Position numbers and translations under genes: made by a program. 64,000 nucleotides of DNA from Hydrogenophaga taeniospiralis (GTDB lineage Bacteria; Pseudomonadota; Gammaproteobacteria; Burkholderiales; Burkholderiaceae_C): positions 4,626,501 to 4,690,500 of the forward strand of contig NZ_JAHBAG010000001.1 of NCBI RefSeq assembly GCF_020510445.1, written 5' to 3'. The notes beneath the pieces were generated by a model that saw only the letters and a program-made list of their open reading frames with translations, searched no databases and was not told where the DNA came from. Every line of letters begins with the position of its first letter. Positions within the stretch are counted from its first letter, which is position 1. Shown here piece after piece: positions 1 through 64,000 of the stretch.

Positions 1-159
1 CACCGCCGCGCGAGCCAGCCCGGCGCGCCAGCGGCCCGGCGCACGGGGCGCTGGCGCCGCCGCTTCGCTCGCCAGGGCCGGGTCGGGGCGCACGCCGGGC
101 GCGCGCGGCGCCGCAGGGGCGGCGCGAACCGATCGGCTGTACAGGGCGGGCTTTCGCAT
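1..159 (-). CDS. Partial hypothetical protein, N-terminal 53 residues only
   Basis: An ATG at 159 on the minus strand opens a frame that stays open to the window edge (53 codons). A good Shine-Dalgarno sequence (AGGAG) sits about six bases upstream of it, the main reason to call a gene. The visible part begins MRKPALYSRSVR and is then rich in Ala, Pro and Arg, with no recognisable domain. It lies just downstream of acnA on the same strand, 62 bases after its stop. It could be a cytoplasmic N-terminal tail before a membrane segment, but nothing in the window shows that. The function is unknown. Confidence 0.4.
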   Translation of the reverse strand, partial: MRKPALYSRSVRAAPAAPRAPGVRPDPALASEAAAPAPRAPGRWRAGLARAAV

Positions 160-221
160 AGCGACTCCTGAAACGCCTGGCGGGGCGGTGTGTCACATCA
201 TGCCGCGTTGCGGCGCCGGGC

Positions 222-3125
<2,904 letters not shown>

Positions 3126-3215
3126 GGAAAACTCCTGTCGGTATCGGTGGGTTGCGAGCCATTCTGTCAGCAGCGCGCTTTACCGTGCTGGCAGTAATGG
3201 TTTGCGGCACATCCC

Positions 3216-3247
3216 AAAAAGCCCCGCGGAAACGGGTTCCGAGGGGC
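3216..3247 (-). terminator. Rho-independent terminator after the exported-protein/DUF3309 pair
   Basis: An inverted repeat GCCCC-G-CGGAA / TTCCG-A-GGGGC (3221-3247) is followed on the minus strand by TTTTT (plus-strand A run 3216-3220). It lies 56 bases past the stop of the leftward gene ending at 3303 and upstream of acnA, so it would insulate acnA from that operon. Confidence 0.6.
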
Positions 3248-3302
3248 CGGCGTGGCGTGGTCGGGTGCCCTGGGCACCCCTGGCTTCTACCCCTGGCTGC
3301 TT

Positions 3303-4159
3303 TCAGCGGCGGGGGCCGTTGTTCTTCTCTTCGTCGGGCTGTTGGCGCGAGGGCGCGACCCGGGCCGGTTTTCCGGGCCGACAACCCGGTTCGCCCGGCT
3401 CGCAGGCGGGCCCCACCTGCGGCTTGGGCTGCACCGGCTTTTGCGGCCTTGGGCCGGCCTGTGCCGGCGGCGTGGGCCGTTGCGGGGCGGGTGCGATCCT
3501 GTCATCACGTGCCGGGCCGCGCTGCGGCGCCACCGGTTCGACCCGGCGCGGCGCCTCCGGGACCCCCGCCCTGAAGTGCTCGCGCGTCACCGCTTCTCGC
3601 GGCGCATGGCGGTAGTTTTGCCGGAGGATCTCGCGTTGCTGCTCCACCGCGTTGGGGTAGCGATCGCCGGGGTACTTCTGCTGGTAGCGCGGCAACGGGG
3701 CGGCCGCGGGTGTCTTGCTGCGGTCCCAGCGGTCCCATCCGGGGCGGCGCTGCGCCCAGTCAGGGCCCCAGTGGTCGTCCCACCGGGGTGGTGCGTCCAC
3801 GCGCCAGCCGCTGAAATAGGGTGGCGGGTGCCGGTAGTAGCGCACGGGGATGCGCAGCACGAACAGGGGCACGTAGTCCCGGCTGGTCAGCGCCCATGGG
3901 CCGTTGTACCAGCTGCTGGCGTACCAGTTGTCGTCGACATAGACCCAGTACAGGCCGTCATAGAAAAAGTAGTTGGCGCTGGCCTGGGGGGCGTAATAGA
4001 CCGGGTACCCGGGCACGGCGACCAGCGTCGGGTACGCAGGCAGGTTCACCCCGATGTGGATGCCCACGCTGACCTGGGCCTGCACCGCCGCGGCCGGGGC
4101 CAGCGCCAGCAACAGGGCCAGGCCCAGCGAGCGCACCCGGGGGTGGTTGACGATGGCCA

Positions 4160-4160
<1 letters not shown>
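3303..4160 (-). CDS. Exported hypothetical protein with aromatic N-terminal domain and Pro/Arg-rich tail
   Basis: The 285-residue protein has a clear signal peptide (about residues 1-28, ending AAAVQAQ). A domain of roughly 110 residues follows, rich in Tyr and Trp, with repeated YY/YW patterns (YFFYDGLYWVYVDD, WYASSWYNGPW). The long C-terminal tail is low complexity, Pro/Arg/Gln-rich, and contains CEPGEPGC. The chosen ATG at 4160 shares its A with the stop codon of the DUF3309 gene upstream (TGATG), so the two are probably translationally coupled; a GTG one codon earlier is possible. The aromatic domain resembles small beta-rich envelope proteins common in Burkholderiales, but I cannot name a function. 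Likely periplasmic or outer-membrane associated. Confidence 0.75.
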
Positions 4161-5061
<901 letters not shown>

Positions 5062-5850
5062 ATGACCGCAGTCACGTCGATTCGCGACAAAAACCAACTC
5101 CTCGCCGCACTGCCATCGGCCGAGTGGCAACAGCTGCAACCCGACCTGGAGTGGGTTGAGCTGGCGCAGGGGACCGTGCTGCACCAGACCGGCGCGGCCC
5201 TGCGCCACGTGCTTTTCCCGACCACCGCGACGGTCTCGCTCGTCTCCTCGATGGAGGACGGCGCCTCGGCCGAGGTGGCCGTGGTCGGCAGCGAGGGCAT
5301 GGTCGGTGTGTGCGCCTTCATGGGGCACCCGCACGCGCTGAGCGACGCCGTGGTGCAACACCCCGGCCACGGCTACCGCATGAGCACCCAGGCCATCGTG
5401 CGGCACACCCAGCGCTCGCAGGCCGTCATGCACCAGTTGCTGGGCTACACGCAGGCGCTCTTCACCCACATGGCGCAGTCCTCGGCCTGCAACCGCCACC
5501 ATTCGCTGGACCAGCAGCTGTGCCGCTGGCTGCTGCACCACCTGGACCGCCAGAGCAGCCCGGACATGCTGGTGACGCAGGAGCGCATTGCCGGCCTGCT
5601 GGGCGTGCGCCGCGAGGGCGTGACCCACTGCGCTCTGAAACTGCAGAAGGCGGGGCTGATCCACTACAGCCGCGGCCACATCGCCATCCTGGACCGCGAT
5701 GGCCTGGAGGCCCGCAGCTGCGAGTGTTATGCCGTGGTCCGGCACGCCTACGACCACCTGTCGAGCGCGCCCGCCGCGCCGCACCTGCACCTGTGCCGCG
5801 ACAACCGCCAGTCCGCGCCGGTGGTGACGCGCCAGTTGCGGGCCGCGTGA
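5062..5850 (+). CDS. Crp/Fnr family transcriptional regulator
   Basis: A 262-residue protein. The N-terminal half is a cyclic-nucleotide-binding-like beta barrel (LAQGTVLHQTGAALRHVLFPTTATVSL, then VAVVGSEGMVGV). A long dimerisation helix and a C-terminal winged helix-turn-helix from about residue 171 follow (VTQERIAGLLGVRREGVTHC). No Fnr-type N-terminal cysteine cluster is present, so an oxygen-sensing [4Fe-4S] role is unlikely; the ligand is unknown. The start at 5062 has AGGAGG eight bases upstream, whereas a longer frame from 4900 lacks one. It is divergent from the collagen-like/DUF3309 envelope cassette, which is a plausible target by position only. It converges on the PBP gene, 22 bases apart. 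Confidence 0.88.
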   Translation: MTAVTSIRDKNQLLAALPSAEWQQLQPDLEWVELAQGTVLHQTGAALRHVLFPTTATVSLVSSMEDGASAEVAVVGSEGMVGVCAFMGHPHALSDAVVQHPGHGYRMSTQAIVRHTQRSQAVMHQLLGYTQALFTHMAQSSACNRHHSLDQQLCRWLLHHLDRQSSPDMLVTQERIAGLLGVRREGVTHCALKLQKAGLIHYSRGHIAILDRDGLEARSCECYAVVRHAYDHLSSAPAAPHLHLCRDNRQSAPVVTRQLRAA

Positions 5851-5872
5851 CCGCGGCCACCGGGCGGACCGC

Positions 5873-8221
5873 TCAGAACATCCGGTCGATGAAGGACTTG
5901 AGCCGGTCCTCCAGGCTGTCGGGCGGCGGTGCGTTGGGGTCGGGCGGGGCCGGGATCAGGCCGCGGTCGATCGGGTCATCGTCCATGCCCAGTTCCTCGA
6001 TGTAGCCCCCGTCGGCCCACTCGGTGTAGCGCCAGCCGCCGTCCGCCACCTGCACCACCCCTTCGGGAGCCAGCAGCGCTTTTTCGGGCTTGCCGCGCAG
6101 CGCGGTGGCCATGAACTGGATCCACGCCGGCAGGGCCAGCGAGGCGCCGGAGGCGTGGCTGCCCAGGCTGCGCGGGGTGTCGTAACCCAGCCAGACCACG
6201 GCCACCAGGTCGGGCTGGAAGCCCGCGAACCAGGCGTCGACCACGTTGTCGGTGGTGCCGGTCTTGCCGTACAGGTCGCTGCGGCGCAGCTGCGCCTGCG
6301 CCCGGGCCGCGGTGCCGCTGCGCGTCACGCCGTTGAGCAGTGTGGCGGTGAGGAAGGCGTTGCGCGCGGGCAGCGTGCGCTGGGCCTCGTTGACCACCGG
6401 TGCCGGGGCCTCGAACACCACCTCGTCGGCGCCGTTGGTGATGCGCTGGATCAGCAACGGCTCGACCTTCAGCCCCCCATTGGCGATCACCGCGTAGGCG
6501 CTGGCGAGCTGCAGCGGCGTGGTGGCGCCCGAGCCCAGGGCCAGGGTGAGGTTGTCGGGCTGGCGGTTCACGTCGAAGCCGAAGCGGCCGGTCCATTCGC
6601 GCGCGGCCTGGGGGCCGAGCAACTGCACCAGGCGGATGCTGACCAGGTTCTTGGAACGGGCCAGCGCCACGTCCAGCGGGATCGGGCCGTCGGCGCTGCC
6701 ATCGGAATTGGCCGGCACCCAGGTGCCGGTGTCGGTCAGCGGCGCGTCGTTGACCAGGGTCTGCGGCATCACGCCGTTTTCCAGCGCGGCCGAATACAGA
6801 AAGGGCTTGTAGGCGGAGCCCGGCTGGCGCCAGCCCTGCGTCACGTGGTTGAACTGGTTGCGCTGGAAATCAAAGCCCCCCACCAGGGCGCGCACCCGGC
6901 CGTCGTGCGGGTCCAGCGCCACCAGCGCGCCCTCGGCCTGCGGCCACTGGGTGATGACCCAGTCGTCGCTCTTGAGAACCAGGCGTACCACCGAACCGCG
7001 CTCGATGCGCAGCGCCTTGGCCGCACCCTGGGCCAACCCGGGGCGCGCCTGGCGCAACCCCTTGCCACGGATGCTCACGACCTCGCCCGACGACAGCACG
7101 GCGGTGACTTCCTTGGGGCTGGCGCTGCCCACCAGGGCCACGCGCAGCGTCTCGTCGTCGCTGTGCTCGGCCAGCTTCTGGCTCACGGCCGGGTCGTCCA
7201 GCGGGGTGTCGGCGTCCAGCGCTTCGTGTGCTTCAGGGCCGCGCCAGGCCAGGCCGAGCTCGCGGTCGATCAGGGTCTTTCGCACCGCCTTCCAGGCCGC
7301 TTTCTGCTCGCGCGAGTCCAGAGTGGTCACGACTTTCATGCCCGAGGTGTAGGCGGCTTCCCCGTACTGGGCAAACACCTGTTGGCGCGCCGCCTCGGCC
7401 ACGTGCTCGGCGTGCAGCTCGGTGTCGTCCGGGTTGCGCACCACCAGTTCTTCACTTTTGGCGGCCTCGTAGGTGGCCTGGTCGATCACGCCCACGGTGT
7501 GCATGCGCGAGAGCGCCACCAGCTGGCGCGCCCGTGCCCGCGCGGGGCTCTTGATCGGGTTCACGGTGGCCGGGCTTTGCGGCAGGCCGGCCAGCATGGC
7601 GCACTCGGCGGCGGACAGCGCGTCCAGCGGTTTGCCGAAGTAGGTCTGGGCCGCCTCGGCAAAACCGTAGGCGCGCGAGCCCAGGTAGATCTGGTTCATG
7701 TAGAGCTCCAGGATCTGGTCCTTGCTCAGCTCGCCTTCGATCTTCAGCGAGAGCATGGCCTCCTTGAGCTTGCGCGAGAGGGTGCGTTCGTTGGTGAGGA
7801 AGAAGGTGCGCGCGACCTGCTGGGTGATGGTGGAAGCGCCCTGGGAACGGCCACCGCTGAGGTTGGCCACCACCGCGCGCGCCACGCCCTTGGGGTCGAT
7901 GCCGCCGTGTTCGTAGAAGCGTGTGTCTTCCACCGCCAGCAGGCTCTCGCGCATGAGCTGGGGGATCTGCCCGATGCGCAGGTACTGCCGCCGCTCGCTG
8001 CCGAAGCCGCCGATCTCCACGCCGTCGGCGGTGTACACGCGCAGGGGTTGTTTGGGCTGGTAGTTGGCCAGGCCGCTGGTGTCTGGCAACTGCGGGTACA
8101 GCACCGCGACGCTCACCACCAGGGTCAGCAGGCCAGCGGCCAGCGCGCCCAGCGGGGCCAGCAGCAGCCAGCGGCGGTGCCGGCGCAGCGCCAGCAGCAC
8201 CGGTGCAAAAGAAAATGCCAT
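5873..8221 (-). CDS. mrcA: Class A penicillin-binding protein (PBP1A-type, bifunctional)
   Basis: Polymerises and cross-links peptidoglycan at the outer face of the inner membrane. Of the 782 residues, about 18-41 form one membrane anchor. The GT51 glycosyltransferase domain follows, with EDTRFYEHGGID (catalytic Glu98) and GASTITQQVAR. The transpeptidase domain has S469 in SAYK, S523 in SKN and K653 in KTGTT, so both activities look intact. The C-terminal tail is acidic and Pro-rich (PAPPDPNAPPPD). I prefer the ATG at 8221; an extra 22 residues from 8287 look unlike a signal or anchor. It is divergent from yegQ. The symbol reflects the family; a paralogue may exist elsewhere in the genome. 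Confidence 0.92.
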   Translation of the reverse strand: MAFSFAPVLLALRRHRRWLLLAPLGALAAGLLTLVVSVAVLYPQLPDTSGLANYQPKQPLRVYTADGVEIGGFGSERRQYLRIGQIPQLMRESLLAVEDTRFYEHGGIDPKGVARAVVANLSGGRSQGASTITQQVARTFFLTNERTLSRKLKEAMLSLKIEGELSKDQILELYMNQIYLGSRAYGFAEAAQTYFGKPLDALSAAECAMLAGLPQSPATVNPIKSPARARARQLVALSRMHTVGVIDQATYEAAKSEELVVRNPDDTELHAEHVAEAARQQVFAQYGEAAYTSGMKVVTTLDSREQKAAWKAVRKTLIDRELGLAWRGPEAHEALDADTPLDDPAVSQKLAEHSDDETLRVALVGSASPKEVTAVLSSGEVVSIRGKGLRQARPGLAQGAAKALRIERGSVVRLVLKSDDWVITQWPQAEGALVALDPHDGRVRALVGGFDFQRNQFNHVTQGWRQPGSAYKPFLYSAALENGVMPQTLVNDAPLTDTGTWVPANSDGSADGPIPLDVALARSKNLVSIRLVQLLGPQAAREWTGRFGFDVNRQPDNLTLALGSGATTPLQLASAYAVIANGGLKVEPLLIQRITNGADEVVFEAPAPVVNEAQRTLPARNAFLTATLLNGVTRSGTAARAQAQLRRSDLYGKTGTTDNVVDAWFAGFQPDLVAVVWLGYDTPRSLGSHASGASLALPAWIQFMATALRGKPEKALLAPEGVVQVADGGWRYTEWADGGYIEELGMDDDPIDRGLIPAPPDPNAPPPDSLEDRLKSFIDRMF

Positions 8222-8398
8222 GGGGTTCTTGCGCGGGTGGTGGCCGGTGGCGGGCACCGCGGGCGCACGGTTGTATCGGGCCGGCAATTATCCCAGCCAG
8301 GCCCGCCGGACACGTAACAAGCTGTCTTGGGCCCCGGTACGGCGTCCGGGCGGCCCGCGTGCGCCTGGCCCACCCCCGATTGCCGGACAATCCGGGGG

Positions 8399-9787
8399 GT
8401 GAACCTCAAAGCCCCCGAACTCCTGCTCCCCGCCGGCACGCTGCAACGCATGCGCGCCGCCTACGACTTTGGCGCCGACGCCGTCTACGCTGGCCAGCCG
8501 CGCTACAGCCTGCGCGCGCGCAACAACGAGTTCCGCATGGAACAGATCGCGCAGGGCATCGAAGAAGCGCACGCGCGCGGCAAGAAGTTCTTCGTCACCA
8601 GCAACCTGATCGCCCACAACGACAAGCTGCGCACCTACATCCGCGATCTGGCGCCGGTGGTGGCTCTCAAGCCCGACGCCCTCATCATGGCCGACGCCGG
8701 GCTCATCATGCTGGTGCGCGAAGAGATGGAGCGAGGCCGCTGGCCCGAGGTGCCGATCCACCTCTCGGTGCAGGCCAACACCACCAACAGCGCGGCGGTG
8801 AAGTTCTGGCACCGGCAGGGCGTGGCCCGCGTGATCCTCTCGCGCGAACTCAGCCTGGACGAGGTGGCCGCCATCCGCGACACCTGCCCCGATGTCGAGA
8901 TCGAGGTGTTCGTGCACGGCGCGCTGTGCATCGCCTACTCGGGCCGCTGCCTGCTCAGCGGCTACTTCAACCGCCGCGACCCCAACCAGGGCACCTGCAC
9001 CAACGCCTGCCGCTGGGAATACAAGACCCACGGCGCCCACACCGACAGCGACACCGGCGAAGCCGTGCCCGCCGAGCGTCTGGGCAGCGACTTCAATTTC
9101 GCCCAGGAAGACGAACACGCCGCCCGCCAATTCGCCGCCACCTGCGGCGGCGGTGCACGCCACCCGCTGGCCGACCGCGTGTGGCTGCTCGAAGAGAAAG
9201 AGCGCTCCGGCGAGCTCATGCCCATCATGGAAGACGAGCACGGCACCTACATCATGAACAGCAAGGACCTGCGCGCGGTGGAACACGTGGCCCGGCTGGT
9301 GCGGATCGGCGTGGACTCGCTCAAGATCGAAGGCCGCACCAAGAGCCACTACTACGTGGCGCGCACCGCCCAGGTGTACCGCCGCGCCATCGACGACGCG
9401 GTGGCCGGACGGCCGTTCAACCCCGATCTGCTGCGCGAGCTCGAAGGCCTGTCCAACCGCGGCTACACCGGCGGCCTGCTGGAGCGCCGGCCCAGCCAGG
9501 ACTACCAGAATTACCAGAGCGGCAGCTCCGAGAGCCAGCGCAGCCAGTTCGTGGGCGAGGTGCTGCGCGTGCGCGAAGACGGCTGGGCCGAGGTGGAGAC
9601 CAAGAACCGCTTCGCCGTGGGCGACCGGCTGGAGGTGATCCACCCCGGCGGCAACCGCCTGGTGCAGCTGAGCGCCATGCGCAACCAGGAGGGCCACGCC
9701 ATCGAGGTCGCGCAGGGCAGCCCGATCCGCGTCTGGGTGCCGCTGGGCGCACCGGCCGAAGGCGCGCTGCTGGCCCGGTTGCTGTAG
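8399..9787 (+). CDS. yegQ: Peptidase U32-family tRNA hydroxylation protein YegQ/TrhP
   Basis: The 462-residue protein matches E. coli YegQ along its whole length from memory of that sequence: APELLLPAGTLQRMRAAYDFGADAVYAGQPRYSLR at the start, LSVQANTTNSAAVKFW, SRELSLDEVAAIRD, the Cys-rich RDPNQGTCTNACRWEY, and SLKIEGRTKS. E. coli YegQ (TrhP) supports prephenate-dependent 5-hydroxyuridine formation at tRNA position 34. The best start is GTG at 8399, which gives MNLKAPELLLPAG at the expected position; an upstream frame from 8327 adds unrelated residues. The GTG lacks a strong Shine-Dalgarno sequence. The region between it and the divergent PBP gene (177 bases) must hold both promoters. Confidence 0.93.
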   Translation: MNLKAPELLLPAGTLQRMRAAYDFGADAVYAGQPRYSLRARNNEFRMEQIAQGIEEAHARGKKFFVTSNLIAHNDKLRTYIRDLAPVVALKPDALIMADAGLIMLVREEMERGRWPEVPIHLSVQANTTNSAAVKFWHRQGVARVILSRELSLDEVAAIRDTCPDVEIEVFVHGALCIAYSGRCLLSGYFNRRDPNQGTCTNACRWEYKTHGAHTDSDTGEAVPAERLGSDFNFAQEDEHAARQFAATCGGGARHPLADRVWLLEEKERSGELMPIMEDEHGTYIMNSKDLRAVEHVARLVRIGVDSLKIEGRTKSHYYVARTAQVYRRAIDDAVAGRPFNPDLLRELEGLSNRGYTGGLLERRPSQDYQNYQSGSSESQRSQFVGEVLRVREDGWAEVETKNRFAVGDRLEVIHPGGNRLVQLSAMRNQEGHAIEVAQGSPIRVWVPLGAPAEGALLARLL

Positions 9788-9919
9788 ACCCCGGAGCGCC
9801 CTCCGGCCGCCCTGCCCTCTGAGCGGCGCTCAGCTTTTCCCCGACCCGGTCGATACAAAGGTTCAAGACCACCCCGCACAGCGCGGCGGTGGCCAAGGAA
9901 TCATGGGAAGGGTTGGATC

Positions 9920-10666
9920 ATGCTTTCGTGGCAATGGATGGCTTCGTTCTGGTCGGCGCCCATCGTCGAGGCGAACCTGGTCGTGTTCCTGAACCTGTCG
10001 GGGGCGCTGCTGCTGGGACTGGTGGTGGGCTACGAGCGCTCCTACCATGGCCGCGCCGCCGGCATGCGCACCTACGGCATCGTGTGCATGGCCTCGGCCG
10101 CGCTCACGGTGTTCGTCGGCTACCCGGGCTTCTGGTACGGCGGCCATGGCGGCATGACCGGCGTGGCGCTGGACCCCACGCGGGTGGTGCAGGGCATCGT
10201 CACCGGCGTCGGTTTTCTCGGCGCCGGCGTCATCATGAAAGAGGGCCTGAGCATCAGCGGCCTGACCACGGCGGCCTCCATCTGGGCCTCGTCGGCCATC
10301 GGCGTGCTGGTCGGTGTCGGTCTGTACGGCGCGGCCATCCTGCTGACCGCTCTGTCCACCGTGCTGATGGTGTGGGGCTCGCGCCTGGAATCGCACCTGC
10401 CCTCGCGCCACGCCATCGGCATCACCCTGCGCTTTGGCGCCACGCGCGCGCCGACCGAGGCGGAGCTTGCCGGCTGGCTGAAAGACTGCGGCTACGAGCT
10501 TGCGCCCGGGTCCATCGCCATCCATGTGGAAAACGCGCTGGCTCAGTGGCACTTTGTGGCCGTGGCCGTGGACCGGCGCCGCTGCTGGTCCTTGCCCCGG
10601 CTGGCCCAGCAGTTGGGCGAACGGTCCGAAGTCGAGCTGCTGGGTGTGGCCCACGCCCGCAACTGA
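9920..10666 (+). CDS. MgtC/SapB family membrane protein
   Basis: A 248-residue protein with the MgtC/SapB hydrophobic domain in the first 160 residues: NLSGALLLGLVVGYERSYHGRAAGMRTYGIVCMASA, then GVGFLGAGVIMKEG and GLTTAASIWASSAIGVLVG. These segments form four or five membrane helices. The C-terminal 85 residues are soluble and resemble the ACT-like tail of longer MgtC proteins. MgtC proteins are linked to growth in low Mg2+ and to F1Fo-ATPase modulation in Salmonella; here the role is inferred only by family. The ATG at 9920 has AAGGG about eight bases upstream. No Mg2+ leader or PhoP box is evident in the 132-base gap before it. Confidence 0.9.
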   Translation: MLSWQWMASFWSAPIVEANLVVFLNLSGALLLGLVVGYERSYHGRAAGMRTYGIVCMASAALTVFVGYPGFWYGGHGGMTGVALDPTRVVQGIVTGVGFLGAGVIMKEGLSISGLTTAASIWASSAIGVLVGVGLYGAAILLTALSTVLMVWGSRLESHLPSRHAIGITLRFGATRAPTEAELAGWLKDCGYELAPGSIAIHVENALAQWHFVAVAVDRRRCWSLPRLAQQLGERSEVELLGVAHARN

Positions 10667-10700
10667 ACCCACCCCCAACCGAACCACATTCGGTGATCAC

Positions 10701-11294
10701 ATGAAAACCCACACACCCTGCACCATCCGCCGTCTGCTCCTGGGGGCTCTGTGTGTCGTGTGGCCCGCAGCCTTCGCCGGCACCAGCGACGAGGTGGCAC
10801 CGCCCGACTGGGACTTCTCGAAGGACGGCAGCCTGATCATCCACCGCAGCGCCCGCGTGGCCTGGCCCCGCTGTGTGGAAGGCATGCAATGGAATGGCCA
10901 GCGCTGCACCGGCAAGGCCTTGTTGCTCGACCACGCCGAAGCGCTGGCGCGGGTCAAGGACCACCAGAAGGCCGACGGCGTGGCCTGGCGCCTGCCCCAT
11001 ATGAAAGAACTGCAGCAACTGGCCTACCAGAACGCCCGGCCGACCGCGACGGGACAGCCGCTGTTGCCGCCGGCCACTCATGGCTGGTGCTGGACCGCCA
11101 CAACCACCATCAACATCCAGCCCCTCAACAACTACAACTACAACAACATCCAGCGCGGCCTGAACGGGCAGAACATCAACCAGATGAAGTTCCTGCACGG
11201 CTGGGCCGTGAACACCGCCACGGCCGAGGCGCAAGGCGACGTGCTCAAGCGCAGCAAACTGCTGGTGCGGCTGGCGCGGCCGTGGAAGGAATAA
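10701..11294 (+). CDS. DUF1566 domain exported protein
   Basis: A 197-residue protein with a signal peptide (cleavage after about residue 26, AAFA|GTS). The DUF1566 (Lcl C-terminal) core follows, including RCVEGMQWNGQRCTGKA, WRLPHMKELQQLAY and a WCWTATTT segment, and near the end FLHGWAVNT and KLLVRLARPW. The domain occurs in secreted and surface proteins of unknown function. An Asn/Tyr-rich loop (NNYNYNNIQRGLNGQN) interrupts the domain in the middle. It follows mgtC by 34 bases and may be co-transcribed with it. The start at 10701 is the only one that yields a signal peptide. Confidence 0.8.
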   Translation: MKTHTPCTIRRLLLGALCVVWPAAFAGTSDEVAPPDWDFSKDGSLIIHRSARVAWPRCVEGMQWNGQRCTGKALLLDHAEALARVKDHQKADGVAWRLPHMKELQQLAYQNARPTATGQPLLPPATHGWCWTATTTINIQPLNNYNYNNIQRGLNGQNINQMKFLHGWAVNTATAEAQGDVLKRSKLLVRLARPWKE

Positions 11295-11409
11295 CCCCAC
11301 CACTTCATTCACCACGGATCACGCTCCGGCGCCCGCCCCAGTGCCAGAATCGGACCACCGGTGCCTCCCCGCAGAGCCCGCACCACCGTCCTGCCATCCT
11401 CCAGCCGCC

Positions 11410-12276
11410 ATGAACCCGACACCTTCCATCGCCTCGGCCATCCTCTTGCAGCTCGCGGCCATCGCGCAGCGGCATCCCGCGCCCCGGGTGCGCCGTCTGC
11501 ACGTGCCGCGCCGGTCCGGCGCCGCCGGTGAGCACGATGCCGAGTTCTGTGCCATCGAGCTGGAAGACGGCGGATTTGGCCTGTCCTATGTGCTGCTCGG
11601 TGACACGCTGGCCGCGCTGCTGCGCACGCACGGCGGCGGCAACGTGCCCTTGCAGGGCGCGGACCCGCTGGCCCTCGCGCAGCGCCTGGCCGGTGGCAGC
11701 GCGGTGGAGCGCGCCATCGCGCTGGCCGCCGTCAACGCCCTGACCGACTCGGTCTGGCGCCGGGTGGGCTACGAGCCGCCGCCCGCGGGCAATTCGCTGG
11801 GCGACGTGCAACTGGGTGCGCAGGACCACCTGGGCATGATCGGCTTCTTCCCGCCGCTGGTGAAGCGCGTGGCCGAGGCCGGCGGGCGGCTCTCGGTGGT
11901 GGAGATGAACGCCGAGATGGTGGCGCGTCAGCGCGAGCGTTTCCCGAACGTGCACATCACGCTGGACCGCGCCGACCTCGCCCCCTGCAACGTGGTCGTG
12001 GGCACCTCGACCATGCTGCTCAACGACACGCTGGACGCGATGCTCGCCGCAGCGCCAAACGCGAAGCGCTTCGCGGTGATCGGCCCCTCGGCCGGGCTGT
12101 GGCCGGACGCCCTGTTCGAGCGCGGCGTGACGCTGCTGGGCGGCACGCGGGTGACCGACCCCCGGGCCTTCAGCGATGCCATGGCCGAGGGTGCCTCGTG
12201 GAGCGAAGCCACGCGCAAGTTCGCCATCGCGCGCGAGGGCTGGCCGGGCTGGCGCACGCTGACCGGCCTGGCCTGA
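11410..12276 (+). CDS. DUF364 (putative heavy-metal chelation) protein with DUF4213 N-domain
   Basis: A 288-residue protein. The N-terminal part (to about residue 90) matches the DUF4213-like layout and the C-terminal part the DUF364 Rossmann-like domain: GDVQLGAQDHLGMIGFFPPLVKRVAEAGGRLSVVEMN, then VVVGTSTMLLNDTLDAMLAAAP, then FAVIGPSAGLWPDALFERGVTLLGGTRV. Families of this kind are annotated as putative metal-chelation or anaerobic-metabolism accessory proteins; no reaction is established. I place the start at 11410 (MNPTPS), since an upstream frame gives only Pro-rich sequence. It is convergent with the DUF3592 gene (86 bases apart). Confidence 0.75.
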   Translation: MNPTPSIASAILLQLAAIAQRHPAPRVRRLHVPRRSGAAGEHDAEFCAIELEDGGFGLSYVLLGDTLAALLRTHGGGNVPLQGADPLALAQRLAGGSAVERAIALAAVNALTDSVWRRVGYEPPPAGNSLGDVQLGAQDHLGMIGFFPPLVKRVAEAGGRLSVVEMNAEMVARQRERFPNVHITLDRADLAPCNVVVGTSTMLLNDTLDAMLAAAPNAKRFAVIGPSAGLWPDALFERGVTLLGGTRVTDPRAFSDAMAEGASWSEATRKFAIAREGWPGWRTLTGLA

Positions 12277-12362
12277 CCCCACGGACTCGCCGCCCCAGGC
12301 GTCTCGGACGGCTTGGGCAGAGCCCGCCGCCAGACGGCTGCCCTGCCCCCGACACCGGCCCT

Positions 12363-14297
12363 TTACAGCCAGCGAGGCCCTGCGGCCAGCAACAGCAACC
12401 ACAGAGCCCAGACCAGCCAGCCCGCGGCAGGCCGCCACGATGCACCGGACCGCGCGCGCAGGGCGCCGGGGGTGAAGCGCCCGACCCGGTGCTCCCGGGC
12501 CACCTGCAGCGCCCGAGCCACCGCGATGACCGATGCCGCCCCGGGCAGGCCCGGCGTCAGCCGGACCGAGGGCCCGGTGGCCGCCTCGCGGGCGTGCAGC
12601 GCGTGAAACGCCGTCATGGCCTGTCCGCTGCTCTGCGTGTAGAGCAGCTTGTGGAACAGGTGATCGAGCGAGGCCAGCGAAACCACCCGCGTGCGGCGCC
12701 ACATCCAGGAGACCACCTCCCGCTCCACACCGTCGTCGCGCACCCGCAGGCGCCATTGCCGCGTGCCCGCGTGCAAGGCCAACAGCAGCAGGAGCGCCAC
12801 GCCCCACCAGGGGCCGGAGCCCAGCGCATCGAGCCAGGAAGCGCGCGGCGCCGACCGCCACCACAGCACCGAGAGAATCCCCGCCGGCACCATCGCCAGC
12901 GCGGCCACCCAGCGCCACCCGACCTGACGGAACCGCATTTCCCAGACGTCGGGGCGCTCGACCACCTGGACCGAGTCCGGCAGCGGCAAGGAAGCGTCGC
13001 CGACCGACCACCCCTCGTGGCGCGGCGGAATCGCTTCCTCGCGCCCCCAGGCCGCCCGGTGGTCAAAACGGTCGGGCGCGGCCCTCGGGTGGCCCGCAGA
13101 CCGGGCTGGCGTCTCTTGAACCGGTACGTCGTACGACACCTCGACGGCCCCCTCCGCGGCCAGGATCTCCAGCCGCCAGTCGACCCGCTCGCCCGAGCGT
13201 CGGCCGCCATGGGTGGGCGCATCGGCGGGCAGCTCAAAACGCGCATGCCACCGCTCACCGCCGGCCATGTCCGGCATCACCGTCGCGGCCCGCTCAAAGG
13301 CTTCCACCCGCCGCTCCTGGGTACCGGAGCCGGCGTCGTCCACCCGGTACTGTGCAAGCCGCAACCGCCGGCCCGCAGGCGTTGCGTTCCGCAGCGCGCG
13401 GGACGACAGCGCCAGTTCCACCTCGAAGGCCTCCCCGGCCCGTGGCCCGGCCGGCTCGAACCGGACCGAGGTCCCGGCAAAGCGCCAGGCCCGCACCGAC
13501 TGGCGCCAGGCCAGCGTGAGCACGCCGATACCGATCACCACGAAGACCGACACGAAAGCCTTGCCCCACCACGGGGACCCACTCATCCAGAACAGCGCCG
13601 CCATCGGAAACGAGATGCCACACCAGAACAGCGCAAAAAACCAGAGAAACCCCTGGCCTCGGCTGGCCGAGCTCCGGGGGGGCGCGCCGCCGGCCAGTTG
13701 CGCCGCCGCATCGGCGGTGGTCCTGGAGCGGCGCAGACGGGCGGCATCGAACGCGCCGGCATCACGCCCCGTCAATGCACGCCAGAACATCCACAGTGCC
13801 CCCAGGCCAACGCCCGTGAACACCAACGCAAACGGCAGGTGGAAGATGGCCTTGGCCCAGCGGATGTGCGGGTCCAGCACCGACCGCGTCGGGTCCTCGG
13901 GGTCCACCCAGACCGTGACCGTCTGACCCCGGTCCCGGGCCGAACTCAGCCGCGTGTGCCATCGCTGGTGCCAGTCCCCGATGTTGTCCGAACCGGCCTC
14001 TGGGTCCAGCCCGATGCGGGTGGACTCGTGGGTGCGGCCACCGGCGGTGTACCGGTAGCGGGCCCGGACCGCATAGGTGGTGCCATCACCGTCGTGGTTC
14101 GACGTGAGCTGGCTCGACAGCACCTCGGCCGCCACCGCCTGCCAGGACCGGACCTCCCAGGCCGCGCTCATCGTCCGGGCCAGCGGCAGTACGCCGAAAT
14201 ACAGCCCGCCACCGCCAAACGCCAAGGCAAACACCGCGCTGAACAGCAGGGTGCCCAGCCGTACGGCGATGCCCAAAGCAGCCTGTGGTGTGCGCAT
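12363..14297 (-). CDS. DUF3592 domain large membrane protein
   Basis: A 644-residue protein with a membrane segment at about residues 12-38. The DUF3592-type beta domain follows (SWQAVAAEVLSSQLTSNHDGDGTTYAVRARYRYTAGGRTHESTRI ... GQTVTVWVDPEDPTRSVLD), then a second hydrophobic segment near 155-175. Further hydrophobic pairs lie near 225-265 and 455-500, and another at the extreme C-terminus. A beta-rich region lies between them (VRFEPAGPRAGEAFEVELALSSRALRN). DUF3592 proteins of this size are found in many proteobacteria without known function. It stands alone between convergent yceF-independent DUF364 and the acnB terminator, so neighbours give no hint. Confidence 0.78.
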   Translation of the reverse strand: MRTPQAALGIAVRLGTLLFSAVFALAFGGGGLYFGVLPLARTMSAAWEVRSWQAVAAEVLSSQLTSNHDGDGTTYAVRARYRYTAGGRTHESTRIGLDPEAGSDNIGDWHQRWHTRLSSARDRGQTVTVWVDPEDPTRSVLDPHIRWAKAIFHLPFALVFTGVGLGALWMFWRALTGRDAGAFDAARLRRSRTTADAAAQLAGGAPPRSSASRGQGFLWFFALFWCGISFPMAALFWMSGSPWWGKAFVSVFVVIGIGVLTLAWRQSVRAWRFAGTSVRFEPAGPRAGEAFEVELALSSRALRNATPAGRRLRLAQYRVDDAGSGTQERRVEAFERAATVMPDMAGGERWHARFELPADAPTHGGRRSGERVDWRLEILAAEGAVEVSYDVPVQETPARSAGHPRAAPDRFDHRAAWGREEAIPPRHEGWSVGDASLPLPDSVQVVERPDVWEMRFRQVGWRWVAALAMVPAGILSVLWWRSAPRASWLDALGSGPWWGVALLLLLALHAGTRQWRLRVRDDGVEREVVSWMWRRTRVVSLASLDHLFHKLLYTQSSGQAMTAFHALHAREAATGPSVRLTPGLPGAASVIAVARALQVAREHRVGRFTPGALRARSGASWRPAAGWLVWALWLLLLAAGPRWL

Positions 14298-14354
14298 GCG
14301 CCCAGCATAACAAGGCGCCTGCGTCCACCGGAATGGCGATGCGTCAGCGAATAC

Positions 14355-14385
14355 AAAAAGGCCCGGGGATCACTCCCCGGGCCTT
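14355..14385 (-). terminator. Rho-independent terminator of the mdh-acnB transcript
   Basis: A perfect 12-bp stem (14358-14369 with 14374-14385, AAGGCCCGGGGA/TCCCCGGGCCTT) with a 4-base loop is followed on the minus strand by TTTTTG. It lies 29 bases past the acnB stop. The start of the stem gives a short A run on the other side, so it may work weakly in both directions. Confidence 0.85.
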
Positions 14386-14414
14386 TGTCATTCAGCCAGC
14401 AAGCGGCTCGGTGC

Positions 14415-17003
14415 TCAGGCAACCGCCTTGGCGGCCTCCGCGTACTCTTCGATCTGGTCGAAGTTCATGTACTTGTAGATCTGGCTGCCGTCCTTGTTGA
14501 TCACGCCCATGTCGGCCTGGTATTCGGCCACGGTCGGGATGCGGCCCAGCTTGGACGCGATGGCGGCGAGTTCGGCCGAGGCCAGGTACACAAAGGTGTT
14601 CTTGCCCAGGCGGTTCGGGAAGTTGCGGGTCGAGGTGGACACCACGGTCGCGCCTTCACGCACCTGCGCCTGGTTGCCCATGCACAGCGAGCAGCCGGGC
14701 ATTTCGGTGCGGGCACCGGCCGCGCCGAACACGCCGTAATGGCCTTCCTTGGTCAGCTCCGAAGCGTCCATCTTGGTCGGCGGGGCGATCCACAGCTTGA
14801 CCGGAATGTCGCGCTTGCCTTCGAGCAGCTTGGAGGCGGCGCGGAAGTGGCCGATGTTGGTCATGCAAGAGCCGATGAACACTTCGTCGATCTTGGCGCC
14901 GGCCACTTCGGAGAGCAGCTTGGCGTCGTCCGGGTCGTTCGGGCAGCACAGCACGGGCTCGGTCAGTTCGTTCAGGTCGATCTCGATCACGGCCGCGTAT
15001 TCGGCGTCCTTGTCGGCTTCGAGCAGGTTCGGGTTGGCCAGCCAGGCTTCGACCTTTTCAATGCGGCGCGCCAGCGTGCGGGCGTCGGCGTAACCGTCGG
15101 CGATCATGTTCTTCATCAGCACGACGTTGCTGGTGAGGTATTCCTTGATCGGCTCGGGGTTGAGCTTCACGGTGCAACCGGCGGCGCTGCGTTCGGCCGA
15201 GGCGTCGGACAGTTCAAACGCCTGTTCGACCTTCAGATCGGGCAGGCCTTCGATTTCCAGGATGCGGCCGGAGAACACGTTCTTCTTGCCGGCCTTGGCC
15301 ACGGTCAGCAAACCGGCCTTGATGGCGTACAACGGGATCGCGTGCACCAGATCGCGCAGCGTGATGCCGGGCTGCATCTGGCCTTTGAAGCGCACCAGCA
15401 CCGACTCGGGCATGTCCAGCGGCATCACGCCAGTGGCGGCACCGAAGGCCACCAGGCCGGAGCCCGCGGGGAAGGAAATGCCGATCGGGAAGCGGGTGTG
15501 CGAGTCACCGCCGGTGCCCACGGTGTCGGGCAGCAGCAGGCGGTTGAGCCAGCTGTGGATCACGCCGTCGCCCGGGCGCAGGGCCACGCCGCCGCGGCTG
15601 CTGATGAACTTGGGCAGTTCGCGGTGCGTCTTCACGTCCACCGGCTTGGGGTAAGCAGCGGTGTGGCAGAAGGACTGCATCACCAGGTCGGCGGAAAAGC
15701 CCAGGCAGGCCAGGTCTTTCAGCTCGTCGCGGGTCATCGGGCCGGTGGTGTCTTGCGAACCCACGGTGGTCATCTTCGGCTCGCAGTAGGTGCCGGGGCG
15801 CACGCCCTGGCCTTCGGGCAGGCCGACCGCACGGCCGACCATCTTCTGCGCCAGCGTGAAGCCGGCCTTGGTCGCGGTGGGGGTGCTGGGCAGGCGGAAC
15901 AGGGTGCTCGCTGACAGGCCCAGGAACTCACGCGCCTTGGCGGTGAGCGAACGGCCAATGATCAGGTTGATGCGGCCGCCGGCGCGCACTTCGTCGAACA
16001 GCACGTCGCTCTTGAGCTTGAACTCGACCACGATTTCACCGTTGCGCACGATCTTGCCGTCGTAGGGCATCACGTCAACCACGTCGCCCATTTCCAGCTT
16101 GGACACGTCCACTTCAATCGGCAACGAGCCCGAGTCTTCCTGCGTATTGAAGAAGATGGGAGCGATCTTGCCGCCCAGCGTGACACCACCGAAACGCTTG
16201 TTCGGCACGAAGGGGATGTCCTGGCCCGTGGCCCAGATCACGCTGTTGGTGGCCGACTTGCGCGAAGAACCGGTGCCCACCACGTCGCCCACGTAGGCCA
16301 CGAGGTTGCCCTTTTTCTTCAGGTCTTCGATGAACTGCATCGGGCCGCGCTTGCCGTCTTCTTCGGGCTTGAAGGCCGCGCCTTCGCGCGTGTTCTTCAG
16401 CATGGCCAGGTAGTGCAGCGGGATGTCCGGGCGGCTCCAGGCATCGGGTGCGGGAGAGAGATCGTCGGTGTTGGTTTCGCCCGGCACCTTGAACACGGTC
16501 ACGGTGATGGACTTGGGCACTTCGGGGCGGCTGGTGAACCACTCGGCGTCGGCCCAGGATTGCACGACCTCCTTGGCCTTGGCGTTGCCGGCCTTGGCCT
16601 TTTCGGCCACGTCGTTGAAGAAGTCGAACATCAGCAGCGTCTTCTTCAGGCCCTCGGCGGCCACGCCGGCGACTTCGGCGTCGTCCAGCAGTTCGATCAG
16701 CGGGTGCACGTTGTAGCCACCCACCATGGTGCCGAGCAGCTCGGTGGCCTTGGCCTTGGAGATCAGGCCGACCTTCACGTCGCCGTGGGCCACGGCGGCC
16801 AGGAACGAGGCCTTGACCTTGGCGGCATCGTCCACACCCGGGGGCACGCGGTGCGTGAGCAGGTCGAGCAGGAAGGCGTCTTCGCCAGCCGGCGGCGCCT
16901 TGATGAGCTCGATCAGGTCAGCGACCTGCTGCGCGGTCAGCGGCAAGGGCGGAATGCCCAGCGCTGCGCGCTCGGCCACGTGTTCTCGGTAGGCTTTCAA
17001 CAT
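14415..17003 (-). CDS. acnB: Bifunctional aconitate hydratase 2 / 2-methylisocitrate dehydratase (AcnB)
   Basis: The 862-residue protein has the AcnB layout, with an N-terminal HEAT-like helical domain ([30 protein letters not shown]) and the swivel domain before the catalytic domains. The [4Fe-4S] ligands are C713 (SCMTNIGHF), C771 and C774 (GCSLCMGNQ). It is the main TCA aconitase in most proteobacteria and can also dehydrate 2-methylcitrate products. It is the last gene of a leftward unit mdh - lyase - small exported protein - acnB, and its start overlaps the upstream gene's end by seven bases. A strong terminator follows. The upstream palindrome at 19771-19782 may coordinate it with sdh and gltA. 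Confidence 0.97.
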
Positions 17004-17587
17004 GTTTCAACTCCAGAGGTCAAAGGTTGGGATTCGGGGTTGCGGTTGCAGCCGGTGGTGGTGGCTGCCGCGGCGGGAGGGGTTGGCAAGGGCTCGAACA
17101 AGCTCGGTGCCGGGTTGGTTTTCAGGGCCTCGGCCACCTGGCGCTGCTGCTCGCCCATGCATTCGTCGGCCAGGCGGCGGCCGAGTTTCTGGCTCATCAA
17201 CATGGACTTGTTGCCCAGCTGAATCCACACCACGCCCTGCAACGGGTCTTCCAGCCGTATCGCGCCGGTGCGGCTCTCGACCGGGTGCAGGCGGTAGCGG
17301 TCTTTGTTCAGGTGCAGGTGGAAAAAGCCGTTGGCCTGCGTGTCGGACTCCAGCCGGACCGTGCTGCCCAGATCGCAGGGGAAGGTACCGACATGCACCC
17401 GGGCGGCCACATCCAGATCGCGCTCGGTCAGCACCGGGTCGACCGGCGCGGGCATGGCCATGGGCGCGGGCTTGCGCAGAAGCGCTTTCGGCTTCGACTG
17501 GGCCATGCCCGGCCCGCTCGACAAAGCCAGGACGGCACCCAGAACCAGTGCGGTCCAAGCGGTGGTGGAGGTTTGCGTCTGTGCCAT
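16997..17587 (-). CDS. Small exported protein, possibly MliC-like
   Basis: A 196-residue protein with a signal peptide (hydrophobic to about residue 28, ending GPGMAQ). The domain that follows begins with [14 protein letters not shown], continues [35 protein letters not shown] and closes with ADEC. Spacing of the two cysteines and the ESRTGAIRL ... [12 protein letters not shown] pattern is reminiscent of C-type lysozyme inhibitor (MliC) domains, but this is a by-eye resemblance. The tail is Pro/Ala/Thr-rich with two more cysteines. I prefer ATG at 17587 (GGGGA upstream) over 17605. The coding end overlaps the acnB start, so it sits inside the mdh-acnB unit. Confidence 0.6.
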
Positions 17588-17601
17588 TGCCAGTGTCCCC
17601 T

Positions 17602-18606
17602 TCATGGTCGATCAGCCAAAACATTCATTGTGGCAAAAAAGGGGGTCACCTCTTCGGGCATCGGACGCCCGGTCGCGTGCGCGCGCACCAGCACCTGCCA
17701 GAAGAATCGGTAGCTCGCGCGGTCGTGCAGACGGCCGCCGTGCTGCACCGGCGCCCAGTCGGCGCGCTGCGCCGCCAGCAGGATGGCAGCGGCCTCCCCG
17801 ATCTCGTCGGCCCGGGGCGCGAAGGCTTCGAGCACCGGTCGTATCTGGTCGGGGTGGATGCTCCACATGCGGGTGTAGCCGAGCTCACGCGCGACCGTGC
17901 GCGCGGCCTGGCCCAGTGCCTGGGTGTCCTTGAACTCGGTGACCACGCAATGCGACGGCACCTTGCCGTGGGCATGGCAGGCGCTGGCGATCTCGAGCTT
18001 GGCGCGCAGCACCAACGGGTGGCTGAACTGCCCGGCCATGCTCATGCCCGCGGCCGGAATCGCGCCGCCGTGCGCCGACACGAAGTCCATCAGCCCAAAA
18101 CTCAGGCTCTGCACGCGCGGGTGAGCCGCGATGTCAAAGGCCCGGTGCACCGCGGCGGGCGACTCGATCAGCACGTGCAGCGGCAGCGCGGTCGCGCCGG
18201 CGGCGTCCATGGCGGCCACGGCGCGCTGCACATCGGCCACCGACTCGACCTTGGGCACCATCAGGTGCACCAGCTTCGAAGCGGCCTGACCCGCGATGGT
18301 GGCCACGTCGGCGTCGAAAGCCGGGTGGTCCACCGGGTGGACGCGAACGGCCACCCGGGCTTCGGGCGCCGCGCCCAGCGCGAGCGCGGTGACCAGCGCC
18401 GCGTGATCCGCTTCGCCGCCCACGGGGGCGCCGTCTTCGCAGTCGAGCGTGACGTCAAACACGCAGGTTCCGAACTCCTCGGTCATCTCGGCCTGCAGCT
18501 GCAGGCTCTTCTTCATCCGCGCTTCCACCCCGCTGTAGTGGTCGCAGACCGGCAGCGCGAACGCGCCGGCCTGGGCACCCAGAAGAATGTCGCGCGGATG
18601 GATCAC
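17602..18606 (-). CDS. HpcH/HpaI aldolase / citrate lyase beta-like family protein (CoA-ester lyase)
   Basis: A 334-residue TIM-barrel enzyme of the CitE/malyl-CoA lyase family, shown by [12 protein letters not shown] (metal-binding acid cluster near residue 55), [29 protein letters not shown] and [13 protein letters not shown]. Members cleave or hydrolyse beta-hydroxyacyl-CoA esters such as malyl-CoA, citryl-CoA or methylmalyl-CoA, usually with Mg2+. There is no adjacent CitD/CitF, so a classical citrate lyase is unlikely. It lies between mdh (18 bases) and acnB in one transcript, which suggests a TCA-linked acyl-CoA such as malyl-CoA, but the substrate is inference. Its end overlaps the possible early start of the next gene. 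Confidence 0.82.
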
Positions 18607-18624
18607 GCCGTGGTTACCAACGGG

Positions 18625-19611
18625 TTACAGCAGGTGCTTGACGCCGTCCTGCTCGCCCTGCAGTTCGGCCAGGGTCTTGTTGATGCATTCCTGCGAGAAG
18701 GCGTCGATCTCCAGGCCTTCAACCACCTTGTATTCGCCGTTGGCGCAGGTGACGGGGAAGCCGAACATCACGTCCTTGGGAATGCCGTACCAGCCTTGCG
18801 ACGGGATGCCCATCGTGACCCATTCGCCGTTGGTGCCCAGGGCCCAGTCGCGCATGTGGTCGATGGCGGCATTGGCGGCCGAAGCGGCGGAAGACAGGCC
18901 ACGCGCTTCAATGATGGCGGCGCCGCGCTTGCCCACGGTGGGCAGGAACACGTCCTTGTTCCAGGCCTGGTCGTTGATCATGTCCTTGACCGAAGCGCCG
19001 TCGATGGTGGCGAAGCGGTAGTCGGCGTACATGGTGGGCGAGTGGTTGCCCCACACGGCCAGCTTCTTGATGCTGGACACAGCCTTGCCGGTCTTGGCGG
19101 CCAGCTGGCTGGCGGCGCGGTTGTGGTCCAGGCGCAGCATGGCGGTGAAGTTGCCCGGCTTCAGATCGGGGGCTGCCTTCATCGCGATGTAGGCATTGGT
19201 GTTGGCCGGGTTGCCGACCACCAGCACCTTGACGTCGCGGCTGGCCACGGCGTTCAGGGCCTTGCCCTGGGCGGTGAAGATGGCGCCGTTGATGCTCAGC
19301 AGCTCGGCGCGCTCCATGCCGGGGCCGCGCGGACGCGAGCCCACCAGCAGCGCGTAGTCGGTGTCCTTGAAGGCGGTCATCGGGTCGCTGTGGGCTTCCA
19401 TGCCGGCCAGCAGCGGGAAGGCGCAGTCTTCCAGTTCCATCATCACGCCCTTGAGCGCCTTCTGGGCCTTCTCGTCGGGGATTTCCAGCAGTTGCAGGAT
19501 CACGGGCTGGTCCTTGCCCAGCATTTCGCCCGAAGCGATGCGGAACAGCAGGGCGTAACCGATTTGACCAGCGGCGCCGGTGACGGCAACACGAACGGGC
19601 TTCTTGCTCAT
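18625..19611 (-). CDS. mdh: Malate dehydrogenase
   Basis: NAD-dependent oxidation of malate to oxaloacetate. The 328-residue protein has the cytosolic-type signature: [25 protein letters not shown] (NAD fold), [54 protein letters not shown] and the active-site [14 protein letters not shown]. The start at 19611 has GGAG eight bases upstream; a frame from 19683 only adds a spurious extension. It leads the leftward TCA operon and is divergent from gntR-sdh across a 215-base region with a palindromic operator candidate. Confidence 0.97.
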
Positions 19612-19763
19612 GGTGAAAACTCCAGAAAAGGACGGTGGATAGGTGAAAGAAATCGGCGGGGAGAACCCCGGGGCACAAGCCACAGAGACGCGGGCAAACC
19701 CGTGAGAGATGGTTCAGACGCAGCCCGTGAGTGTACCCGTGCAAACCCTGTGAAGTCAATTTG

Positions 19764-19782
19764 TCTTATGTCTTATATAAGA
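19764..19782. promoter_or_regulatory. Palindromic operator candidate between mdh and gntR
   Basis: TCTTATATAAGA (19771-19782) is a perfect 12-bp palindrome in a local AT-rich island. It is preceded by a further half-site TCTTAT at 19764-19769 in direct orientation, one base away. It lies 45 bases upstream of the gntR ATG and about 160 bases upstream of mdh on the other strand. A GntR-type dimer binding here could control both arms of the TCA block. The binding protein and the effect are inference. Confidence 0.6.
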
Positions 19783-19826
19783 TATGATTGGACCAACCGG
19801 GCGGCACCGCCGGGTCCCGAGAAACC

Positions 19827-20657
19827 ATGGCCATCAATCCCGCATTCCCGCCCGAACCGTCGCCCGCCGACGGGCCGGACACCGCTGCCCAGGGCTCTGG
19901 CGACGCGAGTGGGAGTGGCTTGGCGCCAACCGCCCCCGCGTTCAGCCCGCTCTACCAGCAGATCAAGACACTGATCCTGCGCAGCCTGCAGGCGGGCGAA
20001 TGGAAACCGGGCGACATGATCCCCAGCGAGTTCGATCTGGCCGCGCGCTTTCGCGTGAGCCAGGGAACGGTGCGCAAGGCCATTGACGAGCTCGCCACCG
20101 ACAACCTGCTGGTGCGCCGCCAGGGCAAGGGCACTTTCGTCGCCACCCATGCCGAGCAGCACATCCAGTACCGCTTCCTGCGGCTGCTGCCCGACACCGG
20201 TGATCTGGCGCAACAGGGTCCGGCCGAGCGCCGCATCATCGAATGCCGCCGCCTGCGGGCCAGCGCCGATGTCGCGCGCCAGCTCGCACTGCGCACCGGC
20301 GACCCCATCCTGCAGGTCAAGCGCGTGCTGGCCTTCGCGGGCAGCCCCGCCATCCTGGAAGACCTGTGGCTGCCCGGCGGCCCGTTCAAAGGCCTGACGG
20401 TGGAAACCCTGTCCGACGACAAGGGACCGATGTACGCCCTGTTTGAAACCCAGTTCGGGGTGCGCATGGTGCGGGCGGTGGAGAAGATCAAGGCGGTCGC
20501 GGCCGATGCCGACGCGGCCCGGCTGCTCGGCGTGCCCGAAGGCCACCCGCTGCTCAGCGTGGAGCGTCTGGCCTACACGTACAACGACGTGCCCATGGAG
20601 TTGCGCCGCGGCCTGTACCGCACCGAGTCGCGCCACTACCGCAACGAACTGAGTTGA
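19827..20657 (+). CDS. GntR family (HutC-type) transcriptional regulator
   Basis: The 276-residue protein begins with about 35 disordered residues. A GntR winged helix-turn-helix follows (PLYQQIKTLILRSLQAGEWKPGDMIPSEFDLAARFRVSQGTVRKAIDELATDNLLVRRQGKGTFVATH). The C-terminal half is a UTRA/HutC-type ligand domain (ILQVKRVLAFAGSPAILEDLWLPG ... LLSVERLAYTYNDVPMELRRGLY). Position at the head of the sdh-gltA arm and opposite mdh-acnB suggests control of TCA genes and itself through the palindrome 45 bases upstream. Ligands of UTRA domains are often small organic acids, but this one is unknown. I use ATG 19827; a TTG at 19788 would add 13 residues. Confidence 0.88.
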   Translation: MAINPAFPPEPSPADGPDTAAQGSGDASGSGLAPTAPAFSPLYQQIKTLILRSLQAGEWKPGDMIPSEFDLAARFRVSQGTVRKAIDELATDNLLVRRQGKGTFVATHAEQHIQYRFLRLLPDTGDLAQQGPAERRIIECRRLRASADVARQLALRTGDPILQVKRVLAFAGSPAILEDLWLPGGPFKGLTVETLSDDKGPMYALFETQFGVRMVRAVEKIKAVAADADAARLLGVPEGHPLLSVERLAYTYNDVPMELRRGLYRTESRHYRNELS

Positions 20658-20817
20658 AAGCGGGACCCCATGCCGCCATGAAAGTCCGAGCGATCCGTGC
20701 CGCGTCAGCGACCCGTATGCTGCGTTGCAATAGAATTTACGGGCCCGTGGTCCGAGTTACCAACGAGTTACATCCCCCTTCCAATCCCCTGTCCGCCCCC
20801 CGGAAGAAAGCCCCACC

Positions 20818-21249
20818 ATGACCGAGTTGACCAAGAAGCGGCCCGAGTTCCGCAACATCAACGCCTTCAAGGATCTGACCACCTACCGCCTGCCCCTGGC
20901 CGGCTGGGTCTCGATCCTGCACCGCGCCAGCGGTGGCCTGATGTTTGTGCTGCTGCCGCTGATCGTCTGGCTGTTCGACACCTCGGTGTCGTCCGAAATT
21001 TCCTTCGATCGTTTCAGCTCGGCCTTCTCGGCCGGCCTGGGCTTTGTGCCGGGCTGGTTCTTCAAGCTGGTGGTGCTGGCCCTCATCTGGGCCTACCTGC
21101 ACCACCTGATCGCGGGTGTGCGCCACCTGTACATGGACGTGGCCCATGCGGTCAGCAAAGAGTTCGGCAAATCGTCGGCCATCGTCACCCTGGCCCTGAG
21201 CATCGGCCTGACGCTGGTGCTCGGCGCCAAACTGTTCGGCCTGTACTGA
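20818..21249 (+). CDS. sdhC: Succinate dehydrogenase cytochrome b556 subunit
   Basis: Membrane anchor of complex II that, with SdhD, binds heme b and ubiquinone. The 143-residue protein has three hydrophobic helices and the diagnostic segments AGWVSILHRASGGLMF (Ser/Arg near the quinone site) and HHLIAGVRHLYMDVAH (heme-ligand His). It begins the sdhCDAB-sdhE-gltA series, 160 bases after gntR. The gap has a TAGAAT at 20731-20736 that could be a -10 box, but I find no good -35. Confidence 0.95.
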   Translation: MTELTKKRPEFRNINAFKDLTTYRLPLAGWVSILHRASGGLMFVLLPLIVWLFDTSVSSEISFDRFSSAFSAGLGFVPGWFFKLVVLALIWAYLHHLIAGVRHLYMDVAHAVSKEFGKSSAIVTLALSIGLTLVLGAKLFGLY

Positions 21250-21271
21250 GCGCCATCGAGAGGAATACAAC

Positions 21272-21637
21272 ATGTCTGTCAACTACGGTTCCAAGCGCGT
21301 CGTCACCGGCGCCCACTATGGCCTGCGCGACTGGCTCGCCCAGCGCGTCTCCGCCGCCCTCATGGCGCTGTTCACCCTGATCGTGTTGCTGCAGGTGCTG
21401 TTCACCAGCGGCCCCATCGGCTACGAGTCCTGGGCCGGCATCTTCGCTGCCCAGTGGATGAAGGCGCTGACCTTCGTCGTGTTCGTGGCCCTGGCCTACC
21501 ACGCATGGATCGGCATGCGCGACATCTGGATGGACTACGTCAAGCCCGCCGGCATCCGCCTCGTGCTGCACATCGTCACCATCGTCTGGCTCGTGGCCTG
21601 CCTGGGCTGGGCTGTTCAAGTTCTCTGGAGTCTCTGA
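21272..21637 (+). CDS. sdhD: Succinate dehydrogenase hydrophobic membrane anchor subunit
   Basis: The 121-residue partner of SdhC in the complex II membrane domain. It has three predicted helices, with GLRDWLAQRVSAALMALFTLIVLL, the AYHAWIGMRDIWMDYV segment (quinone-site Tyr/Asp region and His near the heme) and a final helix LVLHIVTIVWLVACLGWAVQVLW. Spacing from sdhC is 22 bases and sdhA begins four bases after its stop, consistent with a tight operon. Confidence 0.94.
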   Translation: MSVNYGSKRVVTGAHYGLRDWLAQRVSAALMALFTLIVLLQVLFTSGPIGYESWAGIFAAQWMKALTFVVFVALAYHAWIGMRDIWMDYVKPAGIRLVLHIVTIVWLVACLGWAVQVLWSL

Positions 21638-21641
21638 AGCC

Positions 21642-23447
21642 ATGACCGCAACTGCAAATCTCCCCAAGCGCCAATTTGACGTCGTGATCGTCGGCGCTGG
21701 CGGCTCCGGCATGCGTGCCTCGCTGCAACTCGCCCGCGCCGGCCTGAAGGTGGCCGTGCTCTCCAAGGTGTTCCCGACCCGCTCGCACACCGTGGCCGCT
21801 CAAGGCGGCGTGTCCGCCTCGCTCGGCAACATGAGCGAAGACAACTGGCACTACCACTTCTACGACACCATCAAGGGCTCCGACTGGCTGGGTGACCAGG
21901 ACGCCATTGAGTTCATGTGCCGTGAAGCACCCAAGGTCGTCTACGAGCTCGAACACTTCGGCATGCCGTTCGACCGCAACCCCGACGGCACGATCTACCA
22001 GCGCCCGTTTGGCGGCCACACCGCCAACTACGGCGAGAAGCCGGTGCAGCGCGCCTGCGCCGCGGCCGACCGCACCGGCCACGCCATGCTGCACACGCTG
22101 TACCAGCAGAACGTGCAGGCCCGCACCACGTTCTTCGTCGAATGGATGGCGCTGGACCTGATCCGCGACGCCGACGGCGACGTGGTGGGTGTGACCGCGC
22201 TGGAAATGGAAACCGGCGAAACCTACATCCTCGAAGCCAAGCAGACCCTGCTGGCCACGGGTGGCGCGGGCCGCATCTTTGCCGCCTCCACCAACGCCTT
22301 CATCAACACCGGCGACGGCCTGGGCATGGCGGCGCGCGCTGGCATCCCGCTGCAGGACATGGAGTTCTGGCAGTTCCACCCCACCGGCGTGGCCGGCGCG
22401 GGCGTGCTGCTGACCGAAGGCTGCCGCGGTGAAGGCGCGATCCTGCTCAACAGCAACGGCGAGCGCTTCATGGAGCGCTACGCGCCCACGCTGAAGGACC
22501 TGGCGCCGCGCGACTTCGTCTCCCGCTGCATGGACCAGGAGATCAAGGAAGGCCGAGGATGCGGTCCCAACAAGGACTACGTGCTGCTCAAGCTCGACCA
22601 CCTGGGCGCCGAGACCATCCACAAGCGCCTGCCCTCGGTGTACGAGATCGGCGTGAACTTCGCCAACGTGGACATTACGCGCGAGCCGATTCCGGTGGTG
22701 CCCACCATCCACTACCAGATGGGCGGCATCCCGACCAACATCAACGGCCAGGTCGTCACGCCCGACGGCAACGGCGCGCAGAAGGTCGTCAATGGCCTGT
22801 ACGCGGTGGGCGAATGCGCCTGCGTCAGTGTGCACGGCGCCAACCGCCTGGGCACCAACTCGCTGCTCGACCTGCTGGTATTCGGCCGCGCGGCCGGCAA
22901 CCACATCGTCGAGACCAACGACAAGAACCAGAACCACAAACCCCTGCCGGCCGACGCCGCCGACAAGACCCTGGCCCGCCTGGCCCGCCTGGACAACTCC
23001 ACCAGCGGCGAATACGCGCAGGACGTGGCCGGCGACATGCGCGCCATCATGCAGCAGCACGCTGGCGTGTTCCGCACCCAGGCCAGCATGGACGAAGGCG
23101 TCACCAAGATCAACGCACTGCGCGAGCGCGTGGCCAACATCACGCTGAAAGACAAGTCCAAGGTGTTCAACACCGCGCGCATCGAAGCGCTGGAGGTCGA
23201 CAACCTGATGGAAGTCGCCCAGGCCACCATGACCTCGGCCGCCGCGCGCCACGAATGCCGCGGCGCCCATACGGTCAACGACTACGAGCGCCCGGCCGAC
23301 GACGCCCAGTTCCCGCTGGGCCGCAACGACGCCGAGTGGATGAAGCACACGCTGTGGGACAGCGCCACCAACACCCTGTCGTACAAGCCCGTCAACTTGA
23401 AGCCGCTGACCGTGGAATCCGTTCCGCCCAAAGTCAGAACGTTCTGA
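21642..23447 (+). CDS. sdhA: Succinate dehydrogenase flavoprotein subunit
   Basis: The 601-residue catalytic subunit oxidises succinate to fumarate and carries covalent FAD. The N-terminal FAD fold (FDVVIVGAGGSGMRASLQLA) leads to TRSHTVAAQGGVSASLGN, whose His takes the covalent flavin. Further landmarks are QFHPTGVAGAGVLLTEGCRGEGAIL (substrate binding), the HYQMGGIPTN loop and GECACVSVHGANRLGTNSLLDLLVFGRAAG. Length and motifs match the family with no defects. SdhE, encoded three genes on, assists flavinylation. Confidence 0.98.
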   Translation: MTATANLPKRQFDVVIVGAGGSGMRASLQLARAGLKVAVLSKVFPTRSHTVAAQGGVSASLGNMSEDNWHYHFYDTIKGSDWLGDQDAIEFMCREAPKVVYELEHFGMPFDRNPDGTIYQRPFGGHTANYGEKPVQRACAAADRTGHAMLHTLYQQNVQARTTFFVEWMALDLIRDADGDVVGVTALEMETGETYILEAKQTLLATGGAGRIFAASTNAFINTGDGLGMAARAGIPLQDMEFWQFHPTGVAGAGVLLTEGCRGEGAILLNSNGERFMERYAPTLKDLAPRDFVSRCMDQEIKEGRGCGPNKDYVLLKLDHLGAETIHKRLPSVYEIGVNFANVDITREPIPVVPTIHYQMGGIPTNINGQVVTPDGNGAQKVVNGLYAVGECACVSVHGANRLGTNSLLDLLVFGRAAGNHIVETNDKNQNHKPLPADAADKTLARLARLDNSTSGEYAQDVAGDMRAIMQQHAGVFRTQASMDEGVTKINALRERVANITLKDKSKVFNTARIEALEVDNLMEVAQATMTSAAARHECRGAHTVNDYERPADDAQFPLGRNDAEWMKHTLWDSATNTLSYKPVNLKPLTVESVPPKVRTF

Positions 23448-23475
23448 GTACCCACGTCGCACGGAGAAAAACACC

Positions 23476-24180
23476 ATGGCACTTCGCACATTCAAGATCT
23501 ACCGCTACGACCCGGAAAAGGACGCCAAGCCTTACATGCAGACCATCGAGGTCGAACTCGACGGCCACGAGCGCATGCTGCTCGACGCCCTGATGAAGCT
23601 CAAGGCGGTGGACCCCTCGATTTCCTTCCGCCGCTCCTGCCGCGAAGGCGTCTGCGGTTCGGACGCGATGAACATCAACGGGAAGAACGGTCTGGCCTGC
23701 CTGACCAACATGAACACCCTGCCCGGCGTGATCACCTTGAAGCCCCTGCCCGGCCTTCCGGTGGTGCGCGACCTGATCGTGGACATGACGCTGTTCTTCA
23801 AGCAGTACAACAGCATCAAGCCCTACCTGATCAACGACACGCCGCCGCCCCAGACCGAGCGCCTGCAAAGCCCGGAAGAGCGCGAAGAGCTCAACGGCCT
23901 GTACGAATGCATCCTGTGCGCGAGCTGTTCGACCAGCTGCCCCAGCTTCTGGTGGAACCCGGACAAGTTCGTCGGCCCAGCCGGCCTGCTGCAGGCCTAC
24001 CGCTTCATCGCCGACAGCCGCGACGAAGCCACCAGCGAGCGCTTGGACAACCTGGAAGACCCGTACCGCCTGTTCCGCTGCCACACCATCATGAACTGCG
24101 TGGACGTGTGCCCGAAGAACCTGAACCCGACCAAAGCGATCGGCAAGATCAAGGAAATGATGGTGATGCGCTCGATCTGA
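23476..24180 (+). CDS. sdhB: Succinate dehydrogenase iron-sulfur subunit
   Basis: The 234-residue subunit passes electrons from FAD to the quinone site. The N-terminal ferredoxin-like domain has SCREGVCGSDAMNINGKNGLAC for the [2Fe-2S] cluster. The C-terminal domain has CILCASCSTSCPSFWWN and CHTIMNCVDVCPKNLNPTKAIG for the [4Fe-4S] and [3Fe-4S] clusters. All expected cysteines are present. It follows sdhA by 28 bases. Confidence 0.98.
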   Translation: MALRTFKIYRYDPEKDAKPYMQTIEVELDGHERMLLDALMKLKAVDPSISFRRSCREGVCGSDAMNINGKNGLACLTNMNTLPGVITLKPLPGLPVVRDLIVDMTLFFKQYNSIKPYLINDTPPPQTERLQSPEEREELNGLYECILCASCSTSCPSFWWNPDKFVGPAGLLQAYRFIADSRDEATSERLDNLEDPYRLFRCHTIMNCVDVCPKNLNPTKAIGKIKEMMVMRSI

Positions 24181-24199
24181 GCACGCCATCCGACCCATC

Positions 24200-24490
24200 A
24201 TGGAAGCCAGCACCACCGACGCCCTGCTCGATCCACGCGCCTTGAGCAAGCTGCGCTGGCGCTGCCGCCGTGGACTGCTCGAGAACGACCTGTTCATCGA
24301 CAGTTTTTTTGCCAGACACGCGTCTGGCCTGACCGTCAGCCAGGCTCAAGCCCTGGGGGTTCTAATGGAACTGTCTGACAACGATCTGCTCGATCTGTTG
24401 CTTGGAAGAAAACCTCCCCAGGGCGAGCTGGCCCGTGATGACGTCGCGCACGTACTGGGCCTGCTGCGTGCAGCCCGGCAACCCATTTAA
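24200..24490 (+). CDS. sdhE: FAD assembly factor SdhE
   Basis: A 96-residue protein of the SdhE/YgfY family, which promotes covalent FAD attachment to SdhA. It contains the signature helix RWRCRRGLLENDLFIDSFF (conserved RGxxE) and the family helical core with MELSDNDLLDLLLGRKPP. It lies between sdhB and gltA, the usual betaproteobacterial position. A T-rich stretch (24304-24310) falls within the coding sequence. Confidence 0.93.
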   Translation: MEASTTDALLDPRALSKLRWRCRRGLLENDLFIDSFFARHASGLTVSQAQALGVLMELSDNDLLDLLLGRKPPQGELARDDVAHVLGLLRAARQPI

Positions 24491-24511
24491 GCCCCCTTAA
24501 AAGGAACCCGC

Positions 24512-25822
24512 ATGAAACTCGTAGACAACAAAGCCACCCTGTCGTTCTCCAACGGCAGCCCCAGCGTCGACCTGCCGGTGTACGCCGGCAGCATCGGCCC
24601 GGACGTGATCGACATCCGCAAGCTGTACGCGCAGACCGGTATGTTCACCTACGACCCCGGCTTCCTGTCCACCGCCTCCTGCCAGTCGGCCATCACCTAC
24701 ATCGATGGCGACAAGGGTGAGTTGCTGTACCGCGGCTACCCCATCGAGCAGCTCGCCACCAACTGCGACTACCTCGACACCTGTTACCTGCTTCTCAATG
24801 GCGAGCTGCCCGATGAGAAAGAGCGCGGCGACTTCCACAAGCTCGTGATCAACCACACCATGGTCAACGAGCAGATGCAGTTCTTCCTGCGTGGCTTCCG
24901 TCGTGACGCCCACCCCATGGCCGTGCTGACCGGTCTGGTGGGCGCGCTGTCGGCCTTCTATCACGACAGCACCGACATCAACAATCCGGAGCACCGCAAG
25001 GTCGCGGCCATCCGCCTGATCGCCAAGATGCCCACACTGGTCGCCATGGCCTACAAGTACGGCATCGGCCAGCCCTACATGTATCCGCGCAACGACCTGA
25101 GCTATTCGGGCAACTTCCTGCGCATGATGTTCGGCACCCCTTGCGAAGAGTACAAAGTCAACCCCGTGCTGGAGAAGGCGCTCGATCGCATCTTCATCCT
25201 GCACGCCGACCACGAGCAGAACGCCTCCACCTCCACCGTGCGCCTGTGCGGTTCGTCGGGCACCAACCCGTTCGCCGCCATCGCGGCCGGCGTGGCCTGC
25301 CTCTGGGGTCCGGCCCACGGCGGCGCCAACGAGGCCTGCCTGAACATGCTGGAAGACATCCAGCGCCAGGGCGGCGTGTCCAAGGTCGGCGAGTTCATGG
25401 AGAAGGTCAAGGACAAGAACTCCGGCGTCAAACTCATGGGCTTCGGCCACCGGGTCTACAAGAACTACGACCCGCGCGCCAAGCTGATGCAGGAAACCTG
25501 CAACGAAGTCCTGCAGGAACTTGGCCTGGAAAACGATCCGCTGTTCAAGCTCGCCAAGGAACTGGAAAAGATCGCCCTGGAAGACGAGTACTTCGTGTCG
25601 CGCAAGCTGTACCCGAACGTGGACTTCTACTCCGGCATCGTGCAGCGCGCCATCGGCATTCCGGTCAACCTGTTCACCGGCATCTTCGCGCTGGCCCGCA
25701 CGGTCGGCTGGATCGCTCAGCTGAACGAAATGATCAGCGATCCCGAGTACAAGATCGGCCGCCCGCGCCAGTTGTTCACCGGTGCCGACCGCCGCGACGT
25801 CAAGCCCCTGGCATCGAGGTAA
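24512..25822 (+). CDS. gltA: Citrate synthase (type II, hexameric)
   Basis: Condenses acetyl-CoA and oxaloacetate to citrate. The 436-residue protein has the N-terminal beta domain of the gram-negative type ([49 protein letters not shown]). Its catalytic motifs are [25 protein letters not shown] and [15 protein letters not shown], followed by the PNVDFYSGI segment carrying the catalytic Asp. It ends the sdh-gltA series and is followed by a palindromic repeat and a strong terminator. AAAAGGA lies upstream of its ATG. Confidence 0.98.
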
Positions 25823-25828
25823 AAGGAT

Positions 25829-25905
25829 CACCCCCCGCGCCGCCTGCGGCGTCACCCCTCAAGGGGGCGGCACTGGCGGCCCGGCGGAGCCGGTTCCGCG
25901 GTGCC
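25829..25905. repeat. Interspersed palindromic repeat, copy 1
   Basis: A GC-rich unit of linked hairpins: GCGCCGC-CTGC-GGCGT, CCCCT-CAAGGGGG and a GGCCCGGCGGAGCCGG segment. It is nearly identical in layout to 29442-29520 and related to 55718-55800. It lies between the gltA stop and its terminator. I infer a REP-like element family; it has no coding capacity. Confidence 0.65.
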
Positions 25906-25953
25906 CTGCGTGGACTGCCCCCTCAAAAGACCCGAGCCGGCTTCCCCACGCCC

Positions 25954-25984
25954 ACAAAACCCGCCCTCGGCGGGTTTTGTTTTG
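25954..25984 (+). terminator. Rho-independent terminator of the sdh-gltA operon
   Basis: A perfect 12-bp stem ACAAAACCCGCC/GGCGGGTTTTGT with a CTC loop (25954-25980) is followed by TTT. The A-rich 5' arm means it could also act on the opposite strand. Confidence 0.85.
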
Positions 25985-26042
25985 GCGGGGACACCCATCG
26001 TCAAATGCGACGACAAAATACCACCCAAGGTGAGAAAATAAA

Positions 26043-26069
26043 TGACTCATCGTCATTCACGACGAGTCA
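26043..26069 (+). promoter_or_regulatory. Inverted repeat overlapping the lysR ribosome binding region
   Basis: TGACTCATCGT (26043-26053) pairs with ACGACGAGTCA (26059-26069) over 11 bases with one G-T mismatch and a five-base loop. It ends three bases before the ATG of the LysR gene, so it could be an autoregulatory operator or an RNA hairpin that hides the start. Confidence 0.5.
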
Positions 26070-26072
26070 CCC

Positions 26073-27023
26073 ATGAACACCCCGGACCGCAGCTTCACCC
26101 GCCGCCTCGACCTCACCTCGCTCCAGCTCTTTGTGGCGGTGTGTGAGCGCGGCAGCATCGGCAAGGCGGCCGAGCAGGAATTCATGGCCCCCTCGGCCGT
26201 GAGCAAGCGCCTCTCCGATCTTGAAAGCGCCGTGGGCACCACGCTGCTCTACCGCCATGCCCGAGGTGCCAGCCCCACGCCCGCCGGCCAGAGCCTGCTC
26301 CACCATGCGCGCTCGGTGCTGTTCAGTCTGGACAAGATGCAGGGCGAGTTGTCCGAATACGCCGACGGTGTGCGTGGCCACGTGCGGGTGCATGCCAACA
26401 TCTCGGCCATCGTTCAATTCCTGCCCGAGGACCTGGGCAGCTTCATCCGCCTGCACGATCAGGTCAAGATCGATCTGGAAGAGCACCTGTCCACCGAGGT
26501 GGTGCGGGCCGTGCAGGAAGGTGCGGCCGATCTGGGCATCTGCCACACGGGGGTGAGCGGCCCCCCGCCCGACCTGCAGACCCGCCCCTACCGGCAAGAC
26601 CAGCTGGTGCTGATCGTTCCGCGTGACCACCCCTTGGCGGACCGCGAACAGCTGGCTTTTGCCGACAGCCTCGACTGGGACCACGTGGGGCTGCACGCCA
26701 ACAGCTCCATCTATCTCGCCATGCACCAGGCCGCCACCAGCGCCGGCCGCGGCATCCGGCTGCGCATCCGTGTGACCGGGCTGGACGCCATGTGCCGCAT
26801 GATCCACAACGGCCTGGGCGTCGGCCTGATGCCCAGGCGAGCCTTCGAGCTGATGCACGGCGTGGGCGAGCTCACCTGTGTGGCGCTCACCGATGACTGG
26901 GCCACCCGGCAGATCGACCTGGTGGCCCGCGATTTTTCGACCCTGCCGGTCACGGCCCGGCTGCTGGTCGCGCACCTGGGCGAGCAGTCCGGACAACACA
27001 CCGTTACAGACCCCGAAGCATAA
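26073..27023 (+). CDS. LysR family transcriptional regulator
   Basis: A 316-residue regulator with an N-terminal helix-turn-helix ([54 protein letters not shown]) and a periplasmic-binding-protein-like effector domain ([34 protein letters not shown] ... [14 protein letters not shown]). It precedes leuC on the same strand by 28 bases. That is an unusual layout for a LysR gene acting on its neighbour, which is normally divergent, so leuC may be partly read from the lysR transcript. Target and ligand are unknown. An inverted repeat overlaps its start. Confidence 0.9.
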
Positions 27024-27051
27024 AATTCCAACAGCAAAGGAACCCCACCCC

Positions 27052-28473
27052 ATGGCACGCACGCTCTACGACAAGATCTGGGACGAACACGTCGTCCATA
27101 CCGAGGAGGATGGCACCTCCGTCCTCTACATCGACCGCCACCTCGTGCACGAAGTGACCAGCCCACAGGCGTTTGAAGGGCTGCGTCAGGCGGGCCGCAA
27201 GGTCTGGCGTGTGAGCTCGATCGTGGCCACCGCCGACCACAACACCCCCACCACCGGCTGGGAACAGGGTTACGACGGCATCACCGACCCGATCAGCAAG
27301 GAACAGATCACCACGCTGAACGACAACATCGCCGAATTCGGCGCGGCGGCCTTCTTCCCCTTCATGTCCCAGCGCCAGGGCATCGTGCACGTGATCGGTC
27401 CGGAAAACGGCGCCACCCTGCCCGGCATGACGGTGGTCTGTGGCGACAGCCACACCAGCACCCACGGCGCGTTTGGCGCACTCGCGCACGGCATCGGCAC
27501 CAGCGAGGTCGAGCACGTCATGGCCACGCAGACCCTGCTGGCCAAGAAGGCCAAGAACATGCTGGTGCGCGTGGACGGGCAGTGCCCCAAGGGCGTGACC
27601 GCCAAGGACATCGTGCTGGCCATCATCGGCAAGATCGGCACGGCCGGCGGCACCGGCTACACCATCGAGTTCGGTGGCAGTGCGATCCGCGCGCTGTCCA
27701 TGGAAGGCCGCATGACGGTCTGCAACATGGCCATCGAAGGCGGCGCGCGCGCCGGCCTGGTGGCGGTGGATGAAAAAACCATCGAATACATCAAGGGTCG
27801 TCCGCTCTCCCCCACCGGCGTGGAATGGGACCAGGCCGTGGCCTACTGGAAGACCCTGCACTCGGACGCCGACGCGGTGTTCGACACCGTGGTGACGCTG
27901 GACGCCAGCACCATCGTGCCGCAGGTCACCTGGGGCACCTCGCCCGAGATGGTACTGGGCGTGGACGCCCGCGTGCCCGACCCCGAGAAGGAAAAGGACC
28001 CGAACAAGCGCGGCGCCATTGAGCGTGCGCTCACCTACATGGCGCTGGAGCCGGGCAAGGCCCTGAACGACATCTTCGTGGACAAGGTGTTCATCGGCTC
28101 CTGCACCAACAGCCGCATCGAAGACATGCGAGAAGCCGCTGCGGTGGTGAAGAAGCTGGGCCAGAAGGTGGCCAGAAACATCAAGCTGGCGATGGTCGTT
28201 CCCGGCTCGGGCCTGGTCAAGGAACAGGCCGAGCGCGAAGGCCTGCACGAGATCTTCAAGGCCGCTGGCTTCGAGTGGCGCGAACCGGGCTGCTCGATGT
28301 GTCTGGCCATGAACGCCGACCGCCTGGAACCCGGCGAACGCTGCGCCTCCACCAGCAACCGCAACTTCGAAGGCCGCCAGGGCGCCGGTGGCCGTACCCA
28401 CCTGGTGTCCCCCGCCATGGCCGCCGCCGCCGCGATCCACGGCCATTTCATTGACGTGCGCACCATCGCCTGA
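27052..28473 (+). CDS. leuC: 3-isopropylmalate dehydratase large subunit
   Basis: Isomerises 2-isopropylmalate to 3-isopropylmalate in leucine synthesis, with LeuD. The 473-residue protein has [33 protein letters not shown] and the cluster cysteines in [14 protein letters not shown] and [11 protein letters not shown]. The ATG at 27052 is preceded by AAAGGA at about ten bases and gives the typical [15 protein letters not shown] start. Downstream leuD and leuB follow but a lipoprotein gene and a palindromic repeat separate them. leuA is not in the window. Confidence 0.97.
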
Positions 28474-28508
28474 CCTGCCGTCCCGAACCCTCTTCAAGGA
28501 GTCCCATC

Positions 28509-28763
28509 ATGTCCTCTATCAAACCCCTGTTCATCCTGCTGGCCGCCGCAGCCCTGATGCCTCTGGCCGCCTGCAACACCGTGCAAGGCGTCAAACAGGA
28601 CGCGTCCGTGGTCAAAGACAAGGCCATCGAAGTCAAGGACGCGGTCGTGGACAAGGCCATCGAAGTCAAGGACAAGACCGTCGAAGGCGGCAAGGCCGTC
28701 GGCCAGTCGGTCGGTTCCGGGCTGGAGAAGGCTGGCGACGCCGTCAAGGACGCGGCCCACTGA
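28509..28763 (+). CDS. Entericidin-like lipoprotein with 11-residue repeats
   Basis: An 84-residue protein with a lipobox LAAC (lipidated Cys22) and Asn at +2, expected to reach the outer membrane. The CNTVQGV start of the mature part is like entericidin A/B lipoproteins. Unlike the short entericidins it goes on with an 11-residue pattern (VVKDKAIEVKD, AVVDKAIEVKD, then KTVEGGKAVGQ, SVGSGLEKAGD and AVKD), which should give an amphipathic helix. It sits between leuC (36 bases) and leuD (31 bases) in the same orientation. Entericidins have been linked to stress-induced lysis in E. coli; nothing here proves that role. Confidence 0.78.
   Translation: MSSIKPLFILLAAAALMPLAACNTVQGVKQDASVVKDKAIEVKDAVVDKAIEVKDKTVEGGKAVGQSVGSGLEKAGDAVKDAAH
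28617..28673 (+). repeat. 33-bp-period direct repeat in the lipoprotein gene
   Basis: Two identical 24-base copies (28617-28640 and 28650-28673), 33 bases apart, encode DKAIEVKD twice. Perfect identity at synonymous sites suggests a recent duplication or gene conversion of the 11-codon unit. Confidence 0.75.
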
Positions 28764-28793
28764 GGCCAGCTCCGCAATACCCCTCACACCATC

Positions 28794-29438
28794 ATGCAGA
28801 AATTCACCATTCACCAGGGCCTCGTGGCCCCCATGGACCGTGAGAACGTCGACACCGACGCCATCATCCCCAAGCAGTTCCTCAAGTCAATTCGCAAGAC
28901 CGGCTTTGGCCCCAACCTGTTCGACGAGTGGCGCTACCTGGACAAGGGCGAGCCCGGCCAGGACCCCGCCACGCGCAAACCCAACCCGGACTTCGTTCTC
29001 AACCAGGCGCGCTACGCGGGCGCCTCGGTGCTGCTGACACGCAAGAATTTCGGCTGCGGCTCCAGCCGTGAACACGCGCCCTGGGCCATCGACCAGTACG
29101 GCTTTCGCGCCATCATCGCGCCCAGCTACGCCGACATCTTCTTCAACAACTGCTTCAAGAACGGTCTGCTGCCCATCGTGCTGCCCGAGGCCACGGTGGC
29201 CCAGCTGTTCGACGAGGTATACGCCTTCCCGGGCTACCCGCTGACGATCGACCTGGAACGCCAGGTGATCGTGAAACCGCAAGGTGAAGAAATACCGTTC
29301 GAGGTGCAGGCTTTCCGCAAGTACTGCCTGCTCAATGGCCTCGATGACATCGGCCTGACCCTGCGCCACAAGGACAAGATCGAGGCGTTTGAGAAAGAGC
29401 GTCTGGCCACCAAACCGTGGCTCGCGCACACGATGTAA
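28794..29438 (+). CDS. leuD: 3-isopropylmalate dehydratase small subunit
   Basis: The 214-residue swivel-domain partner of LeuC. Characteristic segments are [48 protein letters not shown] and [17 protein letters not shown]. Full length for the family. A palindromic repeat begins four bases after its stop. Confidence 0.97.
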
Positions 29439-29441
29439 GTG

Positions 29442-29520
29442 ACCACCCCCGCGCCGCCTGCGGCGTCACCCCCTTCCAGGGGGCGTTGCCAGTGGCCCGG
29501 CAGAGCCGGTTCCACGGCAA
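29442..29520. repeat. Interspersed palindromic repeat, copy 2
   Basis: It shares the same order of elements as 25829-25905: an identical CGCGCCGCCTGCGGCGTCAC core, then CCCCCT-TCC-AGGGGG, then GGCCCGGC-GAGCCGGTTCC with a few changes. It lies between leuD and leuB and could form a stable RNA structure in a leuCDB transcript. Confidence 0.65.
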
Positions 29521-29573
29521 CCTGACCACAGACACTTCGCGCCGAAACCTTATCCTTTAACTTCTCCCAAATC

Positions 29574-30644
29574 ATGAAAATCGCAGTTCTCCCGGGTGAC
29601 GGCATCGGCACCGAAATCGTGGCCGAGGCGGTCAAGGTCCTCAACGCCCTCGACCTCAGCTTCGAAATGGAATCCGCCCTGGTGGGCGGCGCCGCCTACG
29701 AGGCGCACGGCCACCCGTTGCCCGAGTCCACGCTCAACCTGGCCAAGTCGGCCGACGCCGTGCTGTTCGGTGCCGTCGGTGATTGGAAATACGACAAGCT
29801 GGACCGTCCGCTGCGCCCCGAGCAGGCCATCCTGGGCCTGCGCAAGAACCTGGGCCTGTTCGCCAACTTCCGCCCGGCCATCTGCTACGAACAGCTGGTG
29901 GGGGCATCCAGCCTCAAACCCGAGCTGATCGCGGGTCTGGACATTCTCATCATCCGCGAGCTCACCGGCGACATCTACTTCGGCCAGCCGCGCGGCCGCC
30001 GCGTGGCCACCGACGGCCACTTCCCCGGCGCCGAAGAAGCGTTCGACACCATGCGCTACAGCAAGCCCGAGATCGAGCGCATCGCCCACGTCGCCTTCCA
30101 GGCCGCGCGCAAGCGCAACAAGAAGGTCACCAGCGTGGACAAGGCCAACGTGCTGGAAACCTTCCAGTTCTGGAAAGACGTGGTCACCGAAGTGCACGCC
30201 CAGTACCCCGACGTGGAACTGCAGCACATGTACGTGGACAACGCCGCGATGCAGCTGGTCAAGGCGCCCAAGGCGTTTGACGTGGTCGTCACCGGCAACA
30301 TGTTCGGCGACATCCTGTCCGACGAGGCGTCCATGCTGACGGGCTCCATCGGCATGCTGCCCTCGGCCTCGCTGAACGCGAAGAACCAGGGCCTGTACGA
30401 ACCCAGCCACGGCAGCGCACCCGACATCGCTGGCAAGGGCGTGGCCAACCCGCTGGCCACCATCCTGAGCGCGGCCATGATGCTGCGCTTCAGCCTGAAC
30501 CAGGAAGCCGCCGCGCAACGCATTGAGGCCGCCGTGCAGAAGGTGCTGGCGCAGGGGCTGCGCACCCCCGACATCTGGAGCGAGGGCACGACCAAGGTGG
30601 GCACTTCGCAGATGGGCGACGCGGTGGTCAAGGCCCTGGTCTGA
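29574..30644 (+). CDS. leuB: 3-isopropylmalate dehydrogenase
   Basis: NAD-dependent oxidative decarboxylation of 3-isopropylmalate. The 356-residue protein has [44 protein letters not shown], the [13 protein letters not shown] substrate segment and [27 protein letters not shown], which includes the metal-binding Asp residues. It ends the leu series and is followed by a terminator. Confidence 0.98.
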
Positions 30645-30660
30645 GCGGCGCGGCGTCGGC

Positions 30661-30695
30661 ACAAAAAAAGCAGCCTGCGGGCTGCTTTTTTTGTG
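30661..30695 (+). terminator. Bidirectional rho-independent terminator between leuB and the orphan gene
   Basis: The stem AAAAAAAGCAGCC / GGCTGCTTTTTTT with a TGCG loop has T runs on both strands. It serves leuB (plus strand) and probably also the convergent gene ending at 30715. Confidence 0.85.
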
Positions 30696-30714
30696 TCGAC
30701 GGCCTGGATCCGGA

Positions 30715-31215
30715 TCAGAAGAAATCCGCCCCGGCCGTGGTGATCAGCAAGGTGCCTTCGGGGTCGACCTGAGGCAAAGAGGTGTTCACCGCGACCGGCC
30801 GGAACGTGAAGGCGATCGACAGGCCAAACGCGAGCTCGTGGGGCGTGGGCAAGGTGAAGGTGTTTTGCGCGTCGATGGAGCGGGAGTGGTCCCCGCTGCG
30901 GCGCGCGGACATGTTGCTGCCCGGAACGATATCCCAGCCGTGGACCTTGTTGGGTCCGTCAAAGACATGCAGGTTGTCGATCGCGGCGTGCTGCCCGGTC
31001 TTGAACAGCAGAAACAGCGTCTGCACTTTCAGCCGGCTGTCGTTGAGGATGACGGGTGTCGGAATCGGTAGGTGGCACCAGGTGCCTACGGGTGACTCGC
31101 CCGGGCCAAAAATAAATTGAAGCTCGGTGCCCCAGGCCCAATGCCGCTTGAGGATGCCCTGGGGCAATTCTTCCACCAGTGCATTGCCGTGCACCCACGA
31201 CGCGTACTTGAGCAT
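30715..31215 (-). CDS. Conserved hypothetical protein, beta-rich, unknown function
   Basis: A 166-residue protein starting MLKYASWVHGNALVEELPQG. I choose ATG 31215 because AGGAGG stands eight bases upstream; the frame is open further upstream but that part is Arg/Cys-rich and unconvincing. There is no signal peptide or membrane helix. It has alternating hydrophobic residues and the segments GTWCHLPIPTPVIL, LFLLFKTGQHAAIDNLHVFDGPNKVHGWDIV and AFGLSIAFTFRP, consistent with a beta-sandwich. The opening WVHGNA pattern resembles a DUF family seen in varied bacteria that I cannot name with certainty. It is divergent from the asd leader and convergent with leuB. Confidence 0.7.
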   Translation of the reverse strand: MLKYASWVHGNALVEELPQGILKRHWAWGTELQFIFGPGESPVGTWCHLPIPTPVILNDSRLKVQTLFLLFKTGQHAAIDNLHVFDGPNKVHGWDIVPGSNMSARRSGDHSRSIDAQNTFTLPTPHELAFGLSIAFTFRPVAVNTSLPQVDPEGTLLITTAGADFF

Positions 31216-31355
31216 GTTCAATGCCTCCTGAAAAATGACCACCATTGCAAAGCTGCGCCCCATTCTCCACCGGGCTCGGGCCTTGCAACAAGCCCGCGGT
31301 GAAGCCTTGATCCGAGCAGCAAGCGGCCGTAAGCAGCGCCCAAGCTCGCATCCGC

Positions 31356-31361
31356 TACAAT
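31356..31361 (+). promoter_or_regulatory. -10 box candidate for the asd leader transcript
   Basis: TACAAT in the context GCTACAATC, with no clear -35 hexamer. Transcription would start at about 31368, placing the leader ORF's first ATG (31369) at or very near the 5' end. The leader may therefore be leaderless or start at its internal ATG (31414). Confidence 0.4.
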
Positions 31362-31368
31362 CTCGCCC

Positions 31369-31470
31369 ATGTTTGCCCACCGCCCGTTCAAGCTGAACAA
31401 CGCCTCCGCCGCCATGGCCGGGGTCGCAGTGCGCGCAAACACCACCAAAACCACGACCATTAAGGGCTGA
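31369..31470 (+). CDS. Putative Thr/Lys/Ile-rich leader peptide of asd
   Basis: A 33-codon frame ends ANTTKTTTIKG followed by TGA at 31468-31470. Five Thr, two Lys and one Ile codon fall within the last nine positions: these are end products of the aspartate pathway in which Asd acts. The layout is like the thr operon leader of enteric bacteria. It ends 95 bases before asd, with alternative hairpins between. An internal ATG at codon 16 (31414) is a second possible start. No good Shine-Dalgarno sequence is seen, which fits a leaderless start. Existence and function are inferred; it would be missed by size filters. Confidence 0.55.
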   Translation: MFAHRPFKLNNASAAMAGVAVRANTTKTTTIKG

Positions 31471-31495
31471 ACAGCTCTGGTTCGTCGTGCGCCCT

Positions 31496-31545
31496 CCCCG
31501 GCCAGACGAGCCGGGGCAAACAGTCTGGTCTGGACCTGTTTCTTT
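31496..31545 (+). promoter_or_regulatory. Attenuator-like alternative hairpins between leader peptide and asd
   Basis: Hairpin A pairs CCCCGGC (31496-31502) with GCCGGGG (31510-31516). Hairpin B pairs AAACAG-TC (31518-31525) with GA-C-CTGTTT (31533-31541), followed by CTTT, a weak terminator form. CCAGAC (31502-31507, mostly the loop of A) can instead pair with GTCTGG at 31523-31528 or 31528-31533, which would break both A and B. This mutual exclusion is the hallmark of leader-peptide attenuation. No energies were computed. Confidence 0.5.
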
Positions 31546-31565
31546 AATCTGAAAGGGCGTTTGAA

Positions 31566-32696
31566 ATGAGCAAGTTGGTTGGTTTGGTCGGCTGGCGCGG
31601 CATGGTCGGCTCGGTGTTGATGGATCGCATGGTCGAGGAAAAAGACTTCGACCTGATCGAGCCCCTGTTCTTCTCCACCTCCAACGCTGGCGGCAAGGCC
31701 CCGGCCATGGCGAAGAACGAGACCACCTTGCAGGATGCGCACGACATCGCCGCCCTCAAGCGCTGCGACATCGTCATCACCGCCCAGGGTGGCGACTACA
31801 CCAGCGAAGTGTTCCCCAAACTGCGTGCCGCGGGCTGGAACGGCCACTGGATCGACGCCGCCTCCACGCTGCGCATGGAAAAAGACGCCGTCATCATCCT
31901 GGACCCGGTGAACATGCCGGTGATCAAGGACGCACTGGCCAATGGCGGCAAGAACTGGATCGGCGGCAACTGCACCGTGAGCTGCATGCTCATGGGCGTG
32001 GGCGCGCTGTACAAGGCCGGACTGGTGGAGTGGATGAGCACCCAGACCTACCAGGCGGCGTCGGGCGGCGGCGCCCAGCACATGCGCGAACTGCTGACGC
32101 AGTACGGCACGCTCAACGCCGAAGTGAAGTCCCTGCTGGACGACCCCAAAAGCGCCATCCTGGAAATCGACCGCAAGGTGATCGCCAAGCAGCGCGCGCT
32201 GAGCGGCGCCGAAACGGCCAACTTCGGTGTGCCGCTGGGCGGCTCGCTGATCCCCTGGATCGACAAGGACCTGGGCAACGGCATGTCCAAGGAAGAGTGG
32301 AAGGGCATGGCCGAGACCAACAAGATCCTGGGGCTGGGTGAAGGCTTCGGCTCCGCCGCCATTCCTGTGGACGGCTTCTGCGTGCGCGTGGGCGCCATGC
32401 GCTGCCACAGCCAGGCATTGACCTTCAAACTGCGCAAGGACGTCCCAGTCGCCGATCTGGAAGCCATGATTGCCGCCGACAACGACTGGGTCAAAGTCGT
32501 ACCCAACAACCGTGAAGCGACCGTCAGGGATCTGACGCCGGTGGCCGTGACCGGCACCATGACCATCCCCGTCGGCCGCATCCGCAAGCTGGCCATGGGA
32601 CCGGAATACGTGGGCGCGTTCACCATTGGTGACCAGTTGCTGTGGGGCGCAGCCGAACCGCTGCGCCGTATGCTGCGCATCCTGTTGAGTGCATGA
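31566..32696 (+). CDS. asd: Aspartate-semialdehyde dehydrogenase
   Basis: Reduces aspartyl phosphate to aspartate semialdehyde, the branch point to Lys/diaminopimelate, Thr, Ile and Met. The 376-residue protein is of the gram-negative long type: [20 protein letters not shown] (NADP fold), [12 protein letters not shown], the active-site [20 protein letters not shown] with catalytic Cys, and [20 protein letters not shown]. It is preceded by a probable leader peptide and attenuator. The gap to fimV is 183 bases. Confidence 0.98.
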
Positions 32697-32720
32697 AACT
32701 GTGACAAGAGACAACCCCGA

Positions 32721-32745
32721 CGGGACCGCGGATCGGCGCGATCCC
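32721..32745 (+). terminator. Weak terminator-like hairpin after asd
   Basis: CGGGA-C-CGC / GCG-A-TCCCG closes a nine-base stem with one mismatch and is followed by TTGTGTGG, a poor T run. It starts 24 bases past the asd stop. Confidence 0.3.
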
Positions 32746-32820
32746 GTTGTGTGGTTGCAACGCGTGTACGATCTCACGGTTCGTCGAACGGTGCCTCAGA
32801 AACTCAAGCGAATTCTCAGC

Positions 32821-32849
32821 TTGTCACCGTAATGCGTTGATGTTATGGT
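32821..32849 (+). promoter_or_regulatory. Sigma-70-type promoter candidate of fimV
   Basis: TTGTCA (32821-32826), a 17-base spacer and TATGGT (32844-32849). It is 31 bases upstream of the fimV GTG, in a locally AT-rich stretch. The -35 matches five of six consensus bases and the -10 four of six. Confidence 0.45.
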
Positions 32850-32879
32850 CAATTCTCGGTTTTTTACGTCGAGGTTCAT

Positions 32880-35612
32880 GTGCCTATTCACACCCGCCAC
32901 ACTCCCCTACAACCCACGCCCGCCCACCCCCGACACACCAGCGAGCGCGGCCTTGCGCGGTTACATGCGGTTGCAGCGGCGGCGGTGTTGTGCATCGGCC
33001 TGACGCAACATGGCGACGCCCAGGCCTTGGCTCTGGGTCGCATCGTGGTGCAGTCGGCCCTCGGGGAACCTCTGCGGGCCGAAATCGACGTCCCTGAAAT
33101 CTCCGCCGAAGAGGCGTCCAGCCTGCGTGTCGGCCTGGCCCCGGGCGATGCTTTTCGTGCCGCGGGCATGGAGTTCAATCCCGCCTTGAGCGATCTGCGG
33201 GTCAGCCTGGAACGGCGGCCAGACGGTCGCGCCTTCTTGCGGCTGTCCAGCGGCCGGCCGGTGAACGAACCGTTCATGGACATGATTCTGGAGGCCAACT
33301 GGGCTTCCGGTCGCGTCGTTCGCGACTACACCCTGCTGTTTGACCCGCCCAACCTGCGCCCGGCTGCTGCGGCGCCGCTCGCTCCGGGCGTTTCTGCCCA
33401 ACCGCGGCCATCGCCGGTGCCTCCCCCATCCGCACGGCCCGTGGTGCCGCCCGCAGCCGTCGGCGCTTCACCGGCGGTGCAGCCCCCGGCCGCCCCGACC
33501 CCACCCGTTCAGGCCGCGCGCCCGGCGCCTGCGGCCGCCACCCCAAGCCCGGAACCGGGTTCGACACCGGCACCTGAAGCCAGTGGCGAAGCTCAGGTTC
33601 GCGTCCAGGCGGGCGACACGGCCGGGCGGCTGGCCGCCGACCATCGCCCAGCCAATGTGTCGCTGGATCAGATGCTGGTGGCCATGCTGCGCGCCAACCC
33701 CAAGGCCTTCATCGGGAACAACATCAACCGGATCAAGGCCGGCGCCGTGCTGGACATGCCCGCCGAAACGGCCGCCAGTGCAGTGCCTGCCAACGAAGCG
33801 CGCCAGATCATCGCGGCTCAAAGTCGCGACTTCAACGAGTTCCGCCGTCGCCTGGCGGGTGCCGCGCCCGAGGCCGATGTGGGCACCGCGGATCGACAGG
33901 ACACCGGTCGCGTACAGGCCGAGGTGGAAGACAAGAAGCCCGTTGCACCGGCCCAGGACAAGTTGACCCTGTCCAAAGGTGCCACGCCTGCGCAAACCGC
34001 CAAAGAAGATGCGATCGCGCAGGATCGTCAAGCCAAGGAGGCCTCGACCCGCGTGGCCGAGCTCTCCCGCAACATCGAAGAGTTGGGGAAACTGAACCCC
34101 GCTGCACCCACTGTCCCAGCGACACCTGCCGCTGCGGCCAGCCCGCCCGCAGCGCCCGCCCAGGCGACGCCGGATGCCGCCGCCATCAAGGCCCCCAGCC
34201 CCGTGGCGGCCGAACCTTCGCCGCCGCCGGCACCGGAAGCCACGACCGAACCGGCTCCTCCGGCCCCGGCGCCTGCACCCGCGCCCGCCGTGAGCAAGCC
34301 GCCTCCTCCGCCCGCTCCCGCGGTTGAAGAACCCTCGTTCGTCGATCAGTTGCTTGACAACCCCTTCGTTCTGCCGGGTGCTGGTGCGCTGCTGGCCCTG
34401 CTGGCCGGTCTGGGCTTCTACCGCATTCGGCAACGCAAAAAAAGTGTTGGCGTCGACAGCTCGTTTCTAGAAAGCCGCCTTCAGCCCGACTCGTTCTTCG
34501 GCTCCAGCGGCGGCCAGCGCATTGACACCGCCGAAGCCACGGCATCGGGTTCTTCCATGGTGTATTCGCCCAGCCAGCTCGATGCGGCCGGGGACGTGGA
34601 TCCGGTCGCGGAAGCCGATGTCTATCTGGCCTATGGCCGCGACCTGCAGGCCGAGGAAATCCTCAAAGAAGCCATGCGCAGCGCGCCCACCCGCGTGGCG
34701 ATCCACAACAAGTTGCTCGAGATCTATGCCAAACGGCGCGACGCCAAGGCTTTTGAAGTGGTCGCCACGGAAGCCTATGGCCTCACCCAGGGCCTGGGTT
34801 CCGAATGGGAGCATGCCTGCGAACTGGGCAAGGAACTGGACCCCAACAACCCGCTGTACCAACCCGGCGGAAGCCCGGCGGTGAAGGGTGGTGGCTCTGC
34901 TGGTGGTGCGTCCAACAACACCATTCCATTCGCCAGCAGTACGCTGACACAACAAGACGGCCCCGGAGCCGACTTGAATGCCGACCTCGATCTGGACCTC
35001 GATCTCGATCTCGACGCTTCTCAAGGCGTCCCTTCGGCGCTGGCCATGCTGCAAGCCGAATCACCGGCACCCCGGGCCGGCGCTGCCATGTCCGCCCTGG
35101 ACGACCTCAACGAAACCGATGCACTCACCCGATCGGTGGAGGAAAAGGCCGGTCCCTCGTCCATGTCCATGGACTTTGACCTGGACTTTCCATCGGAACC
35201 TGCCACGCTCACCCGTGCGCCAACACCCTCTGCCAACAACAGTGCGCTGATGCCGTCGAAGAACGAGGTATCCGCCTTCGGCGACAACGAAATCCTGCCC
35301 GATTTCGCTTCGGACAAGCCCGTTGCACCGGCACCGAGCACCGTGGGCGCGACCGCCTCGGCGGCGCCCGAGATGCTGTCGTTCGATCTCAACGAAATCA
35401 CCCTCGATCTGGACGATTCGCCCAACACGGCGCCTTCCGAACTGGGCGCCCTGACCGAAGAAAGCCCCCTGGTGACCAAACTCTCGCTGGCCGAAGAGTT
35501 TCGTGCCATCGGTGATCTGGAGGGAGCCCGGTCGTTGGCCGAAGAAGTGCTGGCCGAAGCATCGGGGACCCTCAAGAACAAGGCCAGCACCTTCCTCGCC
35601 GATCTCACCTGA
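32880..35612 (+). CDS. fimV: FimV/HubP family polar and pilus-assembly protein
   Basis: A 910-residue protein with the order of FimV/HubP: exported N-terminus (hydrophobic at about 28-40); a beta domain (ALGRIVVQSALGEPLRAEIDVPEISAEEASSLRVGLA); a Pro/Ala-rich spacer; a LysM-like peptidoglycan-binding domain (VQAGDTAGRLAADHRP ... INRIKAGAVLDMP) near 240-295; one membrane helix near 495-515 (PFVLPGAGALLALLAGLGFYRI); a TPR-like cytoplasmic part; an acidic region with DLDLDLDLDLD; and the FimV C-terminal motif (KLSLAEEFRAIGDLEGARSLAEEVL). FimV proteins organise the cell pole and type IV pili. The start is GTG at 32880 with GAGG five bases upstream; it is not certain. Confidence 0.92.
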   Translation: MPIHTRHTPLQPTPAHPRHTSERGLARLHAVAAAAVLCIGLTQHGDAQALALGRIVVQSALGEPLRAEIDVPEISAEEASSLRVGLAPGDAFRAAGMEFNPALSDLRVSLERRPDGRAFLRLSSGRPVNEPFMDMILEANWASGRVVRDYTLLFDPPNLRPAAAAPLAPGVSAQPRPSPVPPPSARPVVPPAAVGASPAVQPPAAPTPPVQAARPAPAAATPSPEPGSTPAPEASGEAQVRVQAGDTAGRLAADHRPANVSLDQMLVAMLRANPKAFIGNNINRIKAGAVLDMPAETAASAVPANEARQIIAAQSRDFNEFRRRLAGAAPEADVGTADRQDTGRVQAEVEDKKPVAPAQDKLTLSKGATPAQTAKEDAIAQDRQAKEASTRVAELSRNIEELGKLNPAAPTVPATPAAAASPPAAPAQATPDAAAIKAPSPVAAEPSPPPAPEATTEPAPPAPAPAPAPAVSKPPPPPAPAVEEPSFVDQLLDNPFVLPGAGALLALLAGLGFYRIRQRKKSVGVDSSFLESRLQPDSFFGSSGGQRIDTAEATASGSSMVYSPSQLDAAGDVDPVAEADVYLAYGRDLQAEEILKEAMRSAPTRVAIHNKLLEIYAKRRDAKAFEVVATEAYGLTQGLGSEWEHACELGKELDPNNPLYQPGGSPAVKGGGSAGGASNNTIPFASSTLTQQDGPGADLNADLDLDLDLDLDASQGVPSALAMLQAESPAPRAGAAMSALDDLNETDALTRSVEEKAGPSSMSMDFDLDFPSEPATLTRAPTPSANNSALMPSKNEVSAFGDNEILPDFASDKPVAPAPSTVGATASAAPEMLSFDLNEITLDLDDSPNTAPSELGALTEESPLVTKLSLAEEFRAIGDLEGARSLAEEVLAEASGTLKNKASTFLADLT

Positions 35613-35632
35613 CGCGCGCAGCCCTCCATCGA

Positions 35633-36484
35633 TTGACAACCGGTTTGCCCAGCGTTCATCCGCCGTCGGACCCACCGTCTGGAACGGTGCCTGGTACTGC
35701 GCGGATCGCGTTGGGCGTCAGTTACCACGGAGAGGCCTACGATGGCTGGCAGAGCCAGCCCAGCGGTCGCACCGTTCAGGACCGTCTGGAGTTGGCGCTG
35801 ACCCAGTTCACCGCCCTGGACGGCATCTCCACTTTGTGCGCCGGTCGCACCGACGCCGGTGTGCACGGCCTGATGCAGGTGGTGCATTTCGACTGTGCGC
35901 TGGATCGGCCGGAAACCGCATGGGTCCGCGGCACCAACCGTTTTCTGCCACCCGACATTGCGGTGCAGTGGGCGCGGCAGGTACCACACAGCTTCCATGC
36001 CCGCGCGAGTGCGCGCTCGCGCCGGTACGCGTATGTGCTGCTGGAGTCTCCGGTGCGCCCCAGCGTGGATGCCGGCCGGGTGGGGTGGGTGTTCCGCCCC
36101 CTGCAACTCGAGGCGATGCAACAGGCCGCCCAGGCGCTGCTCGGTGAGCACGACTTCACCTCGTTTCGGGCCTCGGCCTGCCAGGCCCACAGCCCCGTCA
36201 AGCAGATGCTGCGCGTGGACATCAGCCGGCGTGGTGCCTATTGGCGCTTCGAATTCGAGGCCTCGGCCTTCCTGCACCACATGATTCGCAACATCATGGG
36301 TTGCCTGATCATGATCGGCAGCGGCCGACGCCCCCCGGGCTGGATGGCCGAGGTGCTGGCGGCGAAGAGCCGGGAGGCCGCAGCGCCCACTTTTTCCCCT
36401 GATGGCCTGTATTTCCTCGGGCCGGTGTACGATGAATCGCTGAACCTGCCGACCCGCACACCCGCTTTCGACTGGCTACCCTAG
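35633..36484 (+). CDS. truA: tRNA pseudouridine(38-40) synthase TruA
   Basis: Makes pseudouridine at tRNA positions 38-40 in the anticodon stem. The family core begins RIALGVSYHGEAYDGWQSQPSGRTVQDRLE and includes the catalytic Asp in CAGRTDAGVHGLMQVVHF. Later come RSRRYAYVLL, FRASACQAHSPVK and FLHHMIRNIMGCLIMIG. No ATG exists near the family start: the TTG at 35633 gives a 23-residue extension, and GTG at 35687 would start five residues before RIALG. It follows fimV by 20 bases, so the two are likely co-transcribed. Confidence 0.93.
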   Translation: MTTGLPSVHPPSDPPSGTVPGTARIALGVSYHGEAYDGWQSQPSGRTVQDRLELALTQFTALDGISTLCAGRTDAGVHGLMQVVHFDCALDRPETAWVRGTNRFLPPDIAVQWARQVPHSFHARASARSRRYAYVLLESPVRPSVDAGRVGWVFRPLQLEAMQQAAQALLGEHDFTSFRASACQAHSPVKQMLRVDISRRGAYWRFEFEASAFLHHMIRNIMGCLIMIGSGRRPPGWMAEVLAAKSREAAAPTFSPDGLYFLGPVYDESLNLPTRTPAFDWLP

Positions 36485-36505
36485 CGAGGGCGAAAGCCAC
36501 GCGCC

Positions 36506-37183
36506 ATGCCCCTGCACCGCACCCGCATCAAAATCTGTGGATTGACCCGCGAGGCCGACGTGGACGCCGCCGTGCGGGCCGGTGCCGATGCAATCGGGTT
36601 CGTGCTGTACCCCCAGAGTCCGCGATTCGTCCCGCCCGAGCGTGCGGCTGAACTCGCAAGCCACCTGCCCCCCTTCGTCACCCCGGTGCTGCTGTTCGTC
36701 AACGCCAGCCCCGAATACATCGCTCAGGGACTTTCGGCCGTGCCCAACGCCCTGCTGCAGTTCCATGGCGACGAGACACCCGCCGACTGTGGCGCCGCCG
36801 CCAGGCCTTTTCTGCGCGCGGCGCGCATTCCCGCCGGTCCTGACGGCGCGGGCTTTGATCTTCTAAAATACACGCAGGACTTCGCCGCCGCCCAGGCCAT
36901 CCTGCTCGACGCCCACGTCGAGGGTTTTGGCGGCGGAGGTCTTTCCTTCGACTGGACAGCATTCAATTGGTCACATCCGCTTCTAAACGCCAGCTCTCGC
37001 CTCGTTTTGTCTGGTGGACTCACGCCTGCAAACGTGACCGATGGCATTCGCCGCGTACGGCCTTGGGCCGTTGACGTGAGCTCCGGGGTCGAAGTCGCCA
37101 AAGGCATCAAAGACCCCGACAAGATGCTCGCCTTCGTGGCCGCCGTGCGCGCGGCCGACCTGCTGTCATCCCGCCCCAGCTGA
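36506..37183 (+). CDS. trpF: Phosphoribosylanthranilate isomerase
   Basis: Third step of the tryptophan branch, an Amadori rearrangement. The 225-residue TIM barrel has [34 protein letters not shown] (catalytic Cys), [26 protein letters not shown] (catalytic Asp) and [10 protein letters not shown], and ends with [17 protein letters not shown]. It begins the trpF-trpB-trpA set, 21 bases after truA. trpE, trpG, trpD and trpC are not in the window. Confidence 0.97.
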
Positions 37184-37229
37184 GCCCCACCCGACGGGGC
37201 TGCTCGGGCCATCGAACCGAGAACACCCC

Positions 37230-38519
37230 ATGGACACCTACCAGCAACCCGACGCCCGCGGCCACTTCGGCATCTACGGCGGCAGTTTCGTGAGCGAAAC
37301 CCTCACGCACGCCATCAACGAACTGAAGGCCGCCTACGCGCAGTACCAACACGACCCCGAGTTCCTCGCCGAATTCAGGAGCGAGCTCGCCCACTTCGTG
37401 GGCCGCCCTTCTCCGGTCTACCACGCCGCGCGCATGAGCCGTGAGCAGGGCGGCGCCCAGATCTTCCTGAAGCGCGAAGACCTCAACCACACCGGCGCGC
37501 ACAAGATCAACAACGTCATCGGTCAGGCCATGCTCGCCAGGCGCATGGGCAAGCCGCGCATCATCGCCGAGACCGGCGCCGGACAACACGGCGTGGCCAC
37601 GGCCACCATCTGCGCGCGCTACGGCCTGGAGTGTGTGGTCTACATGGGCAGCGAAGACGTGAAACGCCAGAGCCCCAACGTCTACCGCATGAAGCTGCTG
37701 GGCGCCACCGTGGTGCCGGTGGAAAGCGGCAGCAAGACGCTCAAGGACGCGCTCAACGAGGCCATGCGCGACTGGGTCGCCAACGTGGACAACACCTTCT
37801 ACATCATCGGCACCGTGGCCGGACCACACCCCTACCCCATGATGGTGCGCGACTTCCAGAGTGTGATCGGTGAGGAGTGCCTGGTGCAGATGCCCGAGAT
37901 GCTCAAAGCCGCGGGCTGCACCAGCGAACAACCCGACGCGGTGGTGGCCTGTGTGGGCGGTGGCAGCAACGCCATGGGCATCTTCTACCCCTACATCAAC
38001 CACGAGCAAACGCGCCTGATCGGCGTGGAGGCCGCCGGCGAAGGCCTGGAGAGTGGCAAGCACTCGGCCTCGCTGCAGAAAGGCAGCCCCGGCGTGCTGC
38101 ACGGCAACCGCACCTATGTATTGCAGGACGACAACGGCCAGGTCACCGAGACCCACAGCGTGAGCGCCGGGCTGGACTATCCCGGCGTCGGCCCGGAGCA
38201 TGCGTTCCTGAAGGACATCGGCCGCGCCGAATACGTCGGCATCACCGACGCCGAGGCACTGGAGGCCTTTCACTACCTCTGCCGCACCGAGGGCATCATT
38301 CCGGCGCTGGAGTCGAGCCACGCCGTGGCCCATGCCATGAAGCTCGCCAGGACCATGCGCCCGGACCAGTCCATCCTGGTCAACCTCTCGGGGCGTGGCG
38401 ACAAAGACATCGGCACCGTGGCCGATCTGTCCAGTGCCGACTTCTATTGCCGCCCCAGCTGCCGGGGCCAGTCCGTCAAAGGCGGTGCTGAAACCGCCGT
38501 CGTGAAGGTGTCCAAATGA
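37230..38519 (+). CDS. trpB: Tryptophan synthase beta subunit
   Basis: Joins indole and serine using PLP. The 429-residue protein has the PLP-lysine motif [20 protein letters not shown], the [13 protein letters not shown] loop, [20 protein letters not shown] and the phosphate-binding [14 protein letters not shown], and ends with [13 protein letters not shown]. The stop overlaps the trpA start by four bases (ATGA), giving coupled translation of the alpha2beta2 complex. Confidence 0.98.
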
Positions 38520-39325
38520 GCCGCATCGAAAAAACCTTCGCCGATCTCAAGGCCCAAGGCCGCAAAGCCTTGATCCCCTTCGTCACCGCCGGTTTCCCCT
38601 ATGCCGACATCACGCCCGATCTGATGCACGGCATGGTCGAGGCCGGCGCCGACGTCATCGAACTCGGCGTGCCGTTTTCCGACCCTTCCGCCGACGGCCC
38701 GGTGATCCAGCGGGCTGGCGACCGCGCGCTGGCGCTGGGCATTGGCCTGACCCAGGTCATCGCGATGGTGAAAACCTTCCGCGAGCGCAACACCGCCACC
38801 CCGGTGGTGCTGATGGGATACGCCAACCCGATCGAACGCTACGACCAGAAACACGGTGCCGGCAGCTTCGTGCGCGACGCCGGGTCGGCTGGGGTGGACG
38901 GCGTGCTGGTGGTCGACTACCCGCCCGAGGAGTGCGAGGACTTCGCCGCCGCGCTGCGCGCCGCCGACATGGACCTGATCTTCCTGCTGGCTCCGACCTC
39001 CACCGACGAGCGCATGGCGCAGGTGGCGCGTGTGGCCAGCGGGTATGTGTACTACGTCTCGCTCAAGGGCGTGACCGGTGCCGGCACGCTGGACGTGGGC
39101 CAGGTCGAAGCCATGCTGCCACGCATCCGGGCGCACGTCAGCATCCCGGTGGGGGTCGGTTTTGGCATCCGCGATGCCGAAACCGCCAAGGCCATCGGAA
39201 AGAGCGCCGACGCGGTGGTGATCGGCAGCAAGATCATCCAGTTGATCGAGGACGAACCGCACGAAAAAGTGGTGGCGGTGGCGGCCCATTTCCTGCGCAC
39301 CATACGAAAAGCGCTGGACGCATAA
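38516..39325 (+). CDS. trpA: Tryptophan synthase alpha subunit
   Basis: Splits indole-3-glycerol phosphate to indole. The 269-residue TIM barrel shows [48 protein letters not shown] (catalytic Glu), [14 protein letters not shown] (catalytic Asp), [12 protein letters not shown] and [16 protein letters not shown]. Length is normal and it is translationally coupled to trpB. accD follows after 53 bases, the usual link in betaproteobacteria. Confidence 0.98.
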
Positions 39326-39378
39326 TCCGCTGACCTTGCCGGGCCCGAGCGGCCCGGCCCCCTGCGTAGGAGAACCCG

Positions 39379-40257
39379 ATGTCCTGGCTCGAAAAACTGC
39401 TGCCCCCCAAGATCACCCACACCGACCCGACCGAGCGCCGCAGCGTGCCCGAAGGCTTGTGGATCAAGTGCCCGAGCTGCGAAGCCGTGCTCTACAAAAA
39501 CGATCTGGAGAAAAACCAGAACGTCTGCCCGCATTGCAGCCACCACCACCGCATCGGGGCCCGGGCACGGCTCAATGCCTTCCTGGACGCCGAAGGCCGT
39601 TACGAGATCGGGCAGGAGGTGCTGCCGGTCGATGCGCTGAAATTCAAGGACAGCCGCAAGTACCCCGAACGCCTGAAAGAGGCGCTCGAATCCACCGGCG
39701 AAACCGATGCGCTGATCGTGGTGGGCGGTGCGGTGCAGGGTGTCAGCCTGGTGGTGGCCTGTTTTGAGTTCGATTTCATGGGCGGTTCCATGGGCTCCGT
39801 GGTGGGCGAGCGCTTCGTGCGCGGCGTGGAAGAAGCCATCGCGCAGAAGGTGCCCTTCGTCTGCTTCACCGCGACCGGTGGCGCGCGCATGCAGGAGGGC
39901 CTGCTCTCGCTCATGCAGATGGCCAAAACCAACGCCTCGCTCACCCGCCTGGCGAAAAAGGGGCTGCCCTACATCAGCGTGCTCACCGATCCCACCATGG
40001 GGGGCGTGTCCGCCGGCTTCGCCTTCCTGGGCGACGTGGTGATCGCAGAACCCAAGGCCCTGATCGGCTTTGCCGGCCCGCGGGTGATTGAAAACACCGT
40101 GCGCGTGAAGTTGCCCGAGGGCTTCCAGCGCGCCGAATTCCTGCAGACCAAGGGCGCCGTGGACTTCATCTGCGACCGCCGGGAATTGCGCACCACCGTC
40201 GCCAACACGCTGGCCATGCTGCAGCGTCAGAGCGCGGACGCGGTGGTCAGCGATTGA
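39379..40257 (+). CDS. accD: Acetyl-CoA carboxylase carboxyltransferase beta subunit
   Basis: Transfers CO2 from biotin to acetyl-CoA to make malonyl-CoA, with AccA. The 292-residue protein has the N-terminal zinc ribbon ([10 protein letters not shown] ... NVCPHCSHH, four Cys) and the crotonase-like body with [53 protein letters not shown] and [15 protein letters not shown]. Its stop overlaps the TTG start of the next gene. The usual folC partner is absent at this point. Confidence 0.98.
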
Positions 40258-40928
40258 ATGCCGAACCCGCAGCGCTCACGCTCTCGCTGCTGCCCCTGTT
40301 TCCCCTGCAGACCGTCCTGTTTCCGGGCGGCTGGATGCCACTGCGCATTTTCGAGGTGCGCTATCTCGACATGATCAGCCGCTGTCACAAGGCGGGGGCA
40401 CCGTTTGGTGTGGTGTGTCTGTCCGAAGGTGACGAGGTGCGCCGCATCGACCCGAATGCGGCACCCGGTGGCGCGGCGTTCGCCCGGGAAGTGTTTTACC
40501 CGGTGGGCACGCTGGCCCAGATCGAACAGCTGGAGCGGCCCCAGCCCGGCCTGCTGATGATCCACTGCCGCGGCCTGCAACGCTTCCATGTGACCCACAG
40601 CCACCAGTTGCCGCATGGCCTGTGGGTGGCCGACGTGCGGCTCGACCCGGCCGAACCGGTGATTCCGGTGCCGGAACACTTGGTGCCCACGCGCGACGCC
40701 TTGCAGCGTTTGCTGCACAACCTGCAGGAGCGCGACCCCCAGGGCATGAACGAAGTGCCCCTGCAGCCGCCCTACCATTGGAACGACTGCGGCTGGGTGG
40801 CCAACCGCTGGGCCGAACTGCTGCCGGCACCGGCCGAACTCAAGCACCGCCTGATGTCGCTGGACAACCCGCTGCTGCGCCTGGAACTGATCTCCGACCT
40901 GCTGGACAAGATCGGCGTGGAGCGGTGA
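40254..40928 (+). CDS. LON peptidase substrate-binding domain protein
   Basis: A 224-residue stand-alone LON N-terminal domain: [35 protein letters not shown], then [40 protein letters not shown] and [15 protein letters not shown]. There is no ATPase or protease domain, so it cannot act as Lon itself; partners are unknown. Translation must start at a TTG (40254) that overlaps the accD stop (TTGA); the nearby ATG at 40258 is out of frame. Its expression is therefore probably coupled to accD. It converges on nagZ, 16 bases apart. Confidence 0.88.
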
Positions 40929-40944
40929 GCCCCCACGCTCCGAC

Positions 40945-42036
40945 TTACGGCAACAACGAAAGCGCCTGCATGTAGCGCTCGCTCACCATCAAGGCGTCCC
41001 ACTCCAGTGCGGCCGCGCGCGGCAGCAAGGCCAGGCGCCGCTCCTCGCTCGCTGGGTTGGGTTGCCAGCGGCCTTCGATCACGGCCCGGGACAAGGCGTC
41101 GATGGCGGCGTCGATCGGCGCACCGGCCTCCACCACGCTCTGGTTGCACAACACCACCATATCGCCACCCGCGGACAAAGCGGCCAGCGCGGCCTCGGCG
41201 AAGCTGACCTCGCGGCCATCGATCTGGCGCGCTGCGGCCATGCTCAGGTCATCGCTGAAGATCGCACCGGTGAAATGGAGCTGACGGCGCAGCACCTCCT
41301 GCAGCCAGCGCGGCGAGAAACCGGCAGGCCGGCTGTCCACCTTGGGGTAGATCACATGCGCCGGCATCACCGCCTGCAGACCGCTGGAGAGCCAGCCGTA
41401 GGGCGCGGCGTCTTCCGCCAGAATGGCTTTGAGGCTGCGCCGGTCCACCGGGATCGCCAGGTGCGAATCCGCCTTCACGAAACCGTGACCGGGAAAGTGC
41501 TTGCCGCAGTTGCCCATGCCACTTTGCTGCAGGCCCAGCATCAGGGCCTGGGCCAACAGGGTCACCACGCGCGGATCGCGCGCAAAGGCGCGGTCGCCGA
41601 TGACCGAGCTCTCGCCGTAGTCCAGATCCAGCACCGGTGTGAAGCTCAGGTCCACGCCGCAGGCGCGCAACTCGGCCCCCAGCACATAGCCCGTCGCTGT
41701 GGCGGCGTTGCAGGCCCGCAGTGCCGAAGAACCCTCCATGTCGCCCAGGCGCCCGGGTTGCCCCCACAGCGCGCCAAAGGCCGCCATCGGCGGCAAGTGG
41801 GTGAAGCCGTCGCTGCGAAAACGCTGCACGCGACCGCCCTCGTGGTCCACGGCGATCAGCAGATCGGGCCGCACGGTCTTGATCTGGCGGCACAGTTTCG
41901 TCAGCTGGGCGCGGTCTTGCCAGTTGCGGGAGAACAGGATCACGCCGCCCACCAGGGGATGCGCCAGGCGCCGGCGCTCGGCGGTGGTCAGGCTGTGGCC
42001 GGCGACGTCGATGATCAGGGGGGCGTGCTGGTGCAT
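40945..42036 (-). CDS. nagZ: Beta-N-acetylhexosaminidase NagZ
   Basis: Family GH3 enzyme that removes GlcNAc from muropeptides in the cytoplasm during wall recycling. The 363-residue protein has [26 protein letters not shown], the catalytic His loop [18 protein letters not shown] and [10 protein letters not shown] (nucleophile Asp). It is last in the minus-strand series and its 5' end overlaps the acpS 3' end by 22 bases. Confidence 0.96.
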
Positions 42037-42458
42037 GGTGGGTTCTCGGTTGGCGCGGTATCGGGTGCATCGGTTTCGACCACCACAAAGCTGGCCGCAT
42101 AGTCGCTCTCGTCGGTGACGGTCACGTGGGCACGCAGCCCCCGGGCTTCAAACCAAGTTCTGAGTTCACCATGCAACACGATCACGGGCTGTCCGCTCGC
42201 CAGGTTGGTGATCTCGCAGTGCCGCCAGGTCATGGGCATGCGCATGCCCAGGCCGATGGCCTTGGAAAACGCTTCCTTGGCGGAAAAACGCGTGGCCAGG
42301 TAGCGCAGGCCCCGCTGTGGCCAGCGCGCGCTGCGCTTTTGCCACACCAGGAACTCCGCGTCGCTCAGCACCTTGCGCGCGAAGCGCTCTCCCTGGCGCT
42401 GCCAGGTGGCTTCCACGCGCCGGATGTCGCAGATGTCGGTGCCGATGCCGAAGATCAT
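42015..42458 (-). CDS. acpS: Holo-[acyl-carrier-protein] synthase
   Basis: Transfers 4'-phosphopantetheine from CoA to Ser37 of AcpP (gene at 55806-56045). The 147-residue protein has [16 protein letters not shown] (metal-binding Asp), [20 protein letters not shown] (catalytic Glu/Lys) and a [15 protein letters not shown] end. The C-terminal 15 residues are a Thr/Pro-rich extension encoded where it overlaps nagZ. The start overlaps the pdxJ end by four bases. Confidence 0.95.
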
Positions 42459-43306
42459 GTGCCAGCACGTTGGTCATGGCCCTGGGGCTGGCGGTTGCCC
42501 AGTCCCGCGGATGAATCCGCGCCGCCGAACGCCTCGTCGATGCAGCGCTGGTAGTCGGCCACGGTGGCGCTGTAGCCCAGCTCCAGCGCGTCGGCGATCA
42601 GGGCATGACCGATCGAGACTTCGCTCACACCCGGCACACCGCGCAGGAAAGCCGTGAGGTTGTCGCGGTTGAGGTCGTGGCCCGCGTTGACCCCCAGGCC
42701 AGCGTCCAGCGCCGCCTGCGCGGCTGCGCGGTAGCGCTCCAGCTGGCTGGCCCGCTGCGGCGTGTGCCAGGCTGCGGCATAGGGCTCGGTGTACAGCTCC
42801 ACCCGGTCGGCGCCCACGGCCCTGGCCGCGGCCATCGCGGCGGGCTCCGGGTCCATGAACAGGCTCACGCGCGCGCCCAGTGCCTGCGCTTCGGCAATGA
42901 GCGGCCGCAGGCGTTCGGCATCTTGCGGAAAGCTCCAGCCGTGGTCGCTTGTGAACTGGCCCTCGCTGTCCGGCACGAAGGTCAACTGGTGCAGCGGCAG
43001 TCCGCGAGCACACACTTCGCGTGCCACGTCCATCAGGTTGTGAAACGGATTGCCCTCAATGTTGTACTCGCGCCCGGGCCACGCTTGCAGCACCTGCGCC
43101 AGATCGAACACATCGTGCAGCCGGATGTGTCGTTCGTCGGGTCGCGGATGCACGGTGATCCCACCCGCTCCGGCCTGCAGGCACAGCGTAGCCGCCCGCG
43201 TGACGGACGGGATGCCCAGGTGCCGGGTGTTGCGCACCAGGGCCACCTTGTTGAGGTTGACCGAAAGCGCTGTGCGGCTGGAATGGAGGTGCGGGTCCAT
43301 GGACAT
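42455..43306 (-). CDS. pdxJ: Pyridoxine 5'-phosphate synthase
   Basis: Condenses aminoacetone phosphate and deoxyxylulose phosphate into pyridoxine phosphate. The 283-residue barrel has [63 protein letters not shown] and [14 protein letters not shown]. The C-terminus has about 30 extra, likely disordered residues. It lies between recO and acpS, as in many proteobacteria. Confidence 0.96.
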
Positions 43307-43345
43307 GGCGAATGGGGCGGCAATGTGGAATGAAGTGAAGGGAAC

Positions 43346-44146
43346 TCAAGCCAGCGGGTCGGCCGCCAGCCCCGCCGCGTTCGGAGAACCGCGTGGCCGG
43401 CTCATGGCCTGCACATCCAGCATCAGTTGGCGCGTCTTGAACACCCGCACGCCGCTATGGTAGTGCAGCAGACTCCGCAGTTGCGGCTGCAAGGCTTGCT
43501 GGCAGCCGGCGCAGGCACGCAAGGTGGCCACGAAAGGCCCCGCCTCGTCCATGGCCGTCTGCAGCGCCAGCCATTGTTCACCCGAGAGCGCATGGGCATC
43601 GTCGTCGTGCGCTGCACGCAAGCCACTTTCCGGCACCAGCACATAGGGGTCTGTCGCGTTCAACCCGGCCAGGGTATTGCCCTCATGGGCCAGACCGGGC
43701 AACAGACCGATGTCGCGCAGCAGCAGCAACTCGAACGCGCGCAGGATGAGCTGCTGGGCGTCGGCGCGTTCGGCCAGCAACTGCACCGCAAAGGCGTAGT
43801 GGTCAAACAGCCCCGGATGCGGGTCATCGCGCGCCAGCAGGCGCATGAGCAATTCGTTGAGATAACACCCCGAGAGCAGCGCCTCGCCCGTGGGCATGAC
43901 GTGACCACCCTGCCATTGCGCGGCCTTGAGCGTGCGCACCTCGGCCTCGCCGCCCCAACTCAGGTGCAGCGGCTGCAGTGGCAGCAGCACCGGACGGAAC
44001 TGGGAGGTGGGGCGTTTGACGCCCTTGGCCACCAGCGCGATGCGGCCATGGTGGCGGGTGAAGGCTTCCAGCACCAGGCTGGATTCGCTCCAGTCGTAGC
44101 GGTGCAGGATGAAAGCGGGTTCTTCGGAAAACCGGCGCGTCGCCAT
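43346..44146 (-). CDS. recO: DNA repair protein RecO
   Basis: Helps load RecA at gaps, with RecF and RecR. The 266-residue protein has the N-terminal OB fold ([44 protein letters not shown]) and helical C-terminal domain with [27 protein letters not shown] and a CAGC motif (single pair; the four-Cys zinc finger of some RecO proteins is incomplete). I start at ATG 44146 ([12 protein letters not shown]); the frame is open 270 bases further into era but has no support. Confidence 0.92.
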
Positions 44147-44261
44147 CACACGTCGAACACAGGACCGGCGGCCCGGCACGCCCGCAACGGTCCACCCCGC
44201 AACACGGCCAGCCTCCTTGGGAGACAGCGACCAGCGCAGCGATGCCGCGGTGGGAGCCGCA

Positions 44262-45329
44262 TCATTCGTAGCCGAAAGATCGGACCCGCGCGTCGTCGTC
44301 CGCCCAGCCCGAGCGCACCTTGACCCACAGCTCCAGATACACCTTGCAGTCCCAGAGCTTTTCCAGCTCCTGGCGCGCTTCGGTGCCAATGCGTTTGAGC
44401 TTCTCGCCCTTGTCGCCAATGACCATGCCCTTGTGGCCCTCGCGCTCGACCACGATGGTCGCGGCGATGCGCTTGAGTGCGCCCTCTTCCTCGAACTTGT
44501 CGATCACCACGGTGGAGGTGTAGGGCAACTCGTCCCCGGTGAGGCGGAAGAGCTTCTCGCGCACCATCTCGCTGGCCATGAAACGCTCGCTGCGGTCGGT
44601 CAGATCGTCCGGATCGTGCATCCAGGGCTGCAGGGGCAGGTATTTTTCGCAGATCGCGAACAGGCGCTGGATGTCCTTCGGATGCTTGGCCGACATCGGC
44701 ACAAACTCGGCAAACGGGTGGCGTTCCTGCATGGAACGCAGCCAGGGCGCGAGATCACCGCGGCGATGCACCAGGTCGAACTTGTTGGCCACCAGCATCA
44801 CGGGCACATTGGCCGGCAACAGGTCCAGCACCTTGGCGTCGGCCAGGTTGAAGTGGCCCGCTTCGACCACGAACAGAATCAGATCCACATCGCTGACCGC
44901 GCCCAGCACCGTCTTGTTCAGCGCCCGATTGAGCGCATTGCCGTGCCGGGTCTGGAACCCCGGCGTGTCCACGAACACGAACTGGGTGGGCCCCAGGGTC
45001 CGCATACCGGTGATGCGGTGGCGCGTGGTCTGCGCCTTGCGAGAGGTGATGCTGACTTTCTGGCCCACCAGTGCGTTGAGCAGGGTCGATTTGCCCACAT
45101 TGGGCTTGCCCACGATGGCGACAAAGCCACAGCGCTGGGTGGCGGGATCGATGGGCTCGGGTTCGCTGGCCTCGGGGGCCGCAGACGCGTCGGGATCGGT
45201 TTGCGCCAACCCAGGTGCATCGGCCCCCGACTTGCCCAGAGCCCGCGCCAGCATGGCGTCGAGCTCGGGATTGGCAGCGGGCGCGACGGGCTGGGAAGGG
45301 ACGGGCGAGGGGGCGGGTTTTCGGGACAT
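44262..45329 (-). CDS. era: GTPase Era with N-terminal extension
   Basis: Ras-like GTPase that binds the 3' end of 16S rRNA during 30S maturation. The 355-residue protein has G1 GKPNVGKST at about 75-82, the QTTRHRITG region, DTPGF, NKFD and a C-terminal KH domain ([36 protein letters not shown]). The first 65 residues are an Ala/Pro/Glu-rich extension absent from E. coli Era (301 residues). I chose ATG 45329; without the extension no other start codon lies close before CGFVAIVG. It is downstream of rnc, as usual. Confidence 0.95.
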
Positions 45330-45387
45330 GGATTCGTGCGGACGGATCAACGCAAAGGTGAGGGAAAGAAACGGACGCGCAACGGCA

Positions 45388-46089
45388 TCAGGAACGGTTG
45401 CTCTGCGGACCGGCCATGAGGTACTGCAACATGGCCGCAGCGGCGGCCTGCTCACCGGCACGGCGCGAAGCGCCAATGCCACGCTCGCTGCGACCGGTTT
45501 CGGTCACGGTGCACTCCACATCAAAAGTCTGTTTGTGCGCCTCGCCCAGCGTGGCCACCACACGATAAAGCGGCAGCTTCATTTTGCGCGCCTGCAGCCA
45601 CTCCTGCAATTCGGTTTTCGGGTCCTTGCCCATGGCGCTCATCTGGGCATTGAGCTCAATGCCGCTGTAGAGCCGGTGCACCAGCGCGGCGGCCACTTCA
45701 AAGCCAGCGTCGAGGTACACCGCGCCAATGATGGCTTCGAGCGCGTCGGCCAGGATCGACGGGCGCTTGTGCCCCCCCGAACGCTTTTCGCCATCCCCCA
45801 GCCGCAAACCGGTCGCCAATCCCAAACCGACGGCGATCTGGAACAGGGTGTCTTGTTTGACCAGATTCGCCCGCACGCGGGAAAGATCGCCTTCGGGCAG
45901 CTGGCTGAGCTTCTCGAACAGCAGGCCCGAGATGGCCAGATTGAGCACCGAGTCCCCCAGAAACTCCAACCGTTCGTTGTGGTCGGACGTGAAGCTGCGG
46001 TGGGTCAGCGCGCGCTCCAGCAGGCGCGGGTTGGAAAAATGGTGGTTCAGGCGTTGCTGCAGCGCCTGAAGCTCCGGATTCAAGGCCAC
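45388..46089 (-). CDS. rnc: Ribonuclease III
   Basis: Double-strand-specific RNase that processes rRNA and some mRNAs. The 233-residue protein has the signature [17 protein letters not shown], the second catalytic acid region [18 protein letters not shown] and a C-terminal dsRNA-binding domain ([23 protein letters not shown] ... [18 protein letters not shown]). It lies between DUF4845 and era in the lepA-lepB-rnc-era series. Confidence 0.97.
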
Positions 46090-46126
46090 TGGCAGCCTGT
46101 TGGTCGCCCCGCTTGCTGCACGACAA

Positions 46127-46474
46127 TCACTTCGAACGGCCTTCGTACTTCATGACCAAATAGGCCGGCCCTGTCAGATGAATGTCGCGGTTGTAGGCGA
46201 AAGAAACCACGACCTGGCTACCCTCTTTGCTCACCACAAGGTCCTTGCCGGTGATCGACGTGATGTCGTCGATCTGGGCCGCCTTGTCGAAAATGGTACG
46301 CACTTCGGCCACGGTCTCGCCCTCAACAGACTTCTGCACCGCCTTCTGCACGGCGAGGAATTCGATGTAGGTCGGCACCACCTGGGCCAGGACCACGCCG
46401 GCGAAGGCCAGCAAAATACCGACCACAATCAGACCGAAAAAGGTCAAACCGCGTTGTTGTTGTTTCAGTTTCAC
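46127..46474 (-). CDS. DUF4845 domain membrane protein
   Basis: A 115-residue protein with one N-terminal membrane helix ([31 protein letters not shown]) and a small soluble domain ([24 protein letters not shown]). It has a pilin-like look at the start but no clear prepilin cleavage site. GGAGG at 46484-46488 decides the start. The ATG at 46483 abuts it with no spacing, while GTG at 46474 has nine bases and gives [13 protein letters not shown]. It is typically found between lepB and rnc in betaproteobacteria; its function is unknown. Confidence 0.85.
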
Positions 46475-46508
46475 GTGTGTCATCCTCCAGCAGAGCTTGA
46501 TAAACGGG

Positions 46509-47489
46509 TCACTCGAACGAACCGATGCGTCCCAGATCACCGAAGTTCATCCAGACAAAAAAGGCTTTGCCCACGATGTTCGCTTCCGGCACGAACCCCC
46601 AGTACCGAGAGTCCTGCGAATTGTCCCGATTGTCACCCATCATGAAATAGTGGCCCTTGGGCACCTTGCACACCACACCTTCCACGGTGTAGTTGCAGTT
46701 TTCCCTGAAGGGGAAGTCCGTGGTGCCCTGCACAAAGGCCGGACGATCATCGTCGTTGAGGGTGTTGTACTGGCGCTCCCCCAGGGTTTCACGAAACTGG
46801 TGCGCGTAGCGCATGGCGTCGGAATCGAAGAACTCGGGTTCAACACTGCGCGGAACCGGCTTGCCGTTGACGGTCAGCTGCTTGTTGACATAGGCCACCT
46901 CGTCACCGGGCACCCCGATCACACGCTTGATGTAGTCCAGACTCGGCTGGGGCGGATAGCGGAACACCATCACGTCGCCGCGCTGCGGATCGTTGTTGGA
47001 AAACAGCTTGGTGTTGAAGACCGGCAGGCGCACACCGTAGTGAAACTTGTTGACCAGGATCAGGTCACCCACCCGCAGCGTGGGGATCATGGAACCGGAT
47101 GGAATCTTGAACGGTTCGAACAGAAACGATCGCAACACGAACACGGCCAGGATCACGGGAAACAGACCCGCCGTCCAGTCCAGCCACCAGGGCTGCATCA
47201 GCAGTTTCTGGCGTGTCGGTTCGATGTCGGCGGCCTCGCCCTGATGGAAGCCCTGCTGATGCAAAGCCGCCGTGCGTGCATTGTGTTCGTCGAGCACCCG
47301 CTGCGCGGTGCGCTTGCGCTGGGGCAGAAACACCAGCTTCTCGGCAACCCAGTAGACGCCGGTGACCAGCGTGGCCAGCATCAACAACAGTGCGAAATTG
47401 CCTTCGACCATGCCCGTGTACCAGGCCCCCGTGTAGGCCGCGAAAGCCGTCAGGATCACCGCGGTGATCGCACTCATGGCGGCCTGCAT
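46509..47489 (-). CDS. lepB: Signal peptidase I
   Basis: Inner-membrane serine-lysine protease that removes signal peptides. The 326-residue protein has two N-terminal membrane regions (about 5-50 and 106-124). The nucleophile is S133 in IPSGSMIPTL, the general base K188 in DYIKRVIGVPGD, and the box E motif GDNRDNSQDSRYWGFV is intact. Its start overlaps the last base of the lepA stop, so it is coupled to lepA. ATG 47477 is an alternative start. Confidence 0.97.
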   Translation of the reverse strand: MQAAMSAITAVILTAFAAYTGAWYTGMVEGNFALLLMLATLVTGVYWVAEKLVFLPQRKRTAQRVLDEHNARTAALHQQGFHQGEAADIEPTRQKLLMQPWWLDWTAGLFPVILAVFVLRSFLFEPFKIPSGSMIPTLRVGDLILVNKFHYGVRLPVFNTKLFSNNDPQRGDVMVFRYPPQPSLDYIKRVIGVPGDEVAYVNKQLTVNGKPVPRSVEPEFFDSDAMRYAHQFRETLGERQYNTLNDDDRPAFVQGTTDFPFRENCNYTVEGVVCKVPKGHYFMMGDNRDNSQDSRYWGFVPEANIVGKAFFVWMNFGDLGRIGSFE

Positions 47490-49297
47490 CAGTCCTGCAC
47501 CTGCAAAATAGCGAGAAAAGCCTCCTGGGGCACCTCGACCGAGCCGATCTGTTTCATGCGCTTCTTGCCTGCTTTCTGTTTTTCGAGGAGTTTGCGTTTG
47601 CGGGTGATGTCACCACCGTAGCATTTTGCCAGCACGTTCTTGCGCAGCGCCTTGATGGTCTCGCGCGCGATCACGTTGCCACCGATGGCCGCCTGGATCG
47701 CCACATCAAACATCTGCCGGCTGATGATCTCGCGCATCTTGGCGGCCACCGCGCGACCCCGGTACTGCGACTGACTCCGGTGCACGATGATGGACAAGGC
47801 GTCCACCTTCTCGCCGTTGAGCAGGATGTCGACTTTCACCACGTCCGAAGCCCGGTATTCCTTGAACTCGTAGTCCATGGACGCGTACCCACGGCTCACC
47901 GATTTGAGCTTGTCGAAGAAGTCCAGCACGATCTCGCCCAGCGGCATGTCGTAGGTCAGCATGACCTGCTTACCGTGGTAAGCCATGTTGAGCTGCATCC
48001 CGCGTTTCTGGTTGGCCAAGGTCATCACCGCGCCCACGTATTCCTGCGGCATGTAGAGGTGCACCGTCACGATGGGTTCGCGGATTTCCTCGATGCGCCC
48101 CTGGTCGGGCATCTTCGACGGGTTCTCGACCATGATGACCTCGCCATCGGGCTTGACCACCTGGTAGACCACGCTGGGCGCGGTGGTGATCAGGTCCTGA
48201 TCAAACTCCCGCTCCAGCCGCTCCTGCACGATCTCCATGTGCAGCAGACCCAGAAAGCCGCAACGAAACCCAAAACCCAGTGCCTGCGAGACCTCGGGTT
48301 CGTACTGGAGCGAGGCATCGTTGAGCTTGAGCTTTTCGAGCGCGTCGCGCAGCGCGTCGTACTGATTGGCCTCGGTCGGGTACAAACCCGCAAACACCTG
48401 GGGCTGCACTTCCTTGAAGCCTGGCAGGGCCTCGGTGGCAGGCCCCGCGTTGTTGGGCAGCTTTTTCTCCAGCGTGATGGTGTCGCCCACCTTGGCCGCC
48501 TGCAGTTCCTTGATGCCCGCGATGATGTAGCCCACCTCGCCCGCTTCCAGCGATTCGCGCGGCTCGTTGGCCGGCGTGAACACACCCAGGCTGTCGGCGT
48601 TGTAGACCGTGTTGGTCGCCATCATCTTGAAGCGCTCGCCCTTGAGCAGGTGGCCATCGACCACGCGCACCAGCATCACCACGCCCACATAGGCGTCGTA
48701 CCAGCTGTCCACGATCATGGCGCGCAACGGGGCATCCGGCTTGCCCTTGGGCGGGGGGATGCGCGCCACCACCGCTTCCAGGATGTCTTCCACGCCCACG
48801 CCGGTCTTGGCCGAGCACGGAATGGCATCGGTGGCATCGATGCCGATCACGTCCTCGATCTCCGCTTTCGCATTGTCCGGGTCCGCGTTGGGCAGGTCCA
48901 TTTTGTTGAGCACCGGCACCACTTCCACACCAAGGTCGAGCGCGGTGTAGCAGTTGGCCACGGTCTGCGCTTCCACGCCCTGGCTGGCATCCACCACCAG
49001 GAGCGCACCTTCGCAGGCCGAGAGCGAGCGGCTCACTTCATACGAGAAGTCCACGTGCCCGGGCGTGTCGATCAGGTTCAGGTTGTAAACCTGTCCGTCG
49101 CGCGCCTTGTACTTGAGCGCCGCGGTCTGCGCCTTGATGGTGATGCCCCGCTCCTTCTCGATGTCCATGGAGTCCAGCACCTGCTCGCTCATCTCGCGGT
49201 CGGACAGGCCACCGCAGAGGGAAATGATGCGGTCGGCCAGCGTGGACTTGCCATGATCGATGTGCGCGATGATCGAAAAATTGCGGATGTGATTCAT
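47489..49297 (-). CDS. lepA: Elongation factor 4 (LepA)
   Basis: Ribosomal GTPase that back-translocates stalled ribosomes or aids subunit assembly. The 602-residue protein has [24 protein letters not shown] (G1), [20 protein letters not shown], and the LepA-specific C-terminal part ([62 protein letters not shown]). I start at ATG 49297; a TTG immediately before would add one residue. A strong hairpin with a T run lies 60 bases upstream in the leader region. Confidence 0.98.
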
Positions 49298-49355
49298 CAA
49301 GAAGACAGCTCAAACACGGAGAAAGACGCCCGTGCACACGGCAGCGGGCGACCAT

Positions 49356-49386
49356 AAAAAAGGGCGCGTCAGCTGTTGACGCGCCC
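49356..49386 (-). terminator. Strong rho-independent terminator upstream of lepA
   Basis: GGGCGCGTCA/TGACGCGCCC perfect 10-bp stem with a five-base loop, followed by TTTTTT on the minus strand. It lies 58 bases before the lepA ATG and about 440 bases past the mucD stop. Confidence 0.85.
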
Positions 49387-49420
49387 GTAACCAACAATCA
49401 ATGGCAACTGCGATAGTTGG
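49356..49420 (-). ncRNA. Candidate small RNA or lepA attenuator ending in a strong terminator
   Basis: On the minus strand a -10-like TACAAT (49432-49427) would start a transcript near 49420. It would form a short hairpin (CAACT-ATCGC-AGTTG), an unpaired U/A-rich spacer and then a perfect 10-bp GC stem (49377-49386 with 49362-49371) and six T (49361-49356). That is the layout of an Hfq-type small RNA of about 65 nucleotides. The same hairpin may simply terminate the mucD transcript or attenuate lepA. The -35 box is poor. Confidence 0.4.
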
Positions 49421-49501
49421 GGTTTCATTGTAGGCAAAAAGCCTGGAAAGCAAACCGCCAAACGCCGCGAAACCGATTGTTGCAACGCAGCAACGTCAAA
49501 C

Positions 49502-49554
49502 TTATCCACAGCTTTGTCACAGGAAAATTGCACAACGTGTGAGGCAGCTGTGGA
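49502..49554. promoter_or_regulatory. Inverted repeat with a consensus DnaA-box-like arm
   Basis: TTATCCACA (49502-49510) is a perfect match to the DnaA box consensus. TCCACAGCT (49505-49513) is repeated in perfect inversion as AGCTGTGGA (49546-49554), 32 bases apart. It lies upstream of the -10 candidate for the lepA-side transcript. A DnaA role is speculation; a dimeric regulator site is also possible. Confidence 0.35.
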
Positions 49555-49826
49555 CGACCTAGGAACATCCTGTGCGGTTCCCACATCGTGAAGCGATGGG
49601 GTTCGACGGCACGGGAATCCATCCCGAACAGGTCCGATTTTATCGAATTCGGTCAACAGAAACACGATATTTGTCAGTAATCACTAACATTTCAACACGT
49701 TCCACCGTTTGGCGGGCCGAAAGATCGTGTGTGGCGAATCGACCACCGGAGCCTCAAGCCCCCAAATCCCAGTAGGGACAGGGGGTTATTTGACACTGCT
49801 GGGGTGGTTTCGAGGATGTGCGGGGT

Positions 49827-51320
49827 TCAGCGCTGCGGGCGGATCACAGCGTACTGCGCCCACTCACCGCGCCGGAACAGCACATTGACCGGACGGGATT
49901 TGTCGAGCCGGGCCACCGCCGCTTCAAGCTCTTTTGCACTGGCGACTTCGGTGTTGGCGATGGCCACAATCACGTCCCCCTCACGCAGGCCCGCCTTCGC
50001 AGCGGGCCCCTCCGCAGCCTCGACGCGCACCCCGCCCTTGACGTTCAACTCCTTCTTTTGCGCAGGGGTGAGTTCGGCCAAGGTCAGGCCCAGCGATTGC
50101 GCGGCCCCCAGAACAGGAGGCTTGGGTGCGTCGGGCGCAGCGGCACGGCGCTGTGGCTGGTCGGGTTCAAGCTCGGCCACCGTGATGGCGAGTTCGCGCT
50201 GGGCGCCCCGGCGGAACACGGTCATGCTGCTCTTGTTGCCGGGCTTGGTGTTGCCCACCAGGCGCGGCAGGTCGACCGACTTGTCGATCTCCTTGCCGTC
50301 GAATTTCAGCACGATGTCACCCGGCTCAACGCCGGCCTTGGCCGCGGGCGAATTGGGCTCCACGCCGCGCACCAGCGCGCCACGGGGCTGTCCCAGCCCG
50401 ATGGACTCGGCCACCTCTTTGCTCACTTGGTCGATCTGCACGCCAATGCGCCCTCGCGTCACCCGGCCGCTGGTGCGAAGCTGGTCAGACACCCGCACCG
50501 CCTCGTCGATGGGAATGGCAAACGAAATGCCCTGAAAACCACCCGAGCGTGAATAGATCTGGCTGTTGATGCCGACCACCTCGCCACGCATGTTGATCAA
50601 TGGCCCCCCGGAATTGCCGGGGTTGATTGCCACGTCGGTCTGAATGAAAGGAAGGAAATCACCGGTGTCGCGCTTCTTCGCACTGACGATGCCCGCGGTG
50701 ACTGTGTTTTCAAGACCAAACGGCGATCCAATGGCCATCACCCACTCACCCACGCGCAGGCGGTTGATGTCGCCGATCTTCACCGCGTTCAGCCCCGTGG
50801 CTTCGATCTTGACCACCGCCACGTCGGTGCGTTTGTCGGCTCCGACCAGCTTGGCCTTGAACTCACGCTTGTCTGTCAAGGTGACGATCAGCTCGTCGGC
50901 ACCATCGACCACATGCGCATTGGTCATGATCAGCCCGTCCGAACTCAGGATGAAGCCCGAGCCCACGCCGCGCGGCTGCACCTCGTCGGACGGCCCCCGC
51001 TCCTGACGGGGTCCGCGTGGCGTCATGCCTGGGGGGATGGGAATGCCAAAACGCTTGAAAAACTCCAGCATCTGCTCGTCGGCGCTCGAACCCGTGTCCG
51101 CGCTGGCGCGCTCCAGCGTGCGGATGTTGACCACCGACGGCCCCACCAGGTCCACCAGATCGGTGAAGTCGGGCAAGCCCCGCACGCTGGGTGCGACCGA
51201 CGGGAGCGTCTGCGCCGAGACGGACTGGGGCGACAACAGGGTTGCCGAACCTCCAGCAACGAATGCGGCGGTGGCCAGGAAGGCCAACACAGGCGTGCGG
51301 GCCAACATCGGAAGCGTCAT
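49827..51320 (-). CDS. mucD: Periplasmic serine endoprotease, DegP/MucD type
   Basis: Degrades misfolded envelope proteins. The 497-residue protein has a signal peptide (cleavage near residue 36, VSAQ), a trypsin-like domain with the triad H136 (NAHVV), D166 (RTDVAV) and S237 (GNSGGP), and two PDZ domains (about 285-370 and 405-490). It closes the rpoE-rseA-rseB-mucD set, the same order as algU-mucA-mucB-mucD of Pseudomonas, so sigma-E control is likely. I could not find a convincing sigma-E promoter in the 83 bases before it. Confidence 0.96.
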   Translation of the reverse strand: MTLPMLARTPVLAFLATAAFVAGGSATLLSPQSVSAQTLPSVAPSVRGLPDFTDLVDLVGPSVVNIRTLERASADTGSSADEQMLEFFKRFGIPIPPGMTPRGPRQERGPSDEVQPRGVGSGFILSSDGLIMTNAHVVDGADELIVTLTDKREFKAKLVGADKRTDVAVVKIEATGLNAVKIGDINRLRVGEWVMAIGSPFGLENTVTAGIVSAKKRDTGDFLPFIQTDVAINPGNSGGPLINMRGEVVGINSQIYSRSGGFQGISFAIPIDEAVRVSDQLRTSGRVTRGRIGVQIDQVSKEVAESIGLGQPRGALVRGVEPNSPAAKAGVEPGDIVLKFDGKEIDKSVDLPRLVGNTKPGNKSSMTVFRRGAQRELAITVAELEPDQPQRRAAAPDAPKPPVLGAAQSLGLTLAELTPAQKKELNVKGGVRVEAAEGPAAKAGLREGDVIVAIANTEVASAKELEAAVARLDKSRPVNVLFRRGEWAQYAVIRPQR

Positions 51321-51403
51321 GGTGATCCTCTACACAAAGGCGGATAGACAACAAAGTCTGTCGAAGTGAATCGCGGCAGAACCCGGTTAGGGCGAGTCCG
51401 GCT

Positions 51404-52438
51404 TTACCGCGTTCGCTCCAGAGACCGGGCGAAAAGACGAAGTGTCGCGGGCGGAACCTCTCCCAGCGCCGTGAGCCAGTGGTCGCCGATGCGGCGTGTG
51501 ACCGAATGCGTGGCCCCGGAAACGGACGATTTCTCCTGGCCATGACGCTGCGCGTCGAAAGCCTCGACAAACAACGAGACCGAAGCCAAGCCGTCGGAGA
51601 ACACCCACTGCATCGGTGCAGCATTTTCACCCTGCGCTTCGCCCCCGTCCCGGATGTAGCAACTCATGGAAAGGAAACCGGGCACCGGTTCCTTGAGGCG
51701 CCACCCCTCGGCTTCGGGAGTCGTCTTCTTGAGCACCGGCGCGTGCACATCGTAGCCCCGGGTGTCGTTCATCAGGCGGTTGAGTTTGTCCATGCGCACG
51801 GGCGCATCCAACTGGAGTTCGGAAAACGCCACCTGTTCCAGCACGGCACCCTGCTCGCCCAGCGTCTGCAGCCTCACCACCAGGCCCGTCTTTTTCTCGG
51901 ACCAGATGCGGTAGCCAAACCGCAGATGGTCCTTGGGCACGATTTCCACCACATCCGCCAAATGCCCCGCCACACGCTCGACACCGGTCTCACGCACACC
52001 ATAGTGCTCAGGGATCGCGTTGCTCGGCGTGCGCAACAGTTCTGGAAACAAGCCCAGCGATTCGCGTTTTTCCACCCAGGCGGTCCTGGATTCGGGCACA
52101 AAGGTGATGACGTCGTTGTTGCGGCGAATGGTGGTACGGGGAGCGCCGGTCAGCGTCTCAACGCGTTCCATCTGCTGAGCACCGTCGCACACATGCCAGA
52201 TGCGGGACACCGACATGACCGATCCCGCCGACACCACGAGCGTGCCCATGTAGGCACGCTGGCGCGACGCTTCATGCATGCGGGTGAGCCATTCGTTGAT
52301 ATTGCGTGTCGCCGTGGCCGCCTGGGGCGTGGTCTGCGCCTGCAAGGGCGTCAAGAACCCCGAAGCCAATGCGACGAGGGCCGCGGCACTCCAGCGCCGC
52401 CAATCCATGGGTGAGCACGAGCTCGAGGCAAAGATCAT
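51404..52438 (-). CDS. rseB: Sigma-E regulatory protein RseB/MucB
   Basis: Periplasmic protein that binds RseA and shields it from proteolysis until envelope damage. The 344-residue protein has a signal peptide (cleavage near TPLQAQ) and the MucB/RseB N-terminal lipoprotein-like fold (EWLTRMHEASRQRAYMGTLVVSAGSVMSVSRIWHVCDG, KTGLVVRLQTLGEQGAVLEQVAFSEL). A smaller C-terminal domain (FLSMSCYIRDGG ... VFSDGLASVSLFVEAF) completes it. An ATG ten codons in (52408) would give a more usual signal peptide, so the start is uncertain. Confidence 0.93.
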   Translation of the reverse strand: MIFASSSCSPMDWRRWSAAALVALASGFLTPLQAQTTPQAATATRNINEWLTRMHEASRQRAYMGTLVVSAGSVMSVSRIWHVCDGAQQMERVETLTGAPRTTIRRNNDVITFVPESRTAWVEKRESLGLFPELLRTPSNAIPEHYGVRETGVERVAGHLADVVEIVPKDHLRFGYRIWSEKKTGLVVRLQTLGEQGAVLEQVAFSELQLDAPVRMDKLNRLMNDTRGYDVHAPVLKKTTPEAEGWRLKEPVPGFLSMSCYIRDGGEAQGENAAPMQWVFSDGLASVSLFVEAFDAQRHGQEKSSVSGATHSVTRRIGDHWLTALGEVPPATLRLFARSLERTR

Positions 52439-52444
52439 GGTGAT

Positions 52445-53197
52445 TCAGCGTCCCGGCTCGTCGTAAGTGGCATTGCGCAGGAATCCTGCGGGCATTTGCA
52501 GGGCCGACATGCCGCCGTTCTGCCGGTGCTCGGCCATCAGTGCCTCCAATTGGGCATCGCGGATCACCGGACCCTGTGTCGTGTTCACGACCACGGCCGC
52601 ACCGCTCGCAGGCGTGGTTGCTGCCACGGCTTGGGTGGACGGTGCGATCTCGCGGGAAGACTCGGGTGCTGTCAACGCCAGCTGGGCCCCGTCACTGCCG
52701 CCACCTCCCGCACCCGCGGCTGCGTTTCCCAGGACCGTCCAGCTCACGGCCATGACCGCCGCCAACGAAGCAAACCCTGCCACCAGCTTCCAGCGAAAGA
52801 CGGCATCGTTGGCCGCCGACACCTGCGGATGGCCCGTGGGCGAAATCCGGGCGAGGTGTTTGGACACCGTGGATAACTCCGTTCTCTGCGCTCCGGTTTC
52901 GGTCTGCAGCTTCGCGTGGATGCCCGCCAGAAAAGCTTGCGGGGCCTGACTGGAGACGGCCATCCCGGAAGATCGCAGCACGTCGCCAATCACCTGGTAG
53001 GCGTGCCAGCTCGCGCGAACATCGCTCTGCTCAGCGAATCCCGCCAGCACCCGGTCGAGCTCGGCCTCGCCGATCTCGCCGTCAACCAGTGCCGACAGGC
53101 CACACTCGTCGACATCCAGCGCCTGCGGCTGGCTCGGCGCCTCCACAGCCCGTACCGACGATGCGGGCGACTTCGGGACTTCTCTTGCGGCATTCAT
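52445..53197 (-). CDS. rseA: Anti-sigma-E factor RseA
   Basis: Inner-membrane protein that holds sigma-E inactive. The 250-residue protein has an N-terminal cytoplasmic RseA domain (ECGLSALVDGEIGEAELDRVLAGFAEQSDVRASWHAYQVIGDVLR at 31-75), one membrane helix (about 137-157) and a periplasmic tail rich in Ala/Thr/Gly. Regulated proteolysis of this protein releases RpoE. The start at 53197 has AGGAAG seven bases upstream. Confidence 0.93.
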   Translation of the reverse strand: MNAAREVPKSPASSVRAVEAPSQPQALDVDECGLSALVDGEIGEAELDRVLAGFAEQSDVRASWHAYQVIGDVLRSSGMAVSSQAPQAFLAGIHAKLQTETGAQRTELSTVSKHLARISPTGHPQVSAANDAVFRWKLVAGFASLAAVMAVSWTVLGNAAAGAGGGGSDGAQLALTAPESSREIAPSTQAVAATTPASGAAVVVNTTQGPVIRDAQLEALMAEHRQNGGMSALQMPAGFLRNATYDEPGR

Positions 53198-53256
53198 TGT
53201 TGACTTCCTGACTTCTGGAACTGCGGGTCGTGACATCCATGCAATCGGCCAAGGCG

Positions 53257-53898
53257 CTACCAGCGTTTGCCCGTCTGGCGCTCCAGCATCGGCTTGATGC
53301 GATTCGAAATCGCTTCTCGCGCCCGGAAAATCCGCGAGCGCACCGTGCCAATGGGGCAATCAAGCGCCTGGGCAATCTCTTCATAGCTCAGACCCTCGAT
53401 TTCCCGCAGAGTGATCGCCATGCGCAATTCCTCGGGCAACGCATCCATGGCGGCATTGACCGCCTGCGCGATCTCCTTGCTGGCCAGCACCGCTTCGGGC
53501 GTCTCGGTATCGGCCACACTGGAATTTAGTTCGCGTTCCGACGAGGAAGTTTCATCGTCTTCGGCCGATTTCATCTGCGACTGGAAAACCAGCGGGTCGC
53601 GCTTGAGCTCCATGAGCTGCTTCTTGGCCGTGTTGACCGCGATCCGGTAAAGCCAGGTGTAGAACTGAGCATCCCCCCGGAACTGGGCCAGGGCACGATA
53701 CGCCCGGATGAAGGTCTCCTGAGCGATGTCCTGCACCAGATCGGTGTCGCGCACCATGCGACCGATCAGCCGCTCTACCCGGCGCTGGTACTTGATGACC
53801 AGCATGTCGAACGCTCGCTGCTCGCCGGCCAAGGTGCGCTGCACAAGCATGACATCGCTGTCGGGCGGCGGCGGAGCGGTGTGGTCTTCGAGAGTCAT
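53257..53898 (-). CDS. rpoE: RNA polymerase sigma-E (RpoE/AlgU) factor
   Basis: Extracytoplasmic-function sigma factor for envelope stress. The 212-residue protein has region 2 (AFDMLVIKYQRRVERLIGRMVRDTDLVQDIAQETFIRAYRALAQFRGDAQFYTWLYRIAVNTAKKQ) and region 4 (LPEELRMAITLREIEGLSYEEIAQALDCPIGTVRSRIFRAREAI). Between them is a Ser/Glu-rich linker longer than in E. coli RpoE (SAEDDETSSSERELNSSVADTE). It precedes rseA, rseB and mucD. The ATG at 53898 gives MTLEDHT; its ribosome binding site is weak. Confidence 0.96.
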   Translation of the reverse strand: MTLEDHTAPPPPDSDVMLVQRTLAGEQRAFDMLVIKYQRRVERLIGRMVRDTDLVQDIAQETFIRAYRALAQFRGDAQFYTWLYRIAVNTAKKQLMELKRDPLVFQSQMKSAEDDETSSSERELNSSVADTETPEAVLASKEIAQAVNAAMDALPEELRMAITLREIEGLSYEEIAQALDCPIGTVRSRIFRAREAISNRIKPMLERQTGKRW

Positions 53899-53953
53899 GC
53901 GCGCGGAAATATAACCCAATCGTCTGCAGAGCCCCACCCTGCGACACGCCGCA

Positions 53954-54439
53954 TCACGACTGAGCCGCCATCAGCGCCCGACGAAAATCCCCCCAGCGAG
54001 GCGGATCGCTCGCACGCTCCACCCACACCCAGCTGCCGGCTGCATCGGGATTGCGAAGCCGCAGCAGCACACGGTCCTGCAAGTCCAGCGCCAGCTCCAG
54101 CCGCCGCAGAGGCGCTCCTTCGCGATAGGCGTCGCTGCGCCAGCGCCAGAGCCCCTTGCATGGAGGCTCCTCGTCCAGGCTGGCCTGCGCGTCCCAATGC
54201 AGATGCCCGACTGGTGAGCGCTGCCAGCTGCGCCAGGCGAGTCCCACCCAACCCACCCACAACCCCAGCCCCGTCAGCGCCGTCCACTGGCGACCGCTCA
54301 TCCCTGACGCAGGTGGCGCCTCGACCCCGTACCACCACGCGACCAATACCAACAGACCCAGAATGCCCAGCAGCACAAGCAACAGGCCATGAAAAAGACA
54401 ACGCCCCACCGGATAGACCACCGATGGGGCGTTGCGCAT
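53954..54439 (-). CDS. YgfX/CptA-like membrane protein
   Basis: A 161-residue protein beginning MRNAPSVVYPVGRCLF. Two adjacent membrane helices follow (about 17-38 and 50-64), then a soluble beta-rich part ending WVWVERASDPPRWGDFRRALMAAQ. The two-helix hairpin and the final 'hydrophilic patch plus FRRAL' are similar to YgfX (CptA) proteins, whose E. coli member acts with SdhE; this is a by-eye assignment. It lies between fabF (29 bases) and rpoE (55 bases). The first 16 codons also encode the fabF terminator hairpin, so expression is probably low or needs its own promoter. Confidence 0.65.
   Translation of the reverse strand: MRNAPSVVYPVGRCLFHGLLLVLLGILGLLVLVAWWYGVEAPPASGMSGRQWTALTGLGLWVGWVGLAWRSWQRSPVGHLHWDAQASLDEEPPCKGLWRWRSDAYREGAPLRRLELALDLQDRVLLRLRNPDAAGSWVWVERASDPPRWGDFRRALMAAQS
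54392..54435 (-). terminator. Rho-independent terminator of fabF, inside the next coding region
   Basis: A 14-bp stem (54422-54435 with 54400-54413, one T-G wobble) with an eight-base loop is followed on the minus strand by TCTTTTTC. It begins 33 bases past the fabF stop and overlaps codons 2-16 of the YgfX-like gene. Confidence 0.8.
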
Positions 54440-54467
54440 GGCTTGGAGAAAGATGTGCCAGAACGGA

Positions 54468-55712
54468 TCAGACGCGGCGGAAAACCAGGGTCCCGTTGGT
54501 GCCACCAAATCCGAAGTTGTTCTTCACGGCCACATCAATCTTCATGTCACGCGCCGTATTGGCGCAGTAATCCAGGTCGCACTCGGGATCCTGGTTGAAG
54601 ATGTTGATGGTCGGAGGACTCTTTTGGTGGTGCACGGCGAGCACGCTGAACACACTCTCGATCCCCCCCGCCCCACCCAACAGGTGACCGGTCATGGACT
54701 TGGTCGAGTTGATCACCGTCTTTTTGGCATGCTCGCCAAGCGCGGCCTTGATCGCCTTCGTCTCGTTCACGTCGCCCAGCGGAGTGGAGGTACCGTGCGC
54801 ATTCAGATAATCCACCTGATCGGCGTTGATCCCGGCGTTGCGCAATGCATTGACCATGGCGCGGCGCGGACCGTCCATGCTCGGCGCCGTCATGTGACCC
54901 GCGTCAGCACTCATGCCGTAACCAATCACTTCGGCATAGATCTTTGCGCCCCGGGCTTTGGCGTGCTCATATTCTTCAAGCACCATCACACCAGCGCCTT
55001 CACCCAGCACAAACCCATCACGGTCCTTGTCCCAGGGACGAGACGCCGTTTTCGGATCGTCGTTGCGGGTGGACAAAGCACGCATGGCAGCGAAACCACC
55101 CACCCCAAGCGGTGAAACCGTCGCCTCAGATCCACCAGCCACGATCACGTCGGCGTCGCCGTACTCGATCTTGCGAGCCGCCTCGCCAATGCAATGCAGA
55201 CCGGTGGTGCAAGCCGTCACCACAGCGAGATTCGGCCCCTTGAAACCGAACCGCATCGACACATGTCCAGCGATCATGTTGATGATGGACGCCGGCACGA
55301 AAAACGGGGAAATCCGGCGCGCACCGCGATTCGCATACTCGGCATGGGTCGCCTCGATCATTGGCAAACCACCAATGCCCGAGCCGATGATGCAACCGAT
55401 GCGGTTGGCAAATTCCTCGTCCAGTGCATCGCCCACGGGCAAACCCGCATCTTCCACCGCCTGCTGGGCCGCGGCGATGCCGAAATGGATGAAGGTGTCC
55501 ATCGCGCGCGCATCCTTGGCGCTGATGTAGGACTCCAGATCGAAGTTCTTGACCTCGCCCGCGATCTTGCAGGCGAAGCTTGATGCATCAAACTTTGTGA
55601 TGAGGTCGATGCCGGATTTTCCGGCGAGAAGATTGGCCCAGGCGTCAGCCACTGTGTTACCCACAGGACTGATGCAACCCAGACCGGTCACGACAACGCG
55701 ACGTCGGATCAT
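54468..55712 (-). CDS. fabF: 3-oxoacyl-[acyl-carrier-protein] synthase II
   Basis: Elongates acyl-ACP with malonyl-ACP. The 414-residue thiolase-fold protein has MIRRRVVVTGLGCISPVGN, catalytic C168 in VTACTTGLHCIGEA, the first His in NAHGTSTPLGD and the second in KSMTGHLLGGAGG. GFGGTNGTLVF ends it. It closes the rpmF-plsX-fabHDG-acpP-fabF lipid operon and is followed by a strong terminator. A palindromic repeat fills the acpP-fabF gap. Confidence 0.98.
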   Translation of the reverse strand: MIRRRVVVTGLGCISPVGNTVADAWANLLAGKSGIDLITKFDASSFACKIAGEVKNFDLESYISAKDARAMDTFIHFGIAAAQQAVEDAGLPVGDALDEEFANRIGCIIGSGIGGLPMIEATHAEYANRGARRISPFFVPASIINMIAGHVSMRFGFKGPNLAVVTACTTGLHCIGEAARKIEYGDADVIVAGGSEATVSPLGVGGFAAMRALSTRNDDPKTASRPWDKDRDGFVLGEGAGVMVLEEYEHAKARGAKIYAEVIGYGMSADAGHMTAPSMDGPRRAMVNALRNAGINADQVDYLNAHGTSTPLGDVNETKAIKAALGEHAKKTVINSTKSMTGHLLGGAGGIESVFSVLAVHHQKSPPTINIFNQDPECDLDYCANTARDMKIDVAVKNNFGFGGTNGTLVFRRV

Positions 55713-55717
55713 TGACT

Positions 55718-55800
55718 ACCCCCACGCCTTTCACGGCGTGCAATGCATTGCCCCCCCAGGGAGCTGAAACCCCTTGGGGCGACCTTGCGGTGGCTCATGG
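55718..55800. repeat. Interspersed palindromic repeat, divergent copy 3
   Basis: Related in layout to 25829-25905 and 29442-29520: CACGCC-TTTCA-CGGCGTG hairpin, then a long C run and a CCCC..TTGGGG segment. It fills the whole acpP-fabF spacer, so it would be part of the fab mRNA. Sequence identity to the other two copies is lower. Confidence 0.45.
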
Positions 55801-55805
55801 ATGGC

Positions 55806-56078
<273 letters not shown>

Positions 56079-56092
56079 TCATTTTAGCCGGG

Positions 56093-56110
56093 CTAGGGAG
56101 GCATCCCTAG
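56093..56110. promoter_or_regulatory. Perfect inverted repeat between fabG and acpP
   Basis: CTAGGGA / TCCCTAG, seven-base arms around GGCA. It lies 48 bases upstream of acpP, just above the TAAAAT candidate box. It could be an operator, an mRNA-processing hairpin or a weak terminator for fabG; no T run follows. Confidence 0.4.
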
Positions 56111-56170
56111 GTGGCCCGCCGGACGGCTTTCGCGGCGTTTCAGATCTATGGGGCTGCGGCCAGACCGGAA

Positions 56171-56932
56171 TCAGGACATGAACATGCCGCCATTGACGTG
56201 CAATTCCTGCCCGGTCACATACGCGGCCTGCGGGCTGGCCAGATACGCCACCGCGTGCGCGATGTCGGCGGGCTTGCCCAGATGACCCAGCGGTATCTGG
56301 CCCAGCAGCGCCTTTTGCTGCTCCTCGGGCAGCGCAGCGGTCATGTCGGTTTCGATGAAACCAGGCGCCACACAGTTGACCGTGATGTTGCGACTGCCAA
56401 GCTCGCGCGCCAGAGCACGCGTCATGCCCGCAACGCCGGCCTTGGCCGCGGCGTAGTTGGCCTGCCCTGGATTGCCCGACGCACCAACGACACTGGTGAT
56501 GCTGATGATGCGGCCGTAACGCTGCTTCATCATCGGGCGGATCACGGTACGGCTCATGCGAAACACGGCCTTGAGGTTGGTGTCGAGCACCGCATCCCAG
56601 TCGTCGTCCTTCAGACGCATGGCCAGCATGTCACGGGTGATGCCAGCATTGTTCACCAGCACCTGAACGCCGCCATGGGCCTTGACGATCTCATCGACCA
56701 GCGCCTCGCCAGCAGCGGCATTGTTCACATCCAGTGTCGCACCCCGGCACCCCGCCGCCGAGCCGGCCACGCCGGACAGCGCCGCGGTGATCTTGGCCGC
56801 CCCCTGGTCGCTGGTGGCGGTCCCGATCACGATCAGACCACGCGCAGCGAGCTCATGGGCAATCGCCGCACCGATACCGCGCGAAGCACCTGTCACCAGG
56901 GCCACCTGGCCCGCAAAGTTCACTTCAGACAT
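56171..56932 (-). CDS. fabG: 3-oxoacyl-[acyl-carrier-protein] reductase
   Basis: NADPH-dependent reduction of 3-oxoacyl-ACP. The 253-residue short-chain dehydrogenase has the TGASRGIG nucleotide motif, NNAG, and the catalytic S147, Y160 and K164 (SVVGASGNPGQANYAAAK). It ends with HVNGGMFMS. It is slightly longer than E. coli FabG. ATG 56932 gives MSEVNFAGQVALVTG; it lies 16 bases after fabD. Confidence 0.97.
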   Translation of the reverse strand: MSEVNFAGQVALVTGASRGIGAAIAHELAARGLIVIGTATSDQGAAKITAALSGVAGSAAGCRGATLDVNNAAAGEALVDEIVKAHGGVQVLVNNAGITRDMLAMRLKDDDWDAVLDTNLKAVFRMSRTVIRPMMKQRYGRIISITSVVGASGNPGQANYAAAKAGVAGMTRALARELGSRNITVNCVAPGFIETDMTAALPEEQQKALLGQIPLGHLGKPADIAHAVAYLASPQAAYVTGQELHVNGGMFMS

Positions 56933-56948
56933 GGTTTCGCTCCGTGGT

Positions 56949-57899
56949 TCAGGCCAAAAGGGTTCGCACATCGGCCAGCGTGGCCGGATCGTAGAGAGAG
57001 ACACCGCTCAACTCGGCGTCGATGCGCTTGACCATACCGGCCAACACCTTGCCCGGCCCGCACTCCACCAGAGTCGTGATGCCTTGATCCTTGATGGCGC
57101 GCACGCACTCCACCCAACGCACCGGGCCAAAGGCCTGGCGATACAAGGCGTCGCGAATCGCTTCGACGTGGGTCACCACCGACACATCGATGTTGTTGAT
57201 CACCGGTATCTGCGGTGCAGCCATCGACGTGGCGGCGAGCTTTTCTCGCAACTTCTCTGCCGCCGGCTTCATCAGACTGGAATGGAACGGAGCCGAAACC
57301 GGCAACAGCAAGGCACGCTTGGCACCGTGGGCCTTGAGCACCTCGCAGGCTTTGTCGACCGCTGCCTTACTGCCTGCGATCACGGTTTGCGCCGGATCGT
57401 TGAAGTTGACCGCCTCGACCACTTCGACACTGCCCGCACCGAACGTCGCCTGAGCCTCGGCACAACCGGTGATGACTTTTGCGGAATCCAACCCCAGGAT
57501 GGCGGCCATGGCTCCCGTGCCGACCGGCACGGCTTCCTGCATGGCTGCGGCGCGAAACCGCACCAGCGGCGCAGCCTGCGCCAGCGTCAGCACACCGGAG
57601 GCCACCAGCGCCGAGTACTCACCCAGCGAATGCCCCGCCATCACAGAAGGCAATGCCCCGCCCTCGGCACGCCAGACGCGCCATGCCGCCACACCCGCCA
57701 CCAGCATCACCGGCTGGGTATTGGTGGTCAGGGCCAGCGCGTCCTTCGGCCCTTCCTTGATCAAACGGGCGACATCTTCACCCAAGGCATCGGACGCCTC
57801 CCGCAACGTCTCCAGCATCGCCGGATGTTCGCCCCAAGCGTCCATCATGCCAACGGACTGCGAACCCTGACCCGGAAAAACAAAAGCAAACTTCTTCAT
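56949..57899 (-). CDS. fabD: Malonyl-CoA:ACP transacylase
   Basis: Loads malonyl groups onto ACP. The 316-residue protein has MKKFAFVFPGQGSQSVGMM, the nucleophile S91 in GHSLGEYSALVASG, the VEVVEAVNFNDPAQTVIAGS segment and the catalytic His in SAPFHSSLM. The ATG at 57899 sits 38 bases after the fabH stop; an in-frame start at 57941 would overlap it and is not needed. Confidence 0.97.
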   Translation of the reverse strand: MKKFAFVFPGQGSQSVGMMDAWGEHPAMLETLREASDALGEDVARLIKEGPKDALALTTNTQPVMLVAGVAAWRVWRAEGGALPSVMAGHSLGEYSALVASGVLTLAQAAPLVRFRAAAMQEAVPVGTGAMAAILGLDSAKVITGCAEAQATFGAGSVEVVEAVNFNDPAQTVIAGSKAAVDKACEVLKAHGAKRALLLPVSAPFHSSLMKPAAEKLREKLAATSMAAPQIPVINNIDVSVVTHVEAIRDALYRQAFGPVRWVECVRAIKDQGITTLVECGPGKVLAGMVKRIDAELSGVSLYDPATLADVRTLLA

Positions 57900-57937
57900 G
57901 GAATATGGAATCACTCGTTGGCAAAAATGGTCGTGGC

Positions 57938-58915
57938 TCAAAGGTCCAGCAAGACCGCACCCCAGGTGAACCCGCCGCCCACGCCCTCGAGCAGGAGGGT
58001 GTCGCCCTTTTTCACCTGTCCGCCGCGCACCGCGTGGTCCAACGCCAGCGGAATGGAGGCCGCCGAGGTGTTGCCATGCTCGTCAACCGTGACCACCACC
58101 TTGTCCATCGACAACTTCAGTTTTCTCGCCGTGCTCTGCATGATGCGGATGTTGGCTTGGTGGGGAACCAGCCAGTCGATATCGGCAGCGGTCTTGCCGG
58201 CTTTGTCTAGAACCGCGCGAGCGGTGTCTTCAAGCACGCCAACAGCCAGCTTGAAAACCGCCTGACCATCCATCTTGAGCAAAGGGTCGCCGAGCACACT
58301 GCCACCCGACACATGACCCGGGACGCACAGAATGCCGGTGTGTTTGCCATCGGCATGGATGTCGGTGGACAGGATGCCCGGCGTCTCGCTGGCTTCCAGC
58401 ACCACCGCCCCGGCACCATCACCAAACAGCACGCATGTGGTGCGGTCGTTGAAATCCAGAATGCGGCTGAACACCTCGGCGCCCACAACCAGCGCTTTGT
58501 GGGCGCTCCCGGTCCGGATCAAGGCATCCGCAACCGTCAGGGCATAGATGAAACCGCTGCACACCGCCTGCACGTCAAACACCGGGCAACCGGCAATGCC
58601 CAGCTTGTGCTGCAAGATGGCCGCCGTGGACGGGAACACCATGTCAGGCGTGGACGTCGCCACGATGATCAGGTCAATATCCCCGGAGGCAACACCAGCC
58701 GCTGACATGGCCCGACGGCACGCGTCGGCTGCGAGATCGCTGGCAAAGACACCTTCGGCAGCAAAATGGCGCGCCCGGATGCCGGTGCGCTCCACGATCC
58801 ATTGGTCGCTGGTCTCGACCCCGCGCCGTGCCAACAACTCAACCATATCGGCATTGCTCAGGCGCTGTGGTGGCAGGCTGCTGCCGGTGCCGGTGATGCG
58901 GGCGAAGCGTGTCAT
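57938..58915 (-). CDS. fabH: 3-oxoacyl-[acyl-carrier-protein] synthase III
   Basis: Starts fatty acid synthesis by joining acetyl-CoA and malonyl-ACP. The 325-residue protein has [14 protein letters not shown], catalytic C119 in [14 protein letters not shown], His in [10 protein letters not shown] and Asn in [13 protein letters not shown], so the Cys-His-Asn triad is complete. It is 18 bases downstream of plsX. Confidence 0.98.
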
Positions 58916-58933
58916 GCAGAAGTGAGGACTGTA

Positions 58934-59995
58934 TTAGAGGGTGGAAATGCTTTTGAACTCGCCGGACGCCGACCCCGCCGCGATCAGAGGGGCAGCATGG
59001 GCGATGCGCTCGCGCACGTTGTCGAGCAAATTGTTGTGGGCCGCATCATAAGCCCGGCACAGAGCCTGCTCAAACGCGAAGGCGTCGGCCGAGCCATGGC
59101 TCTTGAACACCAACCCCCGCAACCCCAACAGGGCAGCCCCGTTGTAGCGGCGATAGTCAGCACGTTTTTTAAAGGCTGATAACACCGGATAAGCACAGAT
59201 AGCCGCCAATTTCGTCAACCAACTGCGAGAGAACTCGTCTTTGATGAAGCCTGCGAGCATGGTGGCCACGCCTTCGCTGGCCTTGAGAGCCACGTTGCCA
59301 ACAAAACCGTCGCACACCACGATATCGGTCGTGCCCTTGAAGATATCGTTTCCCTCGACATTTCCAAAGAAGTTCAAATCACCCATGCTGGCCGCATTAC
59401 GCAGCAGAACGCCGGTCTTTTTGATGATTTCACTGCCTTTGATGATTTCTCCGCCCACATTGAGCAGCCCCACGGTGGGCTCCGGCCGCCCGGTGATCGC
59501 CACCACCAGGGCCGAGCCCATCACCGCGAACTGCAACAGGTGCTCAGGGGTGCAGTCAACGTTGGCGCCGAGATCGAGCACGGTGGTGGCCCCGCCACGG
59601 GCATTGGGCAACTGGGAGGCAATGGCCGGGCGATCAATGCCATCCAATGTCTTGAGCACATAACGGGCGATCGCCATGAGCGCCCCCGTATTGCCGGCCG
59701 ACACGACCGCCTGAGCCGCACCATCCTTCACCTGCTGGATCGCCACCCGCATGGAAGAGTCTTTTTTGCGGCGCAGCGCCACCTCCACCGGATCGTCCAT
59801 GGCCACCACCTCGCTGGCGGCAATCACGCGACAGCGCGCATCACCCAACACCTGCGGCCACGGTGCAAAGTCGTCGGGCTTTCCCACCAACAGCAACCGT
59901 GCCTGCGGATGACTCGCCAAAAAAGCTGCACAGGCTGGCAGGGTGGCCGCCGGACCAACATCCCCACCCATGCAATCCACAGCAACGGTGATCAT
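58934..59995 (-). CDS. plsX: Phosphate acyltransferase PlsX
   Basis: Makes acyl phosphate from acyl-ACP for phospholipid synthesis. The 353-residue protein has [83 protein letters not shown] and [20 protein letters not shown] 59995 gives the standard family start. A terminator hairpin lies between it and rpmF. Confidence 0.97.
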
Positions 59996-60036
59996 GACAA
60001 CATCCTGGTGGTGGCACTCACGGCACCACAACAATG

Positions 60037-60063
60037 AAAAAAGCCCGCATGGAGCATGCGGGC
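60037..60063 (-). terminator. Rho-independent terminator between rpmF and plsX
   Basis: GCCCGCATG / CATGCGGGC perfect nine-base stem with a three-base loop is followed on the minus strand by TTTTTT. It would give a short abundant rpmF mRNA with partial read-through into the fab genes. Confidence 0.85.
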
Positions 60064-60130
60064 CTGCGCCTGGATAGGCTTCCAACCCCCGATCGCGACA
60101 CCGCGGCGAGGGCTGGAGCAGCCCGTCACA

Positions 60131-60313
60131 TCAGGCTTCGGACTTGTTCTTCAGCACCTGGCGGCCACGGTAAAACCCGTTGGGGCTGATGTGGTGGCGC
60201 AGATGAACTTCACCGGTGGTGGGTTCCACGGCAATGCCGGGCACGTTCAGCGCATTGTGCGAACGGTGCATGCCACGCTTGGAAGGGGATTTTTTGTTTT
60301 GCTGAACGGCCAT
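60131..60313 (-). CDS. rpmF: 50S ribosomal protein L32
   Basis: A 60-residue basic protein beginning [22 protein letters not shown] and continuing with [25 protein letters not shown]. The start at 60313 has AGGAG seven bases upstream. It is the first gene after a strong promoter and is followed by a terminator before plsX, in the conserved rpmF-plsX-fab order. Confidence 0.97.
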
Positions 60314-60461
60314 GGTGGGCTCCTGAAATCGGTTGGGGTCAAACGGGGTGGCAAATGGGGTGGCCAACATGCCAAAACACCCAATCAACCAGCTGAGACA
60401 GCTATCGTGCGCCTGACCCGAGTACACAAACGTACAAATGGATGTGAGCGCAAAGCCAAGC

Positions 60462-60490
60462 ATTATAGCCCGAAGGCGGCCAGGGGTCAA
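60462..60490 (-). promoter_or_regulatory. Sigma-70-type promoter of the rpmF-plsX-fab operon
   Basis: On the minus strand TTGACC (60490-60485), a 17-base spacer and a perfect TATAAT (60467-60462). Transcription should start near 60455, leaving an unusually long 5' leader of about 140 bases before rpmF. It lies downstream of yceD, so rpmF is probably uncoupled from it. Confidence 0.8.
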
Positions 60491-60545
60491 AGGCCCTTGA
60501 TCTTGGCGCGGCTTCCGGTCGAGGCGGCGACACCCCGGGTGCACA

Positions 60546-61112
60546 TCACTTTTTCAGCCGAGCCAGCTCGGCAAAGGGATTTTTCCGCTCCGGCTCCTCA
60601 TCGGTCGCAGCAACCGCCGGGTCCGCCACTTGCATGACCACAGGCACCGGACAGGTTTCGTGCATGGGCACCAAGGGCAGCTCCATCAGCAATTCGTCTT
60701 CCAGCAGCTCGTACAGACTCGGGCGAGGCTCCAGGGCAAGCACGTCTTCATCGCAATCGTCGTCTTCGGCACTGGCGGTGGCTTCATCCACCACAAAACG
60801 AAACCAGCGGTCAACGGTCAATGGCACATCCACGGGTCCCAGGCAACGTTGACAGGTTAGCGACACCGCTGCATCGGCTTGCAGATGCAGCCAGACAGCC
60901 GGCGCACCACCCGTGGCATGGGGGCGAAGCTCACCTTGCGCCCGCCACCGAACCCGCTGGGCCGGCACCTGATCTGCCATTCCATGTTGCTCGTCACTCA
61001 GGCGCTCGAACCGGGTCAGCGGATCATCGATCTGGAGATGGGCGCCCGCCTGGGCAAAGGCACGCACGTCCAGCCGATCGGCATTCCATGCCATTTTGGG
61101 ATTCGCTTTCAT
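60546..61112 (-). CDS. yceD: DUF177 / YceD family protein
   Basis: A 188-residue protein of the YceD (DUF177) family, regularly encoded upstream of rpmF and linked to 23S rRNA accumulation in plants and bacteria. It has a CQRC pair ([27 protein letters not shown]) followed by an acidic stretch [38 protein letters not shown], and the family's C-terminal [12 protein letters not shown] start at 61112. It is divergent from yceF with 36 bases between starts. Confidence 0.9.
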
Positions 61113-61148
61113 CCCGGCAGTGTAAAAGAATGCAGGGAGAATACCGGC

Positions 61149-61763
61149 ATGTCCTCGCATCGCCCCATCCCTCCTGCCCAAGCCTCCCGCCCCCTCGTCC
61201 TCGGCTCCACATCCCGCTACCGGCGCGAGTTGCTCGCGCGCCTCGGGTTGCCTTTCGATGTCGCCAGTCCCCTGGTCGACGAAACGCCCCTGCCCGGCGA
61301 AAAGCCCGCCGATCTGGCGATGCGACTGGCGCTGGCCAAGGCCCGCGAGGTGGCGCGGCGTCATCCCCACGCGGTGGTCATTGGCTGCGATCAGGTGGCC
61401 GACCTGCACGGCGAGCCGCTGGGCAAACCCGGCACCCACGAGCGCGCCGTGACCCAATTGCAGCGCATGCGCGGCGAAACGGTCATTTTTCAGACCGCGT
61501 TGGCCGTGGTCTGCCAGGACTCCGGTTTTGAGCAGAGCGACATCGCGGCCGTGCGCGTGGTGTTCCGCCAGCTCGATGACGACGAGATCGAACACTACCT
61601 GCGTGTGGAGCAGCCCTACGACTGCGCCGGTAGCGCCAAGAGCGAAGGACTGGGCATAGCCTTGCTGGAACGCATCGACAACGACGACCCCACCGCACTG
61701 GTGGGTCTGCCGCTCATCCGCACCTGTCGCATGATCCGCGCTGCCGGGGTGCAGGTCCTGTGA
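61149..61763 (+). CDS. yceF: Maf family nucleotide pyrophosphatase, YceF type
   Basis: A 204-residue Maf-fold enzyme with LVLGSTSRYRRELLARLGLPFDVASPLVDE, GCDQVADLHGEPLGKPG and EQPYDCAGSAKSEGLGIALL. E. coli YceF hydrolyses 7-methyl-GTP and the position next to yceD-rpmF supports that subtype over the dTTP/UTP type. Start at 61149 with GGGAGA seven bases upstream. Its stop overlaps the GTG start of the next gene (GTGA). Confidence 0.93.
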   Translation: MSSHRPIPPAQASRPLVLGSTSRYRRELLARLGLPFDVASPLVDETPLPGEKPADLAMRLALAKAREVARRHPHAVVIGCDQVADLHGEPLGKPGTHERAVTQLQRMRGETVIFQTALAVVCQDSGFEQSDIAAVRVVFRQLDDDEIEHYLRVEQPYDCAGSAKSEGLGIALLERIDNDDPTALVGLPLIRTCRMIRAAGVQVL

Positions 61764-62572
61764 AAACCGGCACCACCCCACCGGGCACGCTGTACCTCGT
61801 GCCCACGCCGCTGGACTTTGGAACGACGCCCCCCGACCCCGGACCAGCAACCACGACCTCGCCCAGCCAGTGGTTGCCAACACAGACCCTGGCCGTCGCC
61901 AGCCGACTCACCCACTGGATCACCGAAAACGCCAAAAGCACTCGAGCCTTTCTCAAACGCGTGGATACCGTCGTTGGGCTCGGGGCACCGTTACAGGCAC
62001 AGCAGATCACCGAACTGCCACGCGTGGCGCATAAAAAGGGGGACCATGCGCCACAGGCCGACGGCGAGGCCCAGGCCCGTGCGCTGCTGGCCCCGGCCCT
62101 GAGCGGCCACGACATCGGTCTGGTCAGCGAAGCCGGCATGCCAGCCATCGCCGACCCGGGCAGTTCCATCGTGCGCGCGGCGCATGCCATGGGCATGAGG
62201 GTGGTGCCGCTGACTGGCCCGGTCTCTCTCGTGCTTGCGCTGGCCAGCAGCGGCCTGAACGGGCAGAGTTTCGCGTTTGTGGGTTACGTTCCGCAGGAAG
62301 CGAGCGAGCGCGCCAGGCGCTTGCGCGAACTGGAGGCCTTGGCGCTCAAGACCGGACAAACGCAGATCTTCATCGAGACCCCCTACCGCAACACCGCTCT
62401 GCTCCAAACCGTCTTGCAAACTTTGCACCCGCACACCCGATTGGCCGTGTGCTGCGGGCTCACGCTGCCGCAGGAGGTGACCCGCAGCGCACTGGTGGGT
62501 GACTGGAAAAAACGGGCCCTTGGCGACGGACTGCCGCTGGAGACCCCTGCGGTATTTCTGATCGGTCGCTGA
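61760..62572 (+). CDS. RsmI-like SAM-dependent methyltransferase (tetrapyrrole methylase fold)
   Basis: A 270-residue protein of the COG0313 group: GTLYLVPTPLDFG in place of the VATPIGNL of true RsmI, then DIGLVSEAGMPAIADPGSSIVRAAHAMGMRVVPLTGPVSLVLALASSGLNGQSFAFVGYVP and QIFIETPYRNTALLQTVLQTL. RsmI methylates C1402 of 16S rRNA at the ribose; this protein is a divergent paralogue and its target is unknown. Translation starts at GTG 61760, overlapping the yceF stop, so the two are coupled. It converges on galU. Confidence 0.85.
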   Translation: MKTGTTPPGTLYLVPTPLDFGTTPPDPGPATTTSPSQWLPTQTLAVASRLTHWITENAKSTRAFLKRVDTVVGLGAPLQAQQITELPRVAHKKGDHAPQADGEAQARALLAPALSGHDIGLVSEAGMPAIADPGSSIVRAAHAMGMRVVPLTGPVSLVLALASSGLNGQSFAFVGYVPQEASERARRLRELEALALKTGQTQIFIETPYRNTALLQTVLQTLHPHTRLAVCCGLTLPQEVTRSALVGDWKKRALGDGLPLETPAVFLIGR

Positions 62573-62608
62573 ATCAGCGGCGGTGAGGAATGCCGGCTGC
62601 GAACCGGT

Positions 62609-63493
62609 TCAGGCCAGGGCCTTCTGCATGTGCGCGCGCACCGCCGTGCTCAACTCACTGTTGGCCAGCGCCAGGTCGATCGTGGCCTCCAGGAAACCTT
62701 CCTTGCTACCGCAGTCGTAACGCGTACCGTCATAGCGGAACGCAAAGACCTTTTCGGTTCCGATCAGGGCGGCAATGCCATCGGTCAACTGGATTTCGCC
62801 ACCCGCACCCCGTGGCTGGCGGCGAATGCTGTCAAACACCGCCGGCGTGAGGATGTAGCGTCCGGCCACCGCCAGTGTCGACGGTGCGACTTCTGGCAAT
62901 GGCTTTTCAACCATGCCAAAAACTTCCGCCACATTTCCGCTGGCGCCCCTCACATCCACCACGCCGTAGCGGCGGGTCTCCGAGCGAGGTACGTCCTGCA
63001 CCGCCAGCACCGTGCCCGGGTCGCGGTCGTAGGCCTGCACCATCTGCTGCAACACGGTCGGCCCGCCCCTGGCCTGGTCCCTGCCCATCATCAAATCGTC
63101 CGCCAGCAACACGGCAAACGGCTCGTCGCCAACCAGCCGCTCCGCGCACAACACCGCATGGCCCAGACCCAAAGCGCGCGGTTGACGCACGTACACGCAG
63201 TCCATGTCGTCGGGTTTGATGGCATGCACCAGTTCCAGCAGCGCACGCTTGTTACCCGCCTCGAGCTCGGCCTCCAGCTCGTAGGCGGTGTCAAAGTGGT
63301 CTTCGATCGCTCGCTTGTGGCGCCCCGTCACGAAGATCATTTCCCGGATACCCGCCGCATACGCTTCTTCCACCGCGTACTGGATCAGCGGTTTGTCGAC
63401 CACGGGCAGCATCTCTTTGGGAATGGCTTTGGTGGCGGGCAAAAAACGGGTACCCATGCCCCCAACGGGAAAAACAGCTTTTTGAATCTTCAT
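62609..63493 (-). CDS. galU: UTP--glucose-1-phosphate uridylyltransferase
   Basis: Makes UDP-glucose for exopolysaccharide and lipopolysaccharide. The 294-residue protein has [104 protein letters not shown] and [13 protein letters not shown]. All nucleotide- and sugar-binding motifs are intact. It stands alone between convergent and same-strand neighbours. Confidence 0.97.
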
Positions 63494-63679
63494 TGACGTT
63501 TCCAGACTTTGTTGTGTTCAACCATGCCCACCGTAGCGGACGCGAAACCGGCTCAGTCCCTTGAAAAATGGAGCAACCCATCCAGGCAAAGAGCCTTCCT
63601 GTCGGCATCCGATCTTGCGAAGCCCTGACCAGCGCAATGGACTCCACGAACCGTGCGCAGTTCCGCGCGAGAGATTTGG

Positions 63680-64000
63680 TTACTTGAGTTGCACCCCGGC
63701 GGAACGCGCCGCCATGAAGATGCCCTGGCCCATGCTGGCGCCGAGCTGCCTGGCCAGACGCAGACCGACATTTTCGCGCTGCGTGTAGTCCACGATGTCT
63801 TCCGCCTTGACAATCTCGCGCGCCACGGAATCCAGACTGCCCAGCCCATCGGCCAGGCCCAGGGCCACCGCCTGCTGACCACTCCAGACCAGACCACTGA
63901 AGGTGTCGGGCGACTCCTTGAGGCGATCCCCCCGGCCGCTTTTCACCACGGCAATGAACTGTGCGTGAATCTCGGCCAGCATGCCCTGGATATAGGCACG
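63680..64000 (-). CDS. sppA: S49 family signal peptide peptidase (SppA-type), C-terminal fragment
   Basis: The window edge cuts the gene: 106 residues of its C-terminus are visible, beginning RAYIQGMLAEIHAQFIAVVKSGRGDRLKESPDTFSGLVWSGQQAVALGLADGLGSLDSVAREIV. The GRGDRL ... SGLVWSGQQAVALGLADGLGS pattern is the C-terminal part of SppA/S49 membrane proteases, near the catalytic region. The Ser/Lys dyad and membrane anchor would lie beyond the window, so activity cannot be judged. Confidence 0.8.
   Translation of the reverse strand, partial: RAYIQGMLAEIHAQFIAVVKSGRGDRLKESPDTFSGLVWSGQQAVALGLADGLGSLDSVAREIVKAEDIVDYTQRENVGLRLARQLGASMGQGIFMAARSAGVQLK

Follow-up and report, generated by a model that had tools for sequence, protein, structure and literature searches.

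Aspartate-semialdehyde dehydrogenase (Asd) produces the last intermediate that the routes to Lys, Thr, Ile and Met have in common. In the window (the whole stretch of DNA analysed, 64,000 nucleotides), asd (31566..32696, + strand) was identified by Pfam Semialdhyde_dh and Semialdhyde_dhC and gave the single match in the genome. It is preceded by a 33-codon leader ORF, MFAHRPFKLNNASAAMAGVAVRANTTKTTTIKG (31369..31470, + strand), the C-terminal part of which reads NTTKTTTIKG directly before the stop codon. The control codons Thr-Thr-Lys-Thr-Thr-Thr-Ile-Lys (31441..31464, + strand) comprise five Thr, two Lys and one Ile codons, all three amino acids being products of pathways fed by Asd. Rival RNA helices come next, then asd, with 95 nt separating the end of the leader stop (31470) from asd (31566). 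The leader peptide matched no Pfam or NCBIfam model. A sequence-only reading had proposed leader-peptide attenuation of asd, and its coordinates and letters for the ORF, the hairpins, CCAGAC (31502-31507) and the two GTCTGG copies (31523-31528 and 31528-31533) were all correct. The present analysis makes a ribosome-sensed attenuator of asd very probable; of the earlier proposal, the conserved leader and the mutually exclusive helices held, whereas the main switch is a pairing other than CCAGAC/GTCTGG. Beyond that reading, the analysis brought up a LeuB-tail form, a predicted leaderless start and similar asd leaders in two other families, all described below.

The gene leuB (29574..30644, + strand; Pfam Iso_dh) here ends ...GDAVVKALV, without a Thr/Lys/Ile tail. 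An ORF assigned to DUF6623 (30718-31218, - strand) lies between leuB and the leader and separates asd from leuB in the window. By Asd, the closest named records were from Hydrogenophaga and Acidovorax (95% identical), and Asd was identical between genomes of the window's own genus and H. pseudoflava, so the window probably comes from a Hydrogenophaga.

To follow the element through relatives, asd upstream regions were compared from the same genus, family and order and from named genomes. Two forms were found: a free short ORF, as in the window, and, in many relatives, a codon run that is a C-terminal extension of LeuB. By computation, the leader tail and the sequence 3' of its stop were strongly conserved. 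In 112 distinct tails drawn from both types of leader, the last ten codons included on average 7.57 codons for Thr, Ile or Lys, vs 0.94 in 71 control LeuB tails, which still contained two LeuB-type rows (L226 and L227, reassigned on LeuB tail and model match). Of the last ten residues in the 112 tails, 40% were Thr, 19% Lys and 17% Ile, with Met occasional (0.8%). Residue order and length differed among the tails (TKTTTIKG, TKTITKG, TTTKTIKS, GKTITKS and others), and their Thr/Lys/Ile composition was kept. Were the leader end a sequence-specific arrest peptide, stalling the ribosome independently of tRNA charging, the strong preference for KG or KS as the final two residues would be accounted for; since composition is kept while order and length vary, sensing of starvation fits better, and we consider an arrest peptide extremely improbable.

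Alignment A3 and covariance model R1 were built from 66 of 102 sequences. The model found one strong site in the window's genome, located before asd (E 1.2e-20; next best 0.18). Among 200 sampled family genomes, 171 gave a match (E<=1e-3), representing 110 of 126 genera; the position before asd was checked for fetched loci, a subset of the 171 genomes, and the weakest matches (G074, G086 and G140; E above 1e-4) may be due to chance. The sequence-only reading had offered absence of the codon run from relatives as grounds for its own rejection, and both the tail composition and these matches went the other way. A sense-strand match was found in 76 of 80 named loci. When 300 genomes were drawn from the order, ten strong matches were obtained, all within this family. 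Eleven genomes outside the family had weak matches (E 4e-4 to 9e-3), and the one inspected, L150, was located before asd. A second model match in G122 (L161, E 8.4e-5) had no adjacent asd, seems to lie within a coding region and was taken as chance.

Several loci departed from the common arrangement. Partly by a hand-made list, 31 loci were grouped as 'other'; among these, L083 carries the element separated from asd by a gene, and distinct leaders occur at L106 and L111. In L041 (G170), an element-like hairpin region follows leuB, and LeuB ends ...AVIKALK without the codon run, which looks like a decayed element. The same leader was also found at 18 loci that were chosen for their model matches and encode an Asd of a second lineage, with 65-74% identity to that of the window (L162-L171 and L174-L181, e.g. 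in G063, G077 and G079), where it occurs in free and LeuB-tail forms. It is possible that in this lineage the enzyme was replaced under a kept regulator.

In the LeuB form, LeuB reads GDAVVAAITKTITKG or a variant of it, and the leuB stop is the leader stop. Named examples were found in Roseateles, Paucibacter, Rubrivivax, Aquabacterium, one Limnohabitans and one Hydrogenophaga; the free form was found in Hydrogenophaga pseudoflava, Acidovorax facilis and Brachymonas. At least five Thr/Ile/Lys residues were present among the last ten residues in 68 of 68 LeuBs of this form vs 0 of 124 other LeuBs (from genomes with a free leader or without the element); because the LeuB type was defined by the shared stop, the 68 of 68 holds partly by construction, and the independent part of this association is the 0 of 124. 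The counts of the two forms pool two collections in which some rows are of the same or near-identical species, and loci at contig ends (L004, L020, L027 and L197) were left out of them.

It could be asked whether the tail matters as protein, the LeuB extension aiding LeuB or the free peptide acting in trans. The tail composition is conserved, and many free leaders resemble one another at their beginning as well (MFAARPF...), as such a role would have it; however, the LeuBs of free-leader genomes do without the tail, the order and length of the tail vary, and the RNA 3' of the stop codon is conserved too, which makes a protein role very unlikely. LeuB is probably an enzyme and an attenuator leader at once: its dispensable Thr/Lys/Ile tail would sense what the pathway of the following gene produces, and it has probably been exchanged repeatedly with a free leaderless peptide. 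In an Asd tree of 134 rows, in which many branches were weak, at least four changes of form were forced by well-supported branches, and parsimony gave nine. Outside the family, the end of leuB lay within 160 nt of asd in 47 of 58 sampled loci, L150 being excluded; simple adjacency of leuB and asd is therefore probably the ancestral state, from which the free form would derive.

A predicted -10 box of the free-leader promoter, TACAAT, is located at 31356..31361 (+ strand), with a start predicted at the leader ATG or beside it. Computation over the relatives found a TAnAAT/TAnnAT box 5' of an in-frame ATG in 112 of 119 distinct free-type regions, at 6-8 nt from the ATG in 105. TACAAT itself was present in 103 of 130 free-type regions, in none of 66 LeuB-type regions and in 79 of 6500 shuffles. 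A -35 TTGACA box was found no better than in shuffled sequences. As the -10 box mostly lies 6-8 nt before the ATG, a leaderless mRNA is predicted, and the free leader is probably translated from it.

The 197-nt leader RNA folded better than 200 of 200 shuffles (z -2.61). All of its elements are on the + strand. Hairpin 1:2 (31452..31489; -15.0 kcal/mol) pairs 31452-31457 with 31484-31489 and 31465-31469 with 31472-31476. Segment 1b, GGGCUG (31464..31469), has as its partner in the stalled state 4a (31521-31526), part of the 5' arm of hairpin T, with a probability of 0.91 in the window sequence. Arm 2, GGUUCGUC (31479..31486), and arm 3, GACGAGCC (31505..31512), form helix 2:3, as assigned from pairing on A3 and the own-versus-foreign test. 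Hairpin P3 (31496..31516; -14.4 kcal/mol) excludes 2:3. An anti-Shine-Dalgarno (anti-SD) segment, CGCCCU (31490..31495), assigned from fold probabilities, the own-versus-foreign test and flank pairing, has its partner AGGGCG in the asd SD region (31554..31559), which was itself assessed by SD accessibility and window folds. Hairpin T (31518..31545; -5.3 kcal/mol) is weak, U-tailed and terminator-like, with its stem at 31518-31541 and a UUUCUUU tail in the U-rich stretch 31539-31545. On A3, 2:3 was paired in 93.3% of cells (24-49% when slid), P3 in 89.3% (20-55% when slid) and 1:2 in 75.7% (outer helix 66.9%, inner 87.3%; 14-62% when slid). Hairpin 1:2 was improbable at equilibrium in the window folds.

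RNAalifold on sequence subsets gave no covariation bonus, and pair counts with permutation controls were therefore used. Shuffling gave uneven results for the helices. For 2:3, 46 of 500 shuffles attained the covariation score, 490 the number of further pair types and none the number of both-side-changed cells; the covariation score was reached by 2 of 500 shuffles for P3 and by 6 of 500 for 1:2. Own arms paired better than foreign arms in the free form (z -5.3 for 2:3 and -3.7 for 1:2) and in the LeuB form (z -2.6 and -2.4, respectively). Against the median foreign arm, single sequences of 2:3 were better in 7 and worse in 9 cases (free) and better in 19 and worse in 21 (LeuB), so that the 2:3 signal comes from a compensated minority of the sequences. 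One such compensated pair is GACTCGTC and GACGAGTC, arms 2 and 3 of L172 (G092); at this locus, the free leader is followed by an inserted gene (GNAT acetyltransferase-like by eye) and then by asd. In the LeuB form, a helix X:4 (CTGGACCCC with GGGGTCC, CACAAACCC with GGGTTTGTG) crosses 2:3. Its own-versus-foreign z was -7.5, with 24 sequences better and 21 worse than foreign (n=47), and in the free type this helix, which involves a segment different from CCAGAC/GTCTGG, gave no own-versus-foreign signal (z 0.3).

Hairpins between genes are common, and P3 is stable by itself, as would be expected if the region between leuB and asd held a passive hairpin or a processing site without sensing. Such a site would leave unexplained what the computations brought out, namely the conserved codon run, its association with the LeuB tail, the rival helices and the -10 box before the ATG, and we regard it as very unlikely.

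Folds were modelled under different ribosome positions. With the ribosome stalled at the first Thr codon in the window, the probability of 2:3 was 1.00, that of T at most 0.01 and that of the anti-SD pairing 0.00. With the ribosome at the stop and RNA reaching to the asd start, P3 was at 0.99, T at 0.76 and the anti-SD pairing at 0.98; on the just-made transcript, P3 was at 0.67, 2:3 at 0.28 and T at 0.79. Helix 2:3 was also dominant without a ribosome (0.99), so that untranslated leader RNA would read through. For stalls on the last control codons, T stayed at 0.85-0.86 on the just-made transcript. In these models, an early-Thr stall would thus lead to read-through and a free SD, and a ribosome at the stop mostly to the reverse. 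Among 55 free-type sequences, 2:3 went up on stalling in 40 and down in none, and T went down in 18 of 52 free-form sequences. The mean probability of 2:3 in the LeuB form was 0.19 stalled and 0.01 at the stop. The pairing on A3, the own-versus-foreign test and the modelled folds point to mutually exclusive helices placed to respond to the ribosome, the folds weakly so in the LeuB type.

The pairing of CCAGAC with GTCTGG, which the sequence-only reading had put forward as the alternative structure, had a probability of 0.00 in every modelled window state. The window folds ruled it out as the main switch, which is 2:3 versus P3, T and the anti-SD pairing. In the 55 free-type sequences, its own-versus-foreign signal was modest (z -2.5; 13 of 2000 permutations as good), and it was exact in 16, with both GTCTGG copies in 10; no own-versus-foreign signal was found in 47 LeuB-type sequences (z 0.6).

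We propose that the promoter with the -10 box at 31356-31361 would start transcription at the leader ATG or beside it. Under shortage of Thr (and Lys or Ile), the ribosome would stall on 31441-31464; arms 2 and 3 would then pair with each other, as would 1b and the 5' arm of T, and in the resulting absence of P3, T and the anti-SD pairing, asd would be transcribed and translated. When the amino acids are sufficient, the ribosome would reach the stop at 31468 and cover 1b and part of arm 2; P3, T and CGCCCU:AGGGCG could then form, and asd expression would be lowered. In LeuB-type relatives, the ribosome finishing leuB would be the sensor.

The sensor and the switch are well supported; the output may be termination, SD masking or both. 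A hairpin with a U-rich stretch was found in 78% of free-form regions vs 12% of shuffles and in 29% of LeuB-form regions vs 6% of shuffles (45 regions sampled per type; approximate dinucleotide shuffle). A simple terminator scan of the window did not call the hairpin at 31518-31545. On the side of translation, most sequences had an asd SD region complementary to the leader CGCCC, and some LeuB-type SDs were not complementary to it. The base flanking CGCCC paired with the SD side, in A-U, U-A and G-U forms, in 84 of the 91 distinct regions (of 176) that had both motifs, although 63 of the 84 flank pairs belonged to one common G-U or G-C class. In the own-versus-foreign test, the anti-SD gave a modest signal, z -2.6 and -2.4 (12 and 21 of 2000 permutations as good), with 23 single sequences better vs 20 worse than foreign SDs (n=55). 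On stalling, SD accessibility in the free form went up in 22 of 55 sequences and down in 3; in the LeuB form it went up in 2 of 47 and down in 11, opposite to the model, which contradicts SD masking as a universal output.

These data bear on whether the same sensor might act on translation only, with CGCCCU masking the asd SD unless 2:3 captures that segment, and the downstream hairpin being incidental. The change of the anti-SD pairing in the window (0.98 at the stop vs 0.00 stalled), its decrease on stalling in 30 of 55 free-type sequences with an increase in none, both own-versus-foreign scores, the flank pairs and the many LeuB-type hairpins without a U-tail agree with this. The excess of U-tailed hairpins in the free type, the LeuB-type SD accessibility and non-complementary SDs, the near balance against foreign SDs and the predominance of one flank-pair class speak against it, and a translational-only output appears possible but rather doubtful.

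Other Thr/Ile/Lys-rich short frames were observed immediately before asd in L111, L298 and L299 (family f13) and in L106 and L150 (family f31), with ends such as ...IKRTTTIITKTVMKG, ...SITTIITKKTKTIILV and ...VITKTITTKTIIKR before the stop. Strong rival hairpins without a U-tract come next. Outside the family, 4 of the 58 sampled loci had such a leader, as did L150, which had been chosen because of its weak match (E 4e-4); the f31 genomes L109 and L265 were without one. These different asd leaders in two other families of the order suggest that control of this branch-point enzyme by a leader arose, or was rebuilt, on several occasions.

If the proposed ribosome-sensed attenuator is correct, it would act in cis and sense several products of the Asd pathway at once. 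The LeuB-tail form would mean that a leader peptide can do without a frame of its own, the last codons of an enzyme gene taking its place, so that in-operon attenuators at gene ends would be missed by scans for short ORFs or 5' leaders. In addition, the occurrence of two forms in closely related genomes makes attenuator evolution directly testable.

The element is very probably a widespread asd attenuator of a known kind, undescribed as far as the searched literature shows, and the LeuB-tail form is its surprising part. In the titles and abstract starts searched, no asd attenuator or leader peptide was found for these bacteria, nor an enzyme tail used as a leader; a 2004 survey of proteobacterial attenuators may include a related prediction. 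The asd RNA of Lactobacillales (RF01732) and an attenuator-like sequence reported before Streptococcus mutans asd (PMC2864571) are likewise RNA elements upstream of asd, but belong to another phylum. The window element was matched by neither RF00506 (Thr_leader) nor RF01732 (asd RNA) at the gathering score or at E<=10, and the only Rfam match at E<=10 was a chance one on the other strand. The enterobacterial thrL-thrABC attenuator (Rfam Thr_leader, RF00506) resembles the present element in its leader Thr and Ile codons, its rival hairpins and its control of aspartate-family synthesis; unlike it, the present element controls asd, adds Lys codons and uses a leaderless free ORF or a LeuB tail. 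The trpL of Sinorhizobium is reportedly a leaderless attenuator leader, with a short ORF at the mRNA 5' end, and is similar in the position of its leader ORF but has Trp codons and acts on trp genes. To our knowledge, leaderless attenuators such as trpL have no enzyme-tail form. In SecM-secA and MifM, regulatory nascent chains make the end of an upstream protein the sensor for a downstream gene; these are dedicated sensors with arrest sequences, whereas the LeuB form is a biosynthetic enzyme carrying amino-acid control codons.
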